A DNA stretch of 64,000 nt from Bordetella parapertussis (GTDB lineage: Bacteria; Pseudomonadota; Gammaproteobacteria; Burkholderiales; Burkholderiaceae_C). Numbering within the stretch: position 1 is the stretch's first letter; each line of letters starts with the position of its first letter. The DNA lies in contig CAMDXA010000003.1 in the NCBI GenBank assembly GCA_945878065.1, positions 62,001 through 126,000 of the forward strand, read 5' to 3'. Positions 1 to 64,000 of the stretch are shown in pieces. A program made the position numbers and the translations under genes. The notes under the pieces were generated by a model. That model was not told where the DNA came from. It saw nothing but the letters and a program-made list of their open reading frames with translations, and did no database searches.

Positions 1-185
1 CCGCACAGAACAAAACCACATTGGTGATTGCGCACCGTTTGTCGACCGTGGTGGACGCCCATGAAATTGTGGTGCTGGATGCCGGCCATATCGTTGAGCG
101 CGGCACGCATGCGCAGTTGCTGGTAGCCGATGGCAGGTATGCGCAGATGTGGGCCTTGCAGCAAAGCCAAGAGGACAACGCTTAA
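1..185 (+). CDS. ABC transporter ATP-binding protein, C-terminal fragment
   Basis: Only the last 60 residues lie in the window. They carry the H-loop (switch histidine) of an ABC ATPase, IAHRLSTV at fragment residues 9-16, followed by the exporter-type ending with ERGTHAQLL and a short polar tail. This pattern is usual for the nucleotide-binding domain of fused membrane-ATPase exporters (MsbA/AtmA-like); the membrane domain is off the window, so the substrate cannot be told. The stop TAA at 183-185 shares four bases with the stop of the convergent transglycosylase gene. Confidence 0.85.
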
Positions 186-2218
186 GGCAAATCCGTGTCT
201 TCTAACGATTCATTTTTTTCGCGTGGCCCGACTTTTCCCAACCTTGCTTTGAGCGATTGCGGTTCGCCCGTGATGATGGCTGAATACATGGTGGCGTTGC
301 TCAACACTTTTTTTACATAGTCACGTGTTTCAGTGAACGGGATGCATTCGGTCCAGATAGCGCCCTCCAGCGTGGGCCCGTTGCGCCATTTGCGCGGACG
401 ACTGGGCCCTGCGTTGTAGGCGGCGGTGGCCATGGGCAAAGACCCGTGGAAATCGTCCAAAATCATTTTTAAATAGCCGGTACCAATGGCGATGTTGGTG
501 TCGTGTTGGTTCAAGAGTTCGGGTTGGTAATTTTTCATGCCGATCTTCTTGGCGGTCCACTTGGCCGTGCGCGGCATGACTTGCATCAACCCGCTGGCAC
601 CCACACTAGAGCGGGCATTGATGATGAAACGACTCTCTTGTCGAATCAGGCCATACACAAATGCCGGGTCAAGCTTGATCTCACGGGTGCGGCCGAGCAC
701 ATCTTCTTTGAATGGCATGGGATAGCGGTGACTGGTGTCAAATTGCTGTGCGCGCTCGCTGCTGCTGATGCAGCGGTCCCAAATTTCGAGTTCACAGGCC
801 CATTGCGCAACAGCCAGTCTTTCTCGGTCGCTCATGCGTCCGCGCTTGCCTTGGCCATCTACCAAACCCACGGTGTAATTCCATTCGCGCACACCGTCTT
901 GTCTGATGCCCATGCGAATCGCACGCACTGCGCGTTGCAAGCCCGGGTTGGATTTGGCGGCTTCCAATTCGGCGGTGGTGGGCGGCGAGGGGCGAGCGGG
1001 CAAAGTTATTTTCTGACCAAGTTCTTCAAGCGCGAGTTGCTCGTAAAAACCTTGGTGGCCAGCGATGCTTTGCAGCGCAATCAGCGCTTGCGGCATGGCG
1101 GTGGTGGACACCGGTTGATGGGCAATCAATGCACGTGCACGCCAGTACACCCATGCCGGGTCCTTTTGCATGGCAGGGGTCATGGCTTCTATCGCTGCCT
1201 CCACCATCGACCAACGCGGCACACCTTCGGCGCGCAAAGCGGCTCTGACCATCCAGGCCAGTAAATCATCGCTGAGTCCTTGTGCATTGCCAGCCGATTC
1301 GAAATATGTCACGGCTTTGTTGTCGAAATCCATCGCTGCTTGACGACCGATCACTGCCCAGACCCATTGCAATTGTTCTGCCGTCAGCGACTTGATGGAT
1401 TTGTTGGTGTTGATTTGTTTGATCGCGGCGCCATACTCATTGGCTGCCATTTTGACCAGCGCCAAGGTGATCCATTGGGGAGATTCTTTGCCCAGCGAGG
1501 TAGCGCGTTGTTGTAGAAACCGCAGCGGATTGGCCATCAGTTCATCGAGCTTGGACATGCTTTGGCCGGACACCATGTGCAAGGCATCTCTGGCCGGTGT
1601 CTTGCGGTTGATTTCCACCATGCTTCGTGCTTTGCGCCATGCATCTAAAGCGTTGACCCGCTTGGCCAGCAACAACTGTTCAAATGAGTAAGTACAGCCT
1701 TCGTCAGCATTGCGCAAACCCAACCAGGTTCTGCGGACATAGTCTTCTTGCGCGGCGGTGCCTTGAAATTTTTTCTGGCTGCTGCTCAACCAATTGGCAT
1801 AGCACTCCACCTCTTTGTCGTCGTGCATGCGGTAGAGCGCAAATTCGCGTTCAAATTGCGTCCATTCTTGGCGTTGAGAAAGTAACAGCAACCAGTCGTT
1901 GCGCAAACGGTCTTCTTGGTAAGTGCCCGCGTATTTGGTTAAAAATTCTTTGACTTCGCTGTCGCTGGCGTCCCCAAGTCTCACACGCAATTCCCAGTAC
2001 GCCGCCCAAGGCTCAAGAATGTGCCCTTTGGCCTGCGGCAGAAGTTGGGTCAGTTTGCGCCGATCGTTTTGCGAGTAAGCGGCCGACATGTCCAGCAAAA
2101 CTTGGTCATTTCTGTCGGGCGAAGCGCTGAATGAAACAGCAAAAGAGGGCTGCAGGCAGGCGAGTACGCTAACGCCAAAGGCTGAAACGATGAGCCGGCG
2201 GATCAAAAACAAGGACAT
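182..2218 (-). CDS. slt: Soluble lytic murein transglycosylase (Slt70 family)
   Basis: Predicted periplasmic enzyme of 678 residues that cleaves peptidoglycan glycan strands with formation of 1,6-anhydro-MurNAc ends. The N-terminus has a signal peptide (hydrophobic core [14 protein letters not shown]), the middle is a long alpha-helical superhelix as in Slt70, and the C-terminal GH23 lysozyme-like domain has the catalytic Glu in RQESRF near residue 525 and the [12 protein letters not shown] motif, with AYNAG further on. The reading frame is open further upstream, but MSLFLIRRL at 2218 gives the signal peptide directly and is preferred. Divergent from the folate cyclo-ligase gene, with about 40 bp between the starts. 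Confidence 0.93.
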
Positions 2219-2258
2219 GACACAATGAATACACCTGACATAAGGGATGCATTCTCCC

Positions 2259-2840
2259 ATGGACAAAAAAGCCCTTCGCAAACAATTGATTCAAGAACGA
2301 CTCGACTTGCCCGACCGCGCACAGCGCGCCGACTTGTTGCAACGCGTCATGCGTATTTGGTTGTTCGATCGAAAAGACACTGTGATTGGCGCTTACTGGC
2401 CGATCAAAGGAGAGTTTGACCCCTTGCCCGCATTACACCGCTGGAAAGAAGATGGCGAATTGGTTGACGCCGCAGTGCGGCGGCGCATTGGTTTGCCTGT
2501 GGTCGACAAATTGACCAAGACCCTGACCTTTCATGCCTGGTACCCCGGTTGCGACATGGAAGAGGATGCTTATCACATACCCAAACCCAAAGACACCGAG
2601 GTGGTGGTGCCTACCTTATTGTTCGTGCCTTGCGTGGGTTACGGACCAGGGGGCTATCGGTTGGGTTATGGCGGCGGCTTTTACGACCGCACGCTGGCGC
2701 AATTGCAGCCCTCGCCTTTTACCGTGGGGCTGGGGTTCACCAATGGGTTCATTGAAGACATGGCACCCGAGCCGCATGATGTGCCTTTGGATGCGTTGCT
2801 CAACGAAAACGGTGTGGTCTGGCCCACCCATTTTTCTTGA
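2259..2840 (+). CDS. 5-formyltetrahydrofolate cyclo-ligase
   Basis: Converts 5-formyl-THF to 5,10-methenyl-THF with ATP in the cytoplasm, recycling a folate storage form. It is 193 residues, normal for the family (YgfA/MTHFS). The N-terminal KKALRKQLIQ helix and the signature GGYRLGYGGGFYDR near residue 135 are diagnostic. An upstream ATG at 2247 exists, but it lies on top of the AAGGGA sequence (2242-2247), which is a good Shine-Dalgarno for the ATG at 2259; I therefore start at 2259 (MDKKALRK). Confidence 0.93.
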   Translation: MDKKALRKQLIQERLDLPDRAQRADLLQRVMRIWLFDRKDTVIGAYWPIKGEFDPLPALHRWKEDGELVDAAVRRRIGLPVVDKLTKTLTFHAWYPGCDMEEDAYHIPKPKDTEVVVPTLLFVPCVGYGPGGYRLGYGGGFYDRTLAQLQPSPFTVGLGFTNGFIEDMAPEPHDVPLDALLNENGVVWPTHFS

Positions 2841-2970
2841 GGCGGCTTTATGGCGGCACTTGTGAAGCGGTGTCGCTCGCTTGATGCTGCAGCCATGCGG
2901 AAATCATTGCGAATTCGACCCTCGCATGAGTTACTTATGATGCATGCATCAACTTTCATGCAGGTGAGTC

Positions 2971-3951
2971 ATGTCCAAAGCGTTTGCCAGTCAGAGCGAT
3001 TTAAGCGATAGAAAAATCAGTTTCACCCGTCTCAGCGAACATTGCTGGGCTTACACCGCGGAAGGCGACCCGAATTCAGGCGTGATCATCGGGGAAAAGT
3101 ACATCTTGGTGAGCGACACCACTGCCACTCCCATGATGGCGCAGGATTTGATTGCCCGTATTCGCCAAGTCAGCGACAAGCCGATCAAATATGTGCTGCT
3201 CACGCATTACCACGCAGTCAGGGTGTTAGGTGCCAGCGCCTACGTGGCAGAAGGCGCCACAGAAATCATTGCCAGCAAGGGCACATACGACCTGATCGTT
3301 GAACGCGGTGCTGAGGACATGCAAAGTGAAATGGACCGTTTCCCGCGTTTGTTCAGGGGGGCTGACAGTGTGCCGGGATTGACTTGGCCTACGTTGGTGG
3401 TGGGTGACGGCCGCCCCGGCAGACAAGGCGGTATCAGCTTGGACTTGGGCGGCGTGACCGTGGATATTTGGCATCCAGGGGCAGGACACACGCGCGGCGA
3501 CACCATTGCTTGGGTGGCTTCTGAAAAAGTGCTGTTCAGCGGTGACCTGGTGGAATACGAAGCCGGCGTGTACACAGGCGATGCCCATTTAGAGGAATGG
3601 CCTGCCACGCTGGAAGCGCTGCGCGGCTTGGGCGCAGAAGCGATTGTTCCGGGGCGTGGTGAAGCCATGTTGGGCAACGCCAATGTCAACAAGTCGCTCG
3701 ACTACACCAAGCGCTGGGTAGAAACTTTGTTTGCATGCGGCAAGCAAGCCGTGGCGGGCAACCTGGACCTCAAAGCTGCCATGGCGTTGACCCGTCAGCA
3801 CATGGACCCGGTATTTGGCAAGGTGTTTATTTACGAACATTGCTTGCCGTTTGATGTCAGTCGCGCCTATGACGAAGCCAAGGGCATCAAGCATCCACGT
3901 ATTTGGACAGCTGAGCGCGACAAAGAAATGTGGGCCGCATTGCAGGCTTGA
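2971..3951 (+). CDS. MBL-fold hydrolase-like protein with altered zinc motif
   Basis: A 326-residue metallo-beta-lactamase-fold protein. The first metal motif, normally HxHxDH, reads THYHAVRV (near residue 77), so the Asp and third His are replaced by Val and Arg. Later elements are kept: GAGHTRGD, SGDLVEYEAG and a C-terminal EHCLPFDVSRAYDE. Two of the usual zinc ligands are missing, so either one metal is bound or the protein is not a classical hydrolase; the substrate is unknown. It stands alone between the cyclo-ligase and a convergent lipoprotein gene, with only 5 bp between the two stops. No signal peptide is seen. Confidence 0.8.
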   Translation: MSKAFASQSDLSDRKISFTRLSEHCWAYTAEGDPNSGVIIGEKYILVSDTTATPMMAQDLIARIRQVSDKPIKYVLLTHYHAVRVLGASAYVAEGATEIIASKGTYDLIVERGAEDMQSEMDRFPRLFRGADSVPGLTWPTLVVGDGRPGRQGGISLDLGGVTVDIWHPGAGHTRGDTIAWVASEKVLFSGDLVEYEAGVYTGDAHLEEWPATLEALRGLGAEAIVPGRGEAMLGNANVNKSLDYTKRWVETLFACGKQAVAGNLDLKAAMALTRQHMDPVFGKVFIYEHCLPFDVSRAYDEAKGIKHPRIWTAERDKEMWAALQA

Positions 3952-3956
3952 AACGA

Positions 3957-4814
3957 TTAAGTTTTTGAGCGCATCAACGCCCGTACATCTTCTTCGTAGC
4001 CTTTGAGCGTCTTGACTGCGCGTGTGCGTTGTTCAGGTGTGGTCATGTTGTGAAATTGCGCAGACGCTTCGCAGTTGAGGCGTTTGCGTTTTTTCAAATA
4101 GGCCGCGTATTCGGGATCGGCAGTGTGCAAACTGCTTTGCAGCCACTGCCGTACCCAGGCTCGCGCTTCTTCGGGGGTGGGTTGGTTTTGCACAATGCGC
4201 GTGTGCATGGCCAGGCTTTCACGTTGCTGTCTTTCCCGTTCGGCAAATGTGCGTTCAGCTTCAAAGCCGGAATTTTGCGCCAACTGACGCAACAGTTTCT
4301 TTTGTGGTGAGCTTAGGCGGCCATACAACCTTTCGGCGTTGGACTGTCCTTTGTCTGTTTGCACATCGAGTTGGGCTTCTGCCGATGCGTCCAATTTCCA
4401 ATCCTTGCGGTAGTCTTTCAAATCCTGCTGGTACTTCTTCTTCAGGGTTTGCAATTGCGCGGTGGTCAATGTCAGTGACAGCCGGGTCAGCGGTTCTTCA
4501 AATTGATCAACCAAAGGGTCCAAGCTGTCCGTGATGGATTGCGCCAAACTGCACACCTGTTCGGCTGAAATATCTTCGGCCACCAGTTTTTGCATGGTTT
4601 TGAGCCAATCCGCATACAGGGGCAGTTGCTGTTGGCGGTGCCACTCAAGCACGGTTTTTAAGTCAGCAAGGGTTTGTTTTTCTTGGGCAGCATTTAAATC
4701 AACATGGGGGTTGATCCATAAGAACATCAACAAATTGGGCGCGTTGTTGTAGCCCGAGACCAGCAGACTGCAGCCCGATAAGCCCAGCACGAGACCTAAA
4801 AAAACGAATTTCAT
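3957..4814 (-). CDS. DUF6279-type lipoprotein
   Basis: A 285-residue predicted lipoprotein of unknown function. Starting at 4814 gives MKFVFLGLVLGLSGC, a signal peptide with lipobox LSGC; longer in-frame starts would bury it. The mature part begins with YNNAPNLLMFLWINPHVDL and is mainly charged amphipathic helices, typical of the DUF6279 lipoproteins of Betaproteobacteria. Its start is about 60 bp from that of glmU, so the two genes are divergent and their promoters must share that stretch. Confidence 0.75.
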   Translation of the reverse strand: MKFVFLGLVLGLSGCSLLVSGYNNAPNLLMFLWINPHVDLNAAQEKQTLADLKTVLEWHRQQQLPLYADWLKTMQKLVAEDISAEQVCSLAQSITDSLDPLVDQFEEPLTRLSLTLTTAQLQTLKKKYQQDLKDYRKDWKLDASAEAQLDVQTDKGQSNAERLYGRLSSPQKKLLRQLAQNSGFEAERTFAERERQQRESLAMHTRIVQNQPTPEEARAWVRQWLQSSLHTADPEYAAYLKKRKRLNCEASAQFHNMTTPEQRTRAVKTLKGYEEDVRALMRSKT

Positions 4815-4875
4815 GCCCCGCCAACTGCGGGACAGGTGCTGATTGATAATCTTGGTCACAGAGGAAACCCAATAC

Positions 4876-6261
4876 ATGTCAAACATTGATGTGGTCATCA
4901 TGGCGGCGGGCAAAGGTACCCGCATGCACAGCAGTATGCCTAAAGTGCTTCACCGTTTAGGAGGAAGGGCTTTGTTGCAGCATGTGATTGAAACCGCAGG
5001 ACATATTCAGGCACGCCGTGTGCTGGTCATTACCGGGCATGAGGCTGAGCAAGTCGAGGCTGTGCTGGCAGAACAACCGGGTGTTGCGTCGGTTCGGCAA
5101 ATGCCGCAACTTGGCACCGGCCACGCCATGCAGCAAGCTATTCCCGTGTTGGAAGACGATGGGGTCACGCTGGTTTTGTCCGGTGATGTGCCATTGATTC
5201 AGGCCGACACTTTGCAAGCCTTGTTGCAATTGTGTGATGCAAAGCATCTGGCTTTGTTGACCTTGCAAACCCCGACGCCCGGGGGCTATGGGCGCATTCT
5301 GCGCGGACCGGCGCAGCAGGTCACCGCCATTGTGGAAGAAAAAGATGCAACGGATGAGCAACGACGCATCCAAGAAATTTACAGCGGCATCATGGCCGTG
5401 CCCACCCACTTGCTGCGCGCTTGGTTGGCGCGCTTGGACAACCGCAATGCACAAGCCGAGTATTACCTGACCGACGTGGTGAAGTTTGCGGTGGCTGACG
5501 GTAATGAAGTCAAAGCGCATTGCATAGACCAAGCCTGGCAGGTGGAGGGTGTGAACACTCCTGTGCAGTTGGCGGCGCTAGAGTGTGCCTATCAGCATTT
5601 GCAGGCAAACCGTTTGATGCAGCAAGGTGTGCGACTGGCAGACCCAGCACGCTTTGATGTCCGGGGTGAATTGGTGTGTGACCGCGATGTAGAAATTGAT
5701 ATCAATTGTGTATTCGAAGGCAAAGTGCATTTGGGCGAGGGAGTGCGAATCGGCCCCCATTGCGTGATTGCCAATGCTGTGATCGGTGCTGGTACCCAAG
5801 TCTTTGCTTTCACCCATATCGATGGCGAAGCCCAAGGCGTGCGTATCGGTCATGGTGCGCGCATCGGCCCGTTTGCACGTTTGCGCCCGGGGGCACAGCT
5901 CGACGACGATGTGCATATCGGAAATTTTGTGGAAGTCAAAAACAGCCATTTGGCCAAAGGCGCAAAAGCCAATCACTTGGCCTATGTGGGAGACGCCACA
6001 ATCGGCGAAAGAGTGAACTATGGCGCGGGTGTGATCACTGCCAATTACGATGGCGCCAACAAGCACCACACCACCATTCAAGCGGATGTGCATGTGGGCA
6101 GCAACAGCGTGTTGGTCGCACCGGTGACCCTGGGCGCGGGCGGCACCATTGGCGCCGGGTCGGTGGTCACCAAAGACACCGCAGCCGGTGCGTTGACCGT
6201 GGCGCGCGGCAAGCAAATTCAGGTTGCCAATTGGCAGCGTCCCGCCAAGAAAAGCAAATAA
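4876..6261 (+). CDS. glmU: Bifunctional UDP-GlcNAc pyrophosphorylase / glucosamine-1-phosphate N-acetyltransferase
   Basis: Catalyses the last two steps to UDP-GlcNAc, the precursor of peptidoglycan and lipopolysaccharide. The protein is 461 residues. The N-terminal uridyltransferase domain has MAAGKGTRM and PKVLHRLGG; the C-terminal half is a left-handed beta-helix of hexapeptide repeats (for example [15 protein letters not shown]) with [16 protein letters not shown] and NYDGANKH of the acetyltransferase site. The ATG at 4876 follows GAGGAAA (4861-4867); the frame is open upstream but unrelated to the family. glmS follows after 13 bp, so the two steps around glucosamine-phosphate are co-transcribed. 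Confidence 0.97.
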
Positions 6262-6274
6262 AGGGTCAATGGTT

Positions 6275-8164
6275 ATGTGTGGCATTGTTGGCGCGGTATC
6301 AACCCGCAATATCGTTCCTGTGCTGGTTCAAGGCTTGCAGCGACTGGAGTACCGGGGCTATGACTCGTGTGGAGTCGCGGTCAATGCGTTGACCGAACAA
6401 CTGGGCCAAGCCGCCGGTTTACAACGTGCCCGCAGTACCTCGCGTGTGGCCGAACTCGCCGATCAAGTAGACGCCACCCGTGGCGGTTTGCAAGGTCACA
6501 CCGGCATTGCCCACACCCGTTGGGCCACCCATGGTGCACCAGCGGTGCACAACGCCCATCCGCATTTCAGCCATGGCCCCACGACAGCTGTCACGACGGA
6601 CTTGCCACGCATTGCGTTGGTGCATAACGGCATCATTGAAAACCATGATGTATTGCGCGCCCAGTTGGTGGCCAAAGGCTATGCATTCACCAGCCAGACC
6701 GATACCGAGGTCATGGTGCATTTGATTGATTCTTTGTACCAAGGCGATTTGCTGCAAGCCGTGATGAAGGCTGTACAACAACTGCAGGGTGCTTATGCGA
6801 TTGCTGTCATTGCCAAGGATGAACCCGATCGCATCGTGGGTGCCCGTGCCGGGTCTCCGTTGATATGGGGTGTGGGTGAGTCTGAAAACTTCCTGGCCAG
6901 TGATGCCATGGCCTTGGCGGGAGTGACCGACCAAATTGTGTATTTGGCAGAAGGCGATGTGGTGGACTTGGGTTTGAACCAATGCCAAGTGTATGACGTA
7001 TCGCAAAAAGCGGTGTCGCGTGAAGTGCAAACCGTGAAGGCCCAGTCCATGGCAGCTGATCTGGGTCCCTATCAACACTACATGCAAAAAGAGATCTTCG
7101 AGCAACCCCGCGCGATTGCCGACACCCTCGAAGGTGTCGAAGGCATCGTGCCTGAATTGTTCGACCCCATCGGACATCATGGCCTTGCCGCAGACGTATT
7201 TGCGAACATTGACAATGTGTTGATTCTGGCGTGCGGCACCAGTTACTACAGCGGTTGCGTGGCCAAGTATTGGCTAGAGAGCTTGGCGCGTATACCGTGT
7301 CAAGTTGAAGTGGCCAGTGAATACCGATACCGCGACAGCGTGCCCGACCCGCGAACATTGGTGGTCACCATCACCCAGTCTGGCGAAACCGCCGACACCT
7401 TGGCTGCATTGCGCCATGCGCAAAGTTTGGGAATGCCACATACCTTGACCATTTGCAACGTGGCCACTTCGGCCATGGTGCGCGAATGCAAGCTCGCCTA
7501 CATCACCCGTGCGGGTGTGGAAATCGGTGTGGCTTCCACCAAAGCTTTCACCACGCAACTGGCCGGCTTGTTTTTGTTGACATTGGCGCTGGCCAAATCC
7601 AAGCACCGCTTGAGCGAGAACGACGAAGCCAACCATCTCAAGGCCATGCGGCATCTGCCGGTTGCGTTGCAAAGTGTGTTGGCCCTAGAGCCTTTGTTGA
7701 TGGCATGGGCACAAGATTTTTCCGACAAAGAAAACGCGCTGTTTTTGGGGCGTGGCATGCACTACCCGATTGCTCTGGAAGGCGCACTCAAGCTCAAAGA
7801 GATCAGTTACATACACGCCGAGGCTTATCCGGCGGGTGAGTTGAAACATGGCCCGTTGGCGTTGGTCACCAGCGCCATGCCGGTTGTGACCGTCGCACCT
7901 AACGACGCGTTGCTGGAAAAACTCAAAAGTAATTTGCAAGAAGTGCGTGCCCGCGGTGGCGTGTTGTATGTGCTGGCAGACACAGATACCCGCATTCAGT
8001 CAGAAGAGGGGTTGCATGTGATTCGCATGCCAGAGCATTACGGCGCTTTGTCCCCGTTGCTGCATGTGGTGCCGCTTCAATTGCTGGCCTATCACACAGC
8101 TTGCGCCCGAGGCACGGATGTCGACAAGCCTAGAAATTTGGCCAAGAGCGTGACAGTGGAATGA
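6275..8164 (+). CDS. glmS: Glutamine-fructose-6-phosphate aminotransferase (isomerizing)
   Basis: Makes glucosamine-6-phosphate from fructose-6-phosphate and glutamine, feeding the glmU pathway. The start at 6275 gives MCGIVGAV, so that removal of Met exposes the catalytic Cys of the Ntn glutaminase domain; an ATG two codons earlier (6269) would prevent this, and AAGGG (6261-6265) is well spaced to 6275. The protein is 629 residues with two SIS sugar-isomerase domains ([18 protein letters not shown]) and the standard ending [13 protein letters not shown]. No glmS ribozyme is expected or seen; the leader is only 13 bp after glmU. Confidence 0.97.
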
Positions 8165-8227
8165 TCCACACATGGGATACGCCAATCTGGCGTTAGCCAT
8201 TGCTTTGGAGACATGGGAGGAATAGTA

Positions 8228-8791
8228 ATGTCAACAAAAGACTACGCAAGCACACCTGACAACCTGCCAGTACCTGTCGATGACGGCGCGACGGACCATC
8301 TGGTCGGCATGCACTTGCCCTCGGTCATGTTGGATTCCACGCAAGGTGGCCAGGTGGATTTATCGTCCTTGACAGGGTATGTGGTCGTGTATTGCTATCC
8401 CATGACCGGGCAGCCGGGTGTGCCCTTGCCTCAAGGATGGGACGACATACCGGGTGCGCGTGGTTGCACCCCGCAAAACATGTGTTACCGCGACCACCAC
8501 GCACAATTTCATGCGTTGGGTGTGCAGTTGTTTGGCCTGAGCGTGCAACCGACTGCTTATCAACAAGAGATGGCGCAGCGTTTGCAGTTGCCGTTTGCGG
8601 TATTGAGTGACCAGTATCTGGCGTTTGCAAACGCCTTGCGCTTGCCTGTGTTTCAAGCAGCGGGCATGCAACTTATCAAACGCTTGACCTTGATTGCATG
8701 GGACCGCAAAGTGGTGGCGGTCAAATACCCTGTCTTTCCCAGCAACAGTGACGCACCTTGGGTGCTGGATTGGCTGGGCAAACAACCCTGA
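8228..8791 (+). CDS. Peroxiredoxin / redoxin-domain protein
   Basis: A 187-residue thioredoxin-fold protein that probably reduces peroxides. The motif GARGCTPQNMCYRDHH near residue 80 carries the presumed peroxidatic Cys and a second Cys six residues later, and SDQYLAFANALRLP is the usual peroxiredoxin region after it. The segment before the Cys (YPMTGQPGVPLPQGWDDIPG) differs from AhpC/Bcp proteins and matches a less studied branch. The ATG at 8228 has an excellent GGGAGG seven bases upstream. A small hairpin without a T run lies between glmS and this gene. Confidence 0.8.
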   Translation: MSTKDYASTPDNLPVPVDDGATDHLVGMHLPSVMLDSTQGGQVDLSSLTGYVVVYCYPMTGQPGVPLPQGWDDIPGARGCTPQNMCYRDHHAQFHALGVQLFGLSVQPTAYQQEMAQRLQLPFAVLSDQYLAFANALRLPVFQAAGMQLIKRLTLIAWDRKVVAVKYPVFPSNSDAPWVLDWLGKQP

Positions 8792-8806
8792 TACCTGATT
8801 TGGCGG

Positions 8807-9637
8807 TCAGCTTGCGTGTTGCGGATCACCGTCAACCGGTTCTATCGCCAGTGTTTGCAGCAGCACGGGTTTGACGACAATGTGGTAGCTGTCAGCGTCA
8901 AACCCTGCGAACCCCTCGCGCCTTTCTATCCATGCGCCTTTTTGCGAACACCAAGTGCCTTGGTAAGACCAATGGTTGATGCGGTGCTTTTGTACCCAGT
9001 CGCCACGTCGCTCAACCAAATGCACTGCACCTGGAAATGGCCATGTGTGAATTTGCATATCTGCTAGCGCCTGGAGCAAGCGATCGTCATGCGCGGTGCG
9101 TGCTTCGTGCCCGACGCAAGCTCCGGCACATTGACGGATTTGCCAGCCAAAACAACCGCGCGGGTTAACGGTTTCAAGCCCCAGCAATTGCAAACACAAT
9201 CGGTGTTGTTGTGCCAAAGATTGCAATTTTTGGCGCACGGCGTGGCGCGAGGAAAACAAACCATAGAGCTGTGGTGTTTGTCCGAATGCCACGGTTTGTT
9301 CGTCGACCACCGCAGTCTGCCAACCGTCTTTCTTCTGGACCAGTTGCAGGCTGCAGAGTTTTTTCACACGCCGAAGACGTTGGTTGTACAAAGGGCTTTG
9401 CGTTTTGATCATTTGCGACTCAAGCAGCAGAGCGCCGATTTCTCCCGCTGTTTCTATGGCTTCAATCCTGCGTGTTTGCGACAGCATGCGCGCTTCATCG
9501 GGATTGCGTAAATGCGACTGCACGCGCGAGCGCATATCAATGCTTTTGCCGATATAAAGCGGCAAGTTACCGTCGCCATGAAAGACATACACCCCGGGTG
9601 CGCGGGGTAAATCGGAGACTTGCTCTCCAAGTGTCAC
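8807..9637 (-). CDS. cho: Cho-type excinuclease (UvrC-like 3' incision nuclease)
   Basis: Predicted nuclease of 276 residues resembling the N-terminal half of UvrC and E. coli Cho, which makes the 3' incision in nucleotide excision repair. The GIY-YIG domain is at the start: PGVYVFHG, LYIGKS, RSRVQSHL and the metal-binding Glu in LLLESQMIK. A Cys-containing segment (GCFGWQIRQCAGAC) follows, as in Cho. I place the start at the GTG at 9637, which overlaps the TGA of the upstream lipoprotein gene (GTGA), suggesting translational coupling; longer in-frame starts lie inside that gene. Confidence 0.85.
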   Translation of the reverse strand: MTLGEQVSDLPRAPGVYVFHGDGNLPLYIGKSIDMRSRVQSHLRNPDEARMLSQTRRIEAIETAGEIGALLLESQMIKTQSPLYNQRLRRVKKLCSLQLVQKKDGWQTAVVDEQTVAFGQTPQLYGLFSSRHAVRQKLQSLAQQHRLCLQLLGLETVNPRGCFGWQIRQCAGACVGHEARTAHDDRLLQALADMQIHTWPFPGAVHLVERRGDWVQKHRINHWSYQGTWCSQKGAWIERREGFAGFDADSYHIVVKPVLLQTLAIEPVDGDPQHAS

Positions 9638-10278
9638 AGCGATTCGACGGTCAACTTTCTGAACTTGACCACGCCCTTGTTGTATTGCAAGGCAATCGGT
9701 CCCGCGCCGGTGTGCGTACTGTCGTTGGTATCTACAGTGGTTTGACCGTTGAGCACTACTGTCATGCGTGTTCCTACGACAGTGATGTCGTACGTGTTCC
9801 ATTGCCCGCCAGTTTTGATGTTGGGTTGAACCAGTGATTTGGAAATATTCACAATCGCACCTGTGCCATAAGACTGGTCAGGGCGTTTATCGTAAATATT
9901 GGCTTCATAAGCGGTTTTGTCAGTGATCACCACAGGGTCGGTGCACCGAAAATAGATACCGCTGTTGGCTTCCTCATCAACCCAGAATTCCGCCACCAAG
10001 CGAAAGTTTTGGAAGCTGTCGCGTGTGATCAAAAAACCATCGCCCAGCTCAGCTTGCACCAACCCGTCTTGCAGTCGCCAATTGGCGTTGCCCAGCAATT
10101 TCCAAGCGTTCAAATCCTGGCCATTGATCAGTGCAGTACCGGCGGAGGTGGTGTTGGGGACAAGGCTTTTCTGGACTGTTTGCGTCCAATCTCCTAAGGT
10201 GCTGCACCCTTGCAAGGTCAGAAAAAAAAGTGATAAACCGATGAAACGCAAGCGGGAAGTGCTGGGAAGGGTGGGCAT
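9634..10278 (-). CDS. DUF1080 (3-keto-disaccharide hydrolase-like) lipoprotein
   Basis: A 214-residue secreted lipoprotein with a lectin-like jelly-roll DUF1080 domain. The start at 10278 gives a signal peptide ending in the lipobox LQGC. Family landmarks are NGQDLNAWKLLG, DGFLITRDSFQNF, the strand SGIYFRC, and GQWNTYDITVVG. Members of this family bind or cleave glycans, in some cases 3-keto-sugars; the substrate here is unknown. Co-directional and overlapping with cho, an odd functional pairing. Divergent from hisC. Confidence 0.82.
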   Translation of the reverse strand: MPTLPSTSRLRFIGLSLFFLTLQGCSTLGDWTQTVQKSLVPNTTSAGTALINGQDLNAWKLLGNANWRLQDGLVQAELGDGFLITRDSFQNFRLVAEFWVDEEANSGIYFRCTDPVVITDKTAYEANIYDKRPDQSYGTGAIVNISKSLVQPNIKTGGQWNTYDITVVGTRMTVVLNGQTTVDTNDSTHTGAGPIALQYNKGVVKFRKLTVESL

Positions 10279-10418
10279 GGTCAAGGTCCTTGAGCGGTGT
10301 GGATACAGTTCAGCGGCGAGGCTTGGCTTGGCTACCGAATGCATGGTGCATTCTGCACTGACTTTGTTCGAATGCTGAGAAAGCATGAATTGCACGGCCA
10401 TTTCACTCGGGTCATGAC

Positions 10419-10424
10419 TATAAT
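10419..10424 (+). promoter_or_regulatory. -10 box of hisC (TATAAT), very close to the start codon
   Basis: A perfect TATAAT ends 11 bases before the hisC ATG. TG is present three bases upstream of it (TGACTATAAT), close to but not exactly an extended -10. No good -35 is at the usual distance (TTGCAC at 10390-10395 is 23 bases away). The predicted transcript would start around 10430-10432, leaving about five untranslated bases. Confidence 0.5.
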
Positions 10425-10435
10425 TTGTGCACACA

Positions 10436-11533
10436 ATGAGCTATTTGAAACATATCCGTCGCGACCTGCAGGACATGCAGGCCTATACCGTGCAAGGCGC
10501 AAGCGGCATGGTCAAGTTGGATGCGATGGAAAACCCCCACCGTTTATCCCCCCAGTTGCAAGCGCAATTGGGCGAGCGCTTGGGCGCCGTCGCTGTTAAT
10601 CGTTATCCGGGCAGTCGCATTGACGATCTGAAGCGCGCAATTGCACAACACACCGGTTTGCCCCAAGGCTACGGCTTGATGTTGGGTAACGGCTCAGACG
10701 AATTGATTTCTCTTTTGTCCATGGCCTGTCAAATGCCCGGCGCAGTCGCACTTGCACCTGAGCCTGGTTTCGTCATGTACGCCATGAGTGCCAAATTGCA
10801 AGGCATGACTTATGTGCCGGTGTCATTGCGGGACGATTTCGAACTCGACGAACCCGCCATGACCGAGGCGATTGCCAAGCACCAACCGGCCATCGTGTAT
10901 CTGGCCTACCCGAACAACCCGACCGCGAATTTGTGGGACGCGAATGTCATGCGTCGCCTGATCGCTCAAGTGTCGGCTTATGGCGGCTGGGTGGTGTTGG
11001 ACGAAGCCTACCAACCGTTTTCTTCAGACACATGGTTGACCGAGATCAACCGCGACCGCCAAGCCAACGCGCAAGTGCTATTGATGCGCACGCTCTCCAA
11101 ATTTGGTCTGGCCGGTGTGCGTATTGGCTACATGTTGGCGCGCACTGAAGTCATTGATCAACTCGACAAAATCCGCCCGCCCTACAACATCAGCGTGTTG
11201 AACGCCGAATGTGCATTGTTTGCGCTGGAGCATGCCGATGTGTTTGAGAAACAAGCGCAGGACATTTGCCATGAACGCCAGCGCTTGAGCCAGCGTTTGG
11301 CCGCTTTCAAGGGCGTGAGTGTTTACCCGAGTCAGGCCAACATGATGTTGCTGCGTTTGCCCGGCGACGATGATGCTGCTACCCGTGTGTTTGCGGCCTT
11401 GAAGTCTAAAAACATACTGGTGAAGAACGTTTCTAAAATGCATCCTGTGCTTCACCACTGCTTGCGAATCACCGTGGGCACCTCTTCTGAAAACGACCAA
11501 TTTCTCTTGGCACTCAAAGAAGTGCTGGCCTGA
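10436..11533 (+). CDS. hisC: Histidinol-phosphate aminotransferase
   Basis: PLP-dependent transaminase of histidine synthesis, 365 residues. The PLP lysine lies in TLSKFGLAG near residue 221, preceded by YPNNPTAN, and the N-terminal MENPH and NRYPG motifs fit the HisC family. I choose the ATG at 10436 (MSYLKHIRRD); a GTG three codons upstream is possible. No Shine-Dalgarno precedes either, consistent with a leaderless or near-leaderless message. It is the first gene of the local his cluster; hisG and hisD, often next to it in this order, are not upstream here. Confidence 0.95.
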   Translation: MSYLKHIRRDLQDMQAYTVQGASGMVKLDAMENPHRLSPQLQAQLGERLGAVAVNRYPGSRIDDLKRAIAQHTGLPQGYGLMLGNGSDELISLLSMACQMPGAVALAPEPGFVMYAMSAKLQGMTYVPVSLRDDFELDEPAMTEAIAKHQPAIVYLAYPNNPTANLWDANVMRRLIAQVSAYGGWVVLDEAYQPFSSDTWLTEINRDRQANAQVLLMRTLSKFGLAGVRIGYMLARTEVIDQLDKIRPPYNISVLNAECALFALEHADVFEKQAQDICHERQRLSQRLAAFKGVSVYPSQANMMLLRLPGDDDAATRVFAALKSKNILVKNVSKMHPVLHHCLRITVGTSSENDQFLLALKEVLA

Positions 11534-11557
11534 AGCTTTAACGAAATCCACACACCC

Positions 11558-12151
11558 ATGACACAACGCATAGCCGAAGTACACCGCGATACCAAGGAAA
11601 CCCAAATTCAAGTGCGGGTCAATTTGGATGGAACCGGTCAGTCCGATCTATCCACCGGCATCGGTTTTTTTGACCACATGCTAGATCAAATCGCGCGTCA
11701 CGGCTTGATCGATTTGTCCATCAAAGCCACCGGCGATTTGCATATCGACGGACACCACACCGTGGAAGACGTGGGCATCACTTTGGGGCAAGCCGTCGCA
11801 CAAGCGGTGGGTGATAAAAAAGGCATTCGCCGTTATGGCCATGCGTATGTGCCGCTGGACGAAGCGCTCAGCCGCGTGGTGGTCGATTTTTCCGGCCGTC
11901 CCGGGTTGGAAATGCATGTGCCTTTCAAGAGCGGCATGATCGGTCACTTCGATTCGCAATTGGCGTTCGAGTTTTTCCAAGGCTTTGTGAACCACGCATT
12001 CGTCACCTTGCATATTGACAACCTGCGCGGCGAAAACGCCCACCACCAGGCCGAGACTGTGTTCAAAGCATTTGGCCGCGCATTGCGTGCGGCCACTGAA
12101 CTCGACCCGCGATCTGCGGGCATGATTCCCTCTACCAAAGGCTCGCTCTAA
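11558..12151 (+). CDS. hisB: Imidazoleglycerol-phosphate dehydratase
   Basis: Monofunctional HisB of 197 residues that dehydrates imidazole-glycerol phosphate in histidine synthesis. Metal-binding histidine motifs are visible: [17 protein letters not shown] near residue 65, and NAHHQAE near residue 165. There is no phosphatase domain, unlike the bifunctional enterobacterial enzyme. It follows hisC by 24 bp and precedes hisH by 12 bp. Confidence 0.97.
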
Positions 12152-12163
12152 GCTTTTATTTCT

Positions 12164-12817
12164 ATGGCAAGCGTCGCGGTCATCGATTACGGCATGGGTA
12201 ATTTGCGCTCGGTGGCGCAAGCCGTCATCGCAGCGGCGCACGGCAGCGGGGTGGAAGTCGTCATCACTTCCGACCCGGCCGAGGTGCGAAAAGCCGAACG
12301 CGTGGTGTTGCCCGGACAAGGCGCGATGCGCGACTGCATGCGCGAGCTTCATGACAGCGGCTTGATGCCCGAAGTGCTGCACGCGGCAGCCAACAAGCCG
12401 CTGTTTGGGGTGTGCGTGGGCATGCAAATGTTGCTCGACCACAGCGCCGAGGGTGACGCGGGCGGAACAGCTTGCTTGGGTTTGATTCCCGGCGAAGTGG
12501 TCAAGTTTGAGTTGAATGGTCAGCATCAGCCTGATGGCAGCCGTTTCAAAGTGCCGCAAATGGGCTGGAACCAAGTGCGACAGACAAGTCAGCACCCACT
12601 ATGGGCGGGCGTGCCAGACAGCAGTTATTTCTATTTTGTGCACAGTTTTTATGCCAAGCCGTTAGATGTGCGCCACACCGCTGGGGAAACCGATTACGGC
12701 CAGCCCTTTACCTCGGCTGTTTCAAGGGATAATATTTTCGCAACCCAGTTTCACCCTGAAAAAAGCGCTGCTATGGGTCTGATGCTCTACCGAAACTTTT
12801 TGTCTTGGTCACCTTGA
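12164..12817 (+). CDS. hisH: Imidazole glycerol phosphate synthase, glutaminase subunit
   Basis: Class I glutamine amidotransferase of 217 residues that hands ammonia to HisF. The nucleophilic Cys is in GVCVGMQML near residue 83; the His and Glu of the triad are in FHPEKS near residue 198. The N-terminus [11 protein letters not shown] is typical. Placed directly in the his operon before hisA. Confidence 0.97.
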
Positions 12818-12853
12818 AGACTTTATTGTCATTGACTGCCACCACCACTTCTT

Positions 12854-13594
12854 ATGTTGCTCATTCCCGCGATTGACCTGAAAGACGGTCATTGTGTACG
12901 CCTGATCCAAGGCGACATGAACCAATCCACCATCTTCAGCGAAAACCCGGCCGACATGGCTTTGCAATGGGTGAACAAGGGCGCCAGGCGTTTGCACCTC
13001 GTCGACTTGAACGGCGCATTCGCCGGCAAGCCGCAAAACTACAGCGCCATCCGCAGCATTTTGAAAGCGGTCGGCGACGACATACCGGTGCAACTCGGCG
13101 GCGGCATCCGCGACTTAGACACCATTGAAAAATACATAGACGGCGGCGTACGCTACATCATCATCGGCACGGCGGCAGTGAAAAATCCCGGCTTTTTGCA
13201 AGACGCGTGCAGCGCGTTTGGCGGCCACATCATCGTTGGCCTGGATGCGAAAGACGGCAAAGTCGCCACCGACGGCTGGAGCAAAATGACCGGCCACGAA
13301 GTGGTGGACTTGGGCAAAAAATTTGAAGACTACGGTGTCGAGTCCATCATTTACACCGACATCGGCCGTGACGGCATGCTGAGCGGCATCAACATCGAAG
13401 CCACGGTCAAACTGGCACAGGCCTTGTCCATTCCCGTTATTGCCTCCGGCGGTTTATCGAATATCCAAGACATAGAAAAGCTGTGCGCGGTCGAGGACGA
13501 AGGCATTGAAGGTGTGATTTGCGGTCGTGCCATTTACAGCGGCGACCTCGATTTTGAAAAGGCCCAAGACCGGGCCGACGAACTCAACGGCTGA
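12854..13594 (+). CDS. hisA: ProFAR isomerase (phosphoribosylformimino-AICAR-P isomerase)
   Basis: TIM-barrel isomerase of 246 residues that opens the ribose ring of ProFAR. The catalytic Asp of the first strand is in PAIDLKDG and the second in TDIGRDGML; phosphate-binding loops GGGIRD and ASGGLSN are present. The stop is one base before the hisF start, so the two barrels are tightly coupled. Confidence 0.97.
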
Positions 13595-13595
13595 C

Positions 13596-14396
13596 ATGCT
13601 GGCCAAACGCATCATTCCCTGTCTGGACGTGACCGCCGGACGGGTGGTCAAGGGCGTGAACTTTTTAGAGTTGCGCGACGCCGGTGACCCGGTGGAAATT
13701 GCGGCCCGCTACAACGCGCAGGGCGCAGACGAACTGACATTTTTAGATATCACCGCCACCAGCGACGGGCGGGATGTGATTTTGCACATCATCGAAGCCG
13801 TGGCTTCACAAGTGTTTATTCCACTCACCGTCGGCGGCGGCGTACGCACTGTGGAAGACGTGCGCCGGTTGCTGAACGCCGGTGCGGACAAAACCAGTTT
13901 CAACTCGGCGGCCATTGCCAACCCGCAAGTGATACGCGACGCCTCGGACAAATACGGTTCGCAATGCATCGTGGTGGCGATAGATGCCAAACGACGTAGC
14001 GCCGAAGAAGAACAGCGAACAGGTGCCAACGGTTTGCCCGTGGGCCCGGGCTGGGACGTGTTCAGCCACGGCGGACGCAAAAACGTCGGGCTGGACGCGG
14101 TGGCTTGGGCCACACAAATGGCCGAGTACGGTGCGGGCGAAATATTGCTGACCAGCATGGACCGCGACGGTACGAAGTCGGGCTTTGACCTGGCGCTGAC
14201 CCGCGCGGTCAGCGACGCGGTGCCGGTGCCGGTGATTGCATCTGGCGGCGTGGGCACGCTGGACCATTTGGCCGACGGCATACAAACCGGCGGTGCTGAC
14301 GCGGTGTTGGCGGCGAGCATTTTTCACTATGGTGAATTTACGGTGGGGCAGGCCAAGCAGCATATGGCGGGGCGCGGGATACCTGTGAGGTTGTGA
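13596..14396 (+). CDS. hisF: Imidazole glycerol phosphate synthase, cyclase subunit
   Basis: TIM-barrel cyclase of 266 residues that forms IGP and AICAR with HisH. Catalytic aspartates appear in IIPCLDV and SMDRDGT; GGGVRT and ASGGVGT bind phosphate. I use the ATG at 13596 ([12 protein letters not shown]), one base after hisA; the open frame upstream overlaps hisA. In most Burkholderiales hisI follows at once; here the stop is followed eight bases later by the end of a broken integrase gene and hisI resumes 5.3 kb away. Confidence 0.97.
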
Positions 14397-14403
14397 TGTC
14401 TGC

Positions 14404-14835
14404 TCAGACCTGAAGCAGTGAATCCAAAGGGCTGGCCGTGCCACCCGCTGCCACCTTGAGCACATGGGTGTAAATCATCGTTGTCGAAACGTCTGAATGA
14501 CCCAGCAACTCTTGCACCGTGCGAATGTCGGTGCCCGATTGCAGCAAACGCAAGGCCGGTACAAAAACAGCAGAGTACTGAGCGCTTGGTTGTGAGTGAA
14601 GGCCGATGCCTTGCGCTCATGGGCCAGCATGGATAAAACGCTTCTACATCGGCCACACCCATCTCGCGGGGGGTGACGCATACCACCGTACTGCATCGCA
14701 CTCCAGCGGATGAAAAAACAAATCCAATAAAGGTAATCCTTCTCGGTTTTTGAGGCTATAGTGCTTATACCGAACCTGCTCGCGCACCTGATCGAGCAAG
14801 CGGGTGGACTGCAAGGAAGGAGTACCGAGTTTCAT
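14404..14835 (-). pseudogene. intI: Integron integrase (intI), frameshifted and internally deleted
   Basis: Reading the minus strand from 14835, MKLGTPSLQSTRLLDQV and VRYKHYSLKNREG match the IntI N-terminus. The match then jumps frame to WICFFIRWSAM, again to PREMGVADVEAF, and again to [13 protein letters not shown] with [15 protein letters not shown]. After that most of the catalytic domain, including the box I Arg and the IntI-specific insert, is missing. The frame ending at 14404 restores the C-terminus [20 protein letters not shown], then [14 protein letters not shown] with the catalytic Tyr, ending SPLDSLLQV. About 430 bp remain of the usual 950-1000 bp. Several independent lesions make this a decayed gene rather than a sequencing error. 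Confidence 0.9.
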
Positions 14836-14977
14836 GGCCAATTTATATCTGTATGAAATTACAGTAGATGGATCTGCATGCCAAGGCGCAAGCGGCTTGG
14901 AGCCATTTCATTCAAAAGATGTATCGACCCTGCCCGGATGTATCCACCGGGTTTTGCGGTCTACATTGCGTTATGCC
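14836..14977 (+). other. attI-like recombination region between intI and first cassette
   Basis: This 135-bp stretch holds the intI promoter and ends with the joint G|TTATGCC (14970/14971), where an attI site is expected. No credible gene is seen in it. I could not identify the second integrase-binding box or a convincing outward cassette promoter (Pc); the exact attI limits are therefore unknown. Confidence 0.5.
14849..14864. promoter_or_regulatory. LexA (SOS) box upstream of intI
   Basis: The sequence CTGTATGAAATTACAG is a perfect CTG-N10-CAG LexA site with the preferred TA-rich core, 13 bases upstream of the broken intI start codon. On the intI strand an AT-rich TATAAA-like -10 lies between the box and the ATG. 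SOS control of integron integrases is well established, so this site independently supports the integrase assignment. Confidence 0.75.
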
Positions 14978-15856
14978 TAAGGACCACCAATGCTGAAGTC
15001 GCACATGGATGCTGTGGAGACGTCCCTAATCCATATCTCCAACATACCCGCCAACGCCGGGCATACGCTGCATCGTGGCACTCCAAGAGAAGCCTTCATA
15101 AAGGAATTTCTTGAGGGACACCTAAGCGCAAACGTCGCAATCGGTACTGGCGAAATTATTGACGCCAGTTCACAACCTCGCGCGCCTCGCAACCAGTTCG
15201 ATATCGTCATTTATAAGAACAACTACCCGAAGCTCGACTTCGGAGGTGGTATCAACGGATTCATGATCGAATCAGTCGTCGCAACTATTGAAGTCAAATC
15301 GGTCCTTGATCAAGCGGCTATCGACCAATCCGTGAGGGCAGCACACGCAGCTAAGAGCCTTACCCCGAACATCAACACCAGCTTTAGTACGGGCTGGATA
15401 CCTCCACGTGTTTTGAATTTCGTTGTGGCCTACATGGGGCCGGCCCAAATGAGTACCGTGCACTCATGGATCGTTAATTCACACACAACTCAGAACATAC
15501 CGCTACCCACATGGAATTCAGATAATCGTGTATCAGTGCCTGGAACGGCGTTGGATGGTGTGTTTCTGTTGCAAAAGGGTTTCGTTAAGCTGGACAACTC
15601 GCCTATGACGCTAAATACGCATCAACCTCCAGTAGCGGGCACGCATGTCATTTGCGATTCAAGTTCCGGAAACTTGCTAATGTTGTTCTTGGCGCTACAG
15701 GAAGCGTGCGACAACGTGCAGGGCGCATGGCTCAATGCCATACCGTACCTTCAGTCAGTTCGGTTTCAAAATGTACGCATTGCGTAGGCAAGGCATAACC
15801 CGGCAGTCCACGCGGACGCTGCGCGATAAAGTCGCGCAGCGCCGGTTACCTTCACG
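14971..15856 (+). mobile_element. Integron gene cassette 1 (DUF6602 protein)
   Basis: An 886-bp cassette bounded by G|TTATGCC on the left and G|TTAGCC on the right. It holds one gene with its own Shine-Dalgarno (AAGGA, 14979-14983) and ends with a compact attC. The R'' of that attC exactly mirrors the left joint. Confidence 0.85.
14990..15787 (+). CDS. DUF6602 / PD-(D/E)XK-like predicted nuclease, cassette-borne
   Basis: A 265-residue soluble protein. The N-terminal half fits the DUF6602 pattern: HRGTPREAFIKEFL near residue 28, GTGEIIDASS, NQFDIVIY near residue 68 and VVATIEVKS near residue 97. The D...ExK arrangement (QFDIVIY then IEVK) is the active-site layout of PD-(D/E)XK nucleases. The C-terminal half is not recognised. 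It has no signal peptide or membrane helix, so it acts in the cytoplasm. Whether it is an anti-phage effector, as many such nuclease folds are, is inference. The AAGGA six bases before the ATG at 14990 decides the start. The stop is four bases before attC1. Confidence 0.7.
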   Translation: MLKSHMDAVETSLIHISNIPANAGHTLHRGTPREAFIKEFLEGHLSANVAIGTGEIIDASSQPRAPRNQFDIVIYKNNYPKLDFGGGINGFMIESVVATIEVKSVLDQAAIDQSVRAAHAAKSLTPNINTSFSTGWIPPRVLNFVVAYMGPAQMSTVHSWIVNSHTTQNIPLPTWNSDNRVSVPGTALDGVFLLQKGFVKLDNSPMTLNTHQPPVAGTHVICDSSSGNLLMLFLALQEACDNVQGAWLNAIPYLQSVRFQNVRIA

Positions 15857-15862
15857 TTAGCC
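15792..15862 (+). repeat. attC site of cassette 1
   Basis: R'' is GGCATAAC (15792-15799) and R' is GTTAGCC (15856-15862). Between them CCGGC pairs with GCCGG, and a perfect 9-bp stem GCTGCGCGA/TCGCGCAGC closes a TAAAG loop. Recombination occurs between G15856 and T15857. It is nearly the same as attC3 in sequence and length, and unlike attC2. Confidence 0.85.
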
Positions 15863-16738
15863 ATCCCATGACCACCATCCACTCACATGCCTGTCATCAA
15901 ACAACTGCTAAAAGAGTTCTGGCTCCCAGTGCTAGTCGCCATTGCTTGGACTATTTATAACGTCAATTCAGCACCCAAAGTGCAAACCACTTTGAAAGAT
16001 GCCATAAACATTTTCGGCCCAACTTTCTTCTTTGCAAGCTGGCTAATAGCACAATGGTATCGAGTAAAGAAACAACAGAAGGTCGAGCAGGGACTAGTTG
16101 GCATCGAATCCAAGATCCAAAAGAATCTGGATGATCTGGATAAAAAGACTCAGGACTTAGTTTCGTACATAACGGGAGGCGCCAGCGCCTGCTATTTGGT
16201 CATGTCGCAAATCAGCACCGACCGAATCGGCAGCCTAGTGTTGGTGCATGTAGGAGATCACCCGCTTTATGAAATCAATGCGCGAATTGTCGATTTGGAA
16301 ATATTTGACCAAACCAAAGACAATATGACTCCTGAAAGCCTAAGGGCCTCAGAAACCGTAATCAGCTTTGGGAACTTGACCGTGGGCCATGCACTAATGA
16401 CCTCTCATCAATTTAATCTTGGAACAACGTCACCCCGGCGATTCAACATTTTCTTCTCAGCTAGAAATGGCAGTTTTACTCAACTCCTGAGATTCGCCAG
16501 GGTGGACGGAAAGTGGATCCATGCAATTAAGGTCATGAGGGACGAGACCGTACTTTACGAATCCGTGCAGCCAGAGTACCCGAAGGGCGCGGGCGGTCAG
16601 GTTGCGTGGGATGCCTAACCCCTCGCTCAAGCTGAGCACCAACGGCGTGTCACGCTGTTCGCCTGGCTCAGGGCCTTCGGCCCATTTTGCGCCAGCCGCC
16701 CATCGCGCCACACCGTTGGCGCCCGCTTAGCTCTAACG
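15857..16738 (+). mobile_element. Integron gene cassette 2 (membrane protein of unknown function)
   Basis: An 882-bp cassette from G|TTAGCC to G|TTATGCC with one gene and a long attC of a different sequence class from its neighbours. Its R'' (GCCTAAC) matches the reverse complement of its left joint (GGCTAAC) at all but one position. Confidence 0.82.
15887..16618 (+). CDS. Two-helix membrane protein of unknown function, cassette-borne
   Basis: A 243-residue protein I do not recognise. Residues 12-26 (WLPVLVAIAWTIYNV) and about 43-58 (FGPTFFFASWLIAQWY) look like two membrane helices; residues 62-92 are charged and heptad-like (EQGLVGIESKIQKNLDDLDK), suggesting a coiled coil. The rest is a soluble domain rich in beta strands, with no known catalytic motif. 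A short-hairpin membrane anchor with a sensor-like cytoplasmic domain is a plausible reading, but no function is claimed. The stop TAA lies inside the R'' box of attC2, a common cassette arrangement. No clear ribosome binding site precedes the ATG. Confidence 0.7.
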   Translation: MPVIKQLLKEFWLPVLVAIAWTIYNVNSAPKVQTTLKDAINIFGPTFFFASWLIAQWYRVKKQQKVEQGLVGIESKIQKNLDDLDKKTQDLVSYITGGASACYLVMSQISTDRIGSLVLVHVGDHPLYEINARIVDLEIFDQTKDNMTPESLRASETVISFGNLTVGHALMTSHQFNLGTTSPRRFNIFFSARNGSFTQLLRFARVDGKWIHAIKVMRDETVLYESVQPEYPKGAGGQVAWDA

Positions 16739-16744
16739 TTATGC
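16613..16744 (+). repeat. attC site of cassette 2
   Basis: R'' GCCTAAC (16613-16619), L'' GCTCAAGC (16625-16632), L' GCTTAGC (16725-16731) and R' GTTATGC (16738-16744). L'' and L' pair with one extra base in L'', the extrahelical base that directs strand choice by IntI. An internal stem CCAACGG/CCGTTGG lies nearer the centre. At about 132 bp it is nearly twice the length of attC1 and attC3, pointing to a different donor integron. Confidence 0.83.
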
Positions 16745-17951
16745 CTTCAATCTCGGTACATGAGCAGCCAATGCCACAACGAATCTACTTTGACGAATCT
16801 GGGTTTACAGGGAATAACCTCCTTAACCCTGATCAAAAGTTTTTTGCCTACGCATCCGTAGCAACAGACGACCAAGAGGCCAAAGATTTCGTCCTCGGGA
16901 TCATTAAGAAGTACGGCATTCAAAACGGGGAATTGAAGGGCAGCAAACTCGTCAAATTCAACAAAGGCAGGAAGGCGATTGACGATATATTCGAGCATTA
17001 CGAAGGGCGACTTAAAGTTTCAATTTCTGACAAGAAGTTCGCCCTAGCGTGCAAGTTCTTTGAGTACATCTTTGAGCCATGCTTTTCAGACATCAACTCG
17101 CTGTTCTATGGAGTGGGATTTCACCGATTTATCGCAAATATTCTGTATGTGGAGTTCATGGCTAGAGGGGCGGGAGCAGAAGAAATATTCGGTGAGTTCG
17201 AGGCATTAATGGGCACAAAGGACGAGGCGAATCTTCAAGGCATATTTTCGTCGTCGATGCATCCTGAAAACTCGCCGATCATTACTCAAATCCGAGAATT
17301 CGCACAATGCCGGGCTGGAGATATTCGGGAGGAACTATCTTCGCTGAACGATTCGGGCGTGGGAAAGTGGATTCTCGACCTTACGAATTCTGCGCTCTTC
17401 ACATTGCTTGCGCATTGGGGTACTGAGTTTGCTGAAGTTACGGCAGTTTGCGATCCATCAAAACCGCTACAACATGAGCAAACAATGTTCGATGCGATGA
17501 TTGGACGAAAGGATCAACTATTCAGTAAAGGCTACGGAGAAAAGCATCCGATTACGTTCAATCTCTCAGGACCAATCGAATTCCTGGACTCCAAAACCAC
17601 TCACGGCATTCAAATTGCAGATGCGGTGGCTGCTGCTGCGGTGTACGTTTTTTCTGGAGCGGATGATGATCATGCGAAGCGATGGAGGTCAATTTTGCCA
17701 AGCATCGGACATTACGGAAGCATCATTCCCGATCGAGATGAACTCAATCTTAAAGATAGAAGGGCGCAGCGAAATGCGGTTCTTCTTTTGGAACTACACT
17801 CACGCGCCAAAAAAGGAGTGAGCCTAATCGATGGCATGGGTGAGTATGTGCAGTTGATTACTCAAAGGCTCGCAACTGATCCCATATGGCATAACCCGGC
17901 AGTCCACACGGACCTTGCGCATAAAGCCGCGCAAGGCCGGTGACTTCTACG
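16739..17951 (+). mobile_element. Integron gene cassette 3 (DUF3800 protein)
   Basis: A 1213-bp cassette from G|TTATGCC to G|TTAAAAG with one gene and a short attC whose R'' (GGCATAAC) exactly mirrors the left joint. It is the last cassette with a recognisable attC. Because the joint contains ATG, an in-frame start is created right at the recombination point. Confidence 0.85.
16771..17943 (+). CDS. DUF3800 domain protein, cassette-borne
   Basis: A 390-residue protein with the DUF3800 layout: N-terminal IYFDESGFTG (acidic residues of a proposed RNase H-like fold) and, near residue 280, a second acidic cluster in HGIQIADAVAAAAV. DUF3800 proteins are common in mobile regions and defence islands; their biochemical role is not settled. 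The in-frame ATG at 16741 lies inside the cassette joint; MPQRIYFDESG at 16771 matches the family start better and is chosen. The last 18 or so residues are encoded by the attC3 sequence itself, so the C-terminal tail is a by-product of the recombination site. Confidence 0.75.
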   Translation: MPQRIYFDESGFTGNNLLNPDQKFFAYASVATDDQEAKDFVLGIIKKYGIQNGELKGSKLVKFNKGRKAIDDIFEHYEGRLKVSISDKKFALACKFFEYIFEPCFSDINSLFYGVGFHRFIANILYVEFMARGAGAEEIFGEFEALMGTKDEANLQGIFSSSMHPENSPIITQIREFAQCRAGDIREELSSLNDSGVGKWILDLTNSALFTLLAHWGTEFAEVTAVCDPSKPLQHEQTMFDAMIGRKDQLFSKGYGEKHPITFNLSGPIEFLDSKTTHGIQIADAVAAAAVYVFSGADDDHAKRWRSILPSIGHYGSIIPDRDELNLKDRRAQRNAVLLLELHSRAKKGVSLIDGMGEYVQLITQRLATDPIWHNPAVHTDLAHKAAQGR

Positions 17952-17957
17952 TTAAAA
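17888..17957 (+). repeat. attC site of cassette 3
   Basis: R'' GGCATAAC (17888-17895), CCGGC/GCCGG pair, stem CCTTGCGC/GCGCAAGG, and R' GTTAAAA (17951-17957). It closely resembles attC1 along its whole length. It overlaps the 3' end of the DUF3800 gene. No further attC is detected to the right. Confidence 0.85.
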
Positions 17958-17967
17958 GACTCGTAAT

Positions 17968-18103
17968 GCGTATCCGTCCAGCCATCCCATCTTGAATGAT
18001 GCGTTTTAAATGAGCAAGATGGTGTGCACTTAACTATCGTGGACACTTATCTCTTATTTAATGCATTTGACTACGTCAAGATGGGATGGCGGGACGGATA
18101 CGC
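17968..18103. repeat. 28-bp imperfect inverted repeat around an 80-bp spacer
   Basis: The arms 17968-17995 and 18076-18103 are reverse complements with one mismatch. Both outward-reading arms contain AAGATGGGATGG and could encode the same short peptide (MGW-DGYA), suggesting an inverted duplication of a coding fragment rather than a transposon end. A short open frame runs through the right arm and stops at 18193-18195. The stretch 17952-18211 has no gene I can support. It begins directly at the last cassette joint and may be the remains of a fourth cassette. Confidence 0.6.
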
Positions 18104-18211
18104 CGCAAGTGCAAAATTCACCGATGCAGCTGCTAGGAAATCCCGCGCTATTTGCTTGGCAGTATTTCATGGCGGCACAGGCCTCGCCATTTGACAGTCA
18201 AGATACTCACC

Positions 18212-18533
18212 ATGCCAAATCAACCATCCCCTATTTCAGTTATCGCACTAGACGCTCCCAAGCGAATCAAACCTTCCAACTATCCTTCACCCTTTGCATC
18301 CCAAATGGAAGGTCGCGAGAAACGCCCGCTTGTCGCCCGGTATGTGTGCTGGCTTCAAGGCGGGTAGTGGCAACGGTCATCGGTTGGTTAACGAAACATT
18401 GGAAGTTGTCGTCTATTTGGAAGTGGGTGATCGGAGTCCTGAAGACAAGGCTTATTACCCTGACGATGACATCAAGGCCGTCATGATGGATGGCAAGTGG
18501 TCCTTTCAGCACAAGGACGGCAGGCCGTATTGA
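18212..18533 (+). pseudogene. Cupin-domain protein, internally deleted and frameshifted
   Basis: From the ATG at 18212 the frame reads MPNQPSPISVIALDAPKRI and then NYPSPFASQMEGREKRPL, which matches the N-terminus of a small cupin family. It then joins, in a different frame, to SPGMCAGFKAGSGNGHRLV with VYLEVGDRSPEDKAYYPDDD and ends with FQHKDGRPY, the normal C-terminus. The central part, roughly 40-45 codons holding the metal-binding cupin motif 1, is missing. The gene is therefore dead. It may have been a passenger of the lost fourth cassette or of the chromosome. Confidence 0.8.
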
Positions 18534-18551
18534 TAATCGTGCCTTGATACA

Positions 18552-18570
18552 GGTACCGATAAATAGTACC
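18552..18570. promoter_or_regulatory. Operator-like palindrome upstream of hicA
   Basis: GGTAC and GTACC are separated by nine AT-rich bases and lie 8 bp before the hicA ATG. HicB antitoxins commonly autoregulate through such palindromes at their promoter, so this is a likely HicB operator. The -10 and -35 boxes could not be fixed. Confidence 0.5.
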
Positions 18571-18578
18571 ATTTCGGC

Positions 18579-18833
18579 ATGAAGCGAAAACACCAACGCA
18601 CCCTCGCTCTGATTTTTGCAAGGCCAACAAGCGCTAACGTTCAGTGGCGCGACATTGAAGCCATGTTTCAGGAACTGGGTGCAGAGGTCAGCGAGCGAGA
18701 AGGCAGTCGCGTGGCGGTGGTGATGTATGGCGAGGTCAGGGTTTTTCACAGACCCCATCCATCCCCCAACACCGTCAAAAGTGCTGTTGCAAGCATTCGC
18801 AAATGGCTAGAACAACACGGAGTAGAACCATGA
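18579..18833 (+). CDS. hicA: HicA-type mRNA interferase toxin
   Basis: An 84-residue toxin of the type II HicAB system, expected to cleave mRNA until bound by HicB. Family marks are RTLALIFARP, SANVQWRDIEAMFQELG and the conserved His region FHRPHPSP near residue 50-57. It appears complete. The stop TGA overlaps the hicB start (ATGA). Toxin-first order is usual for HicAB. Confidence 0.9.
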   Translation: MKRKHQRTLALIFARPTSANVQWRDIEAMFQELGAEVSEREGSRVAVVMYGEVRVFHRPHPSPNTVKSAVASIRKWLEQHGVEP

Positions 18834-19162
18834 ACACAATGACTGTTGACGGCTTTAACGCCAAGATTGAATATGACGAAGAGCTTGATCTCTTTCGCGG
18901 AGAAATCTTGGGGCTCAATGGCGGGGCTGACTTCTATGGAAAGAATCCCAAGGAGTTACGCACAGAGTTCAAAAAATCTTTGCAAGTTTTCTTGGATGTA
19001 TGTAAAGAAAAAGGCATTCAGCCAAAAAGGAATTTTTCAGGCAAATTCAATCTCCGCATTTCACCAGAGCTGCATGAACAACTGGTATTGGCGGCTCAAG
19101 CGGAAGGTAAAAGCATCAACATGGTGGCGCAAGAAGCATTGCAACTTCGTATGGCTTCTTAA
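18830..19162 (+). CDS. hicB: HicB-type antitoxin
   Basis: A 110-residue antitoxin. The N-terminal partial RNase H-like fold is seen in YDEELDLFRGEILGLNGG, and the C-terminal DNA-binding segment in LRISPELHEQLVLAAQAEG with SINMVAQEAL, a ribbon-helix-helix type end. The ATG at 18830 overlaps the hicA stop; an in-frame start upstream would lie inside hicA. Together with hicA it is the only intact module in the right third of the insertion and may stabilise it. Confidence 0.9.
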   Translation: MNTMTVDGFNAKIEYDEELDLFRGEILGLNGGADFYGKNPKELRTEFKKSLQVFLDVCKEKGIQPKRNFSGKFNLRISPELHEQLVLAAQAEGKSINMVAQEALQLRMAS

Positions 19163-19191
19163 ATCCGCATGGCGGAGCGGCTGAGCAAGAT

Positions 19192-19352
19192 TTAAATCCC
19201 CGCTGCTTCTTGCATCCAAGCAGGTATATCCCGCTGACCATGCAACACCCGCCAAACATCAATATGGTCTGGGCGCTCAACGTAAAAAACCAAATGTGGA
19301 AATCAACATCCTGATTGGCAAACTGACGCGGGACGATGGGTTTGGAATTCAC
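19192..19352 (-). pseudogene. RelE/ParE-family toxin, internally deleted
   Basis: On the minus strand, a GTG at 19352 begins VNSKPIVPRQFANQDVD, the usual N-terminus of a ParE-like toxin. After a frame change, HLVFYVERPDHIDVWRVLHG and QRDIPAWMQEAAGI give an intact C-terminus. The middle, perhaps 40-50 codons, is absent, so no active toxin is made. The start codon overlaps the parD stop (GTGA). Confidence 0.82.
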
Positions 19353-19600
19353 GCCTTGTTGCGAGCCTTGCTTGCATTGACCGCAGTGTCGCGCAAACTG
19401 TCAAAGTAGGCAGGCGTCACAGCTTGAGTAGGTTCTGAACCGGCACCTTCCAAGAGCAAGCTATGCAACTGCAGTCGATCCAGTTCCTTGCGAATCAGTT
19501 CACGCACATACTCACTGCTGGTGCCATAGCCTCGCTGGCTTACCTGCTCGTCTACAAATGCCTTGAGTGTGTCGGGTAAAGAAATATTCATCATGCTCAT
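19349..19600 (-). CDS. ParD-like antitoxin, orphaned
   Basis: An 83-residue ribbon-helix-helix antitoxin: MNISLPDTLKAFVDEQV, then GYGTSSEYVRELIRKELDR, which is the ParD/CopG pattern. It is complete, but its toxin partner next door is deleted, so it survives without a target in cis. It runs opposite to hisI; its upstream region (19601-19744) must also provide any promoter that hisIE now use. Confidence 0.85.
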   Translation of the reverse strand: MSMMNISLPDTLKAFVDEQVSQRGYGTSSEYVRELIRKELDRLQLHSLLLEGAGSEPTQAVTPAYFDSLRDTAVNASKARNKA

Positions 19601-19744
19601 GCGGTCAGTTTAGAGTCCTTGGCAAAATTTGGCAATAACTCGGATCCCAAAACATTGAGAGTTTGAACATCGTTTTAAAAGTCTTTCTCAACGCTTTTTC
19701 TGAATCCTTATCTCTGACGTGTGATGCCCTTAACATCTCCCCCT

Positions 19745-20155
19745 ATGAATTGGCTTGATCACATCAAATGGGACGCGCAAGGCCTGGTGCCCGTCATCGC
19801 GCAAGAGCAGGGCAGCAAAGACGTGCTGATGTTCGCTTGGATGAACCGCGAGGCGCTGCAACTCACCGCCGAGCAAGGGCGCGCCGTCTATTTCAGCCGT
19901 TCGCGCAACAAGCTTTGGTTCAAGGGCGAGGAGTCCGGCCATGTGCAATTGGTGCACGACATTCGCCTCGATTGCGACAACGACGTGGTTTTGCTCAGCG
20001 TCACGCAAACTGGCCACGACCCGAGCATTGCCTGTCACACCGGGCGTCACAGTTGTTTTTACCAGCGCTGGCAGACCGGCCCGGACGGCGGTCAGTGGCT
20101 GAGCACCGAGCCTGTATTGCAAGACCCCGCCCTTATTTATAAGAAGACACCATGA
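19745..20155 (+). CDS. hisI: Phosphoribosyl-AMP cyclohydrolase
   Basis: A 136-residue zinc enzyme of histidine synthesis that opens the adenine ring of PR-AMP. The motifs [12 protein letters not shown] and HTGRHSCFY supply the conserved Cys and His ligands. The ATG at 19745 ([10 protein letters not shown]) matches the family start; an upstream in-frame ATG adds eight unrelated residues. Separated from hisF by the insertion, it can no longer rely on simple readthrough from hisC and may need a new promoter. Confidence 0.95.
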
Positions 20156-20520
20156 GTACAACCGATAGTTTGATGCGCCTGGCCGCGGTGATTGAAAGCC
20201 GCAAATCGGCCAACGGCGGTAATCCGGATTCCAGCTATGTGGCACGCTTGCTGCACAAAGGCCCGGACGCGTTTTTAAAGAAAATCGGCGAAGAGGCCAC
20301 CGAAACCGTGATGGCCGCCAAAGACTTGAGCCACGGCAGCGACCCGCAGCATTTGGTGAATGAAATGGCCGATTTGTGGTTCCACTGTATGGTGGCGCTG
20401 GCGCATTACAACCTGAGCCCGCAGGATGTGATCGATGAGTTGTCGCGCCGAGAAGGCCTTGGCGGCCTGGAAGAAAAAGCCTTGCGCAAAGCCTTGCAGC
20501 GTGAATCAGGAGAAGATTGA
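20152..20520 (+). CDS. hisE: Phosphoribosyl-ATP pyrophosphatase
   Basis: A 122-residue MazG-like all-alpha hydrolase that removes pyrophosphate from PR-ATP. The metal-binding helices are seen in [15 protein letters not shown] and NEMADLWFH. It overlaps hisI by ATGA and is followed directly by the HIT gene with no spacer, the usual Burkholderiales order. Confidence 0.95.
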
Positions 20521-20886
20521 ATGAGCGACACGCACGACCCGAACTGCATTTTTTGCAAAATCATCCAGGGCAAGATTCCTTCGCGAAAGGTTTATGAAGA
20601 TGACGACATGTTCGCGTTTCATGACATCAACCCTTGGGCGCCAGTGCATTTTCTGGTGATCCCGAAACTGCATATCCCTTCGATGGCGCAGGTTACCGAA
20701 GCACACGCGGCCTTGCTCGGGCGCATGCTTGTCAAGGTGCCGCAACTGGCATTACAAGAGGGGGTCAACCCCTATCCCGAGGGTGGTTTTAGGCTGCTGA
20801 CCAACACCGGCGCAGAGGGTGGACAAGAGGTTCACCACCTGCATTGGCATGTCATGGGCGGCCCCCGCCCATGGTTGCGTGGCTAA
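20521..20886 (+). CDS. hinT: HIT-family nucleotide hydrolase (HinT-like)
   Basis: A 121-residue histidine triad protein that hydrolyses purine nucleoside phosphoramidates. The triad is [10 protein letters not shown] near residue 103, with [11 protein letters not shown] at the N-terminus. It starts on the base after the hisE stop. Confidence 0.92.
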
Positions 20887-20921
20887 GACTAGAATTCCTA
20901 CAGTTCATTGAGGAGCATTCC

Positions 20922-21170
20922 ATGGGGTCATTTTCCGTTTGGCATTGGTTAATTGTTTTATTGATCGTGGTCTTGGTGTTTGGCACCAAGAAATTAAAAG
21001 GACTCGGCGGCGATTTGGGCGGTGCTGTCAAGGGTTTCAAAGACGGTATGAAGGACGGCTCGGCCACACCTGAAGAAAATCCTGCTGCACCTGCACAACA
21101 AGTCACTGGCGCGAGCCCTGCAAATGCAGAAAAGTCCACCATTGATGTCGAAGCCAAAAGCAAGTCTTAA
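20922..21170 (+). CDS. tatA: Sec-independent translocase subunit TatA
   Basis: An 82-residue protein with an N-terminal membrane helix ([13 protein letters not shown]), the [14 protein letters not shown] hinge and amphipathic helix, and a polar tail. TatA multimers form the pore for folded proteins. The ATG at 20922 follows GAGGAG; the open frame upstream overlaps hinT. First gene of tatABC. The twin-arginine substrate MsrP is encoded in this same window. Confidence 0.95.
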
Positions 21171-21172
21171 TA

Positions 21173-21652
21173 ATGTTTGATTTAGACGTCTCCAAGTTGG
21201 CGGTCATTGGCGCAGTCGCGCTGGTGGTTATCGGCCCGGAGAAAATGCCGCGTGTGGCTCGCACGATAGGTACCTTTTTTGGCAAAGCGCAGCGCTATAT
21301 TTCTGACGTGAAGGCTGAGGTCAACCGGACCATGGAAATGGAAGACCTGAAGAAAATGAAGGAAACCATGGACTCGGCCATGACCGATGTGCAGTCAAGT
21401 GTGCTGAATGCCACCACGCAGCTGAACCAAGGCATCGCTGACCTTGGTCAGGAAGCCACTTCTTCTGACAATAACAATTCCTTTCTTCCCTATTGGCAGC
21501 CGCAGCAACCCGAATACAAGCACCCCGGTAAAAACTGGCGGCTCAAGCGTTCTGCCATGCCGCATTGGTACAAAGCCCGTCAGGGAGTGCGTACCAAGGC
21601 CTTGTCTGGGGCTGCGCGTGTCGCGCGTTTTCGTCCTGCCGGTTTAGGTTAG
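21173..21652 (+). CDS. tatB: Sec-independent translocase subunit TatB
   Basis: A 159-residue receptor subunit. The membrane helix with [13 protein letters not shown] is the TatB signature, followed by a long charged amphipathic helix and a basic tail. Two bases separate it from tatA. Confidence 0.95.
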
Positions 21653-21670
21653 ATCAAAGTTTGATGCTGA

Positions 21671-22465
21671 ATGTCTGATACAGGTTCCCAAGAAAAAGAC
21701 CCGCTCACCGGCACTGAACAGCCGTTTGTGCAACACCTTAAAGAGCTGCGTGATCGTTTGGTCAAATCGTTCATCGCTGTGGCGGTGATGTGTGCAGTTC
21801 TCAGCGTGTACCCCGGCCCCGGTCAGCTATACGATTTATTGGCCGAACCCTTGGTGGCGCAATTGCCCCAGGGTGCCACGCTGATTGCCACCTCGGTCAT
21901 TTCCCCGTTTTTAGTTCCGCTCAAGATCATGCTGATGGCAGCTTTTTTGCTGGCGCTGCCGGTGGTGCTTTACCAGGCCTGGGCATTTGTAGCCCCCGGC
22001 TTGTATGCCCACGAAAAACGGTTGGTGTTTCCGTTGGTCATGTCCAGCACCATTTTGTTTTTTATCGGCGTGGCATTTTGTTATTTCTTTGTCTTTGGAC
22101 AGGTCTTTAAGTTCATCCAAAGTTTCGCCCCGAAAAGCATCACGGCAGCCCCTGATATTGAGGCCTACCTGAGCTTTGTCATGACCATGTTCATTGCCTT
22201 TGGTTTGGCGTTTGAAGTCCCGATTGTGGTGATCGTGCTTGCCCGCATGGGCCTGGTCAGCATAGAAAAACTCAAAGCGTTTCGCTCTTATTTCATTGTC
22301 TTGGCTTTCGTCATTGCAGCCATCGTGACGCCACCTGATGTGGTCTCCCAATTGGCCTTGGCCATTCCCATGGTCATTCTTTATGAAGTGGGTATTTGGG
22401 CGGCGCAAATATTCATGAAGCACACCAAGGCGCCGGAGGATGAAGTGACCGGCGAGAAACCCTGA
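21671..22465 (+). CDS. tatC: Sec-independent translocase subunit TatC
   Basis: A 264-residue six-helix membrane protein that recognises the twin-arginine signal. HLKELRDRLVKS at the N-terminus and FGLAFEVPIVVIVLARMG in the fourth/fifth helices are family signatures. Eighteen bases after tatB and two before the protease gene. Confidence 0.96.
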   Translation: MSDTGSQEKDPLTGTEQPFVQHLKELRDRLVKSFIAVAVMCAVLSVYPGPGQLYDLLAEPLVAQLPQGATLIATSVISPFLVPLKIMLMAAFLLALPVVLYQAWAFVAPGLYAHEKRLVFPLVMSSTILFFIGVAFCYFFVFGQVFKFIQSFAPKSITAAPDIEAYLSFVMTMFIAFGLAFEVPIVVIVLARMGLVSIEKLKAFRSYFIVLAFVIAAIVTPPDVVSQLALAIPMVILYEVGIWAAQIFMKHTKAPEDEVTGEKP

Positions 22466-22467
22466 CC

Positions 22468-23616
22468 ATGCGTCGCCTGTGGCTGCTGTTTGCGCAAACG
22501 GTCACCGTGCTGTTGGCGCTGTGGTTTGTTCTGATGACGCTCAAGCCGGAATGGTTGCAACGCCCTGGCTTTTTGGGCCCAGATGTGCAGGTACTGCAAG
22601 CCCCATCGCCCAACTTAACGGCCTCTAGCGCTGGCAGTTTAAGTGTGGCTGCCAAACGTGCATCGCCTTCGGTGGTCAGCATCAACACGGCTTCTCGAAA
22701 ATCCAACCAAGCAGACCGCATGCGTGACCCTTGGTTCCGTTATTTTTTCGGTGATCAGGATGAAGACCCATCCAATGTTGGGCTGGGCAGCGGAGTGATC
22801 GTCAGCGCGGACGGTTACATACTGACCAACAACCACGTGGTGGAGACTGCCGATGAAATCACCGTGGTTTTGAACGACGGCCGGCGTACACAAGCGCGTT
22901 TGGTGGGCACCGACCCGGACACCGATTTGGCGGTGCTCAAAATCAAGCTCGACAACTTGCCTGTGATGGTCATGAGCAGCTCAGAGCAGTTGCAAGTGGG
23001 TGACATTGTGCTGGCCATTGGCAATCCCTTTGGCGTGGGTCAAACAGTGACCAGTGGCATCGTGTCTGCGCTTGGGCGTAGCCAATTGGGCATCAATACG
23101 TTTGAGAATTTCATTCAAACCGACGCTGCCATCAATCCAGGCAATTCTGGAGGTGCGCTGGTAGATGTTCAAGGCAATTTACTTGGTATCAACACAGCGA
23201 TTTATTCGCGCTCCGGTGGCAGTTTGGGCATAGGCTTTGCTATACCTGTGAGCACCGCCCGCCAAGTGTTAGAGGGCATCGTCAAGGACGGGCAAGTGGT
23301 GCGCGGATGGATTGGCGTCGAACCCACTGAGCTGACCCCCGACTTGGCCAAGACGTTCAATGTGCAACGTAACAACGGCGTCATCATCACGGGCGTGTTG
23401 CAATCCGGCCCGGCGGCTCGCGCCGGTGTGGTGCCAGGCGATGTGTTGCTAGCCGTAGAAGGTCAGTCCATACAAACCGTGGCGGAGTTGCTCGCCAAGG
23501 TGTCTGCCCTGAAGCCGGGACGTCCGGCACGGCTCAAGTTTTTGCGAAATAACCAAGAATTAGAGTTCGCGGTTACCCCGGCACAACGCCCTCGGGTCAA
23601 ATCGGTACCGCGTTGA
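22468..23616 (+). CDS. DegS/DegQ-like trypsin-type protease with one PDZ domain
   Basis: A 382-residue HtrA-family envelope protease. One N-terminal membrane segment (LLFAQTVTVLLALWFVLM) probably anchors it to the inner membrane, as in DegS. The catalytic triad is visible: His in TNNHVV, Asp in DTDLAVL, Ser in NPGNSGGAL. A single PDZ domain follows (GVIITGVLQSGPAARAG). A DegS-like sensor role in the envelope stress response is likely, but a general protease role cannot be excluded. Confidence 0.88.
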   Translation: MRRLWLLFAQTVTVLLALWFVLMTLKPEWLQRPGFLGPDVQVLQAPSPNLTASSAGSLSVAAKRASPSVVSINTASRKSNQADRMRDPWFRYFFGDQDEDPSNVGLGSGVIVSADGYILTNNHVVETADEITVVLNDGRRTQARLVGTDPDTDLAVLKIKLDNLPVMVMSSSEQLQVGDIVLAIGNPFGVGQTVTSGIVSALGRSQLGINTFENFIQTDAAINPGNSGGALVDVQGNLLGINTAIYSRSGGSLGIGFAIPVSTARQVLEGIVKDGQVVRGWIGVEPTELTPDLAKTFNVQRNNGVIITGVLQSGPAARAGVVPGDVLLAVEGQSIQTVAELLAKVSALKPGRPARLKFLRNNQELEFAVTPAQRPRVKSVPR

Positions 23617-23617
23617 C

Positions 23618-24373
23618 ATGGCCCATCGCAACGACATACTGGCTTATTGCAATCAATTGTTGCAACCGCAGTTGTTCAAAGACTATTGCCCGAACGGTCT
23701 GCAAGTCGAAGGGCGCTCGGAAATAAAAAAAATCATTTCTGGCGTGACTGCCAGTCGCGCTTTGATTGAAGCTGCCATTGCGAAAAATGCAGATACTTTG
23801 CTCGTTCACCATGGACTGTTTTGGCGCGGTCACGACGGTAGCGTGACGGGATGGCTCAAACAGCGGTTGGCTTTGCTGCTGGCGCATGACATCAATTTGC
23901 TGGCCTACCACTTGCCACTGGACGCCCATGCGCAGTGGGGAAATAACGCGCAATTAGCCGCGCTCATGGGTTGGCAGGCAACAGACAGGTTTGGAGAACA
24001 AGCGCTCGGAATGGTCGGTCATGCCGTGCAAGGCGATCTAAATGCACTGACCCTCACCCACGAATTGGCCGCCAAATTGGGCACCACACCAGTTGCTGTG
24101 GTGCCTGATCCCAAGCGAGCCATCAAGCGAATTGCGTGGTGTACAGGGGGCGCCCAATCGTGGTTTGAAAGCGCCATTGCAGCGGGCGCTGATGCGTATG
24201 TCACTGGCGAAATTTCTGAGCCCCAAGCGCATCTGGCCCACGAAACCGGCGTTGCATTTTTTGCGTGTGGGCACCACGCCACCGAGCGCTATGGTGCGCC
24301 TGCACTGGCCGCGCATGTCAGTGAGCATTTCGGCATTGCGCACGAATTCATCGACATACACAACCCGGCCTGA
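23618..24373 (+). CDS. Nif3-like dinuclear metal-centre protein
   Basis: A 251-residue member of the Nif3/YbgI family. Metal-ligand motifs include LLVHHGLFW near residue 65, YHLPLDAH near residue 97 and the C-terminal GHHATERYGAPALAAHV. These proteins form a toroidal hexamer with two metals per subunit; the physiological reaction is uncertain (annotated in places as GTP cyclohydrolase 1 type 2). It starts one base after the protease stop. Confidence 0.9.
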   Translation: MAHRNDILAYCNQLLQPQLFKDYCPNGLQVEGRSEIKKIISGVTASRALIEAAIAKNADTLLVHHGLFWRGHDGSVTGWLKQRLALLLAHDINLLAYHLPLDAHAQWGNNAQLAALMGWQATDRFGEQALGMVGHAVQGDLNALTLTHELAAKLGTTPVAVVPDPKRAIKRIAWCTGGAQSWFESAIAAGADAYVTGEISEPQAHLAHETGVAFFACGHHATERYGAPALAAHVSEHFGIAHEFIDIHNPA

Positions 24374-24386
24374 ACCCAGACACGCC

Positions 24387-25421
24387 ATGGCTTTGCCAAA
24401 CCACCATTTGCCGATTGCGCTGACCATGGGTGACCCGGCAGGCATCGGGCCCGAAATCATTCTCAAGGCATTTGCCAACCATGCAGCGCAGATGCAGGGC
24501 TGTTGCGTAGTGGGCAATCTGGCGCTCATGCATCAGCACAGACAAGCATTGGCCGAGCATTTGCCTGCGCATATTCAATGTGTGGAAGTTTTTGCGCTCA
24601 ATGACGCCTTGGGCCTGCAAGCCGGTCAGATCCCTGTGTGCAATGTCACGCCCGACGCCCCGATCTCCATCGGTGAAGTGAGCGCTGCCGCTGGAAGAAT
24701 GGCAGCGGATGCGGTGCGCTTTGCGGCAAATGAGGCCTTAGCGGGCCGGGCGAGGGCCATGGTGACTGCTCCTCTGCACAAAAAAGCTTTGTCGCTGGCA
24801 GCGATCGATTTTCCAGGTCATACCGAAATGCTGCAGGCGCTTGCCGCCGCCCATTTTGGGGTGTCAGTGGCCGACATGCCGGTGCGCATGATGCTCAGTC
24901 GGCCTGGTTTGCGGGTGGTGCTGTTGAGCATCCATGTGTCGTTGCGCCAAGCCATTGAAGCGGTCACTGCGGCCAATGTGTTGAAAACCTTGCAAGTCAC
25001 AGACCACAGTTGGCTGCAGTTGTATGGTTATCGGCCAACTATTTGGGTGGCTGGCTTGAACCCGCATGCCGGTGAAGAAGGCTTGTTCGGACAAGAGGAA
25101 ATTCTTGAAATTTCTCCAGCCGTGGCCGCCGCCAAAGCGCAAGGTATGGATGTCAGCGGTCCGTTCCCGCCCGATACCGTGTTCATGCAAGCCCTGCAAA
25201 TTGGTGCCAAGACATCGCCTGATCTGGTACTTGCCATGTACCACGACCAGGGGCTGATTCCGGTGAAGTTGCAAGGTTTGGCACACGGGGTCAATCAAAC
25301 CTTGGGTTTGCCATTTATCCGAACCAGTCCGGACCATGGCACGGCGTTTGACATTGCGGGCAAAGGCTTGGCAGACCCAGCCAGTTTGCTTGCAGCCGTG
25401 GCCGCAGCGAATGCCCATTGA
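24387..25421 (+). CDS. pdxA: 4-hydroxythreonine-4-phosphate dehydrogenase
   Basis: NAD-dependent enzyme of pyridoxal phosphate synthesis, 344 residues. Signatures: TMGDPAGIGPEI at the start, APLHKKAL and GHTEML with metal-binding His, LNPHAGEEG, and YHDQGLIPVK near residue 285. The ATG at 24387 gives the normal N-terminus; the longer open frame overlaps the Nif3 gene. Last gene of the tat-protease-nif3 run. Confidence 0.96.
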   Translation: MALPNHHLPIALTMGDPAGIGPEIILKAFANHAAQMQGCCVVGNLALMHQHRQALAEHLPAHIQCVEVFALNDALGLQAGQIPVCNVTPDAPISIGEVSAAAGRMAADAVRFAANEALAGRARAMVTAPLHKKALSLAAIDFPGHTEMLQALAAAHFGVSVADMPVRMMLSRPGLRVVLLSIHVSLRQAIEAVTAANVLKTLQVTDHSWLQLYGYRPTIWVAGLNPHAGEEGLFGQEEILEISPAVAAAKAQGMDVSGPFPPDTVFMQALQIGAKTSPDLVLAMYHDQGLIPVKLQGLAHGVNQTLGLPFIRTSPDHGTAFDIAGKGLADPASLLAAVAAANAH

Positions 25422-25585
25422 TATGAACGGCTAATTACCGCTCTTGTGAATACTAAATTCGTCATTCGAGGCGGGCCCAAGGGAGTGTGACAAAACCCTT
25501 TCTGACCAGACCTCTGGTTTTCACCTAAGCCGCTCGGTTAGAATTGAGGGTTTTCGATGAACACAATGAATTTCAGAGGTCTTAC

Positions 25586-26185
25586 ATGAGTGACACCACT
25601 ATAGACACCGGCAAACGCACTTGGCTTATCGCCACTGGTTGCGCAGGTGTTGCCGGAGGAGCGGCAGTCGCCGTTCCTTTCATCAGTACCTTCAGCCCAT
25701 CCGAGCGCGCCAAAGCCGCTGGAGCCGCGGTTGAGGTGGATATTTCCGCCATCAAACCCGGAGAAAAACTCACCGTGGAATGGCGAGGCAAGCCAGTGTG
25801 GATCGTCCGACGCACACCTGAGCAACTCGACGCCTTGAAAAAAGTCGAAACCCAATTGGCAGACCCGGAGTCCAAGCGCAACCCGGATGAATTGACACCT
25901 GCTTACGCTCGCAACCAAATGCGGTCGATCAAGCCGGAATTTTTCGTGGGTGTGGGCATTTGCTCCCATTTGGGTTGTTCACCCAGCGATAAATTCGAAA
26001 TGGGCCCTCAGCCATCTTTACCTGACGACTGGCAAGGCGGATTTTTTTGCCCGTGCCATGGTTCCACGTTTGACATGGCCGGCCGTGTTTACAAAAACAA
26101 ACCGGCTCCAGATAACCTCGAAGTTCCTCCCCACATGTATCTTTCAGACAGTCGTTTGCTGATCGGCGAAGACAAAAAGGCTTAA
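25586..26185 (+). CDS. petA: Ubiquinol-cytochrome c reductase, Rieske iron-sulfur subunit
   Basis: A 199-residue subunit of the bc1 complex. The N-terminus is a Tat-type membrane anchor (GKRTWLIATGCAGVAGGAAV), and the [2Fe-2S] cluster is held by CSHLGCSP and CPCHGSTFD. I start at 25586 (MSDTTIDTG), giving the normal length. First gene of petABC; the 164 bp before it is free of genes and should hold the promoter. Confidence 0.96.
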   Translation: MSDTTIDTGKRTWLIATGCAGVAGGAAVAVPFISTFSPSERAKAAGAAVEVDISAIKPGEKLTVEWRGKPVWIVRRTPEQLDALKKVETQLADPESKRNPDELTPAYARNQMRSIKPEFFVGVGICSHLGCSPSDKFEMGPQPSLPDDWQGGFFCPCHGSTFDMAGRVYKNKPAPDNLEVPPHMYLSDSRLLIGEDKKA

Positions 26186-26196
26186 AGGCGAACACC

Positions 26197-27597
26197 ATGG
26201 CTGAATTCAAAGAAATTTCCCCCAACGCCCCATTGGCGGAAAAAGCGCTGAACTGGGTGGACAACCGATTTCCGTTGTCCAAGCTTTACAAAGAGCATTT
26301 GAGCGAGTATTACGCGCCTAAAAACTTCAATTTCTTGTATTTCTTTGGCGTGCTGTCCATGCTGGTATTGGTGATACAAATCGTTACCGGTATCTTTCTG
26401 GTGATGCATTACAAACCAGACGCAGCCACGGCTTTCGCTTCGGTTGAATACATCATGCGCGACGTGCCATGGGGTTGGTTAATCCGCTATATGCATTCCA
26501 CTGGCGCTTCCGCTTTTTTCGTTGTGGTTTACATGCACATGTTCCGTGGCTTGATTTACGGTTCATACCGCAAACCGCGCGAACTCGTTTGGTTGTTTGG
26601 CTGTGCTATTTTTCTGGCCTTGATGGGCGAAGCTTTCATGGGCTATTTGTTGCCATGGGGCCAAATGTCTTACTGGGGCGCGCAAGTGATCGTTAACCTG
26701 TTCTCTGCGATTCCATTCATCGGACCAGACTTGGCTTTGCTGATTCGCGGCGACTATGTGGTCGGCGACGCCACCTTAAACCGCTTTTTCGCTTTTCACG
26801 TGATTGCCGTGCCTCTGGTGTTGCTTGGCTTGGTTGTCGCGCACATCATTGCTTTGCATGAAGTGGGCTCAAACAATCCCGATGGCATTGAAATCAAAGC
26901 CACCAAGGATGCCAGCGGCAAACCTTTGGATGGCATTCCATTTCACCCTTATTACACCGTGCACGACATCATGGGTGTGACAGGGTTCTTGTTGGTGTTT
27001 TCGGCCATTATCTTTTTTGCCCCAGAGTTCGGCGGTTACTTCTTGGAGTACAACAACTTCATTCCTGCAGACCCACTGAAAACGCCACTGCATATCGCTC
27101 CGGTCTGGTATTTCACGCCTTACTATTCCATGTTGCGGGCCATCACCAGCGAGATGATGTATGCGCTGATTGTGTGTGTGATTGCCGCTGCATATCTGGG
27201 TGCAACCCGTGCAGCCATCAGTAATACTCTCAAAATCATGGTTGTTGCTGGCGCACTGGTCATCGTCGGTTTGATGCTTGCGATCGACGCCAAATTTTGG
27301 GGCGTGATGGTCATGGGCGGCGCGGTGATTATTCTTTTCTTCTTGCCATGGCTGGACCATTGTGAGGTCAAATCCATACGCTTTAAACCTACATGGCACT
27401 CCTACCTCTATGCGGTATTTGTCATCAACTTTATCGTGCTTGGGTATTTAGGCATTAAACCGCCTTCCCTGATCAATGAGCGAATTTCCCAAGTCGGCAC
27501 ATTGTTTTATTTCGGCTTTTTCTTGCTGATGCCCTGGTGGAGTCGCTTGGGTGAAACCAAGCCATTGCCTGAGCGCGTCAACTTTGTCGCACATTGA
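26197..27597 (+). CDS. petB: Cytochrome b of the bc1 complex
   Basis: A 466-residue multi-span membrane protein. Heme-ligand histidines are seen in helix B (SFVVVYMHMFRG-like region, here VVVYMHMFRGLIYG) and helix D (FFAFHVIAVPL and VVAHIIALHEVG). The quinol-site PEFGG (here FFAPEFGGYF) and the N-terminal surface helix are present. Eleven bases after petA. Confidence 0.97.
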   Translation: MAEFKEISPNAPLAEKALNWVDNRFPLSKLYKEHLSEYYAPKNFNFLYFFGVLSMLVLVIQIVTGIFLVMHYKPDAATAFASVEYIMRDVPWGWLIRYMHSTGASAFFVVVYMHMFRGLIYGSYRKPRELVWLFGCAIFLALMGEAFMGYLLPWGQMSYWGAQVIVNLFSAIPFIGPDLALLIRGDYVVGDATLNRFFAFHVIAVPLVLLGLVVAHIIALHEVGSNNPDGIEIKATKDASGKPLDGIPFHPYYTVHDIMGVTGFLLVFSAIIFFAPEFGGYFLEYNNFIPADPLKTPLHIAPVWYFTPYYSMLRAITSEMMYALIVCVIAAAYLGATRAAISNTLKIMVVAGALVIVGLMLAIDAKFWGVMVMGGAVIILFFLPWLDHCEVKSIRFKPTWHSYLYAVFVINFIVLGYLGIKPPSLINERISQVGTLFYFGFFLLMPWWSRLGETKPLPERVNFVAH

Positions 27598-27619
27598 GAA
27601 ACGGCTGGAGCAAACAACC

Positions 27620-28375
27620 ATGAAAAAAATCATTCTCAGCCTGCTGATCAGCGTGTTCACCAGTTGGTCTGCTTTTGCCGCCACAGACACTATTCCTTGG
27701 GATAAAGCGCCCAACAAAATCAATGATCTGGGGGCTTTGCAAAACGGCGCCAAATTGTTTGTCAACTATTGTTTGAACTGCCATGCCGCGGCTTACATGC
27801 GCTTTAACCGCTTGACCGACATCGGTTTGACGGAGCAGCAAATCAAAGACAACTTGCTGTTCACCACCGACAAGGTGGGTGAGACCATGAAAATCACCAT
27901 GGATCCGAAGCAAGCCAAGGATTGGTTCGGTGGCAACCCGCCTGATTTGACGGTGATCGCCCGTTCACGCTCAGGCCATGGTGGCACTGGCGCCGATTAC
28001 CTCTACACCTATTTGCGCAGTTATTACAGAGACTCGAGCAAGGCCACTGGCTGGAACAACCTTGCCTTCCCCAATGTCGGCATGCCGCATGTGCTGTGGG
28101 AATTGCAAGGCGAGCGAAAACCTCTTTACGACTCGGTCGAATCTCACGGTCATAAAACACAGGTGTTCAAAGGCTGGCAACAGGTATCTGCTGGCAAACT
28201 CAGTCCCACAGAGTACGATGCAGCGGTTGGCGATTTGGTCAGCTATATGCAGTGGATGTCTGATCCCACACAAAGCTTGCGCGTCAAAGTTGGTGTATGG
28301 GTGATGATATTCCTGCTGATATTCATGTTCATTGCTTGGCGTTTAAATGCCGCTTTTTGGAAAGACATTCGCTAA
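27620..28375 (+). CDS. petC: Cytochrome c1
   Basis: A 251-residue subunit of the bc1 complex with a cleaved signal peptide (SLLISVFTSWSAFAA), one heme c site CLNCH near residue 54, the region PPDLTVIARSR, and a C-terminal membrane anchor (VWVMIFLLIFMFIAW). The start at 27620 gives the signal peptide; the upstream open frame overlaps petB. Followed by a good terminator. Confidence 0.96.
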   Translation: MKKIILSLLISVFTSWSAFAATDTIPWDKAPNKINDLGALQNGAKLFVNYCLNCHAAAYMRFNRLTDIGLTEQQIKDNLLFTTDKVGETMKITMDPKQAKDWFGGNPPDLTVIARSRSGHGGTGADYLYTYLRSYYRDSSKATGWNNLAFPNVGMPHVLWELQGERKPLYDSVESHGHKTQVFKGWQQVSAGKLSPTEYDAAVGDLVSYMQWMSDPTQSLRVKVGVWVMIFLLIFMFIAWRLNAAFWKDIR

Positions 28376-28389
28376 TCGCGAAACACCTC

Positions 28390-28410
28390 AACCCGCTTTA
28401 GCGGGTTTTT
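28390..28410 (+). terminator. Rho-independent terminator after petABC
   Basis: A perfect stem AACCCGC/GCGGGTT with a TTTA loop is followed by a T run. It lies 15 bp after the petC stop and isolates sspAB from petABC. Confidence 0.88.
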
Positions 28411-28462
28411 ACAACGGGCCTGCCCTGGCCCGTTACACTTTTTATTTTCAGGAGCCACGCGC

Positions 28463-29074
28463 ATGATGGTCTTGTACTCTGGGACAGTTTGTCCTTTTTC
28501 CCACCGCTGCCGTTTCGTGCTGTTTGAAAAAGGAATGGATTTTGAGATCCGTGATGTAGACCTTTACAACAAGCCTGAGGACATCAACGTGATGAATCCT
28601 TATGGTCAGGTGCCTATTTTGGTCGAGCGCGATTTGATTTTGTATGAGTCAAACATCATCAACGAATACATTGACGAGCGTTTTCCGCATCCACAACTCA
28701 TGCCAGGCGATCCCGTGGACCGTGCGCGAGTGCGTTTGTTCTTGTTGAATTTCGAAAAAGAACTGTTTGTCCATGTCAGTTCACTCGAGTCACGGGTTCA
28801 GAAGTCCAACGAAAAAGTGCTTGAAAAAGCGCGTTCACACATCCGCGATCGATTGACCCAACTTGCCCCTGTGTTTTTGAAAAATAAATTCATGCTGGGA
28901 GACAACTTCTCCATGCTTGATGTGGCCATCGCGCCCTTGCTGTGGCGCCTTGACCACTACGGCATCGAATTGTCAAAAAACGCAGCCCCTTTGCTGAAGT
29001 ATGCGGAACGTATTTTTTCGAGACCGGCTTATATTGAAGCATTGACGCCGTCTGAAAAGGTCATGCGCAAGTAA
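28463..29074 (+). CDS. sspA: Stringent starvation protein A
   Basis: A 203-residue glutathione S-transferase-fold protein that binds RNA polymerase in the stationary phase in E. coli. The N-terminal thioredoxin-like domain shows YSGTVCPFSHRCRFVLFEKG (residues 5-24), then NPYGQVPILV and a helical C-terminal domain. Two Met codons start the frame; either may be used. Eight bases before sspB. Confidence 0.93.
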   Translation: MMVLYSGTVCPFSHRCRFVLFEKGMDFEIRDVDLYNKPEDINVMNPYGQVPILVERDLILYESNIINEYIDERFPHPQLMPGDPVDRARVRLFLLNFEKELFVHVSSLESRVQKSNEKVLEKARSHIRDRLTQLAPVFLKNKFMLGDNFSMLDVAIAPLLWRLDHYGIELSKNAAPLLKYAERIFSRPAYIEALTPSEKVMRK

Positions 29075-29081
29075 CCCCCCT

Positions 29082-29516
29082 ATGGTGTCTGACTCTTCGT
29101 CAATTTCCACTCGCCCTTACCTGGTTCGGGCCTTGCACGAGTGGTGCACGGACAATGGTTTCACGGCCTATGTGACTGTTTCTGTCGACGACAGTGTTCA
29201 AGCGCCGCGTGAGTACGTGAACAATGGTGAAATTGTTTTGAACGTCAGTTTTGATGCGACCAGCGGTTTGCAGCTGAGCAACGAATTTATTCAATTCAAA
29301 GCCCGATTTGGTGGCGTGGCCAGAGAAATTGTGGTTCCTATGGGCAGGGTCATGGCTATTTATGCGCGTGAAAACGGACAAGGCATGGCTTTTCCTGCGC
29401 CTGTCGCTGCACAAGCTGCACCTGCCACGCCCAATCCCTCTGACACAGCAAACCAAACGCCTAATGTTCCCAGCGGCGCCACAAGCAGTCGTCCACAACT
29501 TAAGCGGATCAAGTAA
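29082..29516 (+). CDS. sspB: ClpXP specificity-enhancing factor SspB
   Basis: A 144-residue adaptor that delivers ssrA-tagged proteins to ClpXP. The N-terminal domain (RPYLVRALHEWCTDNGFTAY, VLNVSFDATSGL, FKARFGG) binds the tag; a long unstructured Pro/Ala/Thr-rich linker leads to the basic C-terminal peptide PQLKRIK that docks on ClpX. Paired with sspA as usual. Confidence 0.94.
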   Translation: MVSDSSSISTRPYLVRALHEWCTDNGFTAYVTVSVDDSVQAPREYVNNGEIVLNVSFDATSGLQLSNEFIQFKARFGGVAREIVVPMGRVMAIYARENGQGMAFPAPVAAQAAPATPNPSDTANQTPNVPSGATSSRPQLKRIK

Positions 29517-29548
29517 ATACGTCTGCGCTTGGGTAGAATAAGCATTTC

Positions 29549-29624
29549 GCCGATTTAGCTCAGTTGGTAGAGCAACCGCCTTGTAAGCGGTAGGTCATCA
29601 GTTCGAATCCGATAATCGGCACCA
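29549..29624 (+). tRNA. tRNA-Thr (anticodon TGT)
   Basis: A complete cloverleaf of 76 bases including an encoded CCA. The acceptor stem pairs GCCGATT with AATCGGC, the D arm is GCTC/GAGC, the anticodon stem ACCGC/GCGGT frames CTTGTAA with anticodon TGT, and the T loop is GTTCGAATC. Confidence 0.97.
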
Positions 29625-29627
29625 TTT

Positions 29628-29665
29628 AAAAAGCCAGCACCTTCCGAAGAGGTCTGGCTTTTTTC
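29628..29665 (+). terminator. Rho-independent terminator after tRNA-Thr
   Basis: AAAAAGCCAG pairs with CTGGCTTTTT across an 18-base loop that can itself fold, and a T run follows. It lies a few bases after the tRNA. The 140 bp after it shows no gene. Confidence 0.85.
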
Positions 29666-29807
29666 TTTGTGCGTCAGATGTAGTACGGCGTTTATTTTGG
29701 GGACATCCCCTGGCTGCTAGTGCAACAGAGCGCCCAAAAAGCCAAGCGAATCAGGGTCAAAGCACCGCGTCCCGCATCAAGCATGGCAAATTGAAATAAT
29801 CCAGCAA

Positions 29808-30386
29808 ATGACTGTGAGGTTTCAAATGGCTGCCATGGTTTTTTCTCGGTATGTGTTTCAAATGATGGTTTTGACAATCTGTGCGCTGAGTGCATGCCAG
29901 CACGCACGTGCCCAAGATTTGCTCAAATCCACGGATGGCATGCTTGAAGCGCAGACAGTGTCGCGCATGTGGAACTTCATCAAAAGCAAAACACAGGCCC
30001 CTGCGGACTTGGCCATTCCACCTATCGTGATGGATGAATCGCTGCCCAAAAATGTGCGTTTGATGTTTGAGTACCCCAGCCAGTATGCGCCGAAAACTGA
30101 GATGCGTATCCGCTTGAACCCTCAAAGCATGGTGGCTTGGAACAACGGTATGTGGCACTGGGCACTGGGGCATGAAATGACGCACTATGCGTTTTTATTG
30201 CGCGAAAACGGCTGGCAAGAAAACCCCTGGTACGAAAACCGGTTGAAGCACCACTGTGACCATGAATTCATGACCATCACGCAAAACATCGCCGAGCTGT
30301 TGTGGGAGATTTACGAGTCCAGCGAGGACCGCTTGCACATGTACATTGAGGCCAATAAAAGCTGCAGGTTCCAACCCAACCAGTAA
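29808..30386 (+). CDS. Secreted protein with HExxH metalloprotease-like motif
   Basis: A 192-residue protein I cannot assign to a named family. It has an N-terminal hydrophobic segment with either a lipobox-like LSAC or a normal cleavage after ARA, so it is exported. The centre carries ALGHEMTHYAFLL near residue 122, a textbook HExxH zinc site, followed 30 residues on by HHCDHEFM, which could supply the third ligand. Several Met codons near 29808-29835 could start it. A small envelope metalloprotease is a fair guess; the substrate is unknown. It stands alone, convergent with the DciA-like gene. Confidence 0.65.
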   Translation: MTVRFQMAAMVFSRYVFQMMVLTICALSACQHARAQDLLKSTDGMLEAQTVSRMWNFIKSKTQAPADLAIPPIVMDESLPKNVRLMFEYPSQYAPKTEMRIRLNPQSMVAWNNGMWHWALGHEMTHYAFLLRENGWQENPWYENRLKHHCDHEFMTITQNIAELLWEIYESSEDRLHMYIEANKSCRFQPNQ

Positions 30387-30390
30387 CCCA

Positions 30391-30705
30391 TCAGCGTGAC
30401 ATCACTTTGATGCGTATGTTCTGCACAGGGTGCCCCTTGCTGCGCAAATGGGCGCCGATATCTGGCAGGAACTGGCGCAATTTAGCGGCTGCGGAGTTGT
30501 GGGTCGTTAGCAAGCACCAACTGGTTTCATCGATGGGGCCGGCTTTGACCTGAGCGAATAAATCAGGTGGCAATAAAGTTTTCAATGCATTCAAATAAGC
30601 TGTCGATGTTTGGTGCATAGACAGCATCCCAGACAAGGTGTCAGATTGGGCAATGGCATCGATCACACTGGTGCGTTGGCCTGGGGCAGGGGTAGGTCTG
30701 GACAT
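30391..30705 (-). CDS. DUF721 / DciA-like protein
   Basis: A 104-residue protein at the position, divergent from secA, where Burkholderiales encode a DUF721 protein. This family includes DciA, which helps load the replicative helicase DnaB. The sequence MLSMHQTSTAYLNALKTLLP followed by WCLLTTHNSAAAKLRQFLPD fits the KH-like DUF721 core. It lies 61 bp from secA and shares its upstream region. Confidence 0.7.
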   Translation of the reverse strand: MSRPTPAPGQRTSVIDAIAQSDTLSGMLSMHQTSTAYLNALKTLLPPDLFAQVKAGPIDETSWCLLTTHNSAAAKLRQFLPDIGAHLRSKGHPVQNIRIKVMSR

Positions 30706-30765
30706 GGGGAATTATGGACCTGCACACAGGTAAAATGATTGACTTCAAAAAAGGAACCAGCGTCC

Positions 30766-33552
30766 ATGGCCCGCCATCCGGCAAGCCATGGCCGATTTGC
30801 TTGTATGGCCTTCAATCCACTGACCTATATTTTTGGCAGCCGCAACGACCGGCTGCTTAAAACCTATCGCAAAACACTCGAGCGCATCAACGCCTTGGAA
30901 GTCCCCTTAGAGTCGTTGAGCGATGAACAATTAAAAGCCAAAACCACTGAATTCAAACTACGGCATCAAAAAGGCGAGACCCTCGACAACTTGCTTCCTG
31001 AAGCATTTGCGGTGGTGCGCGAAGGTTCGAAGCGAATCATGAAGATGCGTCACTTTGATGTGCAAATGTTAGGCGGTATTGCTTTGCACCAGGGAAAAAT
31101 CGCAGAAATGCGAACCGGTGAGGGTAAAACACTCACAGCCACGCTGGCGGTCTATCTCAATGCTTTGGCTGGTTTGGGTGTGCATGTGGTCACGGTGAAC
31201 GACTACTTGGCCAATCGCGATGCGCTGTGGATGGGGCGCTTGTACAACTTCCTCGGTCTGAGTGTGGGCATCAACTTGGCGCAACTGACCCGCGAGGAGA
31301 AGCAAAGCGCCTACCGCAGTGACATCACTTACGGCACCAATAACGAATACGGATTTGATTATTTGCGTGACAACATGGTGTACGAGTCCGCTGACCGTGT
31401 GCAGCGAAAACTCAACTACGCCATCGTCGATGAAGTGGACTCGATTCTGATTGATGAGGCTCGCACGCCCTTGATCATCAGTGGGCAAGCAGAAGACCAT
31501 ACCGAAACCTACCTGGCCATGAACAAGGTGGTGCCGCATCTGACACGGCAAGAAGGTGAAATGGATTTGCGAACCGGCGAAGGCGTGATCACCCCTGGCG
31601 ATTTCACCTTGGACGAAAAATCCCATCAGGTCTACTTGACCGAAGCGGGGCACGAAAAAGCAGAAAAAATCCTCTCTGAGATGGGTTTGCTGCCTGCGGG
31701 ATCTTCTTTGTATGACCCTTCACACATTGGTTTGGTGCACCATTTGTATGCGGCTTTGCGTGCCCAGCACCTCTATCACCTAGACCAGCACTATGTGAAC
31801 CAAGGCGGAGAAATCATCATTGTGGATGAATTCACCGGACGCTTGATGTCAGGCCGTCGCTGGAGCGATGGTTTGCACCAAGCGGTTGAAGCCAAAGAAG
31901 GTGTGCCGATTCAGGCTGAAAACCAGACCATGGCGTCCATCACGTTTCAAAACTATTTCCGCCTCTACGATAAGTTGAGCGGTATGACCGGAACGGCTGA
32001 TACCGAGGCCTATGAATTCCAAGAAATTTATGGTTTAGAAACGGTCATCATCCCTCCCAACAAACCCAGTCGGCGCGAGGACCAACTCGACCGCGTCTAC
32101 AAAACCACCGACGAAAAATACCAAGCAGCGATTGACGACATCAAAGAATGCCATGGCCGAGGCCAACCGGTGTTGGTGGGAACCACTTCTATCGAGTTGT
32201 CAGAGCTGCTCGCCGGCATGTTGCAGGCTGCCGGCCTCAAACACCAAGTGCTCAATGCCAAGCAGCATGCCAGTGAAGCCGACATCGTGGCGCAAGCTGG
32301 TGCACCTGCCGCCATCACCATCGCCACCAACATGGCCGGTCGCGGCACTGACATTGTGCTGGGCGGCAATGTTGAAAAAACGGTTGAAAAATTGATGGCA
32401 GACGACAGTCTGAGCGAAGCAGAAAAAACCGCCAAAGCCCAAGAGTTGCGTGCGGCGTGGGCGATTGAACATGAACGCGTGAAAGCCTCAGGCGGTTTGC
32501 GCATCATTGCCACCGAACGACATGAATCACGACGCATCGACAACCAGTTGCGCGGCCGCTCTGGCCGCCAAGGCGATCCAGGCTCTTCGCGTTTTTACTT
32601 GAGCTTGGACGATTCGTTGATGCGGATTTTTGCGGGCGAACGTGTCAAAGCCATCATGGAACGTTTGAAAATGCCTGAAGGCGAAGCCATCGAAGCTGGC
32701 ATGGTGACCCGCAGCATTGAGAGCGCACAGCGCAAAGTGGAAGCCCGCAATTTTGATATTCGCAAACAATTGTTGGAATACGACGATGTGTCCAATGACC
32801 AGCGCAAAGTCATTTACCAGCAGCGCAACGATATTTTGGATGCTTCAAACCTGACGGCGCAAATCGCCAGTTTGCGTGAAGGTTGCTTCCAAGACCTGGT
32901 GCGCCAATTTGTGCCGCCTGAATCCGTGGAAGAGCAGTGGGACATCGCTGGCTTGGAAAATGTATTGCGCAATGACTGGCACATAGAGTTGCCTTTGACC
33001 AGCCATGTTGAACAGGCACAGGCCATCACCGATGAGGACCTGTTGGTGATGGTGGTGGAAGCTGCCCACGCCGCATTTGAGAAAAAATTGGAAACCGTCG
33101 GCGCTGACCAATTCACCCCTTTCATGCGTGCGGTTTTGCTGCAAAACATCGACAGCCATTGGCGTGAACATTTGTCGTCACTCGACTATTTGCGCCAAGG
33201 CATCCATTTGCGAGGCTATGCGCAAAAGCAACCCAAGCAGGAATACAAACGCGAGGCGTTTGAGTTGTTCGGTCAATTGTTGGACATGGTTAAAAACGAA
33301 GTCACCCGAATTTTGATGACGGTACAAATCGAAAAGGCCGAACAAATAGAGCAAGCCGCGCAAGCCATTGAGCAACGTGCGGAAACAGTCACCAATCTCA
33401 CCTATTCAGCACCCGATGAAACCGGCCAAGCGCAGTTGTTTGCCGCCGACACAGCAACGCAGGCCGGCCATGTGCCTGTGGTGGGTCGCAACGAACCCTG
33501 TCCTTGTGGCAGTGGCAAGAAATACAAACATTGCCACGGCAAATTGGCCTAA
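30766..33552 (+). CDS. secA: Preprotein translocase ATPase SecA
   Basis: Motor of the Sec pathway, 928 residues from this start. MRTGEGKT is the Walker [10 protein letters not shown] the Walker B region, and the C-terminus has the zinc site [14 protein letters not shown] that binds SecB. The family start is [17 protein letters not shown] at 30805, but that ATG has no ribosome binding site, whereas AAGGA (30751-30755) is well placed for the in-frame ATG at 30766; the protein may therefore carry 13 extra N-terminal residues. A TAAAAT at 30731-30736 is a possible -10. Starts the secA-argJ-DUF815-mutT run. Confidence 0.96.
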
Positions 33553-33555
33553 GCC

Positions 33556-34785
33556 ATGGCTGTTCATCTCCAAGTCGCACGGCCCGAAGACTTGCATGCC
33601 GTTGCCGGATTGCAAATAGGAGTGACCGAAGCAGGTGTACGCAAAGCCAACCGCAAGGATTTGACCGTGATGACCTTGGACGAAGGCACCTCGGTCGGCG
33701 CAGTGTTCACGCAAAACCGTTTTTGTGCCGCTCCAGTGCAATTGTGCAAACAACATTTGGCGGCGGGCTTGGGCATTCGTGCGCTGGTGATTAACACCGG
33801 TGTGGCCAATGCCGGTACCGGTCAGGACGGTTTGAACCACGCATTTTCTGTGTGCAGTGCATTGGCCAAAGAACTCGGCGTACAGCCGCAACACATACTG
33901 CCGTTTTCTACCGGCGTGATCATGGAGCCGTTGCCGGTTCAGCGCATTGTGGACGGCTTGCCAAAAGCCTTGGCGGCCAGAGCCGAGGCCAATTGGTCGC
34001 TGGCTTCACAGGCCATCATGACCACTGATACTTTGCCCAAGGCCATCAGCCTTCAGATTCAAATGGATGGCCGCACGGTCACCATCACCGGCATCTCCAA
34101 GGGGGCGGGCATGATTCGTCCGAACATGGCCACCATGCTGGGATTTTTAGCCACTGACGCGGCCATAGACCCGTCACTGATGCATGCGCTGGCCCATGAA
34201 TTGGCCGAGGCTTCTTTCAATCGCATCACCATTGATGGCGACACCTCTACCAACGATTCATTCGTCGTCATCGCAACAGGCAAGGCGGGTAATGCGCCGG
34301 TGTCCGATTGGCAAAACCCGGCGGCGGCTGTGTTGAAACAAGGCTTGATCGACGTGGCCACCTGGTTGGCGCAAGCCATTGTGCGCGACGGCGAAGGCGC
34401 CACCAAATTCATCACTGTGCGGGTGGAAGGCGGACGCGATACCGCCGAATGCCGCCAAGTGGCGTATGCGATCGCCCATTCGCCATTGGTGAAAACCGCT
34501 TTCTTTGCCAGCGACCCCAACCTTGGCCGCATATTGGCTGCGGTGGGTTACGCGGGTGTCGCTGACTTGGACCAAGGCTTGATTGAGTTGTTTCTTGACG
34601 ATGTGCATGTGGCCACGCGCGGTGGCCGTCACCCTGATTACCGCGAAGCAGATGGACAGCGCGTCATGAAACAGGACGAAATCACGGTTCGCGTTTTGCT
34701 AGGTCGCGGACAGGCGCATGACCAAGTCTGGACCTGCGACCTGAGCCATGAATACGTCACCATCAACGCAGACTACCGCAGCTGA
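33556..34785 (+). CDS. argJ: Bifunctional glutamate N-acetyltransferase / N-acetylglutamate synthase
   Basis: Arginine synthesis enzyme of 409 residues that cleaves itself into two subunits before the Thr of [13 protein letters not shown] near residue 195; KGAGMIRP precedes this site. [11 protein letters not shown] and [10 protein letters not shown] are N-terminal signatures. It follows secA by three bases. Confidence 0.96.
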
Positions 34786-34788
34786 ACC

Positions 34789-35670
34789 ATGAACGACGCT
34801 TTGGAACGCATGCTGCATCGCGCTGAATTATTGATGGCGCGCATAGAACATATCTTGCCGCAACCCTTGCATGCACCCGACTGGAATGCGGGTATTGCGT
34901 TTCGTTACCGCAAACGCAGCAGTGGCCATGGGGTGCTTGAAGCCGTGCGGCATATCGGCCAAATGTCGTTGAGTGATTTAAAAGAAATCGATCTGCAAAA
35001 AGAAAAAATCGAACGCAACACCTTGCAGTTTTTACAAGGCAAGCCCGCCAACAACGTGTTGCTGACAGGCGCACGCGGCACCGGAAAATCTTCCTTGGTT
35101 AAAGCCTGTTTGAACACTTACGCCAGTCAGGGTTTGCGCTTGATCGAGGTCGACAAGCAAGACATGGTTGATCTGCCAGACATCATTCAGGTGGTGGCAG
35201 ACCGCACAGAAAAATTCATTGTGTTTTGTGATGATTTGAGTTTTGATGAGGGTGAACCTGGCTATAAGGCGCTTAAATCCATACTCGACGGCACAGTCGC
35301 TGCAGCCACGCCGAATGTGCTGATTTATGCCACCAGCAATCGCCGCCATTTGTTGCCCGAGTACATGAAGGACAACCTGAGCTACACCCACACCGAAGAC
35401 GGTGAAGTACATCCCGGTGAAGTGATTGAAGAAAAAATTTCGCTTTCCGAGCGTTTCGGTTTGTGGGTCAGTTTCTATCCGTTCAGCCAAGACGAATATT
35501 TGCGTATCGTTGACCAGTGGTTGTCAGCTTTGCAGGTGCCTGCGCAGTTGTGGCCGCAAGCGCATCCCGAGTCATTGGTGTGGGCCTTGGAAAGAGGCTC
35601 ACGCAGCGGACGTGTTGCCTACCAATTTGCACGCGACTTTGCGGGGCGCACGGGTACCAGCGGCACATGA
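34789..35670 (+). CDS. DUF815-family ATP-binding protein
   Basis: A 293-residue AAA-type ATPase. The Walker A is TGARGTGKSSLVKA near residue 90 and the Walker B-like FVFCDDLSFDE-type segment (here IVFCDDLSFD) follows at about residue 146; YATSNRRHLLPEYM is the sensor region. The family is widespread in Proteobacteria and of unknown role. Fixed neighbour of argJ and mutT in this order. Confidence 0.85.
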   Translation: MNDALERMLHRAELLMARIEHILPQPLHAPDWNAGIAFRYRKRSSGHGVLEAVRHIGQMSLSDLKEIDLQKEKIERNTLQFLQGKPANNVLLTGARGTGKSSLVKACLNTYASQGLRLIEVDKQDMVDLPDIIQVVADRTEKFIVFCDDLSFDEGEPGYKALKSILDGTVAAATPNVLIYATSNRRHLLPEYMKDNLSYTHTEDGEVHPGEVIEEKISLSERFGLWVSFYPFSQDEYLRIVDQWLSALQVPAQLWPQAHPESLVWALERGSRSGRVAYQFARDFAGRTGTSGT

Positions 35671-36161
35671 GCCAAGACGCTTTGTCATCGGTGCGCGTGG
35701 TGGACGCGCAAGTACCGCGCACCCATGGGGCTGACAGACCGCTGATTCAAGTCGCCGTCGGCGTATTGTTTGACGAGAACGGTCAGTTTTTATTGACCAC
35801 CCGCCCCGAAGGCAAAGCTTATGCGGGCCATTGGGAATTTCCGGGTGGAAAAATGGAAGCGGGTGAAACCGTTGAGCAAGCCTTGTCCCGTGAATTGCAC
35901 GAGGAACTGGGCATACACATCACGCAGGTCACTCTTTGGCGCTCAGAGCAAATCGATTACCCGCATGCTTGGGTGGAATTGCATTTTTGTAAAGTGACCC
36001 GCTGGCAGGGTGACTTGCAAATGAAAGAGGGCCAAGAATTTTCTTGGCAGCAGCTGCCGGTGACAGTAGCGCCAGTGTTAGCGGGGACCGTGCCCGTGCT
36101 GCAGTGGTTGGCTCAGGCGCAGAGTTCTATTTCAAATTCCGCGTTGCCCACCGCTGTTTGA
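35667..36161 (+). CDS. mutT: MutT-like Nudix hydrolase
   Basis: A 164-residue Nudix protein, probably removing 8-oxo-dGTP from the pool. The Nudix box GGKMEAGETVEQALSREL, continuing HEELGI, is complete. The start ATG overlaps the DUF815 stop (ATGA). It has a longer N-terminus than E. coli MutT. Its last 49 bp overlap the 3' end of the convergent zapD gene, and the yacG gene that commonly sits here is absent. Confidence 0.88.
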   Translation: MSQDALSSVRVVDAQVPRTHGADRPLIQVAVGVLFDENGQFLLTTRPEGKAYAGHWEFPGGKMEAGETVEQALSRELHEELGIHITQVTLWRSEQIDYPHAWVELHFCKVTRWQGDLQMKEGQEFSWQQLPVTVAPVLAGTVPVLQWLAQAQSSISNSALPTAV

Positions 36162-36865
36162 GGCTTGCCCTCCCAGTTCTGGTGAATCAATCGCACCCAT
36201 ACCATCATGCGGTTGCCGCTGATCTCGGGCACCAAGCCTTGTGATTCATCAATGAACAAGCGCATCATTTGAAAACGCCCTTGTGGCAAGGCTTGTTGGA
36301 ACTGACCTTGGTTGGCCACCACGCGCTGCGGGGAACCGCTTTCTCTGAGCAAACGCATCAACAAGCTGACACTGTCTTGCAAAATTTTCAAAGGCTCTGA
36401 CCATTTCAAAATATCTTGGCGACGCAAATCGGGGTCGCGTTGTTGCCATGCGTGGTAGCCCGGCAGGTCGAAGGCGCAAGTGCCGCCGGGCACAGCCACT
36501 CGGTTGCGCAAGCTGCTGAGGAAATCACTTTCAGTCACGCATTGACTCAGGCGAGCGGCTTGGGTGTTGAAGCCTTGCAAGCATCTTTCTATATTGCCCA
36601 GCAATTCATCGAGTACAGCTTCTGACACAGACGGGTTGCCCCGATAACTGCTGAACTGCTGTTTATGTCTTTCGAGCTCTTTGAGTATGTCTGATTTCAA
36701 ATCAGAACGGCCACCGACATCAATGATTTCAAACAAGGTGGTCAGCGCGAAATGGTGGTCAATTTCTGATGAGCGCAACAACAGGTGTTCAAAACGCCCA
36801 AGCAAATATTCCAACCGCAAGTAAGTGCGAATTCGTTCGTTGAAAGGGTGTTCGTAGAGAATCAC
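36113..36865 (-). CDS. zapD: Cell division protein ZapD
   Basis: A 250-residue protein that cross-links FtsZ filaments. The N-terminus ILYEHPFNERIRTYLRLEYL is diagnostic; the C-terminal WVRLIHQNWEGKPQTA region is also typical. It is transcribed after coaE on the minus strand and ends inside mutT. Confidence 0.93.
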   Translation of the reverse strand: MILYEHPFNERIRTYLRLEYLLGRFEHLLLRSSEIDHHFALTTLFEIIDVGGRSDLKSDILKELERHKQQFSSYRGNPSVSEAVLDELLGNIERCLQGFNTQAARLSQCVTESDFLSSLRNRVAVPGGTCAFDLPGYHAWQQRDPDLRRQDILKWSEPLKILQDSVSLLMRLLRESGSPQRVVANQGQFQQALPQGRFQMMRLFIDESQGLVPEISGNRMMVWVRLIHQNWEGKPQTAVGNAEFEIELCA

Positions 36866-36941
36866 AAGTAGCGCGCGGGTGAAGGATTGTTAATAAGGGA
36901 AATGATAACCGTTGTGAAGCGCCATTCGAGGCCGCATCAGC

Positions 36942-37550
36942 TTATATGTGCAGTTGAATGGCCTGGGCTTGCCGCATGAGTTTGCCGATGTCGTCGCTAT
37001 CGTTGTCAATCACCCAATCAGCGGCACTCAGCCGTTGCGCTCGATTTGCCTGTGTGGCCATGATGCCCTGGACCTGTTCCGCCGTCATGCCGCTGCGCTG
37101 CATGACCCGACGTATTTGCGTGTCTGTCGAACAATCCACCACCAGCACACGGTCAAGCTTTTGGCGCCAATGCGCCGACTCGACCAACAACGGGATGTCC
37201 AGCAAAACCAAGGGTTTTCCCTGATTTATCAGAAGTGACTCTTGTTCAAGCAAGGCAGAAAGAATCCGTGGATGCAGCAAAGCTTGTAAGCGCAAGCGTG
37301 CCTCAGGTTGGGCAAAAACCAATTCCCGCATGCGATCTCGTGCCAAGCTGCCGTCAGCAGCGATGAAGGCAGGGCCGAATTCCCGTTTGATGTCGGGCAT
37401 GGCTGCGCCGCCGGCTGCTGTCAACTGCCGTGACACTGCGTCCGCATCGATCAAGGCAACTCCCCTGGCAACCAGCAGTTGGGCCAAGGTGGATTTGCCA
37501 CTGCCGATGCCTCCGGTCAAGCCAATGCGTCTGAATGCGGTGTGCGACAT
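36942..37550 (-). CDS. coaE: Dephospho-CoA kinase
   Basis: Last enzyme of coenzyme A synthesis, 202 residues. The P-loop is LTGGIGSGKSTLAQ near residue 10; DADAVSRQL and LDIPLLVES follow. It lies 25 bp after pilC; in many Burkholderiales pilD separates these two genes. Confidence 0.95.
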   Translation of the reverse strand: MSHTAFRRIGLTGGIGSGKSTLAQLLVARGVALIDADAVSRQLTAAGGAAMPDIKREFGPAFIAADGSLARDRMRELVFAQPEARLRLQALLHPRILSALLEQESLLINQGKPLVLLDIPLLVESAHWRQKLDRVLVVDCSTDTQIRRVMQRSGMTAEQVQGIMATQANRAQRLSAADWVIDNDSDDIGKLMRQAQAIQLHI

Positions 37551-37575
37551 GGCCGCAAGTCTATAAGACCCGGCT

Positions 37576-38715
37576 TTACATCACCTGACCCAGTTGAAAC
37601 ACCGGTAAATACAAGGCAACCACCATGCCGCCGACCAAACCACCGAGCACGACCACCAACAAAGGCTCGATCAGTTGGGTGAGTGAATGCACTTGCTGCT
37701 CAAGCGCTTCGTCTTGCGCATCAGCGGCTTTGCCAAGCAGCGCAGACAGGCTTCCTGATTGTTCGCCTATATCGATCATTTGAACCAAAATCGGCGGGTA
37801 CAGCCCGATGAATTCCCCGCTGGGATGATGCGACGCGACCTCGAGTTGCCGCAGTGCCTCCGACAGACTGATGCCTTTGAAAACAGCATCGCGAACCAGC
37901 AAGGTCGAGAGCGCATATACGCGGTTGCCACAGGCGCCGGCCACCGTCTCCAATGTATCCAGCAATGGCACGCCTGACTGCATCAGCATTGCCATGCAAC
38001 GCGTCCAAACCGTCAAATTGGCGCTGATCACCAACGGCGCCAACAGTGGCAGGCGAAGCGCACTAACAGCAATGAACCATTGAAACTTCGCATCGGTTTG
38101 GTAACGTTTTCTGATCAGCCAACCAGCCAAAGCAAAGGCACTTGCACAGGGCAGACCCCATTCAAGCATGGCATCACTCAAACCCAAAATCAGCCGCGTG
38201 GCCCAGGGAAGTTCAGCCCCGAATGAGGCGAATATCGACTGAAACACTGGCACCACCCACACCAAAATAACAGCTACCACCGCCAATGCAATCAGCAGCA
38301 CCGCTATCGGATAGACCAAGGCCATGCGTACTTTTCGGAGCAACTGTTGTTGGCGTTCGGTGTGCCATGCCAGGCGGTTGAGCATGTCGTCTAAGTTGCC
38401 AGATAACTCGCCGGCCGCCACCATTTGGCAATACAAGGCAGAGAACACGGCGTGCTGTTGCAAGGCCGCTTGCAGTGACAAGCCAGCTGCAATTTGCTGC
38501 CGCAGTTGTTCAACCACCCGGGCGATGGCTTGACCCGCGAGTCCTTTGTGAATGGCCTCTAAAGATTGCAGCAATGGCACGCCTGAAGACACCAAGGTGG
38601 CCAACTGCCTAGTGAACGCGGTCAATTCGTGTGAGCTGACCGCGCGAGCGCGTGGCGGCGTGACACGCGCAGGATAGGCTGAAGGCGGATGACTAAATTG
38701 CGGCGCGTCATTCAT
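37576..38715 (-). CDS. pilC: Type IV pilus inner-membrane platform protein (PilC/GspF)
   Basis: A 379-residue protein with two T2SSF domains (FTRQLATLVSSGVPLLQSLE, then VWTRCMAMLMQSGVPLLDTL) and three membrane helices (for example VYPIAVLLIALAVVAVILVW). It anchors the assembly ATPase. The start overlaps the end of pilB by eight bases. Confidence 0.92.
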   Translation of the reverse strand: MNDAPQFSHPPSAYPARVTPPRARAVSSHELTAFTRQLATLVSSGVPLLQSLEAIHKGLAGQAIARVVEQLRQQIAAGLSLQAALQQHAVFSALYCQMVAAGELSGNLDDMLNRLAWHTERQQQLLRKVRMALVYPIAVLLIALAVVAVILVWVVPVFQSIFASFGAELPWATRLILGLSDAMLEWGLPCASAFALAGWLIRKRYQTDAKFQWFIAVSALRLPLLAPLVISANLTVWTRCMAMLMQSGVPLLDTLETVAGACGNRVYALSTLLVRDAVFKGISLSEALRQLEVASHHPSGEFIGLYPPILVQMIDIGEQSGSLSALLGKAADAQDEALEQQVHSLTQLIEPLLVVVLGGLVGGMVVALYLPVFQLGQVM

Positions 38716-39856
38716 GTGTGGCAGCCATGACTTCTTCGATGGTGGTGTCGCCCGCTGCCACTTTGGACATGCCCGCTTGACGCAGACTGCGCACGCCTTC
38801 TCGCGCGGCTTGGGCCGCTATTTCCCCTGAACTGGCTTGTTGCAATAGCAAGGGTTGCAACGAAGGTGTGATGGGCATGACTTGGTGAATCGCAATCCTG
38901 CCCGCATAACCGTCTAAGCACTGTGGGCAGCCTACCGCTTTGTAGCCGGCTTGGTCTGGCAACGGCTGTTTGCAGGCATCACACAAGCGACCCAGTAAGC
39001 GTTGTGCGCAAATCAGCACAACGCTGCTGGCCACATTAAAACCAGCGATACCCATGTGGTTGAGCCGTGTCAATGTGGAGGCTGCGTCGTTGGTGTGCAA
39101 AGTTGACAAGACCAAGTGACCGGTTTGCGACGCTTTGACCGCCATGTCAGCCGTGGCAAAGTCGCGAATTTCTCCCACCATCAGGATGTCCGGGTCTTGT
39201 CGCAGTAAAGCGCGCAATGCCGCATCAAATGTCAAACCGATGCGCTCATTCACATTGATTTGGTTGGCGCCTGGCAAGACAATTTCTGAGGGGTCTTCGA
39301 CAGTAGCGATGTTGACCGAAGGCGAATTTAAATGGTTTAAACAGGTGTACAAAGTAACCGTTTTCCCTGAGCCAGTGGGACCGGTGATCAGCACCATGCC
39401 ATTGGGACGGTGGATCGCATGCTTGAGTTGCGCGAGTTCTTTGTCGGGCATGCCAAGTGCATCAAAGCTGAGCGGTTGGGATTGCACATCCAAAATACGC
39501 AGCACTATTTTTTCGCCATGCAAAGTGGGAAGACTGCTCACACGCATGTCTACCGAGCGGTGTTGCAAAGCGAGTTGAAGACGGCCATCTTGCGGCAACC
39601 TTTTCTCAGCTATGTCCATGCGTGACTGCACTTTGATGCGTGAGACGATTTGTTCGCGCAGGCCGGCAGCTGGCGCAGGCATTTCATACAAATGACCATC
39701 GCGTCGAATACGCACACGCAGCAAGTTCTCAAATGGCTCCAAATGAATGTCAGAGGCTTTCAATGACAGGCTTTGCAGCAGCAATTGGGACAACCATTCC
39801 ACCGCTTGCAGGTCTTGCGGTGCGGGGCGTTCGGAGGCGCTAAGTCGGGGATTCAT
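38708..39856 (-). CDS. pilB: Short PilB/GspE-type assembly ATPase
   Basis: A 382-residue ATPase that powers pilus extension. It contains ASDIHLEP, the Walker A GPTGSGKT, the Asp box and Walker B LRQDPDILMVGEIRD, the His box STLHTND, and the zinc tetracysteine CDACKQ...GCPQC. The N-terminal MshEN/N1 domain (about 150-180 residues) of standard PilB is missing, as in HofB-like or competence ATPases. No upstream continuation of the frame is visible, so this appears to be the natural form. Confidence 0.88.
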   Translation of the reverse strand: MNPRLSASERPAPQDLQAVEWLSQLLLQSLSLKASDIHLEPFENLLRVRIRRDGHLYEMPAPAAGLREQIVSRIKVQSRMDIAEKRLPQDGRLQLALQHRSVDMRVSSLPTLHGEKIVLRILDVQSQPLSFDALGMPDKELAQLKHAIHRPNGMVLITGPTGSGKTVTLYTCLNHLNSPSVNIATVEDPSEIVLPGANQINVNERIGLTFDAALRALLRQDPDILMVGEIRDFATADMAVKASQTGHLVLSTLHTNDAASTLTRLNHMGIAGFNVASSVVLICAQRLLGRLCDACKQPLPDQAGYKAVGCPQCLDGYAGRIAIHQVMPITPSLQPLLLQQASSGEIAAQAAREGVRSLRQAGMSKVAAGDTTIEEVMAATHE

Positions 39857-39990
39857 GTCCCAGACTGTAGGCAGGTGCAGGCTGTATCAGGGTGACAAAG
39901 GGTCAGTAAATCGGTAAGCGCCACTGAGGTCACTGCCAGCACAAACAAGGCAAGTTAACATTTGCCAGACCCATTCACCTAGGAAATGCG

Positions 39991-40326
39991 ATGTTGAAAA
40001 TGCTGGTTACTTTGATGCTGCTGTGTTGCATGCCACACAGCTATGCGCAATTGACCACCGGTCGGATGCAGTGCACCCAAGCGGTATTGGGTGCGCCTTT
40101 CAGCGTGGTGTTTGCGGGGCCAATTGCCGAACTGACCTTCAAGGGCGATGTTTATCGCTTGTCCTTCAATCGGGCGTGGCGTTCCCAAGACGGCGAAACC
40201 TGGACCGACTACAAGGACGGCGCGTTGGTGGTGACCACCAATATTCCTTCTGACCGCTACGTTTCGGTTGGCAAGATAGGCAGCATGCACAGCATGGCCT
40301 CGTGCGATGTCGTGGCCGCGCCTTGA
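39991..40326 (+). CDS. Small exported protein of unknown function
   Basis: A 111-residue protein with a clear signal peptide (MLVTLMLLCCMPHSYAQ) and no family I recognise. Two Cys (in RMQCTQ and ASCDV) could form a disulfide in the periplasm. The ATG at 39991 follows AGGAAA. It stands alone after a divergent promoter region shared with pilB. Confidence 0.6.
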   Translation: MLKMLVTLMLLCCMPHSYAQLTTGRMQCTQAVLGAPFSVVFAGPIAELTFKGDVYRLSFNRAWRSQDGETWTDYKDGALVVTTNIPSDRYVSVGKIGSMHSMASCDVVAAP

Positions 40327-40387
40327 GGCGTTTCGCAACTAACCCCCCCATAATGATTAAGCCATTTGGTTTTCAAGGAAAAAGAAT

Positions 40388-41122
40388 ATGCGTTTAGCCA
40401 ATCACACCGTGCTTGTTACCGCCGCCGGACAAGGCATAGGACACGCGTCCGTCATGGCCATGGCAGCCGAGGGCGCCACGGTGTGGGCCACGGATATCAA
40501 GCCAGAATTGCTCAAGTCGTTCGACGGACATGCCAACATCCATACGGCAGTCTTGGATGTGTTGGACAAACCCGCTATCCATGCATTGGTCAAACGGATT
40601 GAAAAAATTGACGCTGTTTTTAATTGTGCGGGTTTTGTTCATAGCAACACAGCGCTTGATGCCACAGACGAGCAATGGGATTTCGCCATGAACCTCAATG
40701 CGCGGGCGCAGTTTTGGATGATCCAAGCCGTGCTGCCCAACATGCTTGCAAACGGTGGCGGCAGCATCATCAACATGGCCAGTGTGGCCTCGAGCATCAA
40801 AGGCCTGCCCAATCGGTTTGTGTATGGTGTCAGCAAAGCCGCAGTGATTGGTTTGACCAAAGCGGTGGCAGCTGACTATGTGGGACAAGGCATTCGTTGT
40901 AATGCCATTTGTCCAGGCACGGTCGACACACCTTCGCTGCAAGACCGTATCAACAGCCAAGACGACCCCGTCCAAGCGCGCAAAAACTTCATCGCCCGCC
41001 AACCCATGGGACGCTTGGCGCAAGCGCACGAAATTGCGCCCATCGTGGTGTTTTTGGCCAGCGATGAGTCGCGCTTCATCACGGGCAACGCCTATTCGAT
41101 CGACGGCGGCATGACGATTTAA
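40388..41122 (+). CDS. SDR-family oxidoreductase
   Basis: A 244-residue short-chain dehydrogenase. The Rossmann motif TAAGQGIGHA is at residue 11, NCAGFV in the centre, and the catalytic Ser and YxxxK in MASVASSIKG and YGVSKAA. The C-terminus ends FITGNAYSIDGGMTI. It resembles the DHRS6 / 2-keto-3-deoxy-L-fuconate dehydrogenase branch, which would mean sugar-acid or hydroxybutyrate oxidation; without pathway neighbours the substrate stays open. Confidence 0.87.
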   Translation: MRLANHTVLVTAAGQGIGHASVMAMAAEGATVWATDIKPELLKSFDGHANIHTAVLDVLDKPAIHALVKRIEKIDAVFNCAGFVHSNTALDATDEQWDFAMNLNARAQFWMIQAVLPNMLANGGGSIINMASVASSIKGLPNRFVYGVSKAAVIGLTKAVAADYVGQGIRCNAICPGTVDTPSLQDRINSQDDPVQARKNFIARQPMGRLAQAHEIAPIVVFLASDESRFITGNAYSIDGGMTI

Positions 41123-41200
41123 AACGCTTGCTATTTTTTTGATGGGCTCAAGCCTGTGCCCATCCCCAAGCCGACTAAAAATTGCCGCCACAATCGCCGC

Positions 41201-42406
41201 ATGTCTTCGTCTTTTTCAGAGTTGCTGGCGCAACGCCAGTTCATGCGTTTTTGGCTGGCACGCATATGCGGCATCACCGCTCACCAAATGCTCATGTTGG
41301 CCATCAGTTGGCACATGTACGAATTGACCAACAGCGCTTGGGATCTGGGACTGGTCGGCTTGTTTCAGTTCATCCCTGCGTTGTTGATGGCCTTGCCTGC
41401 CGGCCATGTGATTGACCGTTTGCACCGTGGCCGTATTTTTGCCACTTGCATGGCGGTACTTGTGTTGATTTCAGTGGTGTTGAGCATGGCGACTTTGCAA
41501 GAACAAGTCAGCCGTGGGCTGATTTTCGGGGTGGCATTTGTACTGGGATTGACCCGCGCTTTTCAAATGCCCGCGCAACAAGCCATCACCCCATTGCTGG
41601 TTCCCAAATCCTTGTTTCAGCGTGCAGTTGCCCTCAGTTCCACCGGCGTACAAGTGGCGGTGATTTGCGGACCGGCTCTGGGCGGGTTTCTGTACTTGGG
41701 TGGCGCCTTGACGGTGTACCGGGTGTGTGCGGTGCTGTTCACGCTGTCCATGTTGTTGACGCTATGGGTGCGCTATGAACATGTGGCCAGGCACCACAGT
41801 TTGAGTTGGCAATCGCTGTTTGCCGGCGTGGCGTTTGTGTGGCAACGCAAGGTATTGTTGGGTGCTATTTCCTTGGACTTGTTCGCGGTGTTGCTGGGGG
41901 GTGCCACCGCCTTGTTGCCCATTTTTGCCCGGGACATTTTGCATGTAGGTCCAGAAGGTCTTGGCTTGTTACGCGCTGCACCTGCGGCTGGCGCATTGTG
42001 CATGTCTATCGTGATCACCCGTTGGCCGATCCAACGGAATGTGGGTTACAAATTGTTGGCTGCCGTGGCCGTGTTTGGTTTGGCTTTGGTGGTGTTTGGC
42101 CTGTCAGACAGTTTTGTCTTGTCAATGGTGGCGCTGGCGGTCAGCGGTGCGGCTGACAACATCAGTGTGGTCACCCGATTGACCCTGATGCAAATGGAGA
42201 CACCCGACGAGATGCGAGGGCGGGTGGCCGCCGTCAACGGGGTGTTCATCGGCGCCTCTAATGAACTTGGTGAATTCGAATCAGGGCTCACCGCGGCGCT
42301 GTGGGGCCCGGTGGCCTCGGTGGTGGGCGGTGGCCTGGGAACACTGGCGATTGCCTTGGGATGGATAAAACTTTTTCCCGACTTGGCGCGGCGCGACAAA
42401 CTTTAA
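41201..42406 (+). CDS. MFS transporter (EntS-like exporter family)
   Basis: A 401-residue membrane protein with about 12 helices. QRQFMRFWLARICG and AGHVIDRLHRGRIF are typical of the MFS_3 / enterobactin exporter-like group; the second half has TPDEMRGRVAAVNGVFIGAS, a signature of that family. The ATG at 41201 (MSSSFSELL) is preferred to a GTG 15 codons upstream. Substrate unknown. Confidence 0.85.
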   Translation: MSSSFSELLAQRQFMRFWLARICGITAHQMLMLAISWHMYELTNSAWDLGLVGLFQFIPALLMALPAGHVIDRLHRGRIFATCMAVLVLISVVLSMATLQEQVSRGLIFGVAFVLGLTRAFQMPAQQAITPLLVPKSLFQRAVALSSTGVQVAVICGPALGGFLYLGGALTVYRVCAVLFTLSMLLTLWVRYEHVARHHSLSWQSLFAGVAFVWQRKVLLGAISLDLFAVLLGGATALLPIFARDILHVGPEGLGLLRAAPAAGALCMSIVITRWPIQRNVGYKLLAAVAVFGLALVVFGLSDSFVLSMVALAVSGAADNISVVTRLTLMQMETPDEMRGRVAAVNGVFIGASNELGEFESGLTAALWGPVASVVGGGLGTLAIALGWIKLFPDLARRDKL

Positions 42407-42483
42407 GCAGCACACCACCCCGCCATTACCGACGATATCTGGAATTTTTACCACAGAGATACACAACGCACGATTTGGTTCTC

Positions 42484-43137
42484 TTATTGCAACAAATTCA
42501 CAATCTGCGCATGTCCTGCTGCTTTTGCCATGTCCATGGCGCTCAGCCCACGGTCGTCTTTGAGCGTTTTGTTTGCACCTTTAGCGAGTAATAAACGCAC
42601 GGTTTCGGTATGGCCTTGGCCCGCCGCCCACATCAGTGGGGTGAGCGCGTCGATATAGGCGGCATCGACCAATGCGCCTGCACCCAGCAGTACATCCACC
42701 ACCTTGTGGTTTCCCATGCCCGCGGCATATACCAACGCGGATTTATGCAACCGATCCTCCTCTTCCAGCTTGGCACCTTTGGCGATCAACTGCGACACCA
42801 TGTTGGCATTGCCCGAATAAGACGCAGCTATCAGCGGAGTAACTTTTTCTAACGAGGCCAGGTTCACATCGGTACCTGCATTCAGCATCATGCTGAAAAT
42901 TTCCATTTGGTTTTTTTCAATCGCCATGAACAGTGCTGTTTTGCCTAAGCGGTTGCGCGAATTGGCAAGTGCCCCGCGTGCCAGGCTCTGCTGCACACCT
43001 TCAACATCGCTTTGGCGGGCTGCGACCAACAATTGGGCATTGAGGCTGAAGGTGGAGTCGTTTTGCGCAAATGCGCTGGCGGCCAAGCCGACCAGCAAAG
43101 CGAGTCCAATAGTAAACAGTTTGGTGTATTTCATCAT
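42484..43137 (-). CDS. Exported ankyrin-repeat protein
   Basis: A 217-residue protein with a signal peptide (LFTIGLALLVGLAASAFAQ) and four to five ankyrin repeats, for example GKTALFMAIEKNQMEIFSMM and TPLMWAAGQGHTETVRLLLA. Likely a periplasmic protein-binding scaffold; its partner is unknown. It is divergent from the PQQ dehydrogenase gene. The 280-bp gap between them holds a CTTAAGGG/CCCTTTTAAGG hairpin near 43190 but no gene. Confidence 0.82.
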   Translation of the reverse strand: MMKYTKLFTIGLALLVGLAASAFAQNDSTFSLNAQLLVAARQSDVEGVQQSLARGALANSRNRLGKTALFMAIEKNQMEIFSMMLNAGTDVNLASLEKVTPLIAASYSGNANMVSQLIAKGAKLEEEDRLHKSALVYAAGMGNHKVVDVLLGAGALVDAAYIDALTPLMWAAGQGHTETVRLLLAKGANKTLKDDRGLSAMDMAKAAGHAQIVNLLQ

Positions 43138-43417
43138 TTTTATCACAGTCCTTGGATGTTTGGTTGCCATGCTTTAGGCTGTCGAAGTCTTAAGGGTTTT
43201 CCCTTTTAAGGTGTTGCAGCCTAGTGCAATTCAACAGTGCATGGTTAAGATGGGTGAATGGGAATTTTTCCTTGTTTCTAATTTTTGTTTTCACAGCACA
43301 AGGTTAGCGCAAGTTAAAAACCCAGACTTCTAGACATGGAATGAGGGGTAAATATTGATTTTATTCTTCAAACCTATCTGGTTTATCAAACATGGCCGAA
43401 AGGCTGAAGGAGCACAC

Positions 43418-45091
43418 ATGCACACTTACGGAAAGAAAATTTCCCAAACCATCGCCTGCTTGGCAGTCGGTGTTTTGTCAGCCGGGTTCGCCCAGGCAGA
43501 TGTCAGTCAGTCTCAATTGACTGCTGCTGACAAGGACGGCAGCAATTTCTTGCATAGCAATGCAAATTACGCCAATACCCGTTACTACCCTGCCAAGCAA
43601 ATTGACACCAGCAACGTCAGCAAGCTGCGTCCTGCATTCACCTTCCAGACCGAAGTGTTGGAATCCATGCAAACAGCGCCAATCGTTGTCGGTGGCACGA
43701 TGTACATCACCACTTCGTACAACCACGTTTATGCGATTGACCCGGTCACCGGCAAGCAAAAGTGGCACTACAAGCACAAAATGGGTCCTGTCACCACGTA
43801 TTGCTGCGGCCCTAACAACCGCGGTGTGGCCATCATGGGCGACCGTGTGTTCATGGGCACTTTGGACGCCAAACTTGTTGCACTCGACATCAAAACTGGC
43901 AAGCTCGTGTGGGACACCCAAATCGCTGACCCAGAATTGGGTTACTCAGAAACCATGGCACCTGTGGCTGTCAACGGTCGTGTCTTGATTGGCACCAACG
44001 GTGGCGAATACGGTATCCGCGGTTTCGTCAAATCCTTTGACGCCAAAGACGGCAAATTGCAGTGGACCTTCCACACCATTCCTGAAAAAGGCCACGAAGG
44101 CGTGTTTGCAGTGAACGACTCCACGGGCCGCAACATGTTGCGTGACATTCCTGCCGAAAAAGCCCAATTGGCCAAGCAAGGCGGCGATTTCTACAAAACT
44201 CTGGGCGGTGGCGTGTGGATGGCTCCTGCAGTTGACTTAGAAACCAACAGTGTCATTTTTGTGGTTGGCAACCCCAGCCCTGACCTGTATGGCGCTGAGC
44301 GTCCTGGAGACAACCTCTACACAGACTCCATCGTGTCTGTGGACCTCAACACTGGCAAGTACAAGTGGCACCATCAGTACATCGCACACGATGTGTGGGA
44401 CTTGGACTCAGTGTCGCCTGTCATCTTGACAGAAGCCAAAGGCAAAAACGGCAAGATGACCAAAGTGGCTATTCATGCTGGCAAAACAGGCCACGTGTAT
44501 GTGCATGACCGCGCCACGGGCGAACTGATCCGCTTCTCTGAAGCCATGGTTCCCCAGGACGGTTTGTGGACATTGCCCACCAAAGAAGGCGCCAAAATGA
44601 TGTTGGGTGCCAACGGTGGTGTGGAGTGGAGCCCAATGGCTATTCACCCTGAAGCGCGCTTGGCATTCGCCGCCAATTTGCTGCAGCCTATGACCTACCA
44701 CGTGGAAGCTTCCAAGTATCCCGGTGGCAAGCTGTGGTTGGGTGGTGCATTCAAAACCATTCCTAGCGAAAAGCAAAGCGGTCGTTTGTCTGCTGTGAAT
44801 ATCGACACCGGCAAAGTGGTATGGAAATTTGACACAGACGAGCCTTTGATCGGTGGCGTGTTGGCAACTGCTGGCGGCCTGGTGTTCAACGGCGAAGCCA
44901 ATGGTTTGTTCCGCGCTTTCGATGCCAAAAACGGCAAGAAACTGTGGGAATACCAAACCGGTGCTGGGGTCAATGCACCTGCTGTGTCTTACACCATCGG
45001 TGGCAAGCAGTACATTGCCGTGGCAGCTGGCGGTAACAACCAGATCGATGCCAAGCGCGGCAATTCAGTGGTTGTGTTCGCACTGCCCTGA
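43418..45091 (+). CDS. PQQ-dependent alcohol dehydrogenase, lanthanide-type active site
   Basis: A 557-residue periplasmic quinoprotein with a signal peptide (ending GFAQA) and an eight-bladed propeller. The vicinal disulfide is [24 protein letters not shown] gives the metal-binding Asn. The catalytic Asp is in HDVWDLDSV: the second Asp two residues later is the extra carboxylate found in lanthanide enzymes (XoxF, PedH), where calcium enzymes have Ala. The ATG at 43418 follows GAAGGA. With the downstream cytochrome c and AlkB it may form an alkane-to-alcohol-to-aldehyde oxidation unit. No PQQ synthesis genes lie in the window. Confidence 0.9.
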
Positions 45092-45112
45092 GCTGACTGA
45101 GTTCTAAGCCCG

Positions 45113-45148
45113 AGGCCTGTGTGCATGCAAATGCACCCAGGCCTTTTT
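45113..45148 (+). terminator. Rho-independent terminator after the PQQ dehydrogenase gene
   Basis: AGGCCTG pairs with CAGGCCT around an inner GTGCAT/ATGCAC stem, followed by TTTTTAA. The cytochrome gene follows directly, so some readthrough or a second promoter is needed. Confidence 0.8.
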
Positions 45149-45171
45149 AATAGTTGTTCCTAGAAAACAGT

Positions 45172-45750
45172 ATGAAAACCTTTTTTTTCTTCACATATTT
45201 AAGCTTGGCCACAATGCTTTCATTGGGCGCTCAAACAGCCATGGCACAAGTCCCTGCCAAAGCAGCCGCGTGTCTGGCATGCCACGGTGAAAACGGCAAC
45301 TCCAGTATGCCAAACACGCCGAGTCTGGCGGGCCAAAATGCACGCTACCTCTATTTGCAGTTGCGCGATTTCCAAGAAGGCCGTCGTGACAACGCCATGA
45401 TGTCGGCTATGACCGCAGGGCTCAGCAAAGCTGACATGCAAGAGTTGGCCAAGTATTTTTCGGAACAAAAACTGACCAATAAACGCTTCAATGCCGATCC
45501 GGAAAAGGTTAAAAAGGGCATTGCCAAAGCCAATGAAACTTTGTGTGCCATGTGCCATCTGGGTGAGTTCAAAGGCCAAAATGAGATCCCCAAAGTGGCG
45601 GGCCAAAATTTTGATTACGTGGTGAAAACCCTCAAAGACTTCAAAGCCAAGGACCGAAATAATGACGCGGGCAATATGACCAGTGTCGCCAGCACCTTGA
45701 GTGAAGAAGACATTGACAACCTTGCCCAATACATCGCCAGTTTGAATTGA
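45172..45750 (+). CDS. Diheme cytochrome c (c4 type)
   Basis: A 192-residue periplasmic cytochrome with a signal peptide ending TAMAQ and two heme sites, CLACHGENG near residue 34 and CAMCHLGE near residue 125, each followed by the GQN-type axial region. A likely electron acceptor for the dehydrogenase encoded just upstream. The ATG at 45172 gives the normal signal peptide. Confidence 0.88.
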   Translation: MKTFFFFTYLSLATMLSLGAQTAMAQVPAKAAACLACHGENGNSSMPNTPSLAGQNARYLYLQLRDFQEGRRDNAMMSAMTAGLSKADMQELAKYFSEQKLTNKRFNADPEKVKKGIAKANETLCAMCHLGEFKGQNEIPKVAGQNFDYVVKTLKDFKAKDRNNDAGNMTSVASTLSEEDIDNLAQYIASLN

Positions 45751-45765
45751 AACCGCCTCTTCAGC

Positions 45766-46932
45766 ATGCCAACACACGTCAAGGACAGCCAACACCATTC
45801 CCCTTACCGTGATCCTTGGCGCTGGGTGTGGCTGGTGTCTTTGTTTGCGCCCGCCTTGGTAGCTGCTGGTCCGTTGCTGATGTGGTTAACAGGGGACGTG
45901 ACCGCTTTATGGTGGCCCTTGCTGTTTTTGTATGGTGTGGTGCCTATGGTGGATAGGTTGATACCACCTTCAGGCAACAACCCGCCCGAAACCGCTGTAG
46001 CGCAATTGGAAAACGAGTTGTATTACCGCTACATCACTTACGCATTGGTGCCGGTGCTTTGGGCAGCGTTTGTGTTTTCAGCGTGGTTTGTGATGAGCCA
46101 TGCCTTGCCTTGGCATGCTTGGTTGGCCATGGTGCTGGCCACCGGCGCAGTGGGAGGTTTCGGCATCAACCTCGCGCATGAAATGGGCCACAAACACAAC
46201 CGTCTTGAACGCACATTGGCGGTGTGGGTGCTGGCGCCCAGCGCATACGGGCATTTTTGTGTCGAGCACAACCGGGGTCACCATGTTGAAGTGGCCACAC
46301 CGCATGACACGGCATCCTCACGCATGGGCGAGTCGATCTGGGCTTTTTTATGGCGGGAAATGCCAGGCGGTGCCAAGCGTGCTTGGCAGTATGAAGCCCA
46401 GCGTTTGCAGCAACTGGGGTTGTCATCGTTTCATTGGCAAAACCAGATTGTGCAAGGCTTGATCATCTCTGCTGCACTTTGGCTGGGTCTCATGCTGTGG
46501 CTAGGGCCGCAGGTACTGGGCTTTCTGCTGCCGGTGGCCATGTGGACCAATTTCCAACTCACCTCGGCCAACTATGTCGAGCATTACGGCTTGAAGCGTT
46601 TGCAATTGGCCGATGGCAGTTTTGAGCGCTGCCAACCACGTCATTCATGGAACAGCAACCATGTGTTGTCGAATTGGATGCTGTTCCATTTGCAACGACA
46701 CGCCGACCACCATGCGCATGCGACGCGACGCTACCAGGCGCTCAGACATTTTGAAGATGCACCTCAACTGCCTAGCGGTTACGCCGGTATGTTTTTGGTG
46801 GCTTATGTGCCGCCGTTGTGGTTTGCTGTGATGAACCCGCGTTTGCTGGCGGCGGTGGATGCAGATGTTCGGCGCATCAATTTTCAGCCGACACAACGTG
46901 ATGCGCTGTGTCGGCGTTACGGGTTGGAATGA
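45766..46932 (+). CDS. alkB: Alkane 1-monooxygenase (AlkB-type diiron)
   Basis: A 388-residue membrane enzyme that hydroxylates alkanes at the terminal carbon. All histidine boxes are present: HEMGHKHN, EHNRGHHVEVATPHDTASSR, NYVEHYGL and LQRHADHHAHATRRYQ. Several membrane helices precede and separate them. A rubredoxin partner is not next to it. Only 15 bp after the cytochrome c gene, so likely co-transcribed. Confidence 0.92.
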   Translation: MPTHVKDSQHHSPYRDPWRWVWLVSLFAPALVAAGPLLMWLTGDVTALWWPLLFLYGVVPMVDRLIPPSGNNPPETAVAQLENELYYRYITYALVPVLWAAFVFSAWFVMSHALPWHAWLAMVLATGAVGGFGINLAHEMGHKHNRLERTLAVWVLAPSAYGHFCVEHNRGHHVEVATPHDTASSRMGESIWAFLWREMPGGAKRAWQYEAQRLQQLGLSSFHWQNQIVQGLIISAALWLGLMLWLGPQVLGFLLPVAMWTNFQLTSANYVEHYGLKRLQLADGSFERCQPRHSWNSNHVLSNWMLFHLQRHADHHAHATRRYQALRHFEDAPQLPSGYAGMFLVAYVPPLWFAVMNPRLLAAVDADVRRINFQPTQRDALCRRYGLE

Positions 46933-46936
46933 ATCA

Positions 46937-47142
46937 CGCGGGTGCCGTGCTTGCAGCCCGGCCGCTGCACGCAGGCCTTGTGGTCTGCGCTCACATCGCT
47001 TGCTCGATATGAGCTTCGCCCCAAAGCCCAAGACCCCGCTTCGCGGGTGCCGTGCTTACAGCCCGGCCGCTGCACGCAGGGCTTGGGCTTTGTCCGTTTT
47101 TTGGTCTGCGTTCACATTGGCTACGCCAATATGAACTTCGCC
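46937..47142. repeat. Two degenerate tandem copies related to the metK 3' end
   Basis: A 39-bp block at 46937-46975 recurs at 47042-47080 with one difference, and a second block of about 40 bp at 46982-47021 recurs at 47103-47142 with several. Read on the minus strand, the copy at 47056-47103 spells [14 protein letters not shown] and a stop, almost the same as the true MetK C-terminus [14 protein letters not shown] that ends at 47176. A CCCGC/GCGGG hairpin lies between the copies (about 47034-47047). The region 46933-47175 holds no gene of its own. Confidence 0.75.
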
Positions 47143-47175
47143 CAAAAACCGATGCCTTGCTAACGCAAGGTGGGC

Positions 47176-48357
47176 TTACAGCCCAGCAGCAGCACGGAGT
47201 GCTGCTGCCTTATCGGTTTTTTCCCACGTGAACTCAGGTTCGTCGCGGCCAAAGTGGCCATAGGCCGCTGTTTTTTCGTAAATCGGGCGCAATAAGTCGA
47301 GCATTTGAATAATGCCTTTCGGGCGCAAGTCGAAATGCTCGTTCACCAAAGCGGCGATTTTCTCGTCGCTGATCACGCCGGTGCCTTGGGTATTCACGGT
47401 CACGTTCATGGGCTTGGCCACACCGATGGCATAGGCCACTTGCACTTGGCATTGTGTGGCCAGTCCGGCAGCCACGACGTTTTTCGCGACATAGCGTGCG
47501 GCATATGCTGCAGAGCGGTCCACCTTGCTCGGGTCTTTGCCGCTGAACGCGCCGCCGCCGTGCGGGCAGGCACCGCCATAGGTATCGACAATGATTTTGC
47601 GTCCGGTCAAACCGCAATCGCCTTGCGGGCCACCGACGACAAAACGGCCGGTCGGGTTGATCAGGTAGCGTGTGTCTTTCAGCCATTCTTTGGGCAGCAC
47701 AGGTTTGATGATTTCCTCGATCACGGCTTCGATGAAAGAGGCTTTCATCTTGGTCGGTGTTTCGCTTTGGTCCGGGCTGTGTTGCGAAGACAGCACCACG
47801 GTGTCAATGCTGTGCGGCTTGCCGTCGACATAGCGCATGGTCACTTGGCTTTTGGCGTCAGGGCGCAAAAAAGGCATGCGGCCGTCACGACGCAGTTGCG
47901 CCTGGCGTTCAACCAAACGGTGCGCGTAGTAGATGGGGGCGGGCATCAGGTCTGGGGTTTCCTTGACCGCATAACCAAACATCAACCCTTGGTCACCGGC
48001 GCCGGTGTTCAGGTGATCGTCAGAGGCGTGGTTCACGCCCTGAGCAATGTCATTGGATTGCTTGTCATAGCAGACCATGACCGCGCAACCTTTGTAGTCG
48101 ATGCCGTACTCGGTGTTGTCATAGCCGATGCGTTGAATCGTGTCGCGTGCGACTTGTATGTAGTCGACATGCGCGTTGGTGGTGATCTCTCCGGCCAACA
48201 CCACCAAGCCGGTGTTGGTCAGCGTCTCGGCTGCCACGCGGCTGCGTGGGTCTTGTTTGAAAATAGCATCCAAAATCGCGTCTGAAATTTGGTCAGCGAC
48301 TTTGTCGGGGTGGCCTTCAGAGACAGATTCAGAGGTAAATAAATAATCGTTCGCCAT
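47176..48357 (-). CDS. metK: S-adenosylmethionine synthetase
   Basis: Makes SAM from methionine and ATP; 393 residues, complete. Signatures: [13 protein letters not shown] at the start, [12 protein letters not shown] near residue 120, and [20 protein letters not shown] near residue 265. The C-terminus is followed by near-copies of its own last codons. The leader is discussed separately. Confidence 0.97.
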
Positions 48358-48490
48358 GTAAAACTCCAGTTGATTGATGATGCGTTGCCATCACATGAGA
48401 GTTTGGCGAACGCTTTAGCAGAAGACTGATGAACAGCCGACTCTTTCGAGTGTGTCGCCCTGCAAGTTGCTTCATTAACTCAGCGACAAT
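48358..48490 (-). promoter_or_regulatory. Long structured 5' leader of metK, unassigned
   Basis: About 150 bp lie between metK and the divergent acyltransferase gene. On the metK strand there is an ACTC-GAAA-GAGT tetraloop hairpin (48440-48451) and GAGTT/AACTC complementarity enclosing it. SAM-related control of metK is common, but I cannot match this leader to a known SAM or SAH riboswitch. Confidence 0.3.
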
Positions 48491-48516
48491 CAGCATTCTA
48501 ATCAACTCAGTTTGCT

Positions 48517-49353
48517 ATGAATTTATTGATCCGCTGGCTGTCTAGACTGCCGCTGCCATGGCTGCAGCGCGTCGGCGTTGCGCTGGGCTGGTTGACTTGG
48601 TGGCTGTCGCCTCGCTACAGGCGTCAATTCCAAGACCAAGCACAACAAGCGGGCTACACCTTGTCACAACTGCGTGGCGCCATTGGGGCAGCGGGTGCGC
48701 AGGCGTTGGAATCCTTTCGGGTCTGGTTTGGCGCGCCGATGCCTGTGCAATGGCGTGGCGAGCATCACATCAGCCAAGCTTATGCCAGAGGGAAAGGGGT
48801 GGTGTTCGTCACCCCGCATTTGGGTTGTTTTGAAATTACCGCTCCCGCTTGCGCTCTGCGGTTTGGCCCTGAACACGGGCCATTGACCGTGCTTTATCGG
48901 CCACCCAGACAGGCTTGGTTGCGGGATGTGTTGGTGCATGCGAGAGACAAGCCTTTTCTCAAAGCCGTGCCAGCCAGCATGGACGGTGTGAGGCAATTGA
49001 TCAAGGCATTGCGACGCGGGCAATCGGTGGGCTTGCTGCCCGATCAGGTGCCGCCGCAGGGCATGGGCATCTGGTCGCACATGTGGGGCAGACCCGCCTA
49101 CACCATGACCTTGGCCGCGAGGCTGGCCATGCAAACCGATGCACAAATATTATTGGTTTGGGGGGAACGCTTGCCTCGCGCACAAGGCTACTGCTTGCAT
49201 TTCGAGCCCATTGCGGAAAAACTGGCTGATGACCTTGAAACCGCCGTGTTGCAAATTAATCTCGCCCTTGAAAGCGTGATCCGTCAATGCCCTTCGCAGT
49301 ACCTTTGGGGCTATGCCCGCTTCAAGCAACCGCGCCATGAGGTGCTGCATTGA
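48517..49353 (+). CDS. Lipid A acyltransferase, LpxL/HtrB family (first copy)
   Basis: A 278-residue inner-membrane acyltransferase that adds a secondary acyl chain to lipid A. The HX4E site is HLGCFE near residue 106, with an N-terminal membrane segment and LLPDQVPPQGMGIW near residue 175. The stop overlaps the start of a second, related gene. Confidence 0.88.
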   Translation: MNLLIRWLSRLPLPWLQRVGVALGWLTWWLSPRYRRQFQDQAQQAGYTLSQLRGAIGAAGAQALESFRVWFGAPMPVQWRGEHHISQAYARGKGVVFVTPHLGCFEITAPACALRFGPEHGPLTVLYRPPRQAWLRDVLVHARDKPFLKAVPASMDGVRQLIKALRRGQSVGLLPDQVPPQGMGIWSHMWGRPAYTMTLAARLAMQTDAQILLVWGERLPRAQGYCLHFEPIAEKLADDLETAVLQINLALESVIRQCPSQYLWGYARFKQPRHEVLH

Positions 49354-50216
49354 ATCCCTTGCGTATGTTCATGGCTGTGTTGGCTCACCTGCCCTTGGGC
49401 GTCATCCGCGCCATAGGCCGCTTGACCGGACATGCGTTTTACGTGGTGTCTGCACGCAGGCGCGGTGTCGTGCTGACCAATTTGAAAGCTTGTTTTCCTC
49501 ACTTGGATGAATTGCAACGTCGTTGTTTGGCCAAAGCACATTTTGTCTTGCTCGGACAATCGTTATGGGACCGCGCATGGTTGTGGCATGCGCCCGAATC
49601 TGTGGTGAAAAAGCGCATGGGTTTCAGTGGTGACTTCACAGTGTTTGATGACCCCAGTCCGTTGATCGTGCTCGCACCGCATTTCATAGGCTTGGACGCA
49701 GGCGGTCTGGCGATGACACAGGTCAAAGGTATTTCCATGGCATTCGTGTTCGTACCGTTGCGCAACCGGTTTGTGGAAGACTGGGTGATGCGAGGGCGCA
49801 ACCGCTCGGGGCGGGTGCGTTCAGTGCCCCGCAATGACGGCGCTCTCCCTTTGCTACAGGTGTTGAAAGAAGGCATGCGTTTGCACTATTCGCCCGACAT
49901 GGACTTTGGCATGCACGGCGCGCAATGGACAGATTTTTTTGGCGTCAGCGCTGCCACGACATATTCACTGCCGCGCTTGGCCAAGTTGTCCCAGGCCCGG
50001 GTCTGCATGTTGGTGACCCGCCTGACGCCCTCGGGCTATGAAGTGGAGATCGGGCCTGTTTGGCCGTCTTATCCGAGCGGCAACATCACGGCAGACACGT
50101 GGACCATGAACCAAGCGATAGAAGCGCAAGTGAAGACATCGGTCGAACAATACTATTGGGTGCACAAGCGTTTCAAGACCCGGCCTCAGGGCGAGCCGCC
50201 GTTTTACGAACATTGA
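49350..50216 (+). CDS. Lipid A acyltransferase, LpxL/HtrB family (second copy)
   Basis: A 288-residue relative of the preceding protein. The active site here is HFIGLD near residue 111 (HX4D), and YSPDMDFGMHGAQW stands for the usual DQ/DM-D motif. I start at the TTG at 49350, which overlaps the upstream TGA and is well spaced from GAGG (49338-49341); an ATG at 49365 is the alternative. The pair probably adds the two secondary acyl chains in turn. Confidence 0.86.
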   Translation: MNPLRMFMAVLAHLPLGVIRAIGRLTGHAFYVVSARRRGVVLTNLKACFPHLDELQRRCLAKAHFVLLGQSLWDRAWLWHAPESVVKKRMGFSGDFTVFDDPSPLIVLAPHFIGLDAGGLAMTQVKGISMAFVFVPLRNRFVEDWVMRGRNRSGRVRSVPRNDGALPLLQVLKEGMRLHYSPDMDFGMHGAQWTDFFGVSAATTYSLPRLAKLSQARVCMLVTRLTPSGYEVEIGPVWPSYPSGNITADTWTMNQAIEAQVKTSVEQYYWVHKRFKTRPQGEPPFYEH

Positions 50217-50275
50217 TATTGGTGGGAAAGTGTTGCGCGCCTCTGGCCCACAAAGATACCCGGTTGCAATCGGTA

Positions 50276-51181
50276 TCAGCGAAGCCAGTTGCCAATGGTT
50301 TGGGCCACCCACTCAGGCTGCTCATGCACCAACCAATGCGTGCCGTCAGTCACACGGTGCAATTGCAAATCTGGCACATACGCCGACAAGCCGTTGATCA
50401 AACCGGGTGGCAAAGCAGTGTCTTGCATGCCCCACAGTACCAAAGTCGGCACCAAGATGCGCAGCATCTCGTCGGGTAATTCAATGGCAGAAGCGGCTGG
50501 GTCCACTTGACGAGGCGGTCGCAAAGGGGATGCGCGGTAGTAGTTGAGTGCGCCGCTCAAACCTTGCTGCCAAACAGACCGATAAGACTGCTTCACCTCT
50601 TCACTGAGCCATGCATAGGGCCCATTGACCGCGCCCATGTTGGTGAAAAAGGCCCACAGTCGCCTGTAATCATCTTCGGCCAGCAACTGTTCTGCGTTGT
50701 CGCGAATCAGGAAATTCATGTAATCGCTGGCGCTTTGTTGATGCGCATCGGATTTGAGATCGCGCAAAAAAGTGCCCGGGTGGGGCGAGTTGATGATGGC
50801 CAAACGTTGCATCAGGGCAGGGTGTTGGTTCGCTGTATTCCATGCCACCGCGCCTCCCCAGTCATGCGCTACCAGGCAAGCCAAGGGATGGTCGGGTGAA
50901 AAATGTTGTTTGAGCGCGATGATGTCTTTGACCAATTCTTTGGCCCGATAGGCTTTGACATCGGCCGGGGACGAAGAACCGGCGTAGCCCCGCATATCAG
51001 GCGCCACACACAGATAACCGCCATTGGCGGCCTGACTGAAATGCAGCAACAAAGCGTCCCAGACAAACGCCGCTTCCGGAAAGCCGTGCAAAAAAAGCAT
51101 CACAGGCCGGTCTGCGGTACCGGCGACCCGGCAATCGAGTTCAATGCCATGCGGCAGCGCCACGCGTTGAATTTTCATCAT
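50276..51181 (-). CDS. Alpha/beta hydrolase (epoxide hydrolase/dehalogenase-like)
   Basis: A 301-residue hydrolase. The oxyanion motif is FLHGFPE, the nucleophile is Asp in VAHDWGGAV near residue 115, and the catalytic His is in DGTHWLVHE near the C-terminus. An Asp nucleophile points to epoxide, haloalkane or haloacetate hydrolysis rather than ester cleavage. The ATG at 51181 overlaps the engB stop (ATGA), so it is translated after engB. Confidence 0.85.
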   Translation of the reverse strand: MMKIQRVALPHGIELDCRVAGTADRPVMLFLHGFPEAAFVWDALLLHFSQAANGGYLCVAPDMRGYAGSSSPADVKAYRAKELVKDIIALKQHFSPDHPLACLVAHDWGGAVAWNTANQHPALMQRLAIINSPHPGTFLRDLKSDAHQQSASDYMNFLIRDNAEQLLAEDDYRRLWAFFTNMGAVNGPYAWLSEEVKQSYRSVWQQGLSGALNYYRASPLRPPRQVDPAASAIELPDEMLRILVPTLVLWGMQDTALPPGLINGLSAYVPDLQLHRVTDGTHWLVHEQPEWVAQTIGNWLR

Positions 51182-51852
51182 GGTGTGGCCTCCTGCGGGT
51201 GGGTCCACTCCCACAATTGCAGGCTGACATCTTCGACGCCTTGTTTTTTCAATGACGAGAACAAATGCGCCTGACCTCCGCCGGATTGCAAACGCGCAAT
51301 CGACAAAGCTTTGGCGGCTTCACTGCGGTTGAGCTTGTCGGCTTTGGTCAGCAGCATCAGAAATTTCAGGCCTTCTTCGACCTTGGGACGAATCACTTCC
51401 AGCAGGATTTCGTCGAGTTCGGTCAAACCCAAGCGCGGATCGCACATCAACACCACGCCTTTGAGGTTGTCGCGCGTCATCAAATAGTTGGCCATCACCC
51501 GTTGCCAGCGCACTTTGTCGGCTTTGGGCACAGCGGCATATCCGTAACCCGGCAAATCGGCCAGCACCGCATCGGTCTGGTTTTGCCGGCCCAAGGCAAA
51601 TAAATTGATGTGTTGGGTACGCCCCGGGGTTTTGGAGGCATAGGCCAATTGCCGCTGCTGTGTCAGGATATTGATGCAGGTGGATTTACCGGCGTTGGAA
51701 CGACCGACAAAGGCAATTTCCGGCTGGTCATAGGCCGGTAAATGATGCAACTGGGCGGCAGTGGTCAAAAAACGTGCCGTGTGCAGCCAGCCGACAGCTT
51801 GTTTGACACGTACTTGTTGTGTTGCATCCTCAGGGGTGCTGGGGTGGGCCAT
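51178..51852 (-). CDS. engB: Ribosome-biogenesis GTPase EngB/YsxC
   Basis: A 224-residue GTPase needed for large-subunit assembly. G1 is GRSNAGKST near residue 49, G2 region TPGRTQ, G3 DLPGYGYA, G4 TKADK. Divergent from the c4-type cytochrome gene, the usual arrangement in Betaproteobacteria. Confidence 0.95.
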   Translation of the reverse strand: MAHPSTPEDATQQVRVKQAVGWLHTARFLTTAAQLHHLPAYDQPEIAFVGRSNAGKSTCINILTQQRQLAYASKTPGRTQHINLFALGRQNQTDAVLADLPGYGYAAVPKADKVRWQRVMANYLMTRDNLKGVVLMCDPRLGLTELDEILLEVIRPKVEEGLKFLMLLTKADKLNRSEAAKALSIARLQSGGGQAHLFSSLKKQGVEDVSLQLWEWTHPQEATP

Positions 51853-51930
51853 GGTTATTCTTTGCGCGCAACCCGTTGGGTGCAGGCCTGCATTGTAGAA
51901 TCACCGATTGACTTTCAAGACCAGACTGCC

Positions 51931-52554
51931 ATGACTTTTTTTGCACGACTCCTCTTGTCCGTCTGCCTGACGGGCTATTTTTGGGCAGCGCATGCCGAAG
52001 GCGCAGCCCCTGCCAAAGCCGATCCTGCCAAGGGCTCAGCCATTTACAACGGCGTTTGCGCCAGTTGCCACGGAGTTGACGGCAACTCTGCTATTCCCTC
52101 CAACCCCAAGTTGGCCCAACAACACCCGGAATACACCGCCAAGCAACTGGCCGAGTTCAAAGCCGGTAAACGCGCCAACGCTGTCATGCTGGGCTTTGCT
52201 TCTGCGCTCAGCGAAGAAGATATGCGCAATGTGGGGGCTTATCTGGGCAGCACCAAAGCCAAACCCGGTTTTGCCAAAGACAAAGAACTCGCGGCATTGG
52301 GTGAAAAAATTTACCGTGGCGGCATTGCTGACAAACAAATCCCGGCATGTGCCGGTTGCCACAGCCCCAACGGTGCTGGCATTCCTGCCCAGTACCCGCG
52401 CCTGAGCGGCCAGCATGCCGATTACACCGCCTCACAATTGACCCAATTCAGAGACGGGATTCGCAAGAACAGCCTGCAAATGAATCAGGTTGCTGCTAAA
52501 TTGAATGACCGTGAAATCAAGGCCTTGGCTGATTACATTGCCGGTTTGAACTGA
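51931..52554 (+). CDS. Diheme cytochrome c4
   Basis: A 207-residue periplasmic cytochrome. Signal peptide ending WAAHAE, heme sites CASCHGVDGN near residue 46 and CAGCHSPNG near residue 141, with matching KLAQQHPEYT and RLSGQHADYT segments that show the internal duplication of c4. The ATG at 51931 gives the signal peptide. An electron donor to the terminal oxidases. Confidence 0.9.
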   Translation: MTFFARLLLSVCLTGYFWAAHAEGAAPAKADPAKGSAIYNGVCASCHGVDGNSAIPSNPKLAQQHPEYTAKQLAEFKAGKRANAVMLGFASALSEEDMRNVGAYLGSTKAKPGFAKDKELAALGEKIYRGGIADKQIPACAGCHSPNGAGIPAQYPRLSGQHADYTASQLTQFRDGIRKNSLQMNQVAAKLNDREIKALADYIAGLN

Positions 52555-52578
52555 TTCTTTGTCTTTTCTCATTCCCAT

Positions 52579-52605
52579 AAGGCTGACCGTGTGTCGGCCT
52601 TTTTT
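52579..52605 (+). terminator. Rho-independent terminator between cytochrome c4 and msrP
   Basis: AAGGCTGAC pairs with GTCGGCCTT (one G-U pair) around CGTGT, followed by TTTTTT. It ends about 17 bases before the msrP start codon, so the msrP message must either read through it or start within this short gap. Confidence 0.85.
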
Positions 52606-52622
52606 ATGTTCAGGAGTTGCTC

Positions 52623-53609
52623 ATGTTGATTCGTCGAGACGATGGTTTTCACCACCCTGTACCCAGCGAGATCACGCCGCCAGACCTCTACGCGCAACGC
52701 CGCTCTTTTTTGACCGGCTTGGGCGCAGCAGGCTTGTTGGCTTCTGGCGCAGGTGCCTGGGCGCAATCAGCAGCAGTGCCTCGGCCCGGAAAATTAGCGC
52801 CACTTGCCAGCAGCGTGTCTCCTGTGGCGGGTGCGCAAGCCACGGAAAACATCACCACTTACAAGAGTGCCAGCACTTACAACAATTTTTACGAATTTGG
52901 CACAGACAAAGCCGACCCGGCTGAAAACGCGCACACCTTGAAAACCCGCCCTTGGACAGTAGAAATTGAAGGGCTGGTGAAAAAGCCCGGCTTGTTGTCG
53001 CTGGAAGAATTGCTCAAGCTCTCGGCCATGGAAGAGCGCATATACCGTTTGCGTTGCGTGGAAGGCTGGTCCATGGTCATTCCTTGGGTGGGTTTTTCCT
53101 TGTCCGAGTTGATCAAAAAAGCACAACCCTTGGGCAGTGCCAAATATGTAGAGTTCATCACCTTGGCCGACCCCAAAACCATGCCTTATGTCGGCTCGCG
53201 TGTACTCAGTTGGCCCTACACCGAAGGCTTGCGCATGGACGAAGCCATGCATCCTCTGACCCTCTTGACCTTTGGCATGTATGGCGAAGTCTTGCCCAAC
53301 CAAAATGGCGCGCCGGTGCGTGTCACCGTGCCGTGGAAGTACGGGTTCAAGAGCGGAAAGAGCATCGTGAAGATTCGTTTCACTGAAAAGCAGCCGCTGA
53401 CCGCGTGGAACAAAGCCGCTGCCAACGAATACGGGTTTTATTCCAATGTGAACCCCGCGGTAGACCACCCGCGTTGGAGCCAAGCCACTGAGCGGCGCAT
53501 CGGCGAAGGGGGTTTATTCGCCAAAAAAATCAAAACCCAAATGTTCAACGGTTACGAACCGCAAGTCGGACAGTTGTATGCGGGCATGGATTTGACCAAG
53601 AATTTCTAA
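52623..53609 (+). CDS. msrP: Protein-methionine-sulfoxide reductase, catalytic subunit MsrP
   Basis: A 328-residue periplasmic molybdoenzyme that repairs oxidised Met in envelope proteins. The N-terminal [15 protein letters not shown] is a twin-arginine signal, exported by the TatABC system encoded at 20.9-22.5 kb. The molybdenum Cys is in [13 protein letters not shown] near residue 144. The ATG at 52623 follows CAGGAG. Confidence 0.95.
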
Positions 53610-53635
53610 CCCTTGTTAAGCGCGGTGTGTCTGTC

Positions 53636-54262
53636 ATGCTGAACAAAGTGTCGTGGCAACAAGCATTGCTGTCGCCGCGCGCGTATTGGGTGTGGTACGC
53701 CGTGTTGGCCTTGCCATTTATAGGATTGGTGTGGGCGTTATTCCAAGATGCACTGGGCGCCAATCCTGCTGAGGCATTGAGTCGCGCCAGTGGCGACTGG
53801 ACCTTGCGTTTGTTATGTCTGGTGCTGGCGATCAGCCCGTTGCGCTATGTGCTGCGTGCACCGGCCTTGCTGCGGTTTCGGCGCAGCACCGGCGTGGCAT
53901 GTTTCGTGTATGCCGTATTGCATTTGCTGTGCTATGTGTGGTTTGACCAAAACTTTGAGATCAATGAGATGGCCAAAGACTTGGTGAAACGGCCTTTCAT
54001 TTGGCTGGGCATGCTGGGTTTTGTGTTCATGCTGCCCTTGGCCTTGACATCCTTTAATGCGGCGGTTCGTTGGTTGGGTGGCAAACGTTGGCAGCAATTG
54101 CATCGCTTGGTTTATGTGTTGCCGGTATTTGCCTTGCTGCATTTTTACTGGATGCGTGCTGGCAAAAATGATTTTGATGAGGTCTGGATTTACGCTTTGG
54201 TGTTGGGCGTATTGCTGTCTTGGCGTGTGTGGGTAAAGGGCAAAACTTCACAACGCAGTTGA
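53636..54262 (+). CDS. msrQ: MsrQ, heme-binding membrane subunit
   Basis: A 208-residue membrane protein that passes electrons from the respiratory chain to MsrP. About six helices with conserved His in YAVLHLLCYVWFD and HRLVYVLPVFALLHFYW. A GTG three codons upstream (53627) is an alternative start; neither has a clear ribosome binding site. Its last 73 bp overlap the 3' end of the convergent lysA gene. Confidence 0.92.
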   Translation: MLNKVSWQQALLSPRAYWVWYAVLALPFIGLVWALFQDALGANPAEALSRASGDWTLRLLCLVLAISPLRYVLRAPALLRFRRSTGVACFVYAVLHLLCYVWFDQNFEINEMAKDLVKRPFIWLGMLGFVFMLPLALTSFNAAVRWLGGKRWQQLHRLVYVLPVFALLHFYWMRAGKNDFDEVWIYALVLGVLLSWRVWVKGKTSQRS

Positions 54263-55509
54263 TCTGCCATGCTTTCGCGCGTGCGAATCACATGGGCTTT
54301 GTTCCCGTCAACCAGCACCTCGGCAGCACGACCACGGGTGTTGTAGTTGCTGGCCATGCTCATGCAATACGCGCCTGCTGACAGCACCGCCAATGAGTCG
54401 CCCGACTGCACGTTCAATGCGCGGTCGCGCCCGATCCAGTCACCGCTTTCGCAGACCGGGCCGACCACGTCATACACCTGAGTGGCTGCATCAGTCAGTG
54501 CCAAGGGCACGATTTGGTGAAACGCCTCGTACATGGCGGGGCGCGGCAAATCGTTCATGGCGGCATCGATGATGCAAAAGTTTTTTTGCTCGCCGGGTTT
54601 GAGGTATTGGACTTCACTCAGACACACGCCAGCATTGCCGACCAGCGAACGGCCGGGTTCAATCATCAAACGCCGTTGGCCAAAACCGCGTGCATCCAAC
54701 CGAGCCAGCAATGCTGACCACAGCGTGTCGGCGGCAGGCGGTGTGTCGTTGTTGTAATTGATGCCAAGGCCGCCGCCAAAATCCAAGTGATGAATCGGTA
54801 TGCCCGCTTTTTCTATCTGTTCGACCAGATCCAGCACTTTGTCCAGCGCGTCCATATAGGGCTCGCTGGTGGTGATTTGTGAGCCGATGTGGCAATCGAT
54901 ACCCACGACCTTTAAGCCGGGCAATTGGGCGGCGTGCTGGTAGGCCTGCAGTGTGCGTTTATGCGCAATGCCGAATTTGTTGCCCTTGAGCCCGGTGGAA
55001 ATATACGGATGGGTTTTCGGGTCCACATTGGGGTTGACGCGAATACTGACAGGAGCCACTTTGCCCACAGACACAGCCACTTGGTTGAGCACATCGAGTT
55101 CCGCTTCGCTCTCGACGTTAAAGCAAGCAATGCCTGCTTGCAGGGCAACACGCATTTCTTCGCGGGTCTTGCCTACGCCGGAAAAAATCACATCCGCAGC
55201 ATGACCACCCGCTGCCAACACCCGTTCGAGTTCACCCGCTGACACAATGTCAAAGCCACAACCTGCCTGGGCAAACACCTGCAATACGCCCAAACTGGAA
55301 TTGGCTTTCATGGCGTAATGCACTTTGGCATCGCGACCGGCGAATGCCCGCTGGTAGGCTGCCAAGGCATGCAGCATGGCCGCTTTGGAATACACAAACA
55401 AGGGTGTGCCGTGCGTGTTCGCCAGGTCTTGTAAGCACATGTCCTCGATGAACAATTGTGATTCGCGGTAAGCCAGAAACGGCGCGCCTGGCAATAGGGT
55501 TGAGGTCAT
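54190..55509 (-). CDS. lysA: Diaminopimelate decarboxylase
   Basis: PLP enzyme that makes lysine from meso-diaminopimelate, 439 residues. The PLP Lys is in HYAMKANSS near residue 65, with HIGSQITTSEPY, DFGGGLGI, EPGRSLVGNAG and the second-subunit CESGDWIGRDR. The last part extends past the usual end into msrQ on the other strand. Follows lptM on the minus strand by 25 bp. Confidence 0.96.
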   Translation of the reverse strand: MTSTLLPGAPFLAYRESQLFIEDMCLQDLANTHGTPLFVYSKAAMLHALAAYQRAFAGRDAKVHYAMKANSSLGVLQVFAQAGCGFDIVSAGELERVLAAGGHAADVIFSGVGKTREEMRVALQAGIACFNVESEAELDVLNQVAVSVGKVAPVSIRVNPNVDPKTHPYISTGLKGNKFGIAHKRTLQAYQHAAQLPGLKVVGIDCHIGSQITTSEPYMDALDKVLDLVEQIEKAGIPIHHLDFGGGLGINYNNDTPPAADTLWSALLARLDARGFGQRRLMIEPGRSLVGNAGVCLSEVQYLKPGEQKNFCIIDAAMNDLPRPAMYEAFHQIVPLALTDAATQVYDVVGPVCESGDWIGRDRALNVQSGDSLAVLSAGAYCMSMASNYNTRGRAAEVLVDGNKAHVIRTRESMADQLRCEVLPFTHTRQDSNTPNTKA

Positions 55510-55534
55510 GAAACGGTTTTCAAAGCGGCCAGGT

Positions 55535-55705
55535 TCAGCGTTTGGCCGGAGCGTTAGAAGATGGGGATGGGATCAGCACCTCGGGGAACTTGGCACGGTC
55601 TTGGGCTTCAGGCTCGTTGGGCAACACCAGTTCACCCTTCATGCCGCAGCCGATGACCATGGAGATCGCAAGGGCGAGCAGGCTGCCTAGAATCGCTGTT
55701 TTCAT
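55535..55705 (-). CDS. lptM: Small lipoprotein LptM (YifL-like)
   Basis: A 56-residue lipoprotein. The start at 55705 gives MKTAILGSLLALAISMVIGC with lipobox VIGC, then GMKGELVLPNEPE, which matches the LptM family (GxKGPLxLP). In E. coli LptM helps oxidative maturation of the LPS translocon LptD. Position upstream of lysA and opposite cyaY is conserved. Confidence 0.85.
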   Translation of the reverse strand: MKTAILGSLLALAISMVIGCGMKGELVLPNEPEAQDRAKFPEVLIPSPSSNAPAKR

Positions 55706-55764
55706 GATGAAATTGTAATGGCCGCTTGAGCGCCGGGCGGCCAACCACCGAGAAACCAAAGCCG

Positions 55765-56094
55765 ATGACTGATAACGAATTCATGGACCACGCCGAGCGA
55801 TTGTTGCAACAACTGGAAAAAGTCTGCGACCAGCTCAATGAACAGGCCGACATTGACATTGACAACCAACGGGTGGGAAGCATGGTCACACTGACATTTC
55901 CCAATCGCAGTCAATTGGTGGTGAACCTGCAAAAACCTTTGCATGAAGTATGGCTGGCCGCACAAAGCGGCGGTTACCACTACCGGTTTGATGGAGCGCG
56001 TTGGCAAGACACCAAAGGCCAAGGTGAATTTTGGGCGCAACTCACACAAGATGCCAGCCGACAATTTGGCGCTGCTTTGAATTTTCAGCATTGA
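55765..56094 (+). CDS. cyaY: Iron donor protein CyaY (frataxin)
   Basis: A 109-residue frataxin that regulates iron-sulfur cluster assembly. The acidic first helix [20 protein letters not shown], the strand [19 protein letters not shown] and [16 protein letters not shown] are characteristic. The ATG at 55765 (MTDNEF) is chosen over an upstream in-frame start lying on the lptM promoter. Confidence 0.93.
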
Positions 56095-56127
56095 ACCAAC
56101 GCCAAGCTTGTTCAAGCATGCGCTGTG

Positions 56128-58518
56128 TCAATCCTTGAACATTTCCAAGATTTTCTTTTTCTCCGGGTCAACCACAGCGCCTTCGCCCTCACCGGGTTTT
56201 CCGTCTAGGCCTAGCGTCGTCACACCATTGCCGTTGGAGTATTCGCTGAAAAACCAGTCGTTGCCTTCAAACACCACGCCTGCAGGAACCGGCATACCGC
56301 TCACAGGGGTGTTTTTCAGCGCGTGTTGCATGTAGGTGATCCAAACCGGCAAGCTCAAGCCACCACCGGTTTCACGGTCACCGAGTTTGCGAGGTGTGTC
56401 ATAGCCTATCCATGTGACTGCTGTGAGATTGGCGTGGTAGCCAGCGAACCAAGCGTCCATGGAATCGTTGGTGGTACCGGTTTTGCCATAGATGTCTCCG
56501 CGTTTGAGCGCGGCTTGTGCACGCATGGCAGTGCCTGAGCGCGTCACTTCCTGCAACAAATGGCTGATCACAAATGCGTTGCGTGCATCGATGGCGCGTG
56601 ATCGCTCATCGAGTTCGATGGGGGTGTATGCAGACAATACCTTGCCCAAGGGGTCGGTGACCTTTGTGATCAGATAGGGCTTGACCAAATAACCGCCGTT
56701 GGCAAACACCGAATAGCCCAGCGCGACTTGCATGGGCGTGACAGAACCAGCGCCCAAGGCCATGGTCAGAAAAGGCGGGTGTTTGTCTGGATCAAAGCCA
56801 AAGCGGCTGATCCATTGTTGGGCCGTTGCGGGATTCACGGCTTCAAGAATCCGTATAGACACCATGTTTTTAGATTTGGCCAGCGCTGTTTTCAAGCTCA
56901 TCACGCCTTCGAACTTGCCATCGTAATTTCTCGGCTCCCACGCTTGGCTGCCAGTGGCTGCTGCGTCAAAAAACAAAGGGGCGTCGTTGACTTGGGTGGT
57001 GGCGGTGAAACCTTTTTCCAAGGCGGCCGAGTAAATAAATGGCTTGAAGCTTGACCCCGGTTGGCGCCATGCCTGGGTTACATGGTTGAATTTGTTCTTT
57101 TCAAAATCAAATCCCCCCACCAGCGAACGAATAGCGCCGTCAGCGGGGTCAATGGCCACGAACGCCCCCTCCACCTCGGGCAGCTGGGTCAAGCCCCATT
57201 CCCCTTTGGAATTTTTTGCCACGCGCACCACAGCCCCCGGACGCAGTTTGATATTGGCCGAAGCCTTTTCAGACAAACCCGATGTCACGGGCTTCAAGCC
57301 GTCGCCGGTGATGTCCAGTATTTCGCTGTTTTGGCGCATCACACGTACTTTTTTGGGGGTGGATTCGAGCACCACGGCACTGAGCAAATCGCCTTTGTCG
57401 CCCGCTTCAATCAAGGCGTCGTCAATCGCATCTTCAAGTTCCCGGGCATCGGTGGGCAGGTCGATGAATTTCTCTGGCCCCCGGTAGACCTGGCGCAACT
57501 CGTAGTCCAAGATGCCGCGACGCAAGGCTTGGTAGGCGATTTCTTGGTCATCGGCTTTGATGGTGGTGTAAACGTTCAGGCCGCGTGTGTAGATCTCGGG
57601 GCCATACTGCGCGAACATGAGTTGACGCGCCATCTCCGCCACATAATCTGCGTGCGTGTGGTTGGGTGTACTGATATTGCGGATTTTCAGTTCTTCGGTC
57701 TTGGCAGCTTGGGCTTGTGCCTCGGTGATAAAACCGTTTTCTTCCATCCGCTCAATGATGTAGAGCTGGCGTGAGCGGGCCCTTTTGGGGTTGTTGATCG
57801 GGTTGTAGGCAGAAGGCGCTTTGGGCAGGCCTGCGAGCATGGCGGCTTCTGCAATGCTCAACGATTGAATAGGTTTGCCAAAATAGGTTTCCGCTGCAGC
57901 GGCAAAACCGTAGGCGCGGTTGCCCAAATAAATCTGGTTCAGGTAAATCTCAAAAATCTGGTCTTTGCTCAGCAGATGTTCGAGTTTGTAAGTCAGCAGC
58001 AGTTCGTAAATTTTGCGGGTGAATGTTTTCTCAGAGGTCAAGTACACATTGCGTGCCACCTGCATGGTGATGGTGGAAGCACCTTGGCTTTTGGCACGGC
58101 CCACATTGGCCAAGCTGGCGCGGGCCAGACCGATGTAGTCGACACCGCCGTGTTTGTAAAAGCGCGCATCTTCAATGGACAAGACCGCTTGCTTGACCAC
58201 ATCGGGAATATCTTTGAACGGAATCAACTTTCGCCGTTCTTCGCCGAATTCACCGATGACTTTGCCTTCCACCGAAAACACGCGCATTGATAACTTGGGG
58301 CGGTAGTCGGCCAAATCGGAAATATCGGGCAATTGCGGATAGGCCATGACCAGCGCCACACCGACCAACAGCAGCACGCTCAATCCGGCAGCCACCGCAA
58401 ACCCCGTGAACCACCCTAAAAAGCTGCCAAGCACGCGCCACAGATTGTTGGCGGGTGGTGAATTCAGACCACCGGACGGGTGATCTTTGGCGGGAGGATG
58501 TGGGGGCATGTCAGGCAT
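56128..58518 (-). CDS. mrcA: Penicillin-binding protein 1A
   Basis: A 796-residue bifunctional peptidoglycan synthase. After a membrane anchor (GFAVAAGLSVLLLVGVALVM), the GT51 domain has SIEDARFYKHGGVD and QGASTITMQVARN; an OB-type insert follows; the transpeptidase has the SxxK Ser in PGSSFKPF, SKN in KSKNMVS and KTGTT. The start at 58518 gives a normal cytoplasmic tail; the upstream open frame runs into the pilM promoter. Divergent from pilM, as is standard in Proteobacteria. Confidence 0.95.
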   Translation of the reverse strand: MPDMPPHPPAKDHPSGGLNSPPANNLWRVLGSFLGWFTGFAVAAGLSVLLLVGVALVMAYPQLPDISDLADYRPKLSMRVFSVEGKVIGEFGEERRKLIPFKDIPDVVKQAVLSIEDARFYKHGGVDYIGLARASLANVGRAKSQGASTITMQVARNVYLTSEKTFTRKIYELLLTYKLEHLLSKDQIFEIYLNQIYLGNRAYGFAAAAETYFGKPIQSLSIAEAAMLAGLPKAPSAYNPINNPKRARSRQLYIIERMEENGFITEAQAQAAKTEELKIRNISTPNHTHADYVAEMARQLMFAQYGPEIYTRGLNVYTTIKADDQEIAYQALRRGILDYELRQVYRGPEKFIDLPTDARELEDAIDDALIEAGDKGDLLSAVVLESTPKKVRVMRQNSEILDITGDGLKPVTSGLSEKASANIKLRPGAVVRVAKNSKGEWGLTQLPEVEGAFVAIDPADGAIRSLVGGFDFEKNKFNHVTQAWRQPGSSFKPFIYSAALEKGFTATTQVNDAPLFFDAAATGSQAWEPRNYDGKFEGVMSLKTALAKSKNMVSIRILEAVNPATAQQWISRFGFDPDKHPPFLTMALGAGSVTPMQVALGYSVFANGGYLVKPYLITKVTDPLGKVLSAYTPIELDERSRAIDARNAFVISHLLQEVTRSGTAMRAQAALKRGDIYGKTGTTNDSMDAWFAGYHANLTAVTWIGYDTPRKLGDRETGGGLSLPVWITYMQHALKNTPVSGMPVPAGVVFEGNDWFFSEYSNGNGVTTLGLDGKPGEGEGAVVDPEKKKILEMFKD

Positions 58519-58639
58519 ACGGCGCAAGGCCGTTTTGTGTGAAGAAAGTGGATTGTAAAAAAAATGCCAGTCCAGCTTAACCGCAATCGTGCTTGGCGCT
58601 TTTAAAACCCTTGGCATCCCATATCGCACAAGGATTTTC

Positions 58640-59350
58640 ATGTTCAGCAAGCGCCTGCGCCAGCCCCTCGGATTGGGCATCCTCATCAACCAACGCGGCC
58701 TCGCCTTGGCTCAAGCACCCACCTACAACGATGCCAAGCAATCGCATCCCGCGTGGCATTGGCAAGCGTTTTCAGCGCATCCTTTGTTGTCTTCCACCAG
58801 CGAATGGCCCGAGCCCCATTGTTTGCGTTGGGCCAGGCAACGCAGTGGCTTTTCAGCGCAATCGGTGGCCATGGCCCTACCACCTGACAAGTTGTTGCGC
58901 TTTACATTCAATATCAGCAGCGGCATGGGGCCACGCCAACTGCAAGCGCATTTGCAAGCGCAATTGGCACCCTTGTTGCCTTGGCCCGTCCACGAAGCCT
59001 TGTGGGACTACCAACTCAGTCAGCCACAGGGCAGCGCGGGTACCCCCGCCACAACTGCGGTTCGCCCCGCATGGTTACACGCCGCCATGCAGGCCCAACC
59101 CGCATGGCAAGCAGAGGTCTTGGCCTTGCCCAAATCGTGGGCGCAGGCATGCGAGCAATGGTGCCGTCAGGCGGGTTTGCGTCTGGTGCGGTTAGAGCCC
59201 GAGTGGCAGGCCAGCATGCGGTGGCAACAGTTTGTACAAAACAGCAAAGCGGCGGTGTTGCAAGAGCCCCCCGGAGAAGCCGCGGACATGTTGAGCGAAA
59301 ACGAATGGGCTGTGTTGGGAGGCTTGGCGTTGGGTGCGGCCAAGCCATGA
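58640..59350 (+). CDS. Divergent PilM-like protein
   Basis: A 236-residue protein in the pilM slot. It begins LRQPLGLGILINQRGLALAQ, reminiscent of the first actin-like strand, but lacks recognisable nucleotide-binding motifs and is much shorter than PilM (about 350 residues). It resembles HofM-type proteins of reduced DNA-uptake systems. AAGGA is six bases upstream of the ATG at 58640. The stop overlaps the next start (ATGA). Confidence 0.6.
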   Translation: MFSKRLRQPLGLGILINQRGLALAQAPTYNDAKQSHPAWHWQAFSAHPLLSSTSEWPEPHCLRWARQRSGFSAQSVAMALPPDKLLRFTFNISSGMGPRQLQAHLQAQLAPLLPWPVHEALWDYQLSQPQGSAGTPATTAVRPAWLHAAMQAQPAWQAEVLALPKSWAQACEQWCRQAGLRLVRLEPEWQASMRWQQFVQNSKAAVLQEPPGEAADMLSENEWAVLGGLALGAAKP

Positions 59351-59916
59351 GCGACTTCAATTTATTGCCTTGGCGTGAGCAGCTTCGCCATCACCGTATC
59401 CGCAGTTGGCAATGGGGCGGTGTCTTGTCATTGCTGGCCACGGTATCCGTGGTGTACGGGCTTGACCAAGCGTGGGACGCCTGGCTGGCAGAGCAACATG
59501 CACAACAGCAACACGCCGAGCAGACCATGGCGCTTTGGCAAGCTGAACTGAAATCGGACGCCGAATGGCAAGCCCGCGCACGCTTGGCACAGCAAGTACA
59601 GGCTGACTGGTTGCAGTGGCGTCAGCAGCAAACCCGGGCTTGGCAGGTGATGCAACAGTGGTTGTCTGTGCCACCTCGTGGTGTGCAAATCGAGCGTGTG
59701 GTGTGGCGCGATCAACAATGGCAAGTCAACGGTTGGACACTTAGCGCAGGGCATTGGCAAAACTGGCAGACCGCATTGGCCGTTGCCGGTTTCTCCCCAC
59801 AAGCAGAGCAGTCGCCATGGGCAGAGGCGCAATGGCGACCAGCAGACGAACTGTTTGTCAAACAACACCCGTTTCAATTGACATTGACGCTGCCTGCGTC
59901 ATTGGCCAAACCATGA
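59347..59916 (+). CDS. pilN: PilN-like pilus assembly protein
   Basis: A 189-residue protein starting FNLLPWREQ, the PilN signature that binds PilM, then a membrane helix (GGVLSLLATVSVVYGL) and a Gln/Ala-rich coiled coil. The frame is open far upstream, but the ATGA overlap at 59347 with the pilM stop fixes the start. Confidence 0.85.
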   Translation: MSDFNLLPWREQLRHHRIRSWQWGGVLSLLATVSVVYGLDQAWDAWLAEQHAQQQHAEQTMALWQAELKSDAEWQARARLAQQVQADWLQWRQQQTRAWQVMQQWLSVPPRGVQIERVVWRDQQWQVNGWTLSAGHWQNWQTALAVAGFSPQAEQSPWAEAQWRPADELFVKQHPFQLTLTLPASLAKP

Positions 59917-60908
59917 CGACCGCACACATCAACTGGCTCATGTCGCCGTGGCCGCAATGGCGCACCCATTGGCGTGTGTGGCATGCCTGGCCGCTCGGGG
60001 CACAGGCCTTGCTGCTTTCTGTGTGCTCGCTGCTGGCGATGTTTGCTGGCAGCGTGTGGGTGTCGGCACAGGCTTGGGACAGTTGGTGGCAGTCACAAGA
60101 CCGCGCACTGCAAACCCAGCAAGACATGCAATTGCTGCAGCAGCAAGTACAGCAGCAAAGAAGGCGCATCGCCAGCATGCAAGCCACGCCGCACCCCGCA
60201 GGGTTTACGCTTCCGGCTTGGCAAACTTGGCCAGACGACATGCCGCCAGACAACAAGCAGGTGCTGCGCGCTTGGTTGGCATGGGGCCGACAGCATGGTT
60301 TAAAGGTGCAGGCCGGCAAAATTGAAGAAGCTGCGGCATCTGGAAGTTGGACCGGCAGCTTGCCGCAATTGCTGGCCGCATGGCACGGTTTGCCCGCAGC
60401 AGTACCACGCATGGCGGTCACCGCTTTTGAATGGCGTATCCAGCCAGACCCGTTACGCACACAGACCCTTGGCAAGACACAAGCTTTGCAGTTGCACATG
60501 CATTGGGTACTGTTGAAAGAGCGCAATCGCCCCCCTGAAAAGGCGAGCAAACCCCAAGCTCTGGTCACACCTAACAAAGAAGGGGAGACGCCTGCAAACC
60601 TTATAACAACCAACCCGGCACCCTCGACATCGCGAACCATCAGTGCCTCACTGATGCACAACCCATTCTCTATGGCGGGTATGAAAAAAGCCTGGCCCAT
60701 GGTGGCGCTGTCCGGGGCCACGCCATTGCCTTGGCAAACACGGCCACTGGCGCAAATGCGTTGGGCCGGTATGCTGGCCAATGACCAACAGCGACAAGCC
60801 TTGGTGCATTGCGAAGGACGGGTCCATCCAGTGCTTGTAGGCGATCGCCTCGGACAAGACTGGGGGTGTTGTCATGGAGATTGGGCGCGACCATTTGCGT
60901 TTGCGTGA
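59913..60908 (+). CDS. Apparent PilO-PilP fusion, frameshifted near its 3' end
   Basis: The N-terminal part (331 residues as read) has one membrane helix (LLLSVCSLLAMFAGSVWVS), a coiled coil (LLQQQVQQQRRRIASM) and a PilO-like domain. After a Pro-rich linker, from about residue 250, NPFSMAGMK, then PLAQMRWAGMLANDQ and GRVHPVLVGDRLGQDWG follow the PilP pattern. The frame then runs through GGGGG (60862-60866) into 14 foreign residues and stops at 60908. Removing one G restores VVMEIGRDHLRLREWV and a PilP-like end, stopping at 60976-60978. The start overlaps pilN by ATGA. Confidence 0.78.
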   Translation: MTTAHINWLMSPWPQWRTHWRVWHAWPLGAQALLLSVCSLLAMFAGSVWVSAQAWDSWWQSQDRALQTQQDMQLLQQQVQQQRRRIASMQATPHPAGFTLPAWQTWPDDMPPDNKQVLRAWLAWGRQHGLKVQAGKIEEAAASGSWTGSLPQLLAAWHGLPAAVPRMAVTAFEWRIQPDPLRTQTLGKTQALQLHMHWVLLKERNRPPEKASKPQALVTPNKEGETPANLITTNPAPSTSRTISASLMHNPFSMAGMKKAWPMVALSGATPLPWQTRPLAQMRWAGMLANDQQRQALVHCEGRVHPVLVGDRLGQDWGCCHGDWARPFAFA

Positions 60909-60978
60909 ATGGGTGGCAGATGCGCAAGGCAAATGGGTAAGCCTTGAAAGACGTTTTCCAGCTGGGGCGCAACCATGA
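60867..60978 (+). other. Out-of-frame continuation of the PilP-like C-terminus
   Basis: In the frame one base off from the preceding gene, the sequence encodes GRDHLRLREWVADAQGKW and VSLERRFPAGAQP and ends at a TGA (60976-60978) that overlaps the pilQ ATG at 60975. This is the same ATGA coupling seen at every other joint of the operon, so it is very likely the original 3' end of the gene. Confidence 0.85.
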
Positions 60979-62300
60979 AGGCATGTTTTTTTCGACTCAT
61001 CAGTCAGTGCGCTTGGGTCTGCATGGCCTTGCAGTTGCACACCGGCCATGCGCAAAGCCAGGCGTCAGCATCGCTTGCGCAACCTCCCTTGGTGTTCACT
61101 GGCGAACCCATGTCCATGCAGTTTCAACACATTGAATTACGAACCGCGCTGCAACTGGTGAGCGAATTCAGTGGCGTCAACATCATCATGTCCGACAGCG
61201 TCAGTGGCAATCTCACCATGCGCTTGAAAGATGTGCCTTGGGACCAAGTGCTGCACACGATTTTGCAAACCCGAGGGCTCGGTCAGCGCAAAGAGGGCAA
61301 TGTGATTTGGGTCGCCACCCAGGCAGAGCTGTCGGCGCGGGAAAAAGGGGCCATGGAAACGAGACGGGCGATTGAAGTGCTGGAGCCATTGCAGACCAAG
61401 TCGTTCGCGCTCAATTACGCCAAAGCGGCCGATTTATTGCCACCCTTGCTGAATCAGGCGGCCGGTGCCTCTGGCACAACAGCGGCTGCGCGATTGCTCA
61501 GCCCCAGAGGCAGCGCTATGGCGGACGCCAGAACCAACCAGTTGTTTGTCACTGACATTGAAGACCGCTTGGAACAGGTATCGCAATTGATCGCACGTGT
61601 GGACGTGCCGCAGCGACAAGTGTTGATCGAGGCACGCATTGTTGAAGCCTTGGACAACTTCGCGTCCACGCTCGGGGTCAGGTTGTCTGGAAAGTCCGGA
61701 CAATTGAACGCCAACTTCCCAGCCGCAGCAGCGATGGGTGCACAAGCAGCGTCTGCGGGATTCACGTTTTTCAACCCCGCGCACAGCCTGCGGCTCGGGG
61801 TTGAACTCTCGGCTTTGGAAGCCGACGGCATGGGGCGCGTAGTCGCCAGTCCACGTTTGGTGACGGCCAACCAATCCAAGGCCATCATCGAGCAGGGCAC
61901 CGAATTGCCCTACCAGTTGTCTGGGCCGAACGGCAGCACCTCGATTGCGTTTCGCAAAGCCAATTTGCGTTTGGAGGTCACACCGCACATCACACCGGAC
62001 GGCAGCATCACCATGTACTTGGATGTGCACAAGGACAGCGTTGGGCAAAGTACACCCGCAGGCTTTGCCATTGATACTAAGCATGTCAGTACCCAAGTGC
62101 GGGTGGAGGACGGCGGCACGGTCATGATCGGCGGCATCTATGAAACCAGCGACAACACCAACCGTGCCGGCTTGCCCGGTTTGCGCAACAACCCTTTGCT
62201 GGGTTGGCTGTTTGGCAACCGCGCGAGCAGGCGCAGCAAACAAGAGTTGTTGATATTCCTAAGCCCTAAAATGCTTGAACAAAGTGCCTTCGCACCTTGA
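60975..62300 (+). CDS. pilQ: Short PilQ-type secretin
   Basis: A 441-residue outer-membrane secretin with a signal peptide (ending GHAQ), one STN/N0 domain (QHIELRTALQLVSEFSGVN), one N1 domain (ADARTNQLFVTDIEDRLEQV) and the secretin core ending NNPLLGWLFGNR and ELLIFLSPKML. The N-terminal AMIN domains of standard PilQ are missing, so it resembles HofQ/ComE competence secretins. The start overlaps the restored pilP stop. Confidence 0.92.
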   Translation: MKACFFRLISQCAWVCMALQLHTGHAQSQASASLAQPPLVFTGEPMSMQFQHIELRTALQLVSEFSGVNIIMSDSVSGNLTMRLKDVPWDQVLHTILQTRGLGQRKEGNVIWVATQAELSAREKGAMETRRAIEVLEPLQTKSFALNYAKAADLLPPLLNQAAGASGTTAAARLLSPRGSAMADARTNQLFVTDIEDRLEQVSQLIARVDVPQRQVLIEARIVEALDNFASTLGVRLSGKSGQLNANFPAAAAMGAQAASAGFTFFNPAHSLRLGVELSALEADGMGRVVASPRLVTANQSKAIIEQGTELPYQLSGPNGSTSIAFRKANLRLEVTPHITPDGSITMYLDVHKDSVGQSTPAGFAIDTKHVSTQVRVEDGGTVMIGGIYETSDNTNRAGLPGLRNNPLLGWLFGNRASRRSKQELLIFLSPKMLEQSAFAP

Positions 62301-62313
62301 GAAAGCTTTTATC

Positions 62314-62847
62314 GTGTTGGCTTTGGTGGGCATGCCGGGCAGCGGCAAATCGACAGTCGGTCGGCAATTGGCCCGCAAATTAGGCGTGGGTTTTGTCGAC
62401 TGCGACCAGGTCATTGAGATGCGCATCGGTTGCCCCATCAAAGATTTTTTCGCGAGCAGTGGCGAAGCCGCATTCAGAGACATTGAAGCCCAAGTCATTG
62501 ACGACATGACCCGCACGGCTTGCGGCGTTCTGGCCACCGGCGGCGGGGCCGTGTTGCGAGACGCGAATAAACAGCTGTTGCGTGAACGCACCCACGTCAT
62601 TTACCTGCGGGTGCAGCCCGAGGAAATTTTCAGGCGTTTGAAAAATGACAACCAGCGCCCTTTGTTGCAAGTCGATGACCCGAAGCTCAAAATCAAACAA
62701 CTGTTTGAAGAACGCGACCCGCATTACCAGGCGGCGGCGCATTTCGTCATCGAAACCAGCCGCCCGCGCATCCCGACCATGGTCACCATGATCGTCACCC
62801 AACTTGAACTTGCCGGTTTGCTACCGATAGAAACCGCCGCCCCATGA
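62314..62847 (+). CDS. aroK: Shikimate kinase
   Basis: Phosphorylates shikimate in aromatic amino acid synthesis; 177 residues from this start. The P-loop is GMPGSGKST near residue 6, with DCDQVIE and ATGGGAV. The start is uncertain: GTG at 62314 gives [13 protein letters not shown], the family N-terminus, while TTG at 62275 inside pilQ adds 13 residues. Overlaps aroB by ATGA. Confidence 0.93.
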
Positions 62848-63935
62848 CGCACACTGAACACGTTCACATAGACCTCGGCGAGCGCAGTTACGACATCGCC
62901 ATTGGCGCCGGTTTGCTAGGTAGCGAAACGGCTTGGCAAGGCTTGCCCAAAGCAGGGGCTGCACTCATCGTCACCAACGACACCGTGGCGCCTTTGTACC
63001 TGGCGCGTGTGCAGCAAAGTTTGGCACCGCATTACCCGGTCATCCATGTGTGTGCATTGCCCGACGGCGAGAGCTACAAAACATGGGACAGCTTGAATGC
63101 GATTTTTGATGTGTTGCTCGGCAAAGCCTGCGACCGCAAAACCGTGTTGTTTGCTTTAGGCGGCGGCGTCATCGGCGACATCACCGGCTTTGCGGCTGCT
63201 TGCTACATGCGTGGCGTGCCGTTTGTGCAAGTGCCCACCACTTTGCTGGCGCAAGTCGATTCGTCCGTGGGCGGCAAAACCGCTATCAACCACCCCATCG
63301 GTAAAAACATGATCGGTGCGTTTTACCAACCCGAGCGCGTGGTGTGTGACCTAGGCACATTGCAAACCCTGCCGCCGCGCGAACTCAGCGCCGGTTTGGC
63401 CGAGGTCATCAAATACGGGCCGATCGCCGACATGGCGTTTCTCGATTGGATAGAACAACACTTAGACGATTTGCTGGCGCGCGACCCGCAAGCGCTGGCT
63501 TACGCGGTCAAACGCAGTTGCGAAATCAAAGCCTGGGTGGTGGGTCAAGACGAACGCGAAGGTGGCATTCGCGCCATTCTCAATTTCGGCCACACCTTCG
63601 GTCACGCCATTGAAGCCGGTTTGGGTTTCGGTGTTTGGTTGCATGGCGAAGCGGTCGGTTGCGGCATGGTCATGGCCGCGCATGTGTCGCAGCGCTTGGG
63701 TTTGGTGGATGCAGCTTTTGTGCAGCGCCTCACCGCTTTGATTGCCAAAGCCGGTTTGCCTGTGACCGGCCCGGCGCTCGGTGCGGATGTGTATTTGCAC
63801 CATATGCGGGTCGACAAAAAAGCCGAGGCAGGCGACATACGCTTTGTGCTGATCGATCCACCCGGCAGCGCCGTGGTGCGCGGCGCGCCCGATGCACTGG
63901 TGGCTGAAGTGGTTGAGGCTTGCTGCCGCGCATGA
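62844..63935 (+). CDS. aroB: 3-dehydroquinate synthase
   Basis: Second step of the shikimate pathway; 363 residues, NAD and zinc dependent. Signatures: [14 protein letters not shown] near residue 107, [17 protein letters not shown], and [11 protein letters not shown] with metal-binding His near residue 250. Coupled by ATGA to aroK before it and to the next gene after it. Confidence 0.97.
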
Positions 63936-64000
63936 GCCATGTGTTCGCTGCTGACATAGCCCCTGCCGCCACCGGTTTGGCCGCGTATGCCTGCTTGCCC
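63932..64000 (+). CDS. dgt: Probable dGTPase, N-terminal fragment
   Basis: The start ATG overlaps the aroB stop. The 23 visible residues end LAAYACLP, similar to the LAxYA start of the Dgt family, which is the usual gene after aroB in Burkholderiales. Too little is present to see the HD domain, so this rests mainly on position. Confidence 0.5.

What the first reader, a model, noticed from the sequence alone, without database searches (positions are those of the whole stretch)
14404..17957. A chromosomal integron lodged inside the histidine operon
Between hisF and hisI lie, in canonical order, a minus-strand integron integrase relic, its LexA-boxed promoter, an attI-like joint and three cassettes with legible attC sites. 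Burkholderiales normally keep hisBHAFIE contiguous, so the integron has split an essential biosynthetic operon. I know of no described integron at this place; novelty is my inference.
Basis: partly seen in the sequence, partly recalled or inferred. Interest (0 to 1): 0.92.

Follow-up and report, generated by a model that had tools for sequence, protein, structure and literature searches.

The report
Fossil integron inside the histidine operon
A freshwater bacterium and many of its relatives carry, wedged between two genes for making histidine, the remains of a gene-capturing device (an integron) whose enzyme is broken but whose captured genes and capture sites are still there.

Summary
Between hisF and hisI (window 14397-19720) lie an integron-integrase (intI) pseudogene lacking most of its core, a LexA box, an attI crossover point and three cassettes. 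A covariance model from 20 attC sites beside intact integrases elsewhere ranks the three named sites first in the 64-kb window, two of them weakly. In 47 relatives with an enlarged or unfinished hisF-hisI interval it gives 32 hits, all inside the interval and on the hisF strand; in 47 contiguous relatives it gives none. The site is shared: 31 of 100 hisF loci surveyed in Limnohabitans and a sister genus carry intI/attI remains there; 12 other loci have the intI end at the window's exact distance from the hisF stop. No intact integrase was found in 174 genomes of the two genera; the two over-cut-off hits are broken copies at hisF, against 172 of 399 genomes over the cut-off in the wider family. 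The window's platform resembles Limnohabitans copies more than hisF does, so exchange between genera is likely. It is a decayed sedentary chromosomal integron, closest to the Xanthomonas ilvD integron: a new member of a known kind.

The parts
13599..14396 (+). hisF, the gene upstream of the insert
   Evidence: the ORF listing; homologues
14404..14841 (-). intI pseudogene: N-terminal and C-terminal pieces in different frames, most of the core missing; tail-to-tail with hisF
   Evidence: same offset from the hisF stop in 12 other loci
14849..14864 (.). LexA box CTGT-N8-ACAG upstream of intI (motif recalled, not from a call)
   Evidence: strict motif here and in L183, L203, L208, L226, L239
14905..14976 (+). 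attI region; crossover point GTTATGC at 14970
   Evidence: alignment: 15 of 18 rows keep GTT there
14990..15787 (+). cassette 1: 265 aa, DUF6602, PD-(D/E)xK / NucC-like
   Evidence: Pfam PF20247 E 8e-21; PADLOC PD_DExK 8e-22, NucC 2e-8; 938 homologues
15793..15862 (+). attC1
   Evidence: R1 E 0.17; 88% over 69 bases to L301, the blaOXA-2 attC
15887..16618 (+). cassette 2: 243 aa, no family; helices 2-28 and 36-96, then a beta domain in the model
   Evidence: no hit; 93 homologues including itself; mean pLDDT 88.3
16613..16744 (+). attC2 (long type)
   Evidence: R1 E 4.5e-9; 70% over 135 bases to a site in L299, an array beside an intact intI
16741..17943 (+). cassette 3: 400 aa, DUF3800
   Evidence: Pfam PF12686 E 1e-10; 627 homologues among the scored candidates
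17889..17957 (+). attC3
   Evidence: R1 E 0.039; 84% over 63 bases to L301
17968..18103 (.). inverted repeat, 28-nt arms, just after attC3
   Evidence: no other copy in the loci held or the rest of the window
18579..19162 (+). hicA-hicB toxin-antitoxin pair at the hisI side of the insert
   Evidence: Pfam; 84-85% DNA match in L186 and L187
19349..19600 (-). ParD-like antitoxin gene
   Evidence: below the curated cut-offs; 75% DNA match in L184
19721..20520 (+). hisI and hisE, the displaced end of the his genes
   Evidence: hisI homologues

Best explanation
An integron platform (intI-attI) sits immediately behind the hisF stop codon in many members of Limnohabitans and a sister genus, and the window holds a decayed copy. 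While its integrase worked (SOS control inferred from the LexA box) it captured cassettes at attI, so different lineages hold different arrays between hisF and hisI, read in the direction of the his genes. The integrase then decayed by different deletions and frameshifts, leaving attC-bounded cassettes that cannot be moved in cis. In the window three cassettes (a NucC-like nuclease, an unknown protein, a DUF3800 protein) keep open frames, and a HicAB pair sits towards hisI. Shown: the relic, divergence at attI, attC sites, a shared junction, broken integrases. Inferred: descent of these copies from one landing behind hisF, partly by exchange between genera; past SOS control; immobility today.
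For: attC model: its three best hits in 64 kb are the three sites; 32 of 32 hits (E up to 0.5) in 47 loci lie in the interval on the hisF strand; 0 hits in 524,782 bases of all 47 contiguous loci of the survey. attI/promoter block conserved up to the crossover point, then different sequence in most rows. intI/attI remains in 31 of 100 surveyed loci: 7 of 40 in the sister genus, 24 of 60 in Limnohabitans. Of 15 other loci with the intI 3' end, 12 share the window's offset from the hisF stop. Integrases over the cut-off: 2 of 174 genomes, both at hisF and both broken. The longest relic (L226) falls in the IntI1 branch of intact family integrases. Of 20 stretches around related integrons of the family, 0 held hisF or hisI.
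Against: attC1 and attC3 are weak by the model alone (E 0.17, 0.039). 69 of 100 loci show no relic, among them the close relatives L182 and L184, where a HicB-like gene directly follows hisF; 19 enlarged gaps show no intI/attI similarity. Carriers are scattered on the hisF tree (16 changes at fewest). The platform's kinship does not follow hisF: the window's intI-attI block is 84-87% identical to L208, L219, L226 and L239 of Limnohabitans, whose hisF is 81-82% identical, but 75-77% to L185-L187, whose hisF is 83-86% identical; simple descent from one ancestor is therefore doubtful, though faster decay in L185-L187 may contribute. L230, L239 and L262 have another offset. The window's 17957-19720 has no attC hit. 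An intact intI could be missing from draft genomes.
Confidence: 0.87

Rival explanations
1. History by exchange: the platform (or the whole hisF-hisI insert) moved between species and genera by homologous recombination, or landed repeatedly at the same point, rather than being inherited from one ancestor and lost many times. This concerns how it got there, not what it is.
For: Window block 84-87% identical to four Limnohabitans relics whose hisF is only 81-82% identical, with the last 200 bases of hisF at 73-76%; patchy distribution; L187 and L219 of different genera have a cassette starting alike; L206 and L003 share cassettes with L223, which has another intI deletion.
Against: L183 is nearest to the window in both platform (91%) and hisF (93%); the platform tree is mostly unresolved and L186/L187 relics have long branches; the shared offset fits one landing.
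Confidence: 0.5
2. The locus is still active: cassettes are exchanged today by an integrase acting in trans (plasmid or class 1 integron).
For: attC sites are well kept; attC1 and attC3 resemble the attC of blaOXA-2 in mobile integrons; arrays differ between relatives.
Against: No over-cut-off integrase away from hisF in 174 genomes; the array head is gone in L182 and L184.
Confidence: 0.12
3. hisF-hisI is a general insertion hotspot (toxin-antitoxin pairs and others), and the integron is one of several unrelated inserts.
For: 19 of 36 enlarged gaps show no intI/attI similarity; HicB-like genes directly behind hisF in L182/L184.
Against: One intI end at one offset in 12 loci plus the window and attC hits only in these intervals show one platform; relic-free gaps may be later stages of its decay.
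Confidence: 0.2

Closest known systems
Xanthomonas sedentary integron downstream of ilvD (PMC12444791, passages seen; it reports the earlier survey by Gillings and colleagues)
   Same: Platform at one fixed locus behind an amino-acid biosynthesis gene; integrase often inactivated by frameshifts, stops or deletions; arrays differ between species.
   Different: Here the platform lies between two his genes, in freshwater Burkholderiales, and no intact integrase was found in 174 genomes, whereas some Xanthomonas species keep a working one; kinship of platform and host gene disagree in part.
Chromosomal class 1-type integrons of Burkholderiales (PMC8618304 and PMC5460862, passages seen)
   Same: The hisF integrase (L226 piece) is in the IntI1 branch of a 17-row tree.
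   Different: 59% identical to IntI1 over 242 residues; fixed chromosomal site.
CALIN, an attC cluster without integrase (as used in PMC12444791)
   Same: attC-bounded cassettes without a functional integrase.
   Different: The intI relic, LexA box and attI are still recognisable.

Membership tests
Integron (functional) | intact intI | tested here: not met
   about 186 residues missing, frames broken
Integron (functional) | attI site next to intI | tested here: met
   conserved block up to the crossover point, different sequence beyond in most of 18 rows
Integron (functional) | attC sites with paired R and L arms | tested here: met
   attC2 clear; attC1 and attC3 weak by model but like the blaOXA-2 attC
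Integron (functional) | cassette promoter Pc | tested here: inconclusive
   sigma-70 consensus scan finds no more than shuffles
Sedentary chromosomal integron | same chromosomal site through a lineage | tested here: met
   31 of 100 surveyed loci, shared junction
Sedentary chromosomal integron | platform inherited with the chromosome | tested here: inconclusive
   platform and hisF kinship disagree in part; platform tree mostly unresolved
Sedentary chromosomal integron | long array with homogeneous attC | tested here: not met
   3 attC in the window, at most 5 model hits in a relative (L239), of varied type
CALIN | two or more attC sites and no functional integrase nearby | tested here: met
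Class 1 integron | IntI1 at 98% amino-acid identity (threshold seen in PMC8618304) | tested here: not met
   59% for the L226 piece; the window relic itself is too broken to score

The most novel reading that the evidence does not exclude
An integron that landed inside a biosynthetic operon turned that operon into its cassette outlet: cassettes behind hisF are transcribed from the his promoter, and the polar cost on hisIE kept arrays short and selected against the integrase, so that the clade lost integrase activity in parallel while keeping useful cassettes.
Probability: 0.25. Interest if true: 0.72.

Novelty: new member of a known kind. Interest (0 to 1): 0.52.

Why it matters
It adds another fixed address behind an amino-acid biosynthesis gene for a chromosomal integron, in a freshwater group, and offers a graded series of integrase decay (near-complete with frameshift, in-frame core deletion, head and tail only, gone) beside differing arrays. 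That makes it possible to ask what happens to cassettes after the integrase dies, how such platforms move between genera, and how an operon tolerates a cassette array in its middle.

Tried and rejected
Rfam scan of 13000-19500: three implausible sub-threshold hits, no attC family reported. My simple attC descriptor missed attC1 and attC3 and gave chance sites inside genes, so the covariance model carries the claims. Viral contigs: no relative of cassette 3. Promoter and terminator scans of 14300-19800: no more sites than in shuffles. Cassette 2 model: no PDB match at E 0.001 or better, so no function is claimed. That the attI joint is chance was rejected. That related integrons usually sit at hisF was rejected (20 stretches of 4.6 to 13 kb, picked by hand from the matches; some hold only part of an intI).

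Limits of the counts. The 100 surveyed loci are those I fetched, chosen by hand for usable contigs, out of hisF hits in 160 of 174 genomes; the fractions are not unbiased, and 17 of the 100 contigs end before hisI. 'Relic' means blastn E up to 1e-4 or tblastn E up to 1e-3; L188, L209 and L216 rest on under 100 aligned bases. The 47 test loci include 10 whose contig ends before hisI (13 of the 32 hits); for these the interval is everything downstream of hisF. Two of the 47 (L003, L025) come. In some searches not every first-look candidate was scored in every genome (at most 5), and the family sample includes members of the two genera. The 18 rows were picked by hand; L183 runs out before the crossover point and L206 and L003 lack the GTT. 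The 92 ORFs are a subset of 129 mechanical ORFs. One search scored only the 7,995 candidates sharing most words.

It went against simple descent; I therefore raised the exchange rival from 0.3 to 0.5 and reworded the best explanation (0.88 to 0.87).
Full report
What was claimed.

The observation. hisF ends at 14396 and hisI starts at 19721. The minus strand from 14404 carries pieces of an integron integrase: the C-terminal end ([25 protein letters not shown]) in one frame and N-terminal pieces in others. Against 20 integrase frames from the family, three blocks match residues 312-361 (88%), 60-125 (41%) and 11-64 (43%) of a 361-codon frame. Two pieces hit NCBIfam NF011946. About 186 residues are missing, so this copy cannot be an active recombinase. 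A strict LexA box lies at 14849-14864 and recurs in L183, L203, L208, L226 and L239, that is 6 of the 18 rows aligned.

attC test. I collected attC sites from arrays beside integrases elsewhere in the family and built a covariance model from 20 of them, out of 9 loci. Its helices show compensatory changes (46 cells changed on both sides, 14.8 in shuffles). Over the whole window the three best hits are 16613-16744 (E 4.5e-9), 17892-17954 (E 0.039) and 15793-15861 (E 0.17); the next is 6449 (E 1.1). E-values are rough by the tool's own statement. The two weak sites match the attC of blaOXA-2 at 84% over 63 and 88% over 69 bases. Over 47 relatives with an enlarged or unfinished hisF-hisI interval the model gives 32 hits in 19 loci, all inside the interval (134,465 of 477,020 bases) and on the hisF strand; 13 of the 32 are in loci whose contig ends before hisI. 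Over all 47 contiguous loci of the survey it gives none in 524,782 bases.

Comparison of the joint. hisF homologues came from 80 contigs and from 174 genomes, 90 in the genus of Limnohabitans planktonicus and 84 in a sister genus (87 and 73 with a hit). I fetched 100 hisF loci from these. In one search, 47 are contiguous (gap at most 300 bp), 36 have a larger gap (17 with intI/attI remains) and 17 run off the contig before hisI (14 with remains): 31 of 100 carry remains, 7 of 40 in the sister genus and 24 of 60 in Limnohabitans. L003 and L025 carry them too.

One platform, different cassettes. In 12 other loci the intI end lies at exactly the window's distance from the hisF stop; three more (L230, L239, L262) have it elsewhere. 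An alignment of 18 hand-picked rows shows the promoter-attI block conserved up to GTT in 15 rows (L183 runs out before it; L206 and L003 differ there) and mostly different sequence afterwards, as expected for one attI with different insertions. Among 92 ORFs from these loci, 8 match GNAT acetyltransferase, 6 glyoxalase, 3 HicB, 2 BrnA, 2 TIR and 1 Abi_alpha. Some cassettes are shared between loci (L206, L003 and L223; L187 and L219 by their starts). None of the window's three cassettes has a DNA match beyond its attC in the loci held.

State of the integrase. In the two genera the curated cut-off is passed by 2 of 90 and 0 of 84 genomes. Both are at hisF and broken: L226 (G464) is nearly complete but frameshifted with stops; L239 (G389) lacks part of the core within one frame. 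In a sample of 399 genomes of the wider family 172 pass. Of 20 stretches around related integrons of that family, 0 held hisF or hisI. The L226 piece (245 aa) groups with an intact integrase of G170 inside a branch that holds IntI1, to which it is 59% identical; its branch is long.

History. On a hisF DNA tree of 109 rows carriers are scattered through the two genera and absent from the outgroups used; the fewest changes relic/no relic are 16, with low support inside Limnohabitans. A direct comparison goes against simple descent: the window's intI-attI block is 91% identical to L183 (hisF 93%), 84-87% to L208, L219, L226 and L239 of Limnohabitans (hisF 81-82%), but only 75-77% to L185, L186 and L187, which share its hisF clade (hisF 83-86%). 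The platform tree is mostly unresolved and L185-L187 have longer branches, so faster decay there may explain part of it; exchange between genera is the likelier reading. The shared offset still points to one origin of the joint. Near the window, L182 and L184 have a HicB-like gene (PF15919) directly behind hisF and no integron remains; L181 and L001 look the same by sequence.

Mechanism. Shown: platform, divergence at attI, attC sites, broken integrase. Inferred: SOS control in the past, one original landing behind hisF, immobility in cis today. Whether cassettes and hisIE are transcribed from the his promoter is not shown: promoter and terminator scans are no better than shuffles, and a parD-like gene on the other strand before hisI may interrupt read-through.

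Cassettes in the window. Cassette 1 is a DUF6602 protein with PADLOC matches to PD_DExK (8e-22) and NucC (2e-8), suggesting a nuclease, possibly defensive. Cassette 2 has no family; its model (mean pLDDT 88.3) has two long helices and a beta domain without a confident PDB match. Cassette 3 is DUF3800. Homologues at E 0.001: 938, 93 (the window's own included) and 627.

Known relatives. The Xanthomonas integron behind ilvD is the nearest parallel: ancestral site, integrase often inactivated, arrays dynamic before inactivation (PMC12444791, passages). Integrase pseudogenes are common, about a third in an early survey (PMC2426708, passages). The class 1 ancestor is placed in a Burkholderiales chromosome (PMC8618304, passages). 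No listed paper joins an integron with hisF or hisI (20 of 77 listed, 20 of 308), and the 20 of 26 papers listed for integron and Limnohabitans look by title like resistance and water surveys (none read). The library is open access only.

Verdict. Real, well supported, and a new member of a known kind: a decayed sedentary chromosomal integron at an address that I found in no listed paper, inside the his operon, shared through a clade by descent and probably also by exchange.

Noticed in passing
window 17968-17995 and 18076-18103: Inverted repeat with 28-nt arms (96% complementary, 80 nt apart) right behind attC3; no other copy among the loci held.
   Followed up: partly
window 18579-19162: hicAB pair near hisI; 84-85% DNA matches in the hisF-downstream region of L186 and L187, so this end of the insert may be old.
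   Followed up: partly
L182 822-1217, L184 822-1217; also L001 and L181 by sequence: In the window's closest relatives another HicB-like antitoxin gene (minus strand) lies directly behind hisF, without integron remains.
   Followed up: partly
L025 8256-9074: First gene behind the attI remains in a Comamonadaceae MAG encodes a TIR-domain protein (Pfam TIR_2 E 1.9e-7), a possible defence gene.
   Followed up: no
L239 (G389) hisF-hisI gap, 7.9 kb: Longest gap and most attC model hits (five) found at this site, behind an integrase with an in-frame deletion.
   Followed up: partly
window 15887-16618: Cassette 2 belongs to an unnamed family of 93 listed proteins (itself included) with invariant residues along its length.
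   Followed up: partly
window 14397-14990 against L208, L219, L226, L239: The intI-attI block is more alike between genera than hisF is, with the last 200 bases of hisF only 73-76% identical: a sharp change at the hisF/intI border.
   Followed up: partly
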